DNA from: a virus
DNA: 30,954 nucleotides
Virus record (IMG/VR): IMGVR_UViG_3300047678_000806
Coordinates: 1 to 30,954 of that record
Strand: one strand, 5' to 3'
Each line of letters starts with the position of its first letter. Positions within the stretch are counted from its first letter, which is position 1. Positions 1 to 30,954 of the stretch are shown piece after piece. Under the pieces are notes generated by a model, which saw nothing but the letters and a program-made list of their open reading frames with translations, was not told the origin of the DNA and did not search any database. The translations under genes were made by a program, and so were the position numbers.

Positions 1-270
1 TCCAAGCTCGCCGCGTCGGGCGACGGGTCCCAGCTCGCCGCGTCGGGCTACGGGTCCAAGCTCGCCGCGTCGGGCTACGGGTCCAAGCTCGCCGCGTCGG
101 GCGACGGGTCCCAGCTCGCCGCGTCGGGCGACGGGTCCCAGCTCGCCGCGTCGGGCTACGGGTCCCAGCTCGCCGCGTCGGGCTACGGGTCCAAGCTCGC
201 CGCGTCGGGCGACGGGTCCAAGCTCGCCGCGTCGGGCGACGGGTCCAAGCTCGCCGCGTCGGGTCTCAAT
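1..270 (+). repeat. Ten tandem 27-bp coding repeats
   Basis: Ten in-frame 27-bp units start at 1, 28, 55, 82, 109, 136, 163, 190, 217 and 244. Seven of nine codons are identical in all units, including third bases. The second codon alternates AAG/CAG and the eighth GAC/TAC; the last unit ends CTC AAT instead. The array runs off the window edge, so its full copy number is unknown. There are no unique spacers, so it is not a CRISPR array. Confidence 0.97.
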
Positions 271-465
271 AGCGTCGTCGCCGGCATCGGCATCCACAAC
301 ACCGCCAAGGCCAAGGACGGCTCCTGGATCGTGCTGGCGGAGTGGGTCGTGCAGGGCGACAGGTATGTCCCCGTCAACGTGAAGGTGGCCAAGGTCGGCC
401 AGGACGGCATCAAGGCCGACGTGGAGTACAAGCTGCAAGGCGGCGTGTTCGTGGAGGCCGCGTAG
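1..465 (+). CDS. Nonapeptide-repeat protein, 3' part (DUF7666-like C-terminus)
   Basis: Open from the window edge in frame 1 to TAG at 463-465, so the N-terminus is missing. The first 90 residues are ten tandem nonapeptides of type SKLAASGDG; the last unit ends in LN and leads into a roughly 65-residue C-terminal domain starting SVVAGIGIHNTAKAKDG and containing WIVLAEW. This layout (regular short repeats, then a small domain with a WIVL-type strand) is what I recall of phage proteins labelled DUF7666; that link is from memory. Such repeats probably stack into a solenoid, but this is inference. The next gene starts at the base after its stop, so the two are probably co-translated. Function is unknown. 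Only repeat positions 2 (K/Q) and 8 (D/Y) vary. Confidence 0.8.
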   Translation, partial: SKLAASGDGSQLAASGYGSKLAASGYGSKLAASGDGSQLAASGDGSQLAASGYGSQLAASGYGSKLAASGDGSKLAASGDGSKLAASGLNSVVAGIGIHNTAKAKDGSWIVLAEWVVQGDRYVPVNVKVAKVGQDGIKADVEYKLQGGVFVEAA

Positions 466-960
466 ATGATTTCCGAACGAACGGGTGACCTGCTGGAGCA
501 GAACGACCTGACGCACATTGCACACCAGGCGAACCTGTACCACACCTTCGGCGCTGGCCTGGCGGCGCAGATCGCCGACAAGTACCCCAGCGTCGTGCGC
601 GCTGACAAGAGGACGCAGTACGGGGCCATCGAGAAGCAGGGCTCGTACAGCATGGCGTGGGGAGACCGGAAGACGAAGCGGCCTGTCATCGTGAACCTGT
701 ACACGCAGAACGGGAAGGGCGGAACCAACTATCACGCGATGGAGCACGCACTGAGCGCGCTGGAGAAGCAGTTGGCGGCTGAGCAGCAGAAAGCCGACCG
801 CCCGGCGAAGCTGGGACTGCCGTACAGGCTGGGCTGCGGCATCGCCGGCGGCAACTGGGCCATCGTGTCCGGCATCATCGACAAGGTGTTCATGCGTTCT
901 CCCGTGGAAGTGGTCATCTGCACGCGCGCCGAGGACAAGCTCGCGGCGGTGCCGGCATGA
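466..960 (+). CDS. Macro-domain protein (ADP-ribose-binding type)
   Basis: 164 residues, about one macro domain. Residues 18-41 carry the N-terminal strand and helix (IAHQANLYHTFGAGLAAQIA), where the Asn/Gly-rich loop holds the ribose in this family. Residues 123-131 (GCGIAGGNW) match the second, phosphate-contacting Gly-rich loop. Macro domains bind or hydrolyse ADP-ribose derivatives (ADP-ribose 1''-phosphate, ADP-ribosylated proteins or nucleic acid). Which one applies here cannot be read from sequence. The start abuts the previous stop (463-465), and its TGA overlaps the next ATG (957-959). In a phage, removal of host-applied ADP-ribose is a plausible role, but this is inference. Confidence 0.8.
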   Translation: MISERTGDLLEQNDLTHIAHQANLYHTFGAGLAAQIADKYPSVVRADKRTQYGAIEKQGSYSMAWGDRKTKRPVIVNLYTQNGKGGTNYHAMEHALSALEKQLAAEQQKADRPAKLGLPYRLGCGIAGGNWAIVSGIIDKVFMRSPVEVVICTRAEDKLAAVPA

Positions 961-1106
961 GACGCCCAACCAAAGGCCAGGTGAAGCGACTGGTGCGCGC
1001 CATGCTGAAGCGCACGGTCATCGCGGACATGGACGCGGTGGAGCGCATCGTCGCCGGCGCCGAAGACTTCGAGACGATGGAAGCCATCATCGAGGCGTTC
1101 GAATGA
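957..1106 (+). CDS. Small hypothetical protein, 49 aa
   Basis: Starts at an ATG overlapping the macro-domain stop (ATGA) and ends at TGA 1104-1106. The product is basic at the N-terminus (MRRPTKGQVKRLVRAMLKRT) and acidic at the C-terminus (ends EAIIEAFE), probably two or three helices. I recognise no family. Support comes from the exact overlaps at both ends and codon use like its neighbours. It could be a small regulator or inhibitor; nothing in the sequence decides this. Confidence 0.6.
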   Translation: MRRPTKGQVKRLVRAMLKRTVIADMDAVERIVAGAEDFETMEAIIEAFE

Positions 1107-1258
1107 ACGACTGCAAGGTGAGCCGCGCCACGCACGCTCCAAGCGCCTGGCGTTGGGACGCGCGCCGGCGCCAGTGGACCGCGCGGTGCGGGTACTGCCG
1201 GGCGGTGCTGGTGCGGGATTCGTTCAAGATGAAGAGCGTCGTGCTGGAGGTCGCGTGA
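1103..1258 (+). CDS. Small CxxC protein, 51 aa
   Basis: The ATG at 1103 overlaps the previous stop in ATGA; it ends at TGA 1256-1258. The product has an early Cys (residue 4), a Trp- and Arg-rich stretch (SAWRWDARRRQW) and a CGYC motif, as in half of a zinc ribbon. Only one CxxC pair is present, so a complete C4 zinc site is not evident. The next gene encodes another single CxxC (CAHC), so the two might form a shared metal site as a complex; this is speculation. Confidence 0.55.
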   Translation: MNDCKVSRATHAPSAWRWDARRRQWTARCGYCRAVLVRDSFKMKSVVLEVA

Positions 1259-1422
1259 AAGGCAATGTTGCGAACGTGGGATGGTGCGCTCACTGTGGCC
1301 GAGCCATGAAGCTGAAGGTGCTGTTCTCGCACCTGGTCAATGGCGTCTGTCCGGACATGCCGCTGGACCTGGAGCTGACGGCCAAGGGCCGTCGATTGGT
1401 GGAGAAACGGAGAAAGCACTGA
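1255..1422 (+). CDS. Small CxxC protein, 55 aa
   Basis: I chose the GTG at 1255, which overlaps the previous TGA (GTGA); an upstream ATG at 1153 in the same frame would lie wholly inside the neighbouring gene. The product carries CAHCGRAM near residue 11, a further Cys near residue 32, and a basic tail (VEKRRKH). It looks like a small zinc-knuckle-type protein, but the ligand set is incomplete. Its TGA shares a base with the next ATG (1422). Confidence 0.55.
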   Translation: MKGNVANVGWCAHCGRAMKLKVLFSHLVNGVCPDMPLDLELTAKGRRLVEKRRKH

Positions 1423-1967
1423 TGCCCGACAATCGTGACGCCGTGACGCTGGAGACGGCCCGCCGCATCGCCCGGTCGGTGGCGCACCGTCAGGGCGGGA
1501 CGGACCAGGCGCTGGCCGTGCTGGAGCGCGAGCTGACGCGCCTGGAGAAGCGCGCCGAGCTGGTGCGCACGAAGTCGAACGACGCCGTGGCGCGCGTGGC
1601 CAGCTACTTCCCCGTGACCATCTTCCCGGATCCGGAGAAGGGCAAGCACGGCAAGAGCGTGGACACCTGCACGGCCCGCGGCGTGCGCCACGCCGTCAGC
1701 ATGATCAGCAATAACCTGGCGGGCGTCTGGGCGCTGGCCGACGCTCCGGCGGACGCTTGCGAGGCGTGCCTGAGCCTGGTCCCAGAGATGCTGCGCACCG
1801 AGCTGCACAAGCGCCGCTGGGACCGCGTCGGCGGCCCGCTGACGCCCGGCGAGCGCTCGCACTTCGCCTACCAGGAAGACGACCACGCGCGCGGCTCGCT
1901 CCACACCGTGACGATGCAGGCGGTGTGCGGGGTGAAGTTCGGGTATCAGATGGACTCGGGGGATTGA
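1422..1967 (+). CDS. Hypothetical protein, 181 aa
   Basis: Begins at ATG 1422, sharing one base with the preceding stop; an earlier in-frame ATG at 1281 lies inside the upstream gene. Residues 1-55 are predicted helical with a heptad-like stretch (LAVLERELTRLEKRAELV). The middle contains FPVTIFPDPEKGKHGKS and a CEAC pair in a helix. The C-terminus ends in VCGVKFGYQMDSGD. No family is recognised. Position two to eight genes before the large terminase makes a small-terminase role conceivable, but there is no visible DNA-binding motif and several genes intervene. Confidence 0.7.
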   Translation: MPDNRDAVTLETARRIARSVAHRQGGTDQALAVLERELTRLEKRAELVRTKSNDAVARVASYFPVTIFPDPEKGKHGKSVDTCTARGVRHAVSMISNNLAGVWALADAPADACEACLSLVPEMLRTELHKRRWDRVGGPLTPGERSHFAYQEDDHARGSLHTVTMQAVCGVKFGYQMDSGD

Positions 1968-2300
1968 TTGAACAGCCTGTACCTGATCGTTTCGATGGTC
2001 GTGTCACTGTCGTGCCCTAGCGGATTCCAAATCGGAAGCGTTAACGCGGGGTACAACATAAACCATGCCAACATCGTCGTAGATACTACGCACGGCTGCT
2101 CCTGCCCGGCGATGCAGGATGTCCACTTCGCGCTGTCGAAGGAACGCGCGGAACTGGCGCTGGAGGAGGGCAAGCAGGTCTGGCGGATTCAGTGGTTCTA
2201 CGACGGCCCGTTCAGGGGTCATCTGGGCGCCATCCAGATGGCGCGCGTGTCTTCGACGACGTATTCCATCCAGTCGAATCCGGTGGAGGTGGCGCCTTGA
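1968..2300 (+). CDS. Hypothetical protein, 110 aa (TTG start)
   Basis: The TTG at 1968 immediately follows the previous TGA, with a G-rich Shine-Dalgarno-like run at 1958-1963. The alternative start, an internal ATG at 1995, has no visible ribosome site. The N-terminus is hydrophobic (LYLIVSMVVSLSC), then come CSCPAMQD and a C-terminal QWFYDG segment. It is possibly a small globular protein with an alpha/beta fold. Local G+C content and codon use are lower than in the flanking genes, for example around 2035-2095, hinting at separate origin. Function unknown. Confidence 0.6.
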   Translation: MNSLYLIVSMVVSLSCPSGFQIGSVNAGYNINHANIVVDTTHGCSCPAMQDVHFALSKERAELALEEGKQVWRIQWFYDGPFRGHLGAIQMARVSSTTYSIQSNPVEVAP

Positions 2301-2584
2301 AGACCACGCCCGAGAATAACGCATCCGCTAAGAAGCCGTGCCCTGACCCTGAGTCCCATGAGCGCGGGGACATCTTGTTCCCCTGTGATCATCACACCCC
2401 GAAACAGGACGGTCCCTCGGAGCGGGACAGAATTGATAACGCCATCAAGAAGATAATCCGACGCAAAAATGAACGCAAGCTGAAGCATGGGCGCGAACAA
2501 GGGAACTGGACGATTCTACTGGTCCAAGCCGTAGAAGACCTGGAGTGCCTGCTGCGCGTTCCCCGAGATGGGGACCGGGCATGA
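2297..2584 (+). CDS. Small basic hypothetical protein, 95 aa (TTG start)
   Basis: TTG at 2297 overlaps the preceding TGA and lies 7 bases after GGAGG (2285-2289), which decides this start over an in-frame ATG at 2192 inside the upstream gene. The N-terminal 40 residues are Pro/Asp/His-rich with two Cys. Residues 45-65 form a strongly basic helix (AIKKIIRRKNERKLKHG), then a hydrophobic helix follows (TILLVQAVEDLECLL). Basic-helix character fits nucleic-acid binding, but no family is recognised. Confidence 0.6.
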   Translation: MKTTPENNASAKKPCPDPESHERGDILFPCDHHTPKQDGPSERDRIDNAIKKIIRRKNERKLKHGREQGNWTILLVQAVEDLECLLRVPRDGDRA

Positions 2585-2760
2585 GCTACTGCTGCGACGG
2601 CCACAGCCTGTGCGACAAGTGCCAGGCGCGGAAGATCGAAACGATGGAGCGCATGGAGGGGACCTACCGACGCCCCCGTCATCGCGATTCAATGGCGGCG
2701 ATGATGCGCCGTCTCGGGGGGAACGCCCATGATGCACGAAATGATGAAGGACGCGCGTGA
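2581..2760 (+). CDS. Small cysteine-rich protein, 59 aa
   Basis: ATG 2581 overlaps the previous TGA (ATGA). The N-terminus, SYCCDGHSLCDKCQARK, has four Cys and a His within 15 residues, enough for one zinc site. The rest is basic and Met-rich (RRPRHRDSMAAMMRRL). It overlaps the next small gene by 32 bases. It is probably a minor zinc-binding phage protein of unknown role. Confidence 0.5.
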   Translation: MSYCCDGHSLCDKCQARKIETMERMEGTYRRPRHRDSMAAMMRRLGGNAHDARNDEGRA

Positions 2761-2860
2761 GACTGTGCTGGTCGCGGTGATCGTCATGGCCATCGCTGGA
2801 ATCGTGAGGATTGCGAAGTTCATCCGAGCGCGCAGCGGGAATGAGAATCAGGAGCGTTGA
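2729..2860 (+). CDS. Single-helix membrane peptide, 43 aa
   Basis: ATG 2729 follows a G-rich ribosome site (GGGGGG, 2715-2720 region) and reads to TGA 2858-2860. The product is MMHEMMKDARE, then a hydrophobic helix (TVLVAVIVMAIAGIV), then a basic tail (RIAKFIRARSG). The positive-after-helix pattern suggests the N-terminus is outside. It could be an inner-membrane phage peptide such as a superinfection or host-takeover factor, but function is not readable. It shares one base with the ASCH gene start. Confidence 0.5.
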   Translation: MMHEMMKDARETVLVAVIVMAIAGIVRIAKFIRARSGNENQER

Positions 2861-3231
2861 TGAAAGCCCTGAGCATTAAGCAGCCGTGGGCGGCGCGGAT
2901 TGCCGAGGGCGTCAAGACCATCGAAACGCGGAGTTGGAAGACCAGCTACCGCGGCCCCGTCCTCGTATGCGTTTCGAAAGCGATGGACTGGGAAGGCATG
3001 GGCAGCGTCGGCAGCCCGTACCATAGCTCCAAGACGATGAACGAGCGCGGCCGGGCCATCGCCGTGGCGCAACTAGTGGACGTGCGCCCCATGACGGCGG
3101 AAGACGAAGCTGCGGCCCAATGCCCTTGCTTGCCGGGGCTGTTCGCGTGGGTTCTGAAGAGTGCCGTGCGCATCAACTCATTCCCGGTGAAGGGAAAGCT
3201 GGGGCTGTTTGAGGTCCCCTACAACCCGTGA
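2860..3231 (+). CDS. ASCH-domain protein
   Basis: 123 residues from ATG 2860; the longer TTG reading at 2857 adds one residue only. The N-terminal motif MKALSIKQPWAARIAEGVKT, followed by IETRSW, and the C-terminal GKLGLFEV are hallmarks of small ASCH proteins. The middle holds YRGPVLVCVSKA and RAIAVAQLVDV strands. ASCH domains have a PUA-like beta-barrel and bind RNA or modified nucleosides; some hydrolyse N4-acetylcytidine. No activity can be assigned here. It overlaps the terminase start (GTG 3228) by four bases, so the terminase is probably translationally coupled to it. Confidence 0.85.
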   Translation: MKALSIKQPWAARIAEGVKTIETRSWKTSYRGPVLVCVSKAMDWEGMGSVGSPYHSSKTMNERGRAIAVAQLVDVRPMTAEDEAAAQCPCLPGLFAWVLKSAVRINSFPVKGKLGLFEVPYNP

Positions 3232-4796
3232 AAGACGACCGCCTGACCCGGAGCATGACGCGCGCGGCGGACGGCGCGCCTTCGGATCCCGAGCTCGAGG
3301 AGCAGTTGGTGGAGGCCATGGTGGGCTTCCGTCACGACCCGCTGGGCTATGTGCTGTACGCGTTCCCATGGGGCGAAGGTGAGTTGGGGCCGACGCCGGA
3401 GAACCCCAACCCGGGGCCGGACGAGTGGCAGGTCAAGCTGCTGAAGAAGCTGGGGGAGCGGCTGCGGGACGGGCGCATCAAGTCGGCGCAGGGCGTGTGG
3501 CGGTTCGTGGGCAAGGCCATCCGCATGGCGCGCTCGTCGGGGCACGGCATCGGGAAGTCGGCCATGGTGGCGTGGTTGGTGAAGTGGTCCCTGGACACCA
3601 TGGAGGACACGCGCGGGATCGTGACGGCGAACACGGACACGCAGCTGATGACGAAGACCTGGCCCGAGATCGGTAAGTGGCACCGGCTGGCCATCACCTC
3701 GCACTGGTTCCATTTCACGGCGACGGCGCTGTACTCCGCGGACCCGGCGCATGAGAAGACCTGGCGGTTCGACGCCATCCCCTGGAACATCACCAAGCCG
3801 GAGGCGTTCGCCGGCCTGCACAACGCGGGCAAGCGCATCGTGGTCATCTTCGACGAGGCCAGCGCGATTGCCGACGCCATCTCCGAAGTGACCGAGGGCG
3901 CGCTGACGGACAAGGAGACGGAGATCATCTGGCTGAAGTTCGGAAACCCCACGCGCAACACGGGGCACTTCCACGCGTGCTTCAACGCGGACCGCGACAT
4001 CTGGGAGCACGACCAGATTGACTCGCGCACCTGCCGGATGACGAACAAGGACCAGATCCAGGAATGGCTGGAGCGCTACGGCGAGAACAGCGACTTCTTC
4101 CGCGTGCGCGTGCGGGGCGTGTTCCCGAAGCTGGGCGACCGGCAGTTCATCGGCGCGGACATCATCGAGGCCGCGCGCGGGCGCCACGTCAACGAGGCGG
4201 CGTACAGCTTCGCGCCGAAGATCCTGACGCTGGACAACGCGTGGGACGGCGGCGACGAGATCGTCATGGGCATCCGGCAGGGCCTGGCGTACCGCCAGCT
4301 CGCCGTGCTGGCCAAGAACGACAACGACCTGGTGATTGCCCAGGCGCTGGCGCGCTTCGAAGACGAGGAGAAGGCCGACGCGGTGTTCATCGACAAGGGG
4401 TATGGGACGGGCGTCTACTCCATCGGCAAGGGCTGGAACCGCGTCTGGACTTTGGTCCCCTTCGGCGGCGAGGCGGAGGACGCAAACCAGTTCGTCAACA
4501 AGCGCGCGGAGATGTGGAGCCGCGCGCGCGACTGGCTGCGCGCCGGCGGCTGCATCCCGGACGATGAGCAACTGTGCACGGAGCTGGCCGCGCCGGAGAT
4601 CGTGGGGCGCGAGGACGGGAAGGTTCAGCTGGAGAAGAAGTCTGACATCAAGAAGCGCGTGGGGTTCTCCCCCGGCCGAGCCGACGCGCTGGCGCTGTCC
4701 TTCGCGTTCAACGTGCAGACGAAGCTGCGCGCTGGCCGCGGCGCCGGCGCGCGCGCGGAGTTCTCCCGGCCGCACGGCTACGACCCCGAGCTGTAA
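3228..4796 (+). CDS. terL: Terminase large subunit
   Basis: 522 residues, starting at GTG 3228 overlapping the ASCH stop. The ATPase half has Walker A GHGIGKS (105-111), Walker B IVVIFDEAS (204-212) and a coupling motif FGNPTRNTG (238-246). The nuclease half (RNase H fold) shows acidic residues at D336 (TLDNAWDGGDE), D389 (VFIDKGYG) and D486 (GRADALALSF), the expected three metal ligands. The enzyme cuts and pumps phage DNA into the prohead through the portal. The segment around D336 reads LDNAW where GVDPA is usual. No small terminase is recognised next to it. Size is normal for this family. Confidence 0.95.
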   Translation: MKDDRLTRSMTRAADGAPSDPELEEQLVEAMVGFRHDPLGYVLYAFPWGEGELGPTPENPNPGPDEWQVKLLKKLGERLRDGRIKSAQGVWRFVGKAIRMARSSGHGIGKSAMVAWLVKWSLDTMEDTRGIVTANTDTQLMTKTWPEIGKWHRLAITSHWFHFTATALYSADPAHEKTWRFDAIPWNITKPEAFAGLHNAGKRIVVIFDEASAIADAISEVTEGALTDKETEIIWLKFGNPTRNTGHFHACFNADRDIWEHDQIDSRTCRMTNKDQIQEWLERYGENSDFFRVRVRGVFPKLGDRQFIGADIIEAARGRHVNEAAYSFAPKILTLDNAWDGGDEIVMGIRQGLAYRQLAVLAKNDNDLVIAQALARFEDEEKADAVFIDKGYGTGVYSIGKGWNRVWTLVPFGGEAEDANQFVNKRAEMWSRARDWLRAGGCIPDDEQLCTELAAPEIVGREDGKVQLEKKSDIKKRVGFSPGRADALALSFAFNVQTKLRAGRGAGARAEFSRPHGYDPEL

Positions 4797-4813
4797 TCCC
4801 CCTCCGGAAGCAG

Positions 4814-4889
4814 AAGACAAGAAAAAGCAAAATTCGGCAAATCGGATGATGCCCTTGCGCTGATACACTGGATGCGCGAGGCGAGCCGC
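4814..4889 (+). promoter_or_regulatory. Promoter-like repeated element, copy A
   Basis: This stretch aligns without gaps to 24221-24296, with 63 of 76 bases identical. Conserved blocks are an A-rich part (4814-4831), TTCGGCAAATCG (4833-4844) and GCGCGAGGCGAGCCGC (4874-4889). The more variable middle keeps TGATACACT (4861-4869), resembling an extended -10 (TGnTAnAAT); no clear -35 TTGACA is seen. It lies between terL and the head operon. It probably drives late transcription with host or phage-modified RNA polymerase; that is inference. Confidence 0.65.
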
Positions 4890-4931
4890 GGGAAACCATG
4901 CGGCCGACAACCGATTTGCGCCTCGCCTCGC
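4876..4931 (+). promoter_or_regulatory. Structured leader with nested inverted repeats
   Basis: GCGAGGCGAG (4876-4885) pairs perfectly with CTCGCCTCGC (4922-4931). Inside, GCCGC (4885-4889) pairs with GCGGC (4900-4904). A third pair, GCAAATCGG (4837-4845) with CCGATTTGC (4911-4919), interleaves with the first, so all three could not form as simple nested hairpins. If transcription starts just after TACACT, the first two would be in the RNA leader of the head operon. Confidence 0.55.
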
Positions 4932-4952
4932 ACGCAGAGAGCGCGTCGTACC

Positions 4953-4994
4953 CGAGCCCGACCTGGGGAGATCCCGGGCGGGCTCGTCTGTTTT
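4953..4994 (+). terminator. Terminator-like hairpin before the head operon
   Basis: CGAGCCCG (4953-4960) pairs with CGGGCTCG (4979-4986); the 18-base interior can pair further through GGG/CCC. TCTGTTTT (4987-4994) follows directly, as in an intrinsic terminator. The ribosome site CGGAGG (4995-5000) of the next gene comes immediately after. It may stop the terminase transcript or act as an attenuator inside the head-operon leader. Confidence 0.6.
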
Positions 4995-5007
4995 CGGAGG
5001 CCCGCTG

Positions 5008-5445
5008 ATGGGCGGCGGGGGCGGCGGGACGCTGGGCACCCTGGCACGCGTGGCCACGGCCGTGACGACCTTCGGTCTGTCCGAGGCTCCCGGCGCGGTC
5101 GGGAAGACCGCGCGCGACGCCGCCGGCGTGATGGCGCTGACCAACCCCGCCTCCGCACTCAGCTACGGCACCGCCGTCGCCGCGCGTACCGCGCAGGGAG
5201 TGGCCACTGCTCCGCAGAACGCCGCCAACGCCGCCTCGGAAGCCGCGGCCAAGCAGAACCAGGCGCAGGCCGACCTGCTCAACCAGATCAAGCTGCAGCC
5301 GCAGGTGGTCCAGCCGGACAACTTCCAGGCGACGAAGAACAGGCAGCTCAACAGCCTGCGCATGGGCATCGCGGCCACCATGAAGTACGGCGGCGCGGCG
5401 CCCATCACCGCCGCGCCCACGCTGAAGACGAAGTTGGGGCAATAG
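5008..5445 (+). CDS. Hypothetical virion-module protein, 145 aa
   Basis: Starts at ATG 5008, eight bases after CGGAGG. The N-terminus is MGGGGGG, followed by Ala-rich segments (ARTAQGVATAPQNAANAASE) and a C-terminus NRQLNSLRMGIAATMKYGG, then LKTKLGQ. Podoviruses often have a small protein of this style just before the portal, with Gly-rich start and a short conserved tail. Its role is unknown; a minor head protein is likely from position. First gene after the leader, four bases from the portal start. Confidence 0.75.
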   Translation: MGGGGGGTLGTLARVATAVTTFGLSEAPGAVGKTARDAAGVMALTNPASALSYGTAVAARTAQGVATAPQNAANAASEAAAKQNQAQADLLNQIKLQPQVVQPDNFQATKNRQLNSLRMGIAATMKYGGAAPITAAPTLKTKLGQ

Positions 5446-5448
5446 ACC

Positions 5449-7224
5449 ATGGATGTCAACGCGGGCATCCCCGACTCGAACCAGCCCAGCTACGGCGAGG
5501 GCTCCGGCACGGGCGACAAGGACAAGCGCGCCGCGGGAAAGCCGCAGTTCGACCTGGGCAGCAAGATGTCCGCCGTCAGCCAGCGCTGGGCCGCGCTGAG
5601 GACCGAGGCGCTGTCCAAGTGGTACCCCATCCTGCGCGAGATCAGCCTGTACCTGATGCCCAAGCGCGGCTTCTTCGAAGGGCAGATGCCCAACTGGGGC
5701 ACGCGCATCGACCACAAGCGCATCATGGACAGCGCGCCGCGCAACCACCTGCGCACGCTGGCGTCGGGCCTGATGAGCGGTCTGAGCGACCCGTCCAAGC
5801 TGTGGTTCCGCCTGGAGATCGACGACCCCGAGGCCATGAAGGAGGACGACGCGAAGGCGTGGCTGGAGAACGCCACGAAGAAGACGCACCGCGCCTTCCA
5901 GGAGTCGGACATCTACTCCGCGTTCTACTCCGGCTACGAGGAAGTGGCCGGCTTCGGCGTCAATGCGTTCATCCTGTTGGAGAACGCGAAGACGGTGGTC
6001 CGTCCGCGCACCTTCACGGCGGGCGAATACTTCCTGGGCCGCTCCGCGGAGGGCGTGGTCAACGCGTTCGCGCGCCAGTTCTGGATGACGGGCGGACAGC
6101 TCATCAAGCAGTTCGGCTACGACAACTGCTCCGCGAATGTGCAGTCCGAGTACAACTCCAACATCCTGGACACCTGGCACCTGGTCTACCACCTGATCGA
6201 GGAGAACGACGACCGCATCCCGGGCCTGCGCGACGCGCAGAACATGGACTTTCGGTCCATCTATTGGGAGGCGAACGTGGACGGCAACACGCGCGCGCTC
6301 CTCGTCAGCGGCTTCGAAGAGTTCCCCGTCATCGCCTCGCGCTGGGACTTCACCACCACGGCCGATGTGTACGGCAACGGACCGGGCTGGGACGTGCTGG
6401 GCGACGTGAAGACGCTCTACAAGCTGGTCAAGAAGTACCTGGAGGCCGTGGACAAGGTGGTGGACCCGCCCATGGTGGCGGACGCCGGCGTGGTGGTCAA
6501 CACGCTCCCCGGCGGGCTCACGCGCGCGTCGTCGCAGGCGCAGGGCGGGGTGAAGGCGGCTTACCAGATCAACCCGGACCTGCCCGCCATCGAGCGCGCC
6601 ATGGACCGGCTGACCAAGAAGATCGGCGACGGGTTCTTCGCGGACTTCTTCCTGATGATCGCCAACGCCGGGCGCGACATGACGGCCGAGGAGGTCATGC
6701 AGCGCCAGGGCGAGAAGCTTCTGATGCTGGGGCCCATCATCCACCGACTCACCAACGAGATGCACCGCCCGGCCATCGAGCGCACCTTCAAGATCCTGGT
6801 CCGCTCCAAGGCGCTGCCGCCTCCGCCGCCGTCCATCGCCGGGCGTCAGCTGCAGATCAAGTACATCTCCATGCTGGCCCAGGCCCAGCAGATGTCCGAG
6901 ACGGCGGTCCTGGAGCAGTTCAACCGCTTCGTGGGCAACTTGGCCGCGGCCAAGCCCGAGGTGCTAGACAACGTGGACTTCGACGAGGAAGTGCGCGTGT
7001 ACGCGGAGCGCATCGGCCTGCCGGCGAAGATCCTGGCGTCAATGGCTTCCATGGCCGCCATGCGCGCCGCGCGCGCCAAGCAGCAGCAGACGGCCGCCGC
7101 CGCGCAAAACGCGCAGGCCGCCGCGTCCACGGCCAAGGTCATGGCGGACACCAAGCTGGGCGGCGGGACCGCCCTGGCCAGCCTGCTGGGCAACGGAACA
7201 CCGCCCCCGGGAGGCGTGGCGTGA
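5449..7224 (+). CDS. Portal (head-to-tail connecting) protein
   Basis: 591 residues, the normal size for the T7-type connector (Head-tail_con family). Recognisable parts are the N-terminal helical region (RWAALRTEALSKWYPILREI), LMPKRGFFEGQMPNWGTR, the segment LASGLMSGLSDPSKLWFRLE, and later IHRLTNEMHRPAIERTFKIL. The C-terminus is Ala/Gln-rich (AKQQQTAAAAQNAQ) and ends in a Gly/Pro tail. Twelve copies form the ring in one capsid vertex through which DNA enters and leaves and to which the tail attaches. The ATG at 5449 lies after GGGG (5436-5440 region). Its stop overlaps the next GTG. Confidence 0.95.
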   Translation: MDVNAGIPDSNQPSYGEGSGTGDKDKRAAGKPQFDLGSKMSAVSQRWAALRTEALSKWYPILREISLYLMPKRGFFEGQMPNWGTRIDHKRIMDSAPRNHLRTLASGLMSGLSDPSKLWFRLEIDDPEAMKEDDAKAWLENATKKTHRAFQESDIYSAFYSGYEEVAGFGVNAFILLENAKTVVRPRTFTAGEYFLGRSAEGVVNAFARQFWMTGGQLIKQFGYDNCSANVQSEYNSNILDTWHLVYHLIEENDDRIPGLRDAQNMDFRSIYWEANVDGNTRALLVSGFEEFPVIASRWDFTTTADVYGNGPGWDVLGDVKTLYKLVKKYLEAVDKVVDPPMVADAGVVVNTLPGGLTRASSQAQGGVKAAYQINPDLPAIERAMDRLTKKIGDGFFADFFLMIANAGRDMTAEEVMQRQGEKLLMLGPIIHRLTNEMHRPAIERTFKILVRSKALPPPPPSIAGRQLQIKYISMLAQAQQMSETAVLEQFNRFVGNLAAAKPEVLDNVDFDEEVRVYAERIGLPAKILASMASMAAMRAARAKQQQTAAAAQNAQAAASTAKVMADTKLGGGTALASLLGNGTPPPGGVA

Positions 7225-7577
7225 TAGACCAGGCCGAGCTGAACCGCCAGTTGGAGGAGCGCGCCGCCAAGCGCCGGGAGCGCGACATCCAGGACCTGTT
7301 GGCCCTGCTGCGCCACCCGGAACTGGGCCCGCGCATGCGGCGCTTCTGCTGGCGCGTGATGACGCAGGCCGGGACCTTCACAAGTTCCTTCGACCCGCAG
7401 TCCCCGCACCTCACCTCTTTCAACGAAGGCCAGCGCAAGGTCGGCAACGGGATCCTGGGCGACATCATGGCAGCAAGCACGGACGCCTTCGCGCAGATGC
7501 AGCGCGAGGCCGTCTCCCAGGACACCACCGACGCGAATTGGCTGAAGGACAAGAAGAAGGAATTGGAGGCTCAATGA
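7221..7577 (+). CDS. Bbp19-like phage protein
   Basis: 118 residues starting at GTG 7221, which overlaps the portal stop (GTGATAG). The much longer open frame upstream (from 4872) lies inside the portal gene and is not used. Typical Bbp19 features are IQDLLALLRHPELGPRMRRF, a short FTSSFDPQ motif and FNEGQRKVGNGILGDI. In BPP-1-like phages a protein of this family sits between portal and scaffold; function is not established. It is probably cytoplasmic or head-associated. The TGA overlaps the scaffold ATG. Confidence 0.85.
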   Translation: MIDQAELNRQLEERAAKRRERDIQDLLALLRHPELGPRMRRFCWRVMTQAGTFTSSFDPQSPHLTSFNEGQRKVGNGILGDIMAASTDAFAQMQREAVSQDTTDANWLKDKKKELEAQ

Positions 7578-8311
7578 GCAACGCCGCCCCCGCCGCTCCC
7601 GCCGCACCCGCTCCCGCCGCTGCCGCTCCGGCCCCCGCCGGCGGCGCCGCTCCCGCCACACCGGCGCCCGCCGCCGCGGCCACCCCTGCCGCCCCCGCCG
7701 CGCCCGCCAAGGACGCGGGCACTCTGTTGGGCGGAGATCCCGCCGCCGCCGCGGCGGCCGCCACCACCACCGCTCCCGCCCCGGAAACGGGGAAGGACGG
7801 CGCCAAGCCGGAAGGCGCCGCGAAGGACCAGCCGCAAGGCGCACCGGAAAAGTACCAGGACTTCAAACTGCCGGAGGGCATGAAACTCGAAGCGCCCGCC
7901 ATGGACGCGTTCACGGCGCTCGCCAAGAAGCTGAACCTCCCGCAGGAAGCCGCGCAGGAAGGACTGGACTTCTATACGAAGATCGTCGCGCAGGACCGCG
8001 AAGCGAGCATCCGTTCGTTCGACGAGCTCAAGACCAGCTGGCTCGAAGAGAGCAAAAAGGCCTTCGGCAACACGTTCGAATCGGACCTCGCGGTCGCCTC
8101 CAAAGCGATCGAGCGTTTCGGGCCGCCGGACCTGAAGAAGGTCCTCAACGAGTCGGGATTGGGCAACCACCCGGCCGTGTTGAAGTTCGCCCACGCCGTC
8201 GGGAAAGCCATCTCAGAGGACAAGTTCGTCGAAGGCTCGGGCAAAGAGTCCCCGAAGACCGACGCCGAGCTGTTCGGCTACGACAAGACGATGGCTCACC
8301 TGAAGAAATGA
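7574..8311 (+). CDS. Scaffold-like head assembly protein
   Basis: 245 residues. ATG 7574 is chosen because GGAGG (7565-7569) lies right before it and it overlaps the previous stop; an in-frame ATG at 7538 lies inside the Bbp19-like gene. Residues 1-75 are almost only Ala and Pro with some Gly/Thr, certainly disordered. Then comes YQDFKLPEGMKLEAPAMDAF and a helical C-terminal domain (ALAKKLNLPQEAAQEGL, FGPPDLKKVLNESGLGNHPA). This matches phage scaffold/protease-region proteins located before the capsid gene. No protease active site is visible, so scaffold is preferred. Confidence 0.8.
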   Translation: MSNAAPAAPAAPAPAAAAPAPAGGAAPATPAPAAAATPAAPAAPAKDAGTLLGGDPAAAAAAATTTAPAPETGKDGAKPEGAAKDQPQGAPEKYQDFKLPEGMKLEAPAMDAFTALAKKLNLPQEAAQEGLDFYTKIVAQDREASIRSFDELKTSWLEESKKAFGNTFESDLAVASKAIERFGPPDLKKVLNESGLGNHPAVLKFAHAVGKAISEDKFVEGSGKESPKTDAELFGYDKTMAHLKK

Positions 8312-8334
8312 TCGACAAGGAGGGCTAAAGCCCA

Positions 8335-9417
8335 ATGGCCAGCACTATCGTCGGAAACACGAACCTCACGCTCCTCGACCGCGCGAAGCGGACCGAGGAC
8401 GGCAAGATCGCGCGGATCGTCGAGATGATGAACCGCGTGAACCACATGCTCACGGACGCCGTGTCCGTGGAAGGCAACCTCGCCACCGGTCACGTCACGA
8501 CCGTGCGCGACGGTCTGCCCTCGGTCGCGTGGCGCCAGATCAACCAGGGCGTCATCCCCAGCAAGTCCACCGCGCACCAGATCACCCTGACGGCCGGCCT
8601 CCTCGAGGCCATGGGTCAGGTGGACGAGGAACTGGTGGAGATCCAGTCGGACGGCATGGCCTTCCGCCTGTCCGAGAACGCGCCGTTCATCGAGTCCATC
8701 GCGCAGACGCTGGCCTCGACGCTGCTGTACGGCGACACCCGCGTCAACCCGGAGCGCTTCACCGGGCTGTCCACCTTCTACTCCGCGCTGAACGCCAACT
8801 TCAACGCGGACCAGTCGCTGGTGAACCCCGACGCGTCGAAGCCGGACTCCGGCTACAACGTGATCGACGCCTCGGAGGGCGGCCTGTACGGCACGCCCGC
8901 CAACGGCAACAACACCAGCCTGTGGCTGGTGGCGTGGGGCGAGAACGGCATCCACACCTTCTTCCCGAAGGGGACGAAGGCCGGCATCGCGCACGAGGAC
9001 AAGGGCCGCTTCCTGGTCAACGACGGCCAGGGCACGGGCGCGCAGTTCTGGGCGTGGATCGACCAGTACAAGGCCCGCATGGGCCTGGCCGTGCGCGACT
9101 GGCGCCAGGCGGTCCGCATCGCCAACATCGACACCACGGCGATGGCCACCGCGGGCTCGCTCAACGACAGCTCCGCGAACCTGATCAAGCAGGCCATCGT
9201 GGCGACGAACCGCATCTGGAACATGAGCGAAGGCCGCGTCGCGTGGTACTGCAACCGCGCGATCAAGTCCGGGCTGGACATCCAGGCGATGAACAAGAGC
9301 AACGCCCTGGTGAAGATCGACGAGGAAGTGGAGAACGGGGAGCCCATCACCCGGCTTCTCGGCATCCCGGTCCGCCGCGTGGACGCGCTTCTCAACACCG
9401 AAGCGCAGGTGAGCTAA
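8335..9417 (+). CDS. Major capsid protein
   Basis: 360 residues starting at ATG 8335 after AAGGAGGG (8318-8325), the strongest ribosome site in the head region, fitting high expression. The N-terminus MASTIVGNTNLTLLDRAKR is followed by DGKIARIVEMMNRVNHMLTD, and the middle has VAWRQINQGVIPSKSTAHQI. The C-terminal half holds DWRQAVRIANID and the final strand GIPVRRVDALLNTEAQVS. These fit the capsid proteins of BPP-1-type podoviruses, which have the HK97 fold. Context (scaffold before, cement protein after) agrees. No N-terminal delta domain is obvious. Confidence 0.92.
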   Translation: MASTIVGNTNLTLLDRAKRTEDGKIARIVEMMNRVNHMLTDAVSVEGNLATGHVTTVRDGLPSVAWRQINQGVIPSKSTAHQITLTAGLLEAMGQVDEELVEIQSDGMAFRLSENAPFIESIAQTLASTLLYGDTRVNPERFTGLSTFYSALNANFNADQSLVNPDASKPDSGYNVIDASEGGLYGTPANGNNTSLWLVAWGENGIHTFFPKGTKAGIAHEDKGRFLVNDGQGTGAQFWAWIDQYKARMGLAVRDWRQAVRIANIDTTAMATAGSLNDSSANLIKQAIVATNRIWNMSEGRVAWYCNRAIKSGLDIQAMNKSNALVKIDEEVENGEPITRLLGIPVRRVDALLNTEAQVS

Positions 9418-9421
9418 GACC

Positions 9422-9760
9422 ATGGCCCTGAAGCTGGGAGCCGTGAATCTGAACTTCCTGAATCCGTCGCAGGATCTCAGGAAGTACCTGCAGGCCGTGT
9501 TCGGCCAGTGCGCCGGGGTCCCCCGCAAGGTGGGCCAGGCGACCGTGCTGAGCGGCAGCACGAGCATCGACGTCACCGACGCCGGAGTGGCGGCGGGCGA
9601 CATCGTGGTGGCCACCGTGGCCACGCAGGGGGCTACGGCGGGGACTTTCGTCACCGCCGTCGTCATCACCGCCGCGACGAAGTTCAACATCGCGGTCAAC
9701 CAGAACCCCGGAACGGGCGGCGCGGTCATCAACTACGCCGTGATCCGCCCGGTGCCCTAA
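9422..9760 (+). CDS. Small head-region protein, 112 aa
   Basis: Begins five bases after the capsid stop. The N-terminal 35 residues (ALKLGAVNLNFLNPSQDLRK) look helical. The rest is Ala/Val/Thr-rich beta (DVTDAGVAAGDIVVATVATQ and VINYAVIRP), like a small beta-barrel decoration or head-fiber domain. I recognise no exact family. Located between capsid and cement genes, it is likely a capsid decoration protein; this is inferred from position and beta content. Confidence 0.65.
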   Translation: MALKLGAVNLNFLNPSQDLRKYLQAVFGQCAGVPRKVGQATVLSGSTSIDVTDAGVAAGDIVVATVATQGATAGTFVTAVVITAATKFNIAVNQNPGTGGAVINYAVIRPVP

Positions 9761-9781
9761 GGCAAGGAGCCAGAAATCACC

Positions 9782-10231
9782 ATGACCTACCTCGACATCC
9801 AGAACAAGTTCAGCAGCGCCCAGGCCATCACCGCCTCGGCGGTTTCGCTCCTCACCATCGACCAGGGCGCCAAGGGCGACGCGTACGAGCAGCTGTGGCT
9901 CGTCGTGCGCTCCAAGGTGTCCCTGGACTCCGCGACGCACGTGGCGACCTTGCAGGTCAAGGTCCAGACCGCGGACGCCGTGGACGGCAACAACGTCCTC
10001 ACCGGCACGGTCTACGACCTGGACATCTCGCCGGTGCGCGCGGTGGCGGCGCTGACGGCGGGCGCCGTCATCTGGAAAGTGCGCATGCCCCGCGGCTCCC
10101 GCCGCTACCTGGGGCTGTCGTACGTCGTGGCCGGCGGCGAGAACTTCAACGCCGGTTCCGTGGACGCCTTCCTCACCACCGACCCCGAGTTGGTCGGTCA
10201 GACCCTGCGCTCCGGCGCGGGCGTGGAGTAA
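9782..10231 (+). CDS. Bbp16-like capsid cement protein
   Basis: 149 residues from ATG 9782, preceded by AAGGAG. The start MTYLDIQNKFSSAQAITASA, the TIDQGAKGDAYEQLWLVVRS strand region and PRGSRRYLGLSYVVAGGENF near the end match the Bbp16 family, which clamps capsid subunits together on the BPP-1 head. It is predicted all-beta. The order scaffold, capsid, small protein, Bbp16 agrees with that phage group. It is followed by the first of two identical hairpins. Confidence 0.85.
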   Translation: MTYLDIQNKFSSAQAITASAVSLLTIDQGAKGDAYEQLWLVVRSKVSLDSATHVATLQVKVQTADAVDGNNVLTGTVYDLDISPVRAVAALTAGAVIWKVRMPRGSRRYLGLSYVVAGGENFNAGSVDAFLTTDPELVGQTLRSGAGVE

Positions 10232-10246
10232 GCCGGACGCAGTAAA

Positions 10247-10283
10247 CCGGGGAGGCGGCCTGACGCCGCGGCCGCCTCCCCGG
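10247..10283 (+). terminator. Hairpin copy 1 (14-bp stem)
   Basis: CCGGGGAGGCGGCC (10247-10260) pairs perfectly with 10270-10283 around the 9-base loop TGACGCCGC. It lies between the cement gene and the repeat gene. No T-run follows, so it is not a standard intrinsic terminator; it may be an RNA-stability or processing element. A 36-base stretch (10245-10280) recurs exactly at 10846-10881. Confidence 0.6.
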
Positions 10284-10305
10284 ACCCTGCCGCAAGGAGA
10301 AACGC

Positions 10306-10836
10306 ATGTACAAGATCGTCGCTTTCAACGACTGCTACAACCACCACGGCCACAGCGAGAAGGGCCGCGTCATCGACGCGAGCGAAGCCGAGCTGCGCGC
10401 CAGCGCCAAGGCCCGCAAGTTGCCGGACACCGCCCTGTTCCCCCTCCCGCACTTCCGCTTCGTCAACGAGGACATGAACAAGAAGGCCCAGGACGCCTTG
10501 GCGAAGCCCAAGGAGGCGGCTAAGCCGGAGGCCGAACCCGAGAAGGCCCCCGAAACCGCGCCCGAGACCGAGAAGAAGGGCAAGCCCGGCAAGAAGGCCC
10601 AGGACGCCTTGGCGAAGCCCAAGGAGGCGGCTAAGCCGGAGGCCGAACCCGAGAAGGCCCCCGAAACCGCGCCCGAGACCGAGAAGAAGGGCAAGCCCGG
10701 CAAGAAGGCCCAGGACGCCTTGGCGAAGCCCAAGGAGGCGGCTAAGCCGGAGGCCGAACCCGAGAAGGCCCCCGAAACCGCGCCCGAGACCGAGAAGAAG
10801 GGCAAGCCCGGCAAGAAGGCCCAGGACGCCGACTGA
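10306..10836 (+). CDS. Lys/Glu/Pro-rich repeat protein
   Basis: 176 residues starting at ATG 10306 after AAGGAG. Residues 1-58 form a unique domain (YKIVAFNDCYNHHGHSEKGR, then LFPLPHFRFVNEDMN). Residues 59-169 are three identical 37-residue repeats made nearly only of Lys, Ala, Pro, Glu and Thr, and a stub KKAQDAD ends the protein. The repeats have mixed charge and are surely disordered. It might be a head-packaged or flexible linker protein, by analogy with Lys/Pro/Ala-rich tails of DNA-binding proteins, but the balancing Glu content argues against plain DNA binding. No family is recognised. It is flanked on both sides by the same hairpin. Confidence 0.8.
   Translation: MYKIVAFNDCYNHHGHSEKGRVIDASEAELRASAKARKLPDTALFPLPHFRFVNEDMNKKAQDALAKPKEAAKPEAEPEKAPETAPETEKKGKPGKKAQDALAKPKEAAKPEAEPEKAPETAPETEKKGKPGKKAQDALAKPKEAAKPEAEPEKAPETAPETEKKGKPGKKAQDAD
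10480..10830 (+). repeat. Three identical 111-bp tandem repeats plus 18-bp stub
   Basis: Units start at 10480, 10591 and 10702 and are identical base for base as far as I can read; a partial fourth unit of 18 bases starts at 10813. Each encodes 37 residues in frame. Lack of any silent difference points to recent copying or ongoing recombination. Assembly from short reads could miscount the copies. Confidence 0.95.
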
Positions 10837-10850
10837 CCTGACGCGAACCG

Positions 10851-10881
10851 GGGAGGCGGCCTGACGCCGCGGCCGCCTCCC
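10851..10881 (+). terminator. Hairpin copy 2 (11-bp stem)
   Basis: GGGAGGCGGCC (10851-10861) pairs with GGCCGCCTCCC (10871-10881) around the same 9-base loop TGACGCCGC as copy 1. It lies 15 bases after the repeat-gene stop and 18 before the next start. The stem is three base pairs shorter because the last three bases of the right arm differ. No T-run follows. Confidence 0.6.
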
Positions 10882-10898
10882 TCCCCACACGGAGAGCC

Positions 10899-11555
10899 AT
10901 GAGCTCGCAGCTCGACATCATCAACCTCGCCATGACGCACCTGGGCACGCGCCTGGTGGCCAGCCTTTCGGAGAACTCCGAGGCTGCGCGCCGGTCCTCT
11001 GCCTTGTGGGCCCCCAGTCGTGACGAGGTGCTGCGCGACTGCCCGTGGAACTTCGCCACACTCATCCAGCCGCTGGCCCTGTCCGGTAAGGACGCCGTGG
11101 TGGGCTGGAACTTCGCCTATGGCTACCCCTCCAAGTGCCTGCTGGTGCGCAAGGTGTTCACCGCCATCATCGGCGACATGGGCGGCATGTCCATCCCGGA
11201 CTGGTACTGCGACCCCGAGGGCAAGGCTCGTCCCGAGATCCTGGAAGACCCCGATTTCCGCGAGATGATCGGTCCCGTCACCGGCGGCAAGATCATCGTC
11301 TCCCAGCTGCAGAGCGCCTACGCCGAGATGACGGCGTTGGTGGACGACACCACCATGTGGGACGCGCTGTTCGTGAAGTCCATGTCCTTCAAGCTGGCTG
11401 CGGAGCTGGCCCAGCACCTGGTGGCCGACCCGAACAGCCGCGCCGCCATGGAGAACAAGTACATGGCGCAGATCCAGGAGGCCAAGCGCGTCAACTTCGT
11501 GGAGGGCCAGGACCGCGCCAAGCGCACCTCCGAGTTCGTGAGGTCGCGCGGCTGA
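10899..11555 (+). CDS. Tail tubular protein A (gp11-like, gatekeeper)
   Basis: 218 residues, close to T7 gp11 (196). Typical features are SSQLDIINLAMTHLGTRLV at the start, LWAPSRDEVLRDCPWNFA, and the segment YPSKCLLVRKVF. Twelve copies form the ring below the portal that connects to the nozzle. ATG 10899 follows ACGGAGAG. Its TGA shares one base with the next ATG. Confidence 0.9.
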   Translation: MSSQLDIINLAMTHLGTRLVASLSENSEAARRSSALWAPSRDEVLRDCPWNFATLIQPLALSGKDAVVGWNFAYGYPSKCLLVRKVFTAIIGDMGGMSIPDWYCDPEGKARPEILEDPDFREMIGPVTGGKIIVSQLQSAYAEMTALVDDTTMWDALFVKSMSFKLAAELAQHLVADPNSRAAMENKYMAQIQEAKRVNFVEGQDRAKRTSEFVRSRG

Positions 11556-14500
11556 TGCCCGTCATCCACGCCAGCCAGACCACCTTCGGCGCCGGGGAGA
11601 TTGCCCCCAACCTGCACGCGCGGACCGACTTCGCCAAGTACCAGTCCGGGTTGAAGCGCGCGCGCAACGTCATCATCTCGCCCACCGGCGGCGCGTACAA
11701 CCGCCCGGGCATGCGGATGATCGCGTTGGCTAAGGACTCCACGCACCCGGTCCGGCTCATCGAGTTCTCGTACTCCAGCCTCCAGTCCTACATCATCGAG
11801 CTGGGGCACAACTACGCCCGGTTCTATTACAACGGCGGCCAGGTCCAGATGACCGGCGCGTCGGCGTGGGTGACCGGGACTAGCTACGTCGTCGGCAACT
11901 TCGTGACGCAAGGCGGCGTGCAGTATTACTGCGTGACGGCGCACACCGCCGGCACCTTCGCGACGGATCTGGCCAACGGGGACTGGGTGGCGCAGAACGC
12001 CTATGAGATCCCCACGCCGTGGGCGGGCGCGGACCTGGCCGGAATCGACTTCGCCCAATCGGCGGACGTGATGTACTTCACCCATCCCAACTACGCGCCG
12101 CAGACGCTGACGCGCATCGCCGCCACCAACTGGACGATCTCGGCGTTCGGTTTCCAGAACGGGCCGTGGATGCTGGACAACACCGACGCGACGAGGACCA
12201 TCACGCCCAGCGCCATCAAGAACCCCGGGGCCGCGGCGCTGAACATCGCGTCCGTCGTGGTCGGGTCCAGCTATGTGTTCGTTACGACGACGGTGCCGCA
12301 CGGGTTGAACAACTCCAGCATCATCACCATCGCGGGATTGAGCGGATTCCCCGTGGTGTTGAATGGCAAGTACAGCATCACCGTCTACACCAGTTCGGCG
12401 TTCTACCTATGCGCGCTGGGCACGCAGACGCTGATCACCAGTTCCATCCCCATCGGCACCTACACCGCCCCAGCCACGACAGGCGCGACGGCCACGCCTT
12501 CGGGCGGCGTCACCCTGACGGCAAGCTACGGCGTCTTCAACGCCCAGCACATCGGCGCGCTGTGGAAGATCGTCCACACCATCTCGGCGCAGAGCACGAG
12601 CGACACGCTGGGTGCCGGCGGCGCGACGGGGACGGTCATCAAATGCGGGACGACCTGGAGCCTGCTGACCAGCGGCTCCTGGACGGGAACCATGTCCGTG
12701 CAGATGTCGGAGGACGGTGGCAACACCTGGGTCACGCTCCAGTCCTTCACCTCCGCGGCCAACGCCAACTACAACACGACGGGCGAGACGGGCGTCAGCC
12801 AGTGCTTGATCCGGACGATCTTCACCACCTACAGTTCCGGCAACGTCACGGCGAACCTGTCCGCCAATTCGTTCGACTGGGTTGGCGTGGTCCAGATCTC
12901 GCTTTTCACCAGTTCCACTCAGGTCATCGGCACCGTGTTGACGACGCTGGGCGACACGGTAGCCACCTCGGAATGGGCCGAAGGCGCGTGGTCCACCTAC
13001 CGGGGATTCCCGTCGCGCGTTCTGTTTCACCAAGACCGCCTCTTCATGGCGGGCACTCCTGCGCAGCCGGACACCCTTTGGGGCAGCGTGGTGAGCGGCT
13101 ACACGGATTACGGCGTCAGCAACCCCATCGTGGACTCGGACAGCATCAACGTGAACCTGCCGTCGCAGAAGCTGAACGCCATCCAGAGCCTGGCCGCACC
13201 GCGCGAGCTGATGGCGCTGACATCCGAGACGGACTTCGTCATCACTTCGGCCAGCGGCGTCATCACGCCCACCACGGTGCAGATCTCCCCCCAGGGCCGC
13301 CGCGGCGCGTCCGCGGTCAAGCCCATCCCCGTCGGCATCCGCCTGCTGCTGGTCCAGCCCATGGGCAGCGTGGTGCGCGAGATGGCCTTCAGCATCTACA
13401 CCAACTCCTACGACAGCACGAATCTGAGCCTGCTGTCCAACCACCTGTTCACGGGCTACACCATCGTGGACGCGAAGTACCAGCAGGAGCCGGACTCCAT
13501 CGTGTGGATGGTGCGCTCCGACGGCGCGCTGCTCAGCCTGACCTACCTGCCCGAGCAGGAGGTGGTGGCCTGGACGCGCCACGACACGCTGGGCAAGTTC
13601 GAGTTCATCGCCTCCATCCCGGCGCCGGCCGGCGGCTACAACCAACTGTGGGCGGTGGTCAACCGCAACGGGACCCGCTTCATCGAGCTGGCGGACCAGC
13701 GCCTACTGTCCCTGGATCCCGCGGACCAATTCTTCGTGGACTGCGGACTCAGTTTCAACAACCCGGTGGCCATCACCGGCATGACCAACGCCGGTCCCGT
13801 GGTGGTGACAGCCCCCGCGCACGGCTTCAACAACGGCGACGCCATCGACATCGACGGCACGGTCGTGGGCATGGAGCAGTGGACGGACATCAACGGCAAC
13901 GCGGTCCCCACTCCTCTGGCCGGCGACGACATCTCGCGCCTGGTCCACAAGACGGTGGTGGGCAACGGCTACGTCGTCGCCAACATCACGCCGAACACCT
14001 TCCAACTGACGGACACGCACGGCAATCCGGTGGACGGCTCTTCCCTGTCGGCGTACATCTCCGGCGGCAACGCGCGCAAGCGCGTGAGCTCCGTGTCCGG
14101 TCTGAGCCACCTGAACGGGCAGACGGTGGCCGTCCTGGCCAACGGCTTCGTCCAGAACCAGAAGGTCGTCAACGGCGGGTCCATCACGCTGGACACGCCG
14201 GCGTCGCGCGTCCAAGTCGGCCTCCCTTACTCCTCGGAGATCGAGACGCTGGCGCTGGAGGTCCCGCAGCAGGACGGCACCATCCAGGGGCGCAAGGTGA
14301 AGATCGCGGAGTTGACCATGCGCGTGCTGAACACCGGTGGCGCCGTCCAGGTCATGCAGGGCGAGGACACCACCCAGCTGGACACCGTCATCCCGGCTTC
14401 GCCTCCCAGCGCCATGGGCTCGCCGGAGCCTCTGTTCTCCGGGGACATCCCGCGCCTGTCCATCCGCAGCGGTTACGATTACGGCGCGCACATCTTCGTG

Positions 14501-14566
14501 CGCCAGCCCGACCCGCTGCCGTTCATGATGCTGGGCCTGATCCCGCGCGTGGCGGTGGGCGGATGA
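11555..14566 (+). CDS. Tail tubular protein B / nozzle (gp12-like), enlarged
   Basis: 1003 residues from ATG 11555, overlapping the previous stop by one base; an in-frame ATG at 11135 lies inside the gp11-like gene. The N-terminus (FGAGEIAPNLHARTDFAKYQ, then GLKRARNVIISPTGGAYNRP) is the standard gp12-type start. Residues about 104-147 look like a small carbohydrate-binding module (TSYVVGNFVTQGGVQYYCVT). Residues about 223-285 and 735-820 resemble E1-FCCH-type beta domains (VPHGLNNSSIITIAG and APAHGFNNGDAIDIDG). The nozzle motif FHQDRLFMAGTPAQPDTLWG lies near 490. T7 gp12 has 794 residues, so about 200 extra come from inserted domains. It forms the six-fold tail nozzle. Confidence 0.9.
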   Translation: MPVIHASQTTFGAGEIAPNLHARTDFAKYQSGLKRARNVIISPTGGAYNRPGMRMIALAKDSTHPVRLIEFSYSSLQSYIIELGHNYARFYYNGGQVQMTGASAWVTGTSYVVGNFVTQGGVQYYCVTAHTAGTFATDLANGDWVAQNAYEIPTPWAGADLAGIDFAQSADVMYFTHPNYAPQTLTRIAATNWTISAFGFQNGPWMLDNTDATRTITPSAIKNPGAAALNIASVVVGSSYVFVTTTVPHGLNNSSIITIAGLSGFPVVLNGKYSITVYTSSAFYLCALGTQTLITSSIPIGTYTAPATTGATATPSGGVTLTASYGVFNAQHIGALWKIVHTISAQSTSDTLGAGGATGTVIKCGTTWSLLTSGSWTGTMSVQMSEDGGNTWVTLQSFTSAANANYNTTGETGVSQCLIRTIFTTYSSGNVTANLSANSFDWVGVVQISLFTSSTQVIGTVLTTLGDTVATSEWAEGAWSTYRGFPSRVLFHQDRLFMAGTPAQPDTLWGSVVSGYTDYGVSNPIVDSDSINVNLPSQKLNAIQSLAAPRELMALTSETDFVITSASGVITPTTVQISPQGRRGASAVKPIPVGIRLLLVQPMGSVVREMAFSIYTNSYDSTNLSLLSNHLFTGYTIVDAKYQQEPDSIVWMVRSDGALLSLTYLPEQEVVAWTRHDTLGKFEFIASIPAPAGGYNQLWAVVNRNGTRFIELADQRLLSLDPADQFFVDCGLSFNNPVAITGMTNAGPVVVTAPAHGFNNGDAIDIDGTVVGMEQWTDINGNAVPTPLAGDDISRLVHKTVVGNGYVVANITPNTFQLTDTHGNPVDGSSLSAYISGGNARKRVSSVSGLSHLNGQTVAVLANGFVQNQKVVNGGSITLDTPASRVQVGLPYSSEIETLALEVPQQDGTIQGRKVKIAELTMRVLNTGGAVQVMQGEDTTQLDTVIPASPPSAMGSPEPLFSGDIPRLSIRSGYDYGAHIFVRQPDPLPFMMLGLIPRVAVGG

Positions 14567-15039
14567 TCCACTACGAGAAGGGCGAAGTGACCGTGCGGGA
14601 CGCGGTGGGGTCCGACGTGTTCATCCTGGCGGGAAAGCTTCGGAGGAAAGATGCCGAAGAGGTCCGGGCGACCGGAGCGCAGTCCATCGACGAAGAACTG
14701 GCCGATTCTTTCGCGCATTCGGTCCTCCGTTACACGATTGAGCGAGCGGGCGTTCCTGTGGCCATGTTCGGGATCCGTCCGGACACCCTCATCGGCGACA
14801 AGGCGCTGGTCTGGCTTTTGGGCACCGACGAGCTGGCGAAGATCAAGAAGACCTTCGTCCGAGGGACCGGCGTCTTCCTGAACCGGTTTCTGGAGCAGTA
14901 CCCGGTCCTCTACAACGCCGTGGACGCGCGGTACGGCGAGACGGTCCGTTGGCTGGAGGCGTTCGGCGCCAGATTCAGCGAGCCGGTCAACGGGCCCACG
15001 GGCGTGCAGTTCGTGGGCTTCATCATCCGGAGGAGCTGA
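14563..15039 (+). CDS. gp13-like protein (GNAT-type fold)
   Basis: 158 residues, starting at ATG 14563 overlapping the nozzle stop. Parts such as VPVAMFGIRPD, KALVWLLGTDELAKIKKTF and the C-terminal VQFVGFIIRRS fit the acetyltransferase-like small protein found after the nozzle gene in T7-type phages (gp13, DUF2833). In T7 it is needed for virion assembly and is not known to acetylate. Enzyme activity is unproven here. It ends one base before the gp14-like gene. Confidence 0.8.
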   Translation: MIHYEKGEVTVRDAVGSDVFILAGKLRRKDAEEVRATGAQSIDEELADSFAHSVLRYTIERAGVPVAMFGIRPDTLIGDKALVWLLGTDELAKIKKTFVRGTGVFLNRFLEQYPVLYNAVDARYGETVRWLEAFGARFSEPVNGPTGVQFVGFIIRRS

Positions 15040-15040
15040 C

Positions 15041-15583
15041 ATGGGTGCGGGTGGAGCTTTCGCCGCAGGGATGGGACTTCAGGCCGTGGGCGGGGCCGTG
15101 GGCGCCTACGGCGCCATGCAGCAGGGACGTGCGCAAGCGTCGTACTACGGCTTCCTGGCCAACCAGAGCCGTCTGGAGAGCGGCCTGGCCACCGCCACGG
15201 CGGACCGTCAGGCTGCCGACACGGAGAAGGCCGCCAGCTACACCGAGGAGATCATGGCGCGCAACGAGTCCAAGGCCCTGGGCGCGCAGCGCGCCGGCTT
15301 CGGCGCCAACGGCATCGCGGGCTCCGTGACGGCCCAGGACATCACCAAGAGCACCATGGACGCCGCCGAGCTGGACAAGCAGGCCGTCCGCTTCAACGCC
15401 GACAGCAAGGCCAACGCCGCGAAGATCCAGGGAGCCATGTCCGCCTTCAACTACGACAGCCAGGCCACCGGCTACGACATGGCCGGCAAGAACGCGCTCA
15501 CCGCCAGCAAGTACAACGCCACCGCGACCATCCTGGGCACCTCCGGAAGCCTGGCGTCCCAGTGGTACAGGTACCAGTCATGA
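15041..15583 (+). CDS. gp14-like internal virion protein
   Basis: 180 residues from ATG 15041, with AGGAG at 15031-15035. The start MGAGGAFAAGMGLQAVGGAV is a Gly/Ala-rich hydrophobic stretch as in gp14-type core proteins that insert in the outer membrane during DNA ejection. A long helical part follows (FLANQSRLESGLATATADRQ and AELDKQAVRFNADSKANAAK), ending in SQWYRYQS. It is followed by gp15- and gp16-like genes in the T7 order. The stop overlaps the next ATG. Confidence 0.8.
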   Translation: MGAGGAFAAGMGLQAVGGAVGAYGAMQQGRAQASYYGFLANQSRLESGLATATADRQAADTEKAASYTEEIMARNESKALGAQRAGFGANGIAGSVTAQDITKSTMDAAELDKQAVRFNADSKANAAKIQGAMSAFNYDSQATGYDMAGKNALTASKYNATATILGTSGSLASQWYRYQS

Positions 15584-17442
15584 AAATCCCCGAACTCGAG
15601 CAGTCCGTCGGTCTCAACCCCACCTCGCCGGCGGCGCCGCAATTCGCGCCGCCCGTGCAGGGAGCGTTCGGTGCGGACATCGGTCAGGCCGTGGAGCGCC
15701 TGGGAGCGGCCACGCAGGGCGCAGGCGCGCAGATCGCGGAGCGCGCCATCGAGCGCAACCGGATGGTCAAGGAGCAGCAGGCGTTCGACGCCTACACCTC
15801 CTACGGCCGCGACATCCAGGACCTGGGGCACAAGCAGGACCCGGACACGGGCAACCCCGTGCTGGACCCGCAGACGAACAAGCCCCAGGGCTTGCTCGAC
15901 CGCCAGCTCAGCGACGCGCACGGCATCACCGCCGAGTTCGACCAGAAGGCCGAGAGCCTGAAGAAGAACTATCTGAACGGCCTGAAGGACCCATCCCAGC
16001 AGGCGCTGTTCATGCAGCTGGCCGCGCGCCACGCCGGCGCCGCGCGGGAGTCCATCATCGCGCACGAGGCGCGCGAAGGGACTATGGCCTACAACGCTTC
16101 GGCCAAGGCCAGCATCGACGCCGTGGGGCAGAGCGTGGTGGGCACCACGGACGCCGACGCGCTCAGCAAGGCCGTGGACGACGCCACCGGGATCCAGCAC
16201 GCGTCCTTGGTGCGCAGCGGCGTGCGCGACCAGGGCGTCATGGACCAGAGCAAGGCGCAGGTGGCCGCCGCCATCGCGGAGAAGCCCATCAACGAGCAGT
16301 TGGCCAACGGCAGCTGGAAGGTGGCCGGACAGCTGCTGGACCGCGTGCGCGACCGCCTGCCCCAGGACGCCGTGGACCACCTCCAGGGCGCCATCAGCGG
16401 CCGCGCGTTCGCGGACACGCGGCAGAGCGTGTGGGAGACGCTGGCCGCGCGCCCGGAGATGCGACTGCAAGACGGCAAGACCTTCGACGAGGAGAAGGCG
16501 CGCGCGCTCATCCTGGACGACAAGGCGTTCCCGCTGGCGGACCCCGTCTCCGGCAAGCCGATGGGCGACGAGCAGCGCCAGCAGCTCGCGGGCTTCGTCA
16601 AGGCCATGGCCGGCGAGGAGGCGCACAACCGCCAGCGTCAGGAACTGGCCGCCAACACCCAGTTCACCAACGACGTGGTGGGCGCGCGCGCGCAGGGCAC
16701 GGGCCTGGAGGCGGCGCTGAAGATGGCGGCCGACCCCAAGTACGGCTTCGACGCTTCCGGCGCGGGCGAGGGCGAGAAGTTCATCAAGCGCCTGTACGCC
16801 GAGGCCGACGCGAAGAGCGACCCGGAGACGCTGATCGCCCTGCACAAGGGACTCAACGACGGCTCCGTCACGAACGCGGACCAGATCCGCGAGCAGTTCA
16901 ACGCGGGACTGCTGTCCAAGCACGACACGGTCTCCCTGGTGAACGCGCTCCAGCACGGCGAGACCCAGCCCATGAAGGAGCAGTGGAACAGCATCCGCGC
17001 GGAGCTGGAGACGAAGCTGCCGGACAAGCAGAGCCGCGCCACCTTCGCCGCAGCGCTCCTCCAGCAGCAGTACGAGAAGGGCGTCACCGACCCGGCCGAC
17101 CTGCAGAAGCTGTACAAGGCGAACCTGGAGACGGTCCCCACGGGCGCGCCGGGCTTCTTCCGCGTGTTCGGCGGCAAGACCGCGGCCTACTACAAGGTGG
17201 CCGAGGGCGTCCAGCAGAACCAGGAACTGGTGAAGGCCGCCGGCGGCACCGAGGCGGCCGTGGACCTGGCGCAGCGCCTGGGCGGGCCGGACTCCTTCGC
17301 TCCCGGAAGCCCGTCCAGCCGGGCCGTGCTGGCCCTGCTGAAGCGCGGCGCGGAGCCCAAGCGCATCATCCCCGCGTCCATCGACGCCGTCATCAAGAAC
17401 CACCCGGACTGGATCACCGCCCCGAAGGGCCAGGAGAAGTAG
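15580..17442 (+). CDS. gp15-like internal virion protein
   Basis: 620 residues starting at ATG 15580, overlapping the gp14-like stop; an in-frame GTG 18 bases upstream is less likely. It opens with a Pro-rich segment (LNPTSPAAPQFAPPVQGAFG) then an amphipathic helix (IGQAVERLGAATQGAGAQI), a usual start for ejection-core proteins of this kind. The rest is nearly all helix without Cys-rich or catalytic motifs. In T7 gp15 (747 residues) forms the periplasmic tunnel with gp16. Assignment rests on gene order and composition. Confidence 0.78.
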   Translation: MKIPELEQSVGLNPTSPAAPQFAPPVQGAFGADIGQAVERLGAATQGAGAQIAERAIERNRMVKEQQAFDAYTSYGRDIQDLGHKQDPDTGNPVLDPQTNKPQGLLDRQLSDAHGITAEFDQKAESLKKNYLNGLKDPSQQALFMQLAARHAGAARESIIAHEAREGTMAYNASAKASIDAVGQSVVGTTDADALSKAVDDATGIQHASLVRSGVRDQGVMDQSKAQVAAAIAEKPINEQLANGSWKVAGQLLDRVRDRLPQDAVDHLQGAISGRAFADTRQSVWETLAARPEMRLQDGKTFDEEKARALILDDKAFPLADPVSGKPMGDEQRQQLAGFVKAMAGEEAHNRQRQELAANTQFTNDVVGARAQGTGLEAALKMAADPKYGFDASGAGEGEKFIKRLYAEADAKSDPETLIALHKGLNDGSVTNADQIREQFNAGLLSKHDTVSLVNALQHGETQPMKEQWNSIRAELETKLPDKQSRATFAAALLQQQYEKGVTDPADLQKLYKANLETVPTGAPGFFRVFGGKTAAYYKVAEGVQQNQELVKAAGGTEAAVDLAQRLGGPDSFAPGSPSSRAVLALLKRGAEPKRIIPASIDAVIKNHPDWITAPKGQEK

Positions 17443-17445
17443 CGC

Positions 17446-20400
17446 ATGGACTCCGCTCTCGCCGACATCCCGTTGGGACCAGCCGCGCCTCAAGGCACGC
17501 CGTTGCCGTCGTCGTCAGGTGCGCCCGGTGGAAGCCTGTCGACTGATTCCCTGGCGGATGTGCCGTTGGCCGACACGCGCCTGCACGACGCCTACGACGC
17601 CGCCTCGCGCATCGACCCTGACCACGCGCGTCAGGTGAACGCGCTGTCGCGCAAGACGGGCCTGGAGCCGGGCTACGTCTCCGCGAATCTGGACACGGTC
17701 AAGAAGGCCGCCGACGCGCCCACGCCGCAGGACCTGAGCACCATCCAGGCGGCCTACCCGAAGACCGCCTACTGGGCCGCCGCGCCCGCGAACATGGCCG
17801 CCGCGCACGACGACCTGGGAAACCTGACGCTGCACGAACGCCTGGTCAACGGCTTCCAGGACGCCTTCGAGAGCGTCAAGAACGACTTCTATACCGGCAT
17901 CCTGCAGGCCAAGAAGGCCGCGCTGCACGCCGGGACCATCCTGGGCCAGGACAACGCCGCGCAAATCGCGGCCGTCGAGCAGCAGATGGAGCTTTACAAG
18001 AACGGCCCCCGCCTGGGCGAGGACTACAAAGAGCCGGGCGCGCTGGCCAAGGCCGCTCACGGCGCCGTCGAGATGGCCCCGCAGGTCCTGGAAGCCCAGG
18101 CCGCCGGCGCCGCGGGCTCGTTGACCGGCGCGGGCGTGGCCGCGCTGACCTTCCCCCCGGCAGTCCCTGCCGCGGCGGAGGTGGGCTACTTCGGCGGCGA
18201 GGGTATGTTCTGGGGTGCGCAGATCGCGGGCCAGGCCAAGGAGCAGCTGAGCAAGATCCGCGACGCGAACGGCCAGCCCATCCCGGAGGGCATCCAGCGG
18301 GTCGCGTCCCTGGCCATCGGCGTTGCGGGTGCTGCGCCCAGCGTCCTGGCCGCCAACAACGTGCTGAAGTCCACGGCCGTGGGCCGCGCCCTGATGGCGC
18401 AGATCACCCAGACCGTGGGCGAAGGCGTGCTAAAGACCGCCGGCTGGCGCGACGCGCTGATGGGCTTCGCCAAGAACAGCCTGGAGCAGGCGGGCGTGAT
18501 GGGCGCCAATATGTCCGCGCTGGCGGGCGTGCAGGGCCTGGGCGTCAAGATGGCGAAGAACGCCTCCGGCCAGCCCTTCGCGCCTGAAGACCCGATGGCG
18601 CTGACCAAGGAGATGGGCGAGCAGTTCGCCGCCGGCGCGGGCGTGGGCCTGATGATGGGACTGCCGGGCCTCAGCTGGGGCCTGGGCACGGACGCGCTGC
18701 GCCTGAGCCGCCAGGCCGAGGCGGCCGAGGCGTCCAAGACCTTCGTCCAGTCGCTGCACGACGCGTCCGTCTCGTCCAAGCTTCGCGCGGGGGACCCGCA
18801 GGGCTACGCGGACCACCTGGACACGCTGGCCGCCGGCACGCCCGCGGCCAACGTGCTCATCCCCGGCGAGGCGTTTGAGCGCTACTTCCAGGGCGCCAAC
18901 ATCGACCCGGCGCGCGCGGCCGAAGAACTGGGCGTGCGCGACTCCTACGAAGAGGCGCAGAAGACCGGCGGCCTGGTGTCCGTCCCCCTGGGCAAGTTCC
19001 AGAGCAAGGAGATGGACGCGCACCGCCCCGGCCTGACCGACGACATCACCTTCGACCCGGAGATCCTGACCACCAACCAGCGCAAGGAGCGCGCGACGGC
19101 CGTGCGTGAGCAGATGGACCAGGAGATGATCCTGGCGCAGAACGCGGTCGAGAAGGACGCGACCGCGGCCGCCGGCTTCGACATGGTCCACAATGACATC
19201 ACCGCGCGCATGGGCGAAGTGGAGCGCCCGGAGTCCTTCAAGACGCAGAAGGAGTGGACGGACTACATCGACAATGGCGCGCGGCTGTGGGCGTCGCGCA
19301 TGGTGGCGAAGGCGGAGCGCCGCGGCATCACGGTGGAGCAGGCGTACAACGACGCCATGGTGAGCATCACCGGCCGGGACGCGTCCGAGCTGGACGAGCA
19401 CGAAGCGTCCATGCGCGACCAGGAGCATGTGGCGGCCACAGCCGCCGGCGGCGGCGTCACGCCTTTGCTTGACCACCTGCGCGCCAACCCCATCGATCCG
19501 GAAAAGCTGGCCAAGGATTTCTCGAAGGCGGAGCTCCAGGACATGGAACACCTGGGGATCCTGCGCAAGGGCGGCGTGTCGCCGGAGCGCGCGGCCGAGT
19601 CAGCGCACGAGGCCGGGCTGTTGAAAGAGTACGACCGTCAGGAAATGTATGAGAAGGCGCGCGACGAGGTACGCGCGTCCGACGACTTCAAGGCGAAGTT
19701 CGGGGACCGGCAGTACCGGGCTGTCCGCCGACGGGCGGGAGAGCTGAGCCAGGGTCCTGCGCCAGAGGAACCTTCGAATAAATCTCCAGAGCCCTCTTTT
19801 GCAAGCTCTCGCTGGATTCGGCCTGCGCGGGATTTTGATTCGCTGGTGAGTGAAGCACTCCGCGGAGAAGATCCGCGTACTCACGGTTTGAATCCTTCAG
19901 CGCGCTTCCCCGACGGTCAGGACCTGGTTTCTTCTCCATACTTCGACAGGATAACCTCCACGCCCGATGGAGTCAAGTTAAAAGTCGGTGAAGAGGCGTG
20001 GACCGCGTCCGCGGCGGAGACACATCCGGACTTGGAACGCCATATCGCCGAAGAGGTTGCCCGGCGAAATCTGAAGCCGGCGGACATCGAGGCGCAGCGC
20101 CCGGGATTGATCAGCCACCTGGCGGAGGCTGCACGCGAACGCATCTCCACCATGCAGGATACGCTGAAGTCTTTCGACATGACGGATGCCACGCCGGAAG
20201 GCGCGGGGAAGCTCCAGCAAATGCTGATCGACGATGTGGAGCGTTACCACCTGGCCAGCGGAGACAACAAGATCCCGCAAGGCGCCAAGGACCTCATCGA
20301 CGCGTTGGGCGAGCGCGCCAGCGAAGGCAAGCCCGGCACGGAGCCGACGCTGTTCCAGAAGGGAGTGAACAAGGTCAAGGAGCTGTTCGGCGCCGAACAG

Positions 20401-23400
20401 CCGCAGATCCTGGAACAGGCCGCCGGCAAGGGCAATCGCGGCTACTTCGACCCGGTGCGGCGCGTCATCGGCCTGATGAAGACGGCGGACGCGTCCACCT
20501 TCATGCACGAGTCCGCGCACGCGTGGCTGGAAGATGAGTTCTCCTACATCAAGTCCGGCCGCGCCAGCCCGGAGTACATGAAGGATTGGAAGACGCTGGG
20601 CGATTGGCTGGGCGTGGAGGACGGCGCGAAGAAGTTGACGCGCGAGCAGCACGAGCAGTTCGCCAAGGGATTCGAGGTGTACCTGTCGGAAGGCAAGGCG
20701 CCCAGCCGCGGACTGCGCCGCGTGTTCGCGGGTCTGCAGCGGTGGCTGACGGGCATCTACAGCAATGTGTCGCAAAGCCTGGGCGTGAAGCTGAACCCCG
20801 AGGTGCGCGAGGTCATGGACCGCATGGTGGCGACCGACGCGGAGATCCGGGAGCGCGAGCGCGCCTCACCGCTGATGTCCGACGACGAGCTGTCCCGCCT
20901 GGATCCGGAGGAAGCCGGCTGGATCCGCGCCGCCCAGCAGGACGCGCACGACGACGCCGTGTCCGACCTGCTGCGCGAGCAGTTGGGCGAGAAGACGGCC
21001 GCGCGCGTCAAGTTCCTGACCGACGAGCGTGAGCGCGTCACCACGCAGATCGAGAAGGACGCGCGCGAGGCGCCCACCTACAAGGCGGCCGCGGACATGC
21101 GCAAATGGTTCGGCGAGGCGCGCGACGTGAAGGACGTGGCCGCCGACTACTTGGGCGAGAAGCTAGACGACGCGGCGCGCGTGCGCTTCGACAGCATCGC
21201 CGAGGAGCGCGGCTTCCAGAGCGGTCACGACATGGCCACGCAGATCGGCGCCGAGCCCGCCTTCGCCGACAAGGTGAAGGCCCAGGTGGACGCGTACATG
21301 AGCCAGTACGCCGACTTGAAGGACACGGTGCGCATCAAGGCCGCAGCCGAGAAGGCGGTCCACAACGACAAGGCGCTGGAGCTGATGGCGCTGGAGCGCG
21401 CGGCCATGGGCCGCGGCAAGGGCGCTCCCCCCCTGTCCGAGGAAGCCAAGGCGCAGCGGCGCGCCCAGGCCAAATTCGCCGCGCAGGCCGCGCGCGAGCA
21501 GGCGCGGGAGATCCTGTCCGGCAAGAGCGTGGACCAGGCCACGGCCTACCGCCCCTACATCACGGCGGAGCGCAACGCGGCGGTGAAGGCCGCCGAGGCG
21601 ATGATGCGCGGCGACATGGAGGGCGCGCAGAAGTACAAGAACCAGCAGATGCTGAACCACGCCCTGGCGCTGGAGTCCATGCGAAACAAGGCGGAGAGCC
21701 AACGCGCGTTGAAGTTCCTGGACAAGTACGCGGAGCGCAAGCAGGACTTCAAGAACATGCCGTACGGTTTCATCCGCCAGATCGACGCGCTGCTGGAGTC
21801 CGGCGGGCTGAAGGAGAAAACGCCGGAGGACCTGGCCACCAACGCGAAGATCGCGGACAGCCTGGTCAAGAAAGGCGTGGCGCCCGAGGAGATCGCCAAC
21901 GCGACGGGCCTGAAGGCCGGCGCGAAGGGCTGGGAGCCGGAGACGCTGCCGGACTTCGTGCAGCGCGCCAACGACGACTACCACTACCTCCCCATGCCCG
22001 CCAGTCTGCTGGGCGGCGGGCTGAAGGGCTTCCCGCACCTGTCCATGGCGGACCTGCGGGACCTGAAGCTGGCCGTGCAGATGATCAACGAGGTGGGCCG
22101 CGGCTACGACAAGTTCCTGAGCTTCGAGACGAAGGTAGGCATCAAGGCCGCCGCGGAGGAGCTGAGCGCGCGCATCCAGGAAGTGGTGGGGCGGCCGTAC
22201 GCCGACAAGCTGGCGCCGGGCTTCGCCAACGACGCGGCGTGGAAGGACAAGCTGGAGGCGCTGAAGTCCCTGCCGGACGCCATGATCCCCAGCATGGTCA
22301 ACCTGCGCACGCTGGCCTACTACCTGGACGGCGGCGCCGAGGGGCCCGCCCACGACTACATGCTCCTGCCGCTGGAGCGCGCCGGCAACTGGAAGTTCGA
22401 CCGCCGCGCCAAGATGATGGAGGACGTGCGCGGCCTGTTCGAGGAGCACTACAAGCCCGAGGAGCTGGCCGCCTATAAGACGGAGCGCAGCTACACCTTC
22501 GCCGGGCGCAACTGGACGAAGGAGCAGTTGCTGAGCATGGCCCTCAACTGGGGCAACGAGGGCAACCGCGACCGCATCATGCGCGGCTTCGGCCTGGAAG
22601 AGCCGCAGGTCCGACACATGCTGGACACGCTGGGCGAGAAGGACTGGAAGTTCGTCCAGGGCGTGTGGGACCACTTGGAGAGCTACTGGCCGGAGATCAA
22701 GGCCCAGGAGATGGCCGTCAACGGCTTCGAGCCCGGCAAGGTGCCGGCGTCCCCCGTGGAGACGCGCTACGGAACCTTCAGCGGCGGCTACTACCCGCTG
22801 GCCTACGACTTCGAGAAGTCCGGCGACGCCTTCCGCACCGAGGAGCAGAAGAACGCCCTGTTCAAGCAGTACAGCGCCGTGGCCGCACACACGGAGCACG
22901 GCTTCACCCAGGGCCGCGTGGACACGCTGAAGCGTCCCGTGCGACTGAGCCTGGACGTGATGTTCAACCATCTCGAGAACGTGGTGCACGATCTGGCCTA
23001 CCGCAAAGCGGTCATCGACGTGCAGCGGTTCCTGCGCCAGGTGGACGCCAAGGATTCCATCGTGGGCGCGCTGGACGTGCGCGGCTACGACACGGTGAAC
23101 AAGGTGCTGAAGGCTGTGGCGTCCGACCAAGGCGAGTTCCTGACCGGCGCCGACAAGGCTTTCCGTTGGTTCCGCTTCGGCGGGACCTTCGCCACGCTGG
23201 GCTTCCGCGCCACCACCTTCCCCCTGCGCTTGGCGGGCGACTTCAGCAACGCGGCCTGGGAGATCGGCCCGACGCGGCTGGCCGGCGCCATGAAGGACTA
23301 CTACCTGGATCCCGAACAGACGAAGGGCTGGGTGGACGGCAAGAGTCCGCTGATGCGCTCCCGCGCGGAGACGCGCGAGCGCGATCTGATGGACCTGTCC

Positions 23401-24210
23401 AAGTCCCTGAGCGGCGAGAACGGCGGCGATTGGCGGCGCCACGCGTTCATCGTGGACACGCTGGCGGACCAGGTGGTGGCCTACCCCATGTGGTCCGAGG
23501 TCTACAAGAGCGCGCTGGCCGACCACCCGGAAGAGAAGGCCGTGCAGCTGGCCGACGACGCGGTGGCGCGCTCCTTCGGATCCGGCACCATCCTGGACCA
23601 GGTGGGCGCGCAGCGCGGCAGCGAGCTGAAGAAGCTGACCAGCATGTACTACTCCTGGACCAGCATGATGTTCAACCGCGCGTGGTTGGACGGCAAGATC
23701 GCGGGGCTGGAATACAACGAGGGCAACCGGGGCAAGGCCGCCGGCATCGTCGCCAAGACGGTGTTCTACAGCTGGCTGTTCCCGGCGCTGTACGAGAACC
23801 TGGTGCGCGAGGCGTTCCGCAACTCCCAGACGGACGACGACAAGGCCCGCACCAAGCGCATGGTGGCGAGGACGCTGGAGCTGCCATTCGGCTACATGCC
23901 GGTGGTGCGCGACATCGCGGCCGCCGGCATCAACAAGGCCATGGGCGAGCGCGGTGCCGACTACCGCATGAGCCCCATGGAAGACGCGCTGAACACGGTG
24001 CTCAACACGGCCAGCAAGACGGCCGCGGTCCTGGGCGACGAAAACAAGCACTTCGACGAGAAGTGGAGCGAGGAGGCCGCGCGCTCCGCGGCCATCGTCC
24101 TGAAGTACCCGCAGCAGGCGAACACCTGGGTCTTCAACTTCCTGGACTGGATGGAAGACAAGGGCGAGGCGACCTGGCGCGACCTGCTGACCCGCCGGAC
24201 GAAGAAGTGA
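17446..24210 (+). CDS. Giant internal virion protein (gp16-like, with HExxH motif)
   Basis: 2254 residues, far longer than T7 gp16 (1318). Begins at ATG 17446 after AGGAG. The N-terminus has short LADIPLGP and LADVPLAD motifs and a long helical region. A zinc-metalloprotease-like HESAH lies at 1021-1025 in DASTFMHESAHAWLEDEF, with possible third ligands further on (EQFAKGFEVYL). This resembles the peptidase-like domain of phage 'polyvalent' proteins. Residues 1100-1550 are charged coiled helices. The C-terminal third has RWFRFGGTFATLGFRATTFP and YSWTSMMFNRAW, as in gp16-type ends. No lysozyme/transglycosylase Glu motif is recognised. Roughly 770-850 is a compositional outlier. Likely ejected with the DNA into the host. 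Confidence 0.88.
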   Translation: MDSALADIPLGPAAPQGTPLPSSSGAPGGSLSTDSLADVPLADTRLHDAYDAASRIDPDHARQVNALSRKTGLEPGYVSANLDTVKKAADAPTPQDLSTIQAAYPKTAYWAAAPANMAAAHDDLGNLTLHERLVNGFQDAFESVKNDFYTGILQAKKAALHAGTILGQDNAAQIAAVEQQMELYKNGPRLGEDYKEPGALAKAAHGAVEMAPQVLEAQAAGAAGSLTGAGVAALTFPPAVPAAAEVGYFGGEGMFWGAQIAGQAKEQLSKIRDANGQPIPEGIQRVASLAIGVAGAAPSVLAANNVLKSTAVGRALMAQITQTVGEGVLKTAGWRDALMGFAKNSLEQAGVMGANMSALAGVQGLGVKMAKNASGQPFAPEDPMALTKEMGEQFAAGAGVGLMMGLPGLSWGLGTDALRLSRQAEAAEASKTFVQSLHDASVSSKLRAGDPQGYADHLDTLAAGTPAANVLIPGEAFERYFQGANIDPARAAEELGVRDSYEEAQKTGGLVSVPLGKFQSKEMDAHRPGLTDDITFDPEILTTNQRKERATAVREQMDQEMILAQNAVEKDATAAAGFDMVHNDITARMGEVERPESFKTQKEWTDYIDNGARLWASRMVAKAERRGITVEQAYNDAMVSITGRDASELDEHEASMRDQEHVAATAAGGGVTPLLDHLRANPIDPEKLAKDFSKAELQDMEHLGILRKGGVSPERAAESAHEAGLLKEYDRQEMYEKARDEVRASDDFKAKFGDRQYRAVRRRAGELSQGPAPEEPSNKSPEPSFASSRWIRPARDFDSLVSEALRGEDPRTHGLNPSARFPDGQDLVSSPYFDRITSTPDGVKLKVGEEAWTASAAETHPDLERHIAEEVARRNLKPADIEAQRPGLISHLAEAARERISTMQDTLKSFDMTDATPEGAGKLQQMLIDDVERYHLASGDNKIPQGAKDLIDALGERASEGKPGTEPTLFQKGVNKVKELFGAEQPQILEQAAGKGNRGYFDPVRRVIGLMKTADASTFMHESAHAWLEDEFSYIKSGRASPEYMKDWKTLGDWLGVEDGAKKLTREQHEQFAKGFEVYLSEGKAPSRGLRRVFAGLQRWLTGIYSNVSQSLGVKLNPEVREVMDRMVATDAEIRERERASPLMSDDELSRLDPEEAGWIRAAQQDAHDDAVSDLLREQLGEKTAARVKFLTDERERVTTQIEKDAREAPTYKAAADMRKWFGEARDVKDVAADYLGEKLDDAARVRFDSIAEERGFQSGHDMATQIGAEPAFADKVKAQVDAYMSQYADLKDTVRIKAAAEKAVHNDKALELMALERAAMGRGKGAPPLSEEAKAQRRAQAKFAAQAAREQAREILSGKSVDQATAYRPYITAERNAAVKAAEAMMRGDMEGAQKYKNQQMLNHALALESMRNKAESQRALKFLDKYAERKQDFKNMPYGFIRQIDALLESGGLKEKTPEDLATNAKIADSLVKKGVAPEEIANATGLKAGAKGWEPETLPDFVQRANDDYHYLPMPASLLGGGLKGFPHLSMADLRDLKLAVQMINEVGRGYDKFLSFETKVGIKAAAEELSARIQEVVGRPYADKLAPGFANDAAWKDKLEALKSLPDAMIPSMVNLRTLAYYLDGGAEGPAHDYMLLPLERAGNWKFDRRAKMMEDVRGLFEEHYKPEELAAYKTERSYTFAGRNWTKEQLLSMALNWGNEGNRDRIMRGFGLEEPQVRHMLDTLGEKDWKFVQGVWDHLESYWPEIKAQEMAVNGFEPGKVPASPVETRYGTFSGGYYPLAYDFEKSGDAFRTEEQKNALFKQYSAVAAHTEHGFTQGRVDTLKRPVRLSLDVMFNHLENVVHDLAYRKAVIDVQRFLRQVDAKDSIVGALDVRGYDTVNKVLKAVASDQGEFLTGADKAFRWFRFGGTFATLGFRATTFPLRLAGDFSNAAWEIGPTRLAGAMKDYYLDPEQTKGWVDGKSPLMRSRAETRERDLMDLSKSLSGENGGDWRRHAFIVDTLADQVVAYPMWSEVYKSALADHPEEKAVQLADDAVARSFGSGTILDQVGAQRGSELKKLTSMYYSWTSMMFNRAWLDGKIAGLEYNEGNRGKAAGIVAKTVFYSWLFPALYENLVREAFRNSQTDDDKARTKRMVARTLELPFGYMPVVRDIAAAGINKAMGERGADYRMSPMEDALNTVLNTASKTAAVLGDENKHFDEKWSEEAARSAAIVLKYPQQANTWVFNFLDWMEDKGEATWRDLLTRRTKK

Positions 24211-24220
24211 CGAAGACAAA

Positions 24221-24296
24221 AAGACAAGAAAAAGCAAACTTCGGCAAATCGCGGGACGCGCTTCGGCTGTTAGAATGAAGGCGCGAGGCGAGCCGC
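24221..24296 (+). promoter_or_regulatory. Promoter-like repeated element, copy B
   Basis: Ungapped partner of 4814-4889. It keeps the A-rich block, TTCGGCAAATCG (24240-24251) and GCGCGAGGCGAGCCGC (24281-24296); the -10-like part is TGTTAGAAT (24268-24276), closer to consensus than in copy A. It starts ten bases after the giant virion protein's stop and precedes the fiber gene. As in copy A, GCCGC (24292-24296) can pair with GCGGC (24309-24313), and here the ribosome site GGAG sits in the loop. Confidence 0.65.
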
Positions 24297-24315
24297 CCAT
24301 CATGGAGAGCGGCCG

Positions 24316-24924
24316 ATGAGCGTTGCGTCCCAACAGTCGAAAGTCATCTACGCCGGTGACGGCATCACGACGCTTTTCTCCATCCCCTTCCCGCTGGCCG
24401 ACATGGTCGCGGCCTCCGACCTGCAGGTCTTCTTGGTGGACAACCTGGGCAACGTGACGCTGTTGACCAGCGGCTACACGCCGAACACCGCGACCATGAA
24501 GGTGACTTACCCGAACGTCGGGTCCCCGCTTCCCGTAGGCTACCAGCTGGTGCTGAACCGCTTGGAGCCCATCACGCAGAACAACACTTACACGGACACG
24601 GGCCCCATGCCCGCGAAGTCCGTGGAGGCCGCGCTGGACAAGCTGACCTTCATCTGTCAGCAGCTCGCGGAGCAGATCGCGCGCGCAGTGCTGGTCCCCA
24701 TCAACACGGTCGCGCAAGGCTCGCCCGTGACGCCCCCGACGGTAGCGCCGGTGGGCCTGGTTCAGTTGAACGGGACCTGGGCGCAGGGCGTCTCTTACGC
24801 GCAGGCCAATCCGACCAGCCAGTTCCTCCTGTTCGTTACGACGGGCGACGAGGCTGGACAGTGGTTCTTCTACACGGGCAACGTGGCGCTGGGCAACCAG
24901 GGCTTCTTGGGGGTGGGCGGATGA
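24316..24924 (+). CDS. Tail fiber N-terminal/adaptor protein (T7 gp17 N-terminus-like)
   Basis: 202 residues from ATG 24316. Typical parts are QSKVIYAGDGITTLFSIPFP, then VFLVDNLGNVTLL, YQLVLNRLEPITQNN and LDKLTFICQQLAEQIARAV. This is the conserved head domain that fixes fibers to the T7-type nozzle. Here it ends after a short C-terminal beta segment (QWFFYTGNVALGNQG), so the receptor-binding part must be on another protein, probably the next gene, whose ATG overlaps its TGA. Frame of the next gene is -1 relative to this one. Confidence 0.88.
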   Translation: MSVASQQSKVIYAGDGITTLFSIPFPLADMVAASDLQVFLVDNLGNVTLLTSGYTPNTATMKVTYPNVGSPLPVGYQLVLNRLEPITQNNTYTDTGPMPAKSVEAALDKLTFICQQLAEQIARAVLVPINTVAQGSPVTPPTVAPVGLVQLNGTWAQGVSYAQANPTSQFLLFVTTGDEAGQWFFYTGNVALGNQGFLGVGG

Positions 24925-27296
24925 CGCGACTTCTCCGGGCGCTGGCGCTGCTGGCCGGACTGGCGGTCCCCGCCATGGCCGGGCCGTACTTCACCTCTCC
25001 CGTCACCTCGACCGGGACGGGGACGGCGTGGCAGGCGGTCAACGGCCAATTCTACGTCGGCTCCAGCTCCGTCAGCTACTCGACCGCGAACCCGCAGAAC
25101 GGCAGCACCTGGACCATCACGCTGAACGGCACGAACGGCAACGTGACGGCGACCAAGTTCAACGGATCCGGCGCGGGACTGACCGGCGTTCCCAGCGCGA
25201 GCGCGGTACCTTCCACGGGCGTGCAGAACGGCGCGCTCAATCCGGGCGTCACCGTCTCCACGGCGAACATCGTCCCGGGCTTCAACGGAAACAGCCAGCT
25301 CGTCCAAATGAGCGGCGCCGGCGCTTATCCGGCGGCCAGCGGCGCGGCGCTCACCTCTTTGACGGCGGCGAACATCGCCGGCGGAACGATGGGCTCCGGC
25401 GTGATTCCGACGAACGCAGCCGGCGGCGTGCTGGCCGGAAGCTACCCTTACCCCACCCTGGGGCCCGGCGTCGTGCTGTCCACGCACATCGGCAATTCCG
25501 GCGTCACGGCGGGGAATTATACCGTCGGATTGAATATCGCTCCGCAGTTCAGCGTGAACGCGGCCGGACAGGTCACGGGCGTCACCTACGGGAACATTTC
25601 TTTGACGGACCTCGTGTCGCACACGTTCTCCACAGCCGTCATCAACAGCGGCGGAAAGTTCAGCGACGACAAGGTTGGAATCTCGACCGGCGGGATCACC
25701 GGAGGATTCAACGGGAACAGCCAACTCGTCCAGCTGAGCGGTGCCGGCGCCTACCCCGCGGCGAACGGCGCCGCGATTACCAGCCTCACCGGCGCCAACG
25801 TGACGGGAACGGTTCCGAGTGCCACGAATATCGCGGCGGGCGCTATCGGGCAGCTTCCGTATCAGAGCGGCGCCGGCGTGACGGCGTTCCTTCCGTCCAT
25901 GGCGGCGGCGGGGATTATCGTCGGCAACGGCTCGGGCGTCGTTCCGACGACGGCGACTTTGACCGGAACGGCTAATCAGGTGATCGTCACGCAGACTCCT
26001 ACGGCCGTCACCCTCTCGCTTCCGCAGAGCATCAACAGCGGCGCGACTCCCACTCTGACCGGGACGAACTTCACCGGAATCCCGGAGAGCGGAGTTACGG
26101 GGCTGACGACTGACCTGGCCGCACGCGCGTCCACCGGTACCAGCGTGGCGTTCTCCACCATCGTCATCACGCAGGACGGCGCGTCGGCCGTGGCGATTCC
26201 GAACACTCCGATCTACGCGGTCGGTTCGCCCAACGCGGACTATCAGTTGACGGTCCAGAACAAGAACAACGGTGCGAGCGCTGACGCGGGCTTCCTGGCT
26301 TTGGCCGACAACGGCACGAACAGCACGAACTATCAGTTCTGCGGCGTCAACGGCTCCGGCTACGTCGGCGGGACGAACGGATGGTTCGACGGGCCTGATG
26401 ACGGCACGTGCTACGCGCAGACAGGCAACTTCTCCATCGGCGCCGTCGGAAGTGGCAAAGCCGTCAACTTCTTCGCGGGCGGCACCGCCGCGTCGAACGT
26501 CGTGGCGGTCATGACGAGCACCGGGATGCAAGTCTACCCGTCGCAGTTCAGCGTCGGCGTGACCTCTTTCGTCGTCGCCGGCGGCACGGCCACAGTGGGC
26601 AACGCGCTCGTCGCCAACTACCTCGTCAGCAAGACCGAAGCGGTCATCCTCGGCACGGCCACGGTCTCGGGCAACGCCATGAGCGTCGGCGGGTCCACTT
26701 GGTCCGTCGTTGGCGGCACGGTCACGACCGCCTATCGCGAGCTCGCTCAGAGTTTCATGACGACGGGAGTCAGCACTTTCTCCATCATCAGCTCTAGCGG
26801 CTTGCAATTCGTGACGCCGACGACGGGCATCACCTGGGCCGACGGGACGAAGAGCACGACGGCTTTCACCATCTACGGCTCGTCGTGTATCGAAGTCAAC
26901 AACCTCCCGGCGGGAAGCAGCTCGGCGTCTACCTTCATCACCGGGAGCGCCATCAGCAGCACCTTGACCTTCACGAATCCATCCGGGTATCCGGTGACGA
27001 TCTCGATGGGCGTCAACGCCTCCAACGGAACGGCGGCTGGAAACTGCGTCGTCGCTCCGCTTATCGACAGCACATACACCGACTTGGCCAACCCGCAAGC
27101 CGGCATTCTCAATTCCTTCCCGTCAGCCGGATACGGACCGATGAGCTATCCCCCGCGAGAAGTGCCGCTCGGGACGGGGAATCACACGATGAGTTGGATG
27201 ATCCGCAACACGGGCAGCGGAACCTGCTCGACTTTCAACGACGGCAACAACCAGAACTGGATGCGGGTCTGTCGCCTGCTCGCAGAGCCCTGGTAA
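24921..27296 (+). CDS. Fiber-like protein with N-terminal signal peptide
   Basis: 791 residues. ATG 24921 overlaps the adaptor stop. Residues 1-20 (TRLLRALALLAGLAVPAMA) are a textbook Sec signal peptide with an AMA cleavage site before GPYF. The rest is Gly/Ala/Thr/Ser-rich beta with FNGSGAGLTGV and GITWADGTKSTTAF motifs common in fibers and trimeric surface proteins. Residues 120-155 and 262-297 are related copies (FNGNSQLVQ, SGAGAYPAA). The C-terminus (IRNTGSGTCSTFNDGNNQNW) may be a receptor or folding domain. No Mtd-type variable lectin is recognised. Position says tail fiber; the signal peptide says exported. Both cannot easily be true for a virion part made in the cytoplasm. Confidence 0.75.
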   Translation: MTRLLRALALLAGLAVPAMAGPYFTSPVTSTGTGTAWQAVNGQFYVGSSSVSYSTANPQNGSTWTITLNGTNGNVTATKFNGSGAGLTGVPSASAVPSTGVQNGALNPGVTVSTANIVPGFNGNSQLVQMSGAGAYPAASGAALTSLTAANIAGGTMGSGVIPTNAAGGVLAGSYPYPTLGPGVVLSTHIGNSGVTAGNYTVGLNIAPQFSVNAAGQVTGVTYGNISLTDLVSHTFSTAVINSGGKFSDDKVGISTGGITGGFNGNSQLVQLSGAGAYPAANGAAITSLTGANVTGTVPSATNIAAGAIGQLPYQSGAGVTAFLPSMAAAGIIVGNGSGVVPTTATLTGTANQVIVTQTPTAVTLSLPQSINSGATPTLTGTNFTGIPESGVTGLTTDLAARASTGTSVAFSTIVITQDGASAVAIPNTPIYAVGSPNADYQLTVQNKNNGASADAGFLALADNGTNSTNYQFCGVNGSGYVGGTNGWFDGPDDGTCYAQTGNFSIGAVGSGKAVNFFAGGTAASNVVAVMTSTGMQVYPSQFSVGVTSFVVAGGTATVGNALVANYLVSKTEAVILGTATVSGNAMSVGGSTWSVVGGTVTTAYRELAQSFMTTGVSTFSIISSSGLQFVTPTTGITWADGTKSTTAFTIYGSSCIEVNNLPAGSSSASTFITGSAISSTLTFTNPSGYPVTISMGVNASNGTAAGNCVVAPLIDSTYTDLANPQAGILNSFPSAGYGPMSYPPREVPLGTGNHTMSWMIRNTGSGTCSTFNDGNNQNWMRVCRLLAEPW

Positions 27297-27305
27297 GGAT
27301 CCATC

Positions 27306-27719
27306 ATGAGACTCAGCATACCTGTCGCCGACGTGCTCGCCGTCATCCGTCCGCTGGCCGTATACGCGCTGGCCGGTGATCCATTCGAAACGGCGAACAT
27401 CACGTGGGCGGACCCGATTAAGACGCTGCCCACCGATGACGAGTTCACGGCCGGCGAGCTGACGACCGTGAAGGCCAAGGCGGTCGCGGCCGTGCGCGCG
27501 CAAACGTCGGCGTCCATCTACGCGCGCTGGCCTGCGTACGTGCAGGCCAACGCGGCGCTCGGCATCTACGACAGCCTGCCGACGACCGACACCCGCTTCC
27601 CGGCCAACGTGAAAGCCGGCATCATCGCCGCGTCCGCCGCGTGCGACGCCGCCGTCGCCGCCATCAACGCGATGACCGACGTGCCGTCCGTGCAGGCGTA
27701 CACCGCCGTTATCCCTTAG
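27306..27719 (+). CDS. Hypothetical protein after the fiber, 137 aa
   Basis: ATG 27306 lies ten bases after the fiber stop. The N-terminus has IPVADVLAVIRPLAVYALAG, a weakly hydrophobic helix but no typical signal cleavage site. The middle is acidic (LPTDDEFTAGELTTVKAKA) and the C-terminus Ala-rich helical (ASAACDAAVAAINAM). Immediately after a fiber gene, a fiber-assembly or attachment role is a fair guess; no family is recognised. Its stop lies in the ribosome site of the next gene. Confidence 0.65.
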   Translation: MRLSIPVADVLAVIRPLAVYALAGDPFETANITWADPIKTLPTDDEFTAGELTTVKAKAVAAVRAQTSASIYARWPAYVQANAALGIYDSLPTTDTRFPANVKAGIIAASAACDAAVAAINAMTDVPSVQAYTAVIP

Positions 27720-27727
27720 GAGGCCGC

Positions 27728-28162
27728 ATGAAAGTGAACGCCGTCAAGAAGGTCCTGTTCGTCCTGGCCGCGCTGATCGCGCTGGCCGCGCCTTCGATGG
27801 CGCAGAGCATCGTGACGCAGCCGGTGACGGAGTCCCTGGCGAAAGGACTGAGCTGCGGGCCGGTCAGCATCTCCAGCTACAGCTCCACCAGCGTGGCCAC
27901 GCAGGTTCTGGGCAGCACCTCGGCGACCAACTCGTACTCGTACGTCCGGATCCACGACCTGGACGGCACCGGCAACATCTACGCGAACGATGTCCCGACC
28001 GTCTCCACCACCACGACCGCCGGGACCATGGGCGAGCCCATCTCCAACAGCGGCACCACGGTGAACGTCTTGGACTTCCCGCTGAAGCCGGGCCAGCTGT
28101 GGTACGCGACCTGCGACAAGACGACGGGGCCGTGCACGGCCATCATCTGCAAAGGGCGATGA
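27728..28162 (+). CDS. Exported small protein, 144 aa
   Basis: ATG 27728 follows a perfect AGGAGG (27719-27724), which decides the start. Residues 1-26 (KVNAVKKVLFVLAALIALAA, then PSMAQ) form a clear signal peptide with SMA cleavage. The mature part is Ser/Thr-rich and beta, with HDLDGTGNIYANDV and, near the end, CDKTTGPCTAIIC, Cys residues that could form disulfides in the periplasm. Its target and function are unknown; it could be a phage moron that changes the cell surface. Confidence 0.7.
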   Translation: MKVNAVKKVLFVLAALIALAAPSMAQSIVTQPVTESLAKGLSCGPVSISSYSSTSVATQVLGSTSATNSYSYVRIHDLDGTGNIYANDVPTVSTTTTAGTMGEPISNSGTTVNVLDFPLKPGQLWYATCDKTTGPCTAIICKGR

Positions 28163-28278
28163 AGAAGAGCGTGGCGCTGTTGCTGGCCCTGCTGGTCCTG
28201 ATGGGATTCGCGCGGGACGCCTCCGCGCGCAAGAAGATCCGCATCCGCCCGCGGCCGACGCCGGCGCGGCCGCGGTGA
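28159..28278 (+). CDS. Tiny exported or membrane peptide, 39 aa
   Basis: ATG 28159 overlaps the previous stop (ATGA). The product is KKSVALLLALLVLMGFARDA, then a basic Pro/Arg-rich tail (RKKIRIRPRPTPARPR). It could be a secreted peptide (cleavage near ASA) or a one-helix membrane peptide with a cationic tail. In this lysis-proximal place a spanin-like or holin-helper role is possible but unsupported by motif. Confidence 0.5.
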   Translation: MKKSVALLLALLVLMGFARDASARKKIRIRPRPTPARPR

Positions 28279-28442
28279 TAGACCCCGGGCACCTGTTGGC
28301 GCTGCTGACAGGGGCGTTCGGGGGACTCAGTATCAGCATGGCGATTTCGGGGCCTGACGCGGGCGGCGATAAGTGCCTGACCTGCGGAGTCAAGAGACGC
28401 GAACACGAAGGAAAAGACCATCCGTTCAAGGAGAGCGCATGA
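28275..28442 (+). CDS. Small CxxC protein with hydrophobic N-terminus, 55 aa
   Basis: GTG 28275 overlaps the previous TGA (GTGA). Residues 6-25 (HLLALLTGAFGGLSISMAIS) are hydrophobic enough for a membrane helix; then come CLTCGVKRREHEGKDHPF. The C-x-x-C plus two His make a possible zinc site next to the membrane. The stop overlaps the next ATG. Similar tiny Cys/His tails occur in phages but no named family comes to mind. Confidence 0.5.
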   Translation: MIDPGHLLALLTGAFGGLSISMAISGPDAGGDKCLTCGVKRREHEGKDHPFKESA

Positions 28443-29071
28443 AAGGCAAAACGATGGCGTGGTGCGAGAAGCTGCTGGTGATGTTGACGCTGGTGATGGT
28501 CTTCGCGGCCGTGGCGGTCATGCCGGGACACTGCCAGGCCCTCCAGTCCCTGCCCACCGTGAGCGGGACGTCCGTGGACGCGCCGTCGCTGGACCTGTAC
28601 CCGCTGGGCAAGAGCTTCGGCAAGGCCGGCGCCTTCCAGTTCGGCATCGACAAGAGCGCCACGGCGGGCGTGTGCGGCGGCTACGACATCCCCGACCACA
28701 TCTTCCTGGCCGGCCCCTGCCGGGATCTCCTGGTCATGGCGCACGCGGGAAAGCCGGTGGCGCACCTGGGCGGCTTCGTGGGCTACGGCCTGGCCGACAT
28801 CAACCGCAGCCATCCGTACTGGAGCGGTCGCGCGGGCATCAACACCGGCGGGTTCCTTTCCGCGGGCCTGAGCAAGCTGGCTGACGACGTGCCCTACTTC
28901 GACGCGCTGAGCGCGTACCAGGCCCCTGCCTGGGTGAGCTACGCGGGCAAGATCACCACGCTGGACTACTTCGTGGGGTACAACGGCCACTGGGTCCACG
29001 GACCCGGTCTGAAGGCGGACATACCGCTCGCGGATTTGCTGGCCCTGATCACCGCTGCCGGCGGGAAGTAA
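28439..29071 (+). CDS. Exported protein, 210 aa, possibly beta-rich
   Basis: ATG 28439 follows AAGGAG (28427-28432) and overlaps the previous stop. Residues 1-33 have a basic start and hydrophobic core (LLVMLTLVMVFAAVAVMPG) with likely cleavage after HCQA; the Cys lies in PGHC, not a proper lipobox. The mature part contains repeated Gly/aromatic strands (GGFVGYGLADINRS, GRAGINTGGFLSAGL, LDYFVGYNGHWVHG), reminiscent of short beta-hairpins of an outer-membrane or surface protein. Function unknown; superinfection exclusion or receptor masking is a possibility from location only. Confidence 0.65.
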   Translation: MKGKTMAWCEKLLVMLTLVMVFAAVAVMPGHCQALQSLPTVSGTSVDAPSLDLYPLGKSFGKAGAFQFGIDKSATAGVCGGYDIPDHIFLAGPCRDLLVMAHAGKPVAHLGGFVGYGLADINRSHPYWSGRAGINTGGFLSAGLSKLADDVPYFDALSAYQAPAWVSYAGKITTLDYFVGYNGHWVHGPGLKADIPLADLLALITAAGGK

Positions 29072-29077
29072 CGTCCC

Positions 29078-29461
29078 ATGACCCTCGGCCTGAGCTCTGA
29101 TCAGGTTGTCGCGATATGCGCTGTCCTCGGCGTCGCGGGGACTGTCATCGCGTGGGTGCTGAGGAACAAGGACGCGGCGCAGGAGCTGGAAATCAAGACG
29201 ATGAAGGAGCGCCAGGCCGATTTGAAATCGAACCTGGACACGGCCTGGCGCAAGATCGACGAGCTGCGCGAGGGCCGCGGCGCGATGTGGACGCGCGTGG
29301 AACAGAAGGAGTTCGAGAATAAGATCGAGACGACGACCAAGGACCTGCGCTCGGAGATCCGGGCCGACTTGGAAACGCTCGGCTCGCGGCTGTCCGGTGA
29401 CCTGGCGAACCTGGGGAACCGTCTCGACAACAGCATCCGCGAGCTGATGAGCAAGCGGTAA
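29078..29461 (+). CDS. One-helix membrane protein with coiled coil, 127 aa
   Basis: Starts at ATG 29078. Residues 8-27 (DQVVAICAVLGVAGTVIAWV) form one membrane helix, and from residue 30 onward a long charged coiled coil follows (LEIKTMKERQADLKSNLDTA, then ETLGSRLSGDLANLGNRLDN). This architecture fits inner-membrane spanins (Rz-like) or holin-associated proteins, but no partner outer-membrane lipoprotein is seen. Lysis role is an inference from fold and place. Confidence 0.65.
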   Translation: MTLGLSSDQVVAICAVLGVAGTVIAWVLRNKDAAQELEIKTMKERQADLKSNLDTAWRKIDELREGRGAMWTRVEQKEFENKIETTTKDLRSEIRADLETLGSRLSGDLANLGNRLDNSIRELMSKR

Positions 29462-29473
29462 AAGGAGAGTGTT

Positions 29474-29854
29474 ATGGACATCGGTCAATTCGTCGGGTCG
29501 CACCTGGGAGCCAGCCTGGGCGCCGCCGTGGCCGCTTCGAGCGTGCTGACGGGCATGGCGTTCAAGTTCGCCGAGAGCAAGCTGCCGGGCCTGGTCAAGG
29601 CCGAGGAGGAGCAACTGCTGGACGCGCTGTTCTCCAAGCTGGACCGCGCGGAGGACAAGACCGCGCTGAAAGCTGTCCTGACGGCGGTCAAGGTCCGCTT
29701 CCCGGAGGCCGGCGCCGCCGCGTTCGCGCAGGCCGCCGACGCCTGCATCAAGGAGGTCCCGGCCCTGGCGCCGTACCGCGACTCCTTGATCAAGCTGTTC
29801 GTGGCCGTGGAGCAGGCCGCCGCGGACGGGCTGGCCGAGGAGTCCTCGAAATGA
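29474..29854 (+). CDS. Small membrane-associated protein, 126 aa (holin candidate)
   Basis: ATG 29474 is preceded by AAAGGAG (29461-29467). Residues 8-28 (SHLGASLGAAVAASSVLTGM) form one weak membrane helix; the rest is helical with alternating charge (EEEQLLDALFSKLDRAEDKT). The stop overlaps the next ATG, so it is coupled to the DUF5675 gene. Position right before the lysis-enzyme candidate suggests a holin, but a single weak helix makes this uncertain. Confidence 0.6.
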   Translation: MDIGQFVGSHLGASLGAAVAASSVLTGMAFKFAESKLPGLVKAEEEQLLDALFSKLDRAEDKTALKAVLTAVKVRFPEAGAAAFAQAADACIKEVPALAPYRDSLIKLFVAVEQAAADGLAEESSK

Positions 29855-30327
29855 TGCGGGCCATCCTGACGCGCTCCGCGGAGTCCACGGACGAGGGGAC
29901 CTTCGGGGACCTTCAGGTCAACGACGGGCTGCGCCTGAGCGTCTGGAAGACCGGCGAGTTGCCGGACCGCGGCAATGCGCCGGGGCTGTCCTGCATCCCG
30001 CTGGGGACCTACCTGTGCAAGAAGCTGTACTCCCCCGCCCACAAGCGGGACGTGTACCACGTGATGGCCGTGCCGGGGCGCACGGACGTGGAGCTCCACC
30101 CGGCCAACGTGATGGGCGACAAGGAGAAGGGCTTCCAGTCCCAGCTCCTGGGGTGCATCGCGCTGGGCAAGGACACGGCCATCTTCCACAGGGGCGTGGT
30201 GCTGTCCGCCGGCGGCGCGCCGCTGGAGAAGGACCAGCGCGGGCTGACGGACTCCGCGGCGTCCGTGGCGGCTTTCGAGCGACTGATGGGCGGCCAGGAC
30301 TTCGAGCTGGAGATCCGCGCGGCCTAG
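29851..30327 (+). CDS. DUF5675 protein (putative cell-wall lysis enzyme)
   Basis: 158 residues from ATG 29851, overlapping the previous TGA. The DUF5675 pattern is clear: CIPLGTYLCKKLYSP, VPGRTDVELHPANVMGD with H83, and LLGCIALGKDT with C102. The His and Cys arranged like this recall L,D-transpeptidase-type active sites; a peptidoglycan role is likely but unproven. No lysozyme, amidase or endopeptidase gene is seen elsewhere in the window, making this the best endolysin candidate. The stop TAG shares CTAG (30324-30327) with the opposite-strand HicA stop. Confidence 0.8.
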   Translation: MMRAILTRSAESTDEGTFGDLQVNDGLRLSVWKTGELPDRGNAPGLSCIPLGTYLCKKLYSPAHKRDVYHVMAVPGRTDVELHPANVMGDKEKGFQSQLLGCIALGKDTAIFHRGVVLSAGGAPLEKDQRGLTDSAASVAAFERLMGGQDFELEIRAA

Positions 30328-30557
30328 ATCTGGCTCATCCCTTCGAAGTATTGGTCAAGGCTGATGCCGGCGGTTGCCAAGTTGCTCTTGATGATCATCT
30401 TGGGGACTTCGCAGTAGTCCGGGATGATGATGGGGCGCAGGGCGCCTTCCTTCCGTAGGGCGATGTGATCGCCAGAGCCGCGCTTCGATACCCGCCAGCC
30501 GTATTTTTCGAAGAACTTGATCAGCTTCGCCGGCCGGACTGGAACCAGCCGCGGCAC
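30324..30557 (-). CDS. hicA: HicA-like toxin (mRNA interferase)
   Basis: 77 residues on the minus strand from GTG 30557. It has the HicA order: a basic helix (PAKLIKFFEKYGWRVSKRGS), the catalytic His in SGDHIALRKEG, then RPIIIPDYCEVPKMI and a helix (KSNLATAGISLDQYF). HicA has a double-stranded RNA-binding-like fold and cleaves mRNA. GTG lies one base after the HicB stop, so translation is probably coupled. Local G+C is lower than in phage genes nearby. The usual order is toxin first; here the antitoxin comes first. Confidence 0.85.
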   Translation of the reverse strand: MPRLVPVRPAKLIKFFEKYGWRVSKRGSGDHIALRKEGALRPIIIPDYCEVPKMIIKSNLATAGISLDQYFEGMSQI

Positions 30558-30558
30558 T

Positions 30559-30954
30559 TCACGCCGCCACGGGGACGCGGATGTTCATGCTCCGGCGCGC
30601 CAGCAGGTGCTCCGGGATGTTGCGCTGGATGCGCGACGGCTGCTCAGTGACGCGGGGAACGGTGAAGCGGTTGTTCTTCGCCTCTTGCCAGCCCAGCTCC
30701 TTCAGGGCCTTGTCGAGGGTGCCCATCTCGAGGAGCTCGCCGAAGAACAGCTTGATGGCGTCACCCAGCCGCTTCAACGCCTCGTCGCGCGTGCGGCCGC
30801 AGGAGCCCAGGTTGAGCGCGGGGGTGTAGGCGACGATGGTGCCATCCTCGCGCGCGATCACCACGGGGATGTTCGCCTTGTACTCCACCTGGACTGCGGT
30901 CGGGACGGGCTGGCCGCTGGACGAGCGGGAAGACTTGGAGCCGTCGTAGCTCAA
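30559..30954 (-). CDS. hicB: HicB-like antitoxin (may extend past the window)
   Basis: 131 residues read on the minus strand from a TTG at the very window edge; the true start may lie outside or further in. The HicB-type core is VEYKANIPVVIAREDGTIVA, then PALNLGSCGRTRDEALKRLG and AIKLFFGEL. The C-terminal part (LGWQEAKNNRFTVP, ending in a basic MNIRVPVAA) is longer than in minimal HicB and shows no clear DNA-binding domain. It should bind and block HicA and may repress the pair. Confidence 0.75.
   Translation of the reverse strand: MSYDGSKSSRSSSGQPVPTAVQVEYKANIPVVIAREDGTIVAYTPALNLGSCGRTRDEALKRLGDAIKLFFGELLEMGTLDKALKELGWQEAKNNRFTVPRVTEQPSRIQRNIPEHLLARRSMNIRVPVAA

Follow-up and report, generated by a model that had tools for sequence, protein, structure and literature searches.

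We found two matched elements in a phage genome fragment that probably serve as late promoters, with the head copy leading into a leader that would be attenuated by the logic of lambda PR'-tR'. The window (i.e., the whole stretch of DNA analyzed here) is an IMG/VR fragment of 30,954 bp and 67% GC. It encodes a portal (39% identity to BPP-1), a capsid belonging to phrog_212, a terminase, internal virion proteins, a 2254-aa protein, a tail fiber, and a spanin. These proteins place the phage with the BPP-1 and epsilon15 relatives and, judged by them, it is a short-tailed podovirus of the BPP-1/epsilon15 type. The record is apparently short of approximately one quarter of the genome, given sister genomes of approximately 40 kb, and the early region is not in it. 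Positions 1-317, at the record start, hold 27-bp direct repeats in an array (a repeat finder counts 8 copies), and the assembly may have broken at this array. The same virus is also present elsewhere in IMG/VR (L004, 99.98% identical); relatives were obtained with a lineage-specific capsid alignment (n=16, the same virus not counted).

Positions 4814-4889 (copy A) and 24221-24296 (copy B) align without a gap at 63/76 bases with an offset of 19407, as an earlier sequence-only reading had described, and the runner-up 76-mer match anywhere in the window reaches only 36/76. A BLAST search of the whole 30,954-bp record returned the second copy with E = 3.8e-18 and no third copy. The mismatches are clustered (P approximately 1.6e-5, for a block picked after the fact), with 12 of 13 in positions 32-60, the stretch with the spacer and the -10, one in the first 31 positions (position 19), and none in the last 16 nt. 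Conservation is thus strongest on the flanks of the -10-like part, in agreement with the same reading, as is the observation that each copy opens a structural operon: copy A occupies the gap that separates the large terminase gene from the first head gene, ahead of the head and portal genes, and copy B the gap between the 2254-aa gene and the tail-fiber gene. The similarity runs past base 76: beyond a loop (10 or 12 nt), both copies have GCGGCCGA (4900-4907 and 24309-24316), whose sequence complements the last bases of the GC-rich block. A coding explanation was rejected, since copy A stops after 11 codons in the shared frame and the mismatches at positions 32, 33, and 34 ignore codons. The closest relative found, L229 (5148 bp; portal 62%, capsid 73%), provides a third copy for comparison, and the features are as follows.

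4814..4844, plus strand: copy A upstream block, A-rich plus TTCGGCAAATCG; 30/31 as in copy B, 20/31 as in L229
4861..4869, plus strand: copy A extended -10, TGATACACT; position matched in copy B and L229
4876..4889, plus strand: copy A putative initial transcribed block, GCGAGGCGAGCCGC, predicted 5' arm of the leader hairpin; 14/14 in copy A, copy B, and L229
4900..4904, plus strand: copy A proximal 3' arm, GCGGC, complementary to GCCGC at 4885-4889; also in copy B, within GCGGCCGA
4914..4932, plus strand: copy A distal 3' arm, ATTTGCGCCTCGCCTCGCA, from folds; 19/19 in L229
4953..4994, plus strand: predicted intrinsic terminator of the copy A leader, a stem-loop at 4953-4986 and then TCTGTTTT; -28.1 kcal/mol
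5008..5445, plus strand: gene that opens the head operon, 145 aa, no assigned function; homologue of 46% in L229 and 42% in L268
5449-7224, plus strand: portal gene, after the 145-aa gene and before the protease and then the capsid
24221..24251, plus strand: copy B upstream block, approximately -62 to -32, by comparison with copy A and L229
24268..24276, plus strand: copy B extended -10, TGTTAGAAT; the sole TGnTAnn[A/T]T on the window plus strand
24283..24296, plus strand: copy B putative initial transcribed block, GCGAGGCGAGCCGC; 14/14 in copy A, copy B, and L229
24309..24313, plus strand: copy B 3' arm, GCGGC; fold -12.0 kcal/mol
24316..24924, plus strand: first gene of the tail-fiber/lysis operon (fiber N-terminal domain); phrog_1640 tail protein, E 9.7e-20

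Both copies look like late promoters. They share a layout that consists of an A-rich block from -62 to -32, no -35, an extended -10 (TGnTAnAnT), and the 14-nt transcribed block. Despite the 67% GC of the window, the A-rich blocks rank 1st and 3rd for AT-richness among its 30-mers, and the upstream block of copy A, which contains GCAAA twice, 10 bp apart (4827 and 4837), is a probable activator or UP region. The extended -10 is in register in copy A (TGATACACT), copy B (TGTTAGAAT), and L229 (TGTTAAAAT) with 15 nt from the TG to the 14-mer in each, and all three have the TGnTAnnnT that is a feature of sigma-70 type promoters. We infer from this arrangement that transcription starts near 4876 and 24283. 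We looked for TTGACA at 16-18 bp in both copies and found neither it nor a sequence close to it, which bears out the earlier claim that a standard -35 is missing. Sites for sigma-54, T4 MotA, Mu C, Ogr, and CtrA were absent or not placed alike in the two copies, and the window block is without a palindrome. A lambda CII-like TTGC-N6-TTGC was found and set aside since it lies on the opposite strand. Separately, GCAAATCGG in the upstream block (window 4837-4845) recurs inverted as CCGATTTGC at 4911-4919 in the copy A leader.

The earlier reading had counted the GC-rich tail as part of the promoter-like element. Since this tail is downstream of the expected starts (approximately 4876 and 24283), it would be part of the transcript and not promoter DNA, and in the predicted folds it forms the 5' arm of a hairpin in the leader RNA. 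The window leader runs from this 5' arm through a weak proximal arm, a strong distal arm, and the terminator at 4953-4994 to the start codon at 5008, with a fold z of -2.8 versus shuffles. Within the distal arm, CTCGCCTCGC (4922-4931) pairs with the 5' arm at 10/10 bases, and the alternative folds with the proximal or the distal partner are nearly equal (-28.7 vs -29.6). The hairpin at 4953-4994 is the top terminator-like hairpin of the window plus strand; among the 14 pairs of its stem, comparison with L229 revealed three double (compensatory) changes, two single changes, and no broken pair. The hairpin of copy B is weak, a longer stretch there folds no better than shuffles, and a Shine-Dalgarno GGAG (24304-24307) sits in the hairpin loop. 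Copy B has no leader terminator ahead of its gene and also no distal arm, and Rfam returned no match for the leader.

The L229 comparison concerns the head site, the L229 fragment ending before the tail site. There the spacing between the extended -10 and an identical GCGAGGCGAGCCGC is exactly that of the window, 20/31 bases of the upstream block match both copies in register (shuffle P approximately 1e-4), and 35 and 39 of 75 bases match the two copies over -75 to -1 (shuffle P <= 5e-5). The L229 leader folds far beyond shuffles (z -6.8): GCGAGGCGAGCCGC is fully paired with GCGGTTCGCCTCGC and followed by TTTT, and this proximal hairpin is terminator-like by itself. Next comes ATTTGCGCCTCGCCTCGCA, identical at 19/19 bases to window 4914-4932 and an alternative partner for the same 5' arm, and the leader ends in an intrinsic terminator ahead of the start codon. 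Exact pattern scans of IMG/VR for the element returned the same virus only (99.98% identical). The looser pattern GCGAGGCGAGCCGC-N8,14-GCGG occurs in 38 IMG/VR stretches, of which those from relatives belong to L229/L238 and the same virus (L004); the remaining ones were set aside as chance matches in unrelated contigs. By these scans the sequence class of the element is narrow. The element is in register at the L229 head site. Pairing is not universal, as no pair of elements was detectable in G002 or L268/G022.

Epsilon15-type (Uetakevirus) and BPP-1-type (Rauchvirus) phages resemble the window in having repeated promoter-like elements before head and tail-fiber genes, although their signals differ from it. 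The Epsilon15-type signal is CATATnTGGTT..GGTAATA behind a repressor palindrome. Epsilon15, phiV10, SPN1S, and Tyrion carry the palindrome ATTACCTnnAAGGTAAT (with small variations) and CATATnTGGTT..GGTAATA at head and tail-fiber sites, and TL-2011b has the element at the head site, the one site checked (set L007, L211, L212, L213, and L214; head site in five, tail-fiber site checked in four). In the Epsilon15 record, sites for a repressor and for IHF are annotated upstream of gp3 and gp20. The epsilon15-like tail copy begins with a hairpin containing a Shine-Dalgarno sequence. The BPP-1-type signal is GGTRCCCGTR-N17-TAnnnT, which is found in BPP-1 (L005) and eight relatives (L006, L008, L009, L011, and G010-G013) before structural genes in 3-4 copies each, with a one-base variant of GGTRCCCGTR in G010 and G012; most of these sites are without a leader terminator. 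An unbiased search for 9-mers repeated at a fixed distance from TAnnnT recovered GGTRCCCGTR in 9/9 BPP-1-like genomes and no similar motif in the other genomes. This motif does not occur in the window. It probably marks a late promoter of BPP-1-like phages that has not been described, and it outdoes the window element in support by numbers. Our literature search returned no description of a BPP-1 late promoter and no report of the window element.

Eight further phages (L092, L031, L221, L222, L224, L225, L226, and L227), with capsid identity of 53-57%, carry at the head site TTGACAAAATGACA, a mostly extended -10, and then, ahead of the first head gene, a strong terminator that has a T-run. Most have a 5' hairpin whose stem sequence is variable, with the loop CTGATCA in five. 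A second copy of TTGACAAAATGACA stands before the terminase genes, exact in 4/6 and as a near-copy in 2/6 of the clade records scanned whole. Because the MAFFT alignments of these divergent leaders were of inadequate quality for formal pair counting, the leaders were folded one by one. TGACA/TGTCA half-sites occur at the late promoters of this clade, and TGACA direct repeats 8 bp apart occur at the TTGACAAAATGACA promoters (L092 6569, L221 6080, L224 6473, L225 3848, and similar). One L092-type relative, L270/L271 (G017), encodes a reverse transcriptase and an Avd protein and therefore probably has a diversity-generating retroelement (DGR) like BPP-1.

In the reading we favor, host RNA polymerase would use both promoters, and the upstream block would stand in for the absent -35 as the binding site of an activator that the phage makes or recruits, and both operons would thereby switch on together late. 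The head operon would be nearly silent, held by the leader terminator, and release would come from a polymerase made termination-resistant or from a leader refolded between the proximal and distal partners of its 5' arm. The shared leader hairpin would be the best candidate for the site where polymerase modification is loaded or sensed. Since a conserved intrinsic terminator stands between the head copy and the first gene, control is probably exerted at elongation as well as initiation. It is possible, though unlikely, that the 14-nt block and hairpin form a new antitermination/attenuation signal common to the two late transcripts. If so, polymerase from either promoter would be modified via the same 5' RNA, the head leader terminator would be released, and polymerase would cross the long structural operons, which would make the signal the equivalent of HK022 put for late genes, perhaps with an unknown protein partner.

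The late promoters of P2 and Mu lack a -35. P2/P4 and Mu are like the window in having several late promoters per genome with a common upstream site and a joint switch-on. P2 has four late promoters with TGT-N12-ACA, the site of Ogr (PMC3931495), and no other system compared here comes as close to a set of late promoters built on a common site; the Ogr TGT-N12-ACA and Mu C sites are, however, absent from the window, where the transcribed region is conserved too. The lambdoid late promoter PR' is coupled to the terminator tR' and the antiterminator Q (PMC6606751), and Q-type control was also proposed for podovirus YA3 (PMC7326022). The window resembles PR'-tR' in its late promoter and short leader with an intrinsic terminator ahead of late genes, an arrangement found in copy A only, and shares the logic, proposed here, of transcription blocked and later released. 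Unlike PR', it has two promoter copies with one leader element and no TTGACA -35, and the transcribed block GCGAGGCGAGCCGC contains no lambdoid -10-like pause sequence. The lambdoid Q site lies between -35 and -10. In the window element no part is less conserved than the spacer, and a Q binding element cannot be placed because there is no -35. The Pfam Q families PF06530 and PF03589 gave no match in 8-9 relatives, the early region of the window lying outside the record. The G017 early proteins include an integrase, RecE/RecT, HTH proteins, and the DGR reverse transcriptase with Avd, and no antiterminator was among the PHROG families listed (first 25).

HK022 putL and putR are early-transcript RNAs of approximately 70 nt with two stem-loops (PMC9378689). 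They are the closest precedent for a repeated 5' RNA element, in that two transcripts carry one and the same RNA element close to their starts, and this element can in principle act on distant terminators. The window copies share only the 14-nt arm and GCGGCCGA, at late operons; of a put-type pair of stem-loops, the 5' arm and GCGGC are common to both, and copy B has one weak stem. The Caulobacter GTA cluster is controlled by GafY, IHF, and GafZ (PMC11150451), which is similar in combining activation and antitermination at a virion gene cluster promoter, but GafZ has one target promoter, an element between -35 and -10, and a terminator after the first gene. We do not class the window element with the lambda-Q, HK022 put, P2-type, or GafY/GafZ systems. 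As for the suggestion of an undescribed late-promoter class, the kind is already known, but the sequence class and the leader that both copies share seem to be new.

Purely activator-dependent promoters in the style of P2 Ogr or Mu C, regulated at initiation alone, with a hairpin that protects mRNA and a terminator that insulates against terminase read-through, would account for the missing -35, for the upstream block being the best conserved DNA part (30/31 between the copies, 20/31 in L229), and for the tandem GCAAA, 10 bp apart and centered near -42. GGTRCCCGTR in BPP-1-like phages, at a fixed N17 from the -10 in 3-4 copies and mostly without leader terminators, also points this way. We nevertheless consider this explanation unlikely, as a terminator downstream of the promoter would stop that promoter's own transcripts, and the most conserved part is the 14-nt transcribed block (14/14 in three copies), a degree of conservation that initiation alone does not require. 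Control by RNA alone, through a self-contained attenuator or a put-like protein-free RNA whose 5' arm swaps proximal and distal partners, would fit one RNA element opening two transcripts, as putL/putR do in HK022 (PMC9378689), and alternative 3' arms that are kept in the window, with energies of -28.7 vs -29.6, and in L229. This appears improbable, since copy B is missing the distal arm and terminator, the leader has no Rfam match and no known ligand, and the L229 proximal hairpin with TTTT is terminator-like itself.

An operator of a repressor or IHF type, silencing the two late operons in a prophage, would parallel the annotated epsilon15 sites upstream of gp3 and gp20 and the palindrome ATTACCTnnAAGGTAAT repeated in its relatives, as well as the TGACA/TGTCA half-sites at L092-type promoters and the integrase and HTH proteins of G017. 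With no palindrome in the window block, we regard an operator as decidedly improbable. Recent recombinational duplication of the promoter region, in which the similarity would reflect copying and not selection, is suggested by there being two copies only and by their high identity. It is disfavored as very improbable, given that the mismatches are strongly clustered and that the blocks are kept in L229 though the proteins are only approximately 62-73% identical.

BPP-1/epsilon15-type podoviruses are models for capsid structure and diversity-generating retroelements, and their late control appears little described in the literature searched. The comparisons across lineages show that the position is conserved (head genes and, in several lineages, also the tail-fiber gene) while the signal is swapped lineage by lineage; the matching regulators should therefore be searchable and testable with few reporter constructs. 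Elsewhere in the window, identical 36-nt GC-rich hairpins (10245-10280 and 10846-10881) lie on both sides of the gene at 10306-10836, which holds three identical 111-bp tandem repeats.

Follow-up and report, generated by a model that had tools for sequence, protein, structure and literature searches.

The superinfection-exclusion lipoproteins T5 Llp and Cor are exported and contain an intramolecular disulfide, and their genes lie adjacent to and downstream of the gene for the receptor-binding protein (available part of PMC9586334). In lambda, the lom gene lies between tail genes, and its product is located in the outer membrane, carries a signal peptide and is described as a beta-barrel (available part of PMC12309495). 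Two phage proteins annotated as tail fiber protein (BcepC6B gp19) and putative structural protein (PBR31 orf35) are preceded by a fibre or spike gene, at a distance of 5 nt and 11 nt respectively, and followed by a holin gene, and the GenBank depositor's note on Bcep1 gp51, our sole source on this point, reads 'possible tail fiber; possible signal peptide domain'. In the open-licence literature that we searched, no title or abstract treats fibre-like phage proteins that carry signal peptides as a class, and the available part of PMC10975493 does not mention a signal on gp35.

Here we analysed a viral stretch of 30,954 nucleotides (the window; IMG/VR record IMGVR_UViG_3300047678_000806, positions 1 to 30,954; 67% G+C), for which an original prediction had described a short adaptor lacking a receptor-binding part and, overlapping it, a fibre-like gene that begins with a Sec signal peptide. 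This description held: the adaptor matches the N-terminal adaptor domains of eps15/BcepC6B-type fibres over residues 1-125 and then ends, and the downstream product (P0001) is probably not an adaptor-fused tail fibre, since the adaptor stops at 24924 and P0001 has a separate start. No other receptor-binding protein or fibre was seen in the window, nor any tRNA gene.

Start site and signal peptide of P0001

Three observations support initiation of P0001 at ATG 24921: (i) the adaptor stop and this codon overlap as ATGA; (ii) the Shine-Dalgarno-like duplex is stronger here than at the inner Met19 (-9.7 versus -5.5 kcal/mol); (iii) the GC3 of the signal part (0.85) is ordinary. The first 20 residues comprise a basic n-region (R3, R6) and a hydrophobic core devoid of charge, and A-M-A, the site named originally, precedes G21 (cleavage context MTRLLRALALLAGLAVPAMA followed by GPYF). 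With this n-region, h-region and A-x-A motif, and with no transmembrane stretch beyond the signal part, P0001 has the sequence features of a Sec and signal peptidase I substrate. Substrates of the Tat pathway carry a twin-arginine motif in the n-region, and no RR was found on reading MTRLLR, the n-region of P0001, by eye. A lipobox is likewise lacking, as residue 21 is Gly and the first Cys is residue 474.

Sec/signal peptidase I signals were scored with a home-made scorer at a threshold of at least 4.0, which in E. coli K-12 was reached by 17/17 Sec proteins, 0/92 cytosolic proteins and 6/35 inner-membrane proteins, the Sec list having been compiled by us, in part from product names. P0001 scored 5.22, far above the controls; this value was attained by a fraction of 0.0002 of 20,000 random N-termini with the composition of the window and by none of 5,143 segments taken from the interior of the window's proteins, and 2 of 209 upstream genes in related phages reached 4.0. 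Two more signal-peptide genes just downstream were counted in favour of P0001 export. On these grounds, translocation of P0001 and cleavage of its signal are predicted with considerable confidence.

Table. Positions of the features discussed, in window coordinates.
Feature	Position	Strand	Details
Short tail-fibre adaptor	24316..24924	+	202 aa; no receptor-binding part; phrog_1640, 9.7e-20
Shine-Dalgarno-like site for ATG 24921	24909..24915	+	GGGGGTG; duplex energy -9.7 kcal/mol with anti-SD
P0001, fibre-like protein with predicted N-terminal Sec signal peptide	24921..27296	+	791 aa
Signal peptide of P0001, residues 1-20	24921..24980	+	MTRLLRALALLAGLAVPAMA; predicted cleavage before G21; score 5.22
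Inner in-frame ATG (Met19), possible late start of P0001	24975..24977	+	duplex energy -5.5 kcal/mol
36-residue repeat, copy 1	25278..25385	+	GFNGNSQLVQMSGAGAYPAA...; 29/36 residues identical to copy 2
36-residue repeat, copy 2	25704..25811	+	GFNGNSQLVQLSGAGAYPAA...; compared with copy 1
P0001 middle domain	26235..26554	+	DNGTNSTNYQFCGVN...DGTCYAQ; common to phage and Bacteroidetes surface-type proteins
P0001 C-terminal domain	26841..27296	+	Cys656, 709, 769, 784; no relative found
Second signal-peptide gene	27728..28162	+	144 aa; MKVNAVKKVLFVLAALIALAAPSMA followed by QSIV; four Cys in mature part; score 6.39; no match in phage collection
Third signal-peptide gene	28439..29071	+	210 aa; MKGKTMAWCEKLLVMLTLVMVFAAVAVMPGHCQA...; score 6.15; no match in phage collection

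Composition and relatives of the P0001 body

The composition of P0001 is fibre-like, as had been proposed (K/R/D/E 4.6%, G/S/T/N/A 58%), and its body contains a repeat in two copies. A homology search of the C-terminal part, suggested together with the original prediction, found no relative. Whole P0001 gave 0 matches among 50,697 phage records, the viral collection held no confirmed relative of the full protein or of its C-terminal part, and sub-domain matches were weak only. No solved structure was matched by sequence at E<=1, and the Pfam and PHROGs matches were weak (DUF1869, 0.017, under its cut-off; phrog_417, 0.014). AlphaFold2 modelled the C-terminal part with a pLDDT of 34.5, from which no receptor-binding fold was recovered, and the middle domain with a mediocre 63.2, for which Foldseek returned no match at E<=0.001.

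The middle domain (about residues 424-537) also occurs in long, mostly signal-peptide Bacteroidetes proteins (17 loci), phage proteins being about equally close, and Cys474 and Cys497 of P0001 correspond to two Cys residues of phage proteins with a signal peptide at two loci (L033 and L034). The notion that the gene was taken wholesale from a host surface protein, one of three options raised originally, is therefore not supported, since only this domain is common to the Bacteroidetes proteins and phage proteins are about as close.

Signal-bearing fibre-like genes in other phages

Of 91 loci with an adaptor, 7 (counting the window) have a downstream fibre-like gene with a signal peptide. The set consists of the best 80 of at least 530 confirmed loci, which seem to contain near-duplicates (e.g. 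L050/L051 and L107/L110/L113), to which the window itself, 3 contigs of viral origin and 7 out of 61 phage records were added. Genes were called on the plus strand, because at 67% G+C a longest-first caller working on both strands chose antisense frames. Nine loci gave a hit, of which two were left out as not fibre-like (L046, a TTG-start frame, and L123, with 16% charged residues). Signal-peptide fibre-like genes are BcepC6B gp19, PBR31 orf35, Bcep1 gp51 and those of MW202898 and Shewanella phage QDWS, and BgManors32 gp48 is a similar case with a signal score below threshold. In MW202898 (L043), a fibre gene with a signal peptide comes after, and overlaps, the gene for a 305-aa adaptor. P0001 has the architecture of these proteins (signal, charge-poor G/S/T/N/A-rich body, tail/lysis position), and the class argument is one of analogy of architecture, because no homologue was found over its N- or C-terminal parts. 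In our best reading of the sequences, exported fibre-like proteins would form an almost undescribed class, scattered over unrelated phages and not rare. The original view that each of its three options would be unusual was thus too strong, the more so as Bcep1 gp51 had been annotated in this way. Of the three, export has the best support, from the strong start site, a signal score well beyond that of the controls and the recurrence of this arrangement elsewhere among phages; a late inner start would have to rely on the weaker Shine-Dalgarno site.

The family of BcepC6B gp19 and PBR31 orf35 (gp19 family) was examined at the best 80 of 140 loci; the query used for ranking also covered the signal part, although the scan patterns were confined to the mature part. 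Signal scores were at least 4 at 75 of the 80 loci and 3.72-3.78 at the other five; scoring took the best-scoring start, which at a few loci (L156, L158, L172 and L174) precedes the probable Met. Identity between members is 31% in the signal and 76% at the start of the mature part, the signal being conserved in character but not in sequence, which counts towards export. Upstream neighbours are very diverse (spikes, also holin-type genes), and the gene taken as upstream neighbour carries an eps15-type adaptor at only 3 of the best 80 loci. The signal-peptide proteins share their C-terminal domain with the fibres KpV74 gp48, Peat1 gp48 and the adaptor-fused L052, and in gp19-family proteins the virion-binding part of related tail fibres is replaced by the signal. 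Cys counts in the family are mostly even (48 even, 9 odd, 9 zero; 40/7/6 after clustering), as expected from disulfide formation, compared to 27 even, 21 odd and 7 zero (27/18/5 after clustering) in adaptor-fused fibres without signal, a contrast that is weaker after clustering and in which parity is not independent among relatives. The family's mature N-terminus, ATL-x-P-x-QLLNPAGS..., is not found in P0001, which begins GPYFTSPV, and no gp19-family protein is in the phmmer list for P0001.

Possible roles of P0001 and comparison with known systems

Taken together, these results lead us to the tentative reading that P0001 is an exported fibre-like late-gene product of the envelope or lysate, most likely masking a receptor late in infection. 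Translation of this phage late gene would be coupled to the adaptor stop, residues 1-20 would direct Sec translocation, signal peptidase I would cut between AMA and G, and the mature protein would fold in the periplasm. In the class encoded beside tail and lysis genes, the secretion signal would occupy the place of the virion-binding domain, and the receptor-binding-like part of P0001 may cover a receptor or glycan of the host envelope, both late in infection and, after lysis, on debris, so that progeny would not be lost to the dying cell. The effect would be comparable to that of T5 Llp, but built of fibre parts. Export is very probable; masking, once export is granted, comes close to an even call, and the lack of another receptor-binding protein in the window, which suits a virion role, counts against it. 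The idea of a decoy, copied from a fibre of the same phage, found no general support, as sequence shared between the signal-peptide protein and another frame of its own locus was found for only 9 of 90 queries (L136; L175, L177 and L180, of one architecture; L198 and L205; L155; L033 twice). The partner in L155 and L033 (twice) is a neighbouring signal-peptide gene, and just two of the remaining six, L198 and L205, have a C-terminal part in common with a long, fibre-sized frame.

P0001 might instead be a surface or conversion protein unrelated to the virion, made of shaft modules also present in bacterial surface proteins; the infected or lysogenic cell would display or shed it, with a role in adhesion, biofilm or exclusion. 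Although the middle domain shared with Bacteroidetes proteins and the example of lambda lom (PMC12309495, available part) are consistent with such a role, which we regard as rather unlikely, phage proteins match that domain about equally closely, no lipobox is visible, and no outer-membrane anchor was recognised on inspection. The C-terminus, where a beta-barrel of the Lom kind carries its beta-signal, reads ...RVCRLLAEPW, with Trp as last residue. It is unlikely that P0001, after export and disulfide-dependent folding in the periplasm, is fitted to the adaptor-bearing virion only at lysis and serves as its receptor-binding protein: the bare adaptor, the lack of another fibre in the window and the like arrangement in MW202898 would fit, but in BcepC6B, PBR31, Bcep1 and QDWS the signal-peptide protein is an extra, since another annotated fibre or spike gene lies alongside, and the upstream genes of the gp19 family vary widely, unlike a part required to fit one virion site. 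That P0001 is the phage's only receptor-binding protein, secreted and oxidised in the periplasm, with a tailed-phage virion completed after lysis, is improbable.

An ordinary cytoplasmic virion fibre, in which a start at Met19 or a -1 frameshift fusion loses or buries the signal, is quite unlikely as well. The P0001 frame is open from 24360 through most of the adaptor gene, and just ahead of the adaptor stop, at 24909-24913, lies a G5 run, the one obvious place where ribosomes could slip by -1 out of the adaptor frame; however, long out-of-frame openings are usual at this G+C content, and fusion would leave the hydrophobic stretch buried inside the fibre. The inner start has to compete with the stronger, ATGA-coupled ATG 24921, and 58 of 66 distinct gp19-family members have no in-frame ATG or GTG near the cleavage site. 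That the signal is a chance N-terminus in a G+C-rich genome, where Leu and Ala are common, is very improbable even with a home-made scorer, given the random and internal controls and the fact that unrelated fibre-like genes have signals in the same place.

It is routine to annotate fibre-like genes as encoding virion receptor-binding proteins and to base host-range predictions on them. Should some of the products be secreted, such annotations would be in error, and phages would export a whole layer of receptor-binding-type proteins. Their role, be it masking, decoy, adhesion or assembly after lysis, is directly testable in cultured phages such as BcepC6B, PBR31, Bcep1 and Shewanella phage QDWS.

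Akin to P0001, BcepC6B gp19 and PBR31 orf35 have a signal peptide followed by fibre-like low-charge sequence; no sequence similarity to P0001 was detected, and they adjoin a full-length fibre or spike, whereas P0001 adjoins a bare adaptor. Bcep1 gp51 also combines a signal peptide with a fibre-like protein, but it adjoins baseplate genes in a phage that has baseplate-wedge genes and is not short-tailed, and the phage-collection search found no homology to P0001. Llp and Cor are exported phage proteins, as P0001 is predicted to be, but they are small lipoproteins, whereas P0001 is large, fibre-like and without lipobox. Lom shares with P0001 a signal-peptide gene among tail genes, being a beta-barrel where P0001 is fibre-like. 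Finally, the N-terminal domain of eps15/BcepC6B-type adaptor-fused tail fibres is the adaptor of the window, in which the fibre is encoded by a separate gene with a predicted secretion signal in place of the adaptor.

Signal peptide of the fibre-like protein P0001

The original prediction, that the fibre-like gene behind the short tail-fibre adaptor opens with a clear Sec signal peptide, proved right, with better support than its reader could have known. N-termini were evaluated with a simple Sec scorer that looks for a basic n-region, a hydrophobic core free of charges, and small residues at positions -3 and -1. In its calibration, on three E. coli K-12 stretches of 50 kb each, a score of at least 4.0 was reached by 17 of 17 Sec substrates (as we listed them), 0 of 92 cytosolic proteins (two had scores, below 4.0) and 6 of 35 inner-membrane proteins. 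P0001, the product of the fibre-like gene, scored 5.22 and has no transmembrane stretch after the signal. By comparison, only 0.36% of random N-termini of the window's composition (n = 20,000) reached 4.0 and 0.02% reached 5.22, while among internal windows of the window's proteins (n = 5,143) the values were 0.19% and none; genes upstream of the adaptor in related phages reached 4.0 in 2 of 209 cases. The Shine-Dalgarno interaction is stronger at the start at 24921 (-9.7 kcal/mol) than at Met19 at 24975 (-5.5 kcal/mol), and third-position G+C of the signal part (0.85) is the same as in the rest of the gene.

Locus and domains of P0001

The window, 30,954 bases long, is a contig of a T7-like short-tailed phage; PHROGs matches mark its genes for terminase, protease, major capsid protein and tail. 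Over residues 1-125 the adaptor, matched in 61 phage records by tblastn, aligns with the N-terminal domain that fibres of the epsilon15/BcepC6B type carry (phrog_1640, 9.7e-20), and the chain stops after that, at 202 residues, without a receptor-binding part. The fibre frame is open backwards over nearly the whole adaptor gene (24360-24921), so that adaptor and P0001 would be fused by a -1 shift in the G5 run at 24909-24913. Two genes further downstream carry signals too, giving three signal-peptide genes in 4.2 kb between the adaptor and the gene at 29078; for neither of the two products did the phage collection give a match. Together with the P0001 gene, these two genes of unknown family make up a predicted late-region export cassette of three genes.

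Features of the window and of comparison loci
Feature	Position	Strand	Remarks
Gene adjoining tail genes	10306-10836		176 aa; three near-identical copies of KKAQDALAKPKEAAKPEAEPEKAPETAPETEKKGKPG
Adaptor gene	24316-24924	+	202 aa
P0001 gene	24921-27296	+	791 aa; ATG overlaps adaptor stop as ATGA
Second signal-peptide gene	27728-28162	+	144 aa; score 6.39
Third signal-peptide gene	28439-29071	+	210 aa; score 6.15
Weakly spanin-like gene	starts 29078		phrog_739, 1.3e-4; phrog_1009 (unknown function) is the better match
Shewanella phage QDWS frame	L210:4998-7058		687-aa signal-peptide fibre-like frame
Tandem genes, locus L155	L155:3101-7103		two signal-peptide fibre-like genes, 41% identity across 184 residues
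Tandem genes, 40-kb viral contig L033	L033:1623-8872		about five genes with signal-peptide-like N-termini; three have a common Cys-containing N-terminal domain (31-41% identical)
Frame in viral contig L034	L034:4088-4128		signal-peptide start one base out of frame with 1,450-codon frame, at A7 run; either assembly error or phase-variable slippage

The body of P0001 is charge-poor (K/R/D/E 4.6%; G/S/T/N/A 58%) and contains two copies of a 36-residue repeat (29/36 identical). A domain at residues ~424-537 is also present in Bacteroidetes genomes (17 loci), where most of the proteins are long and open with signal peptides, in signal-peptide proteins of the viral contigs L033 and L034, and in a 303-residue phage protein without signal peptide, encoded directly after a terminase-like gene (L015; the same as L035, and present in the relative L036). 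By per-domain phmmer E-values this phage protein (2e-12) and L033 (1.2e-11) are closest to P0001, followed by the Bacteroidetes locus L017 (1.2e-10); whole-protein values were as low for some multi-copy Bacteroidetes proteins (L018, 1.3e-12). For Cys474 and Cys497 there is a counterpart pair of cysteines in L033 and L034, but none in L015, L036 or the aligned Bacteroidetes copies. Homology searches with the C-terminal domain of P0001 found no relative.

Signal-peptide fibre-like proteins in other phages

We compared 91 adaptor loci, namely the window, three other viral contigs, seven phage records and 80 loci of the viral collection (the best 80 of at least 530). At least 1.5 kb of downstream sequence was available in 67, and nine of these have a downstream signal-peptide gene of at least 200 codons. 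Two were left out as not fibre-like; the seven kept are the window, L037 (BcepC6B gp19), L043 (MW202898), L049, L080, L103 and L119, and in the window, L037, L043 and L103 the gene overlaps the adaptor-gene end or starts within 20 nt of it. Of the 84 stop-terminated adaptor frames, 19 run to no more than 335 residues. Among these, a signal-peptide fibre follows directly only in the window and L043; at the other loci the short adaptor precedes small genes or signal-less fibre modules.

The proteins akin to BcepC6B gp19, a family to which P0001 does not belong, offered a test of principle. Queries with BcepC6B gp19, PBR31 orf35 and two contig proteins gave 140 viral-collection loci, and among the best 80 of these, 75 scored at least 4.0 and the remaining five 3.72-3.78. 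Mean identity (65 distinct members) was 31% over the last 18 signal residues versus 76% over the first 32 mature residues, so that the sequence is free and the character kept, as a working signal peptide would show. An ATG or GTG able to bypass the signal is absent in 58 of 66 distinct members. Cys counts (even/odd/zero) were 48/9/9 compared with 27/21/7 in adaptor-fused fibres, or 40/7/6 compared with 27/18/5 after clustering; the mostly even counts fit periplasmic disulfides, though they need to be read with care, as relatives are not independent. An iterated HMM search located the gp19-type C-terminal domain (~140 residues) in 60 signal-peptide-scored proteins (this family and L033) and in three more family frames whose signal is hidden by the longest start (L130, L144, L103). 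The same domain occurs in fibres without signal, either adaptor-fused (L052), T7-like (KpV74 gp48, Peat1 gp48) or separate after a short adaptor (L082, L091, L105). One receptor-binding-type domain thus follows virion-binding N-termini in some proteins and secretion signals in others.

Cultured phages provide further cases. In the record of Shewanella phage QDWS, the place of the 687-aa frame is annotated as a hypothetical protein on the opposite strand plus a shorter frame; Bcep1 gp51 begins with a clear signal (5.43) and carries the GenBank note 'possible tail fiber; possible signal peptide domain'; BgManors32 gp48 is similar in look, with a score under the threshold (3.59). Such genes also occur in tandem (L155 and L033). 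P0001 is not unique, and represents a scattered class of signal-peptide fibre-like phage proteins that seems to have drawn almost no comment in the open-licence literature searched. As judged from sequence, P0001 combines a well-supported start, a convincing predicted signal, a fibre-like body and recurrence, and is a variant of this class lacking detectable homology to other members outside its middle domain.

Proposed role

P0001 would be translocated and cleaved between residues 20 and 21, and the mature protein would fold in the periplasm. Of the roles considered, the most likely is that it masks receptor or glycan towards the end of infection and on debris. In BcepC6B, PBR31 and QDWS the signal-peptide gene adjoins a further gene annotated as fibre or spike, and a second fibre protein is named in Bcep1, which favours an accessory job for the signal-peptide protein. 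Assembly of the P0001 fibre onto the adaptor after lysis, which would be the novel case, is a less likely alternative, suggested by the window, in which no receptor-binding protein other than P0001 is visible. A simple decoy model, in which the signal-peptide protein is copied from a fibre of its own locus, is disfavoured because only 9 of 90 such proteins have sequence in common with another frame of their locus, few of these in the C-terminal part. Among tested proteins, the one that comes nearest as a precedent for masking is the T5 lipoprotein Llp, which is exported and whose gene lies adjacent to and downstream of that of the receptor-binding protein pb5; Llp has an intramolecular disulfide and a periplasmic place suggested by in vivo work (PMC9586334).
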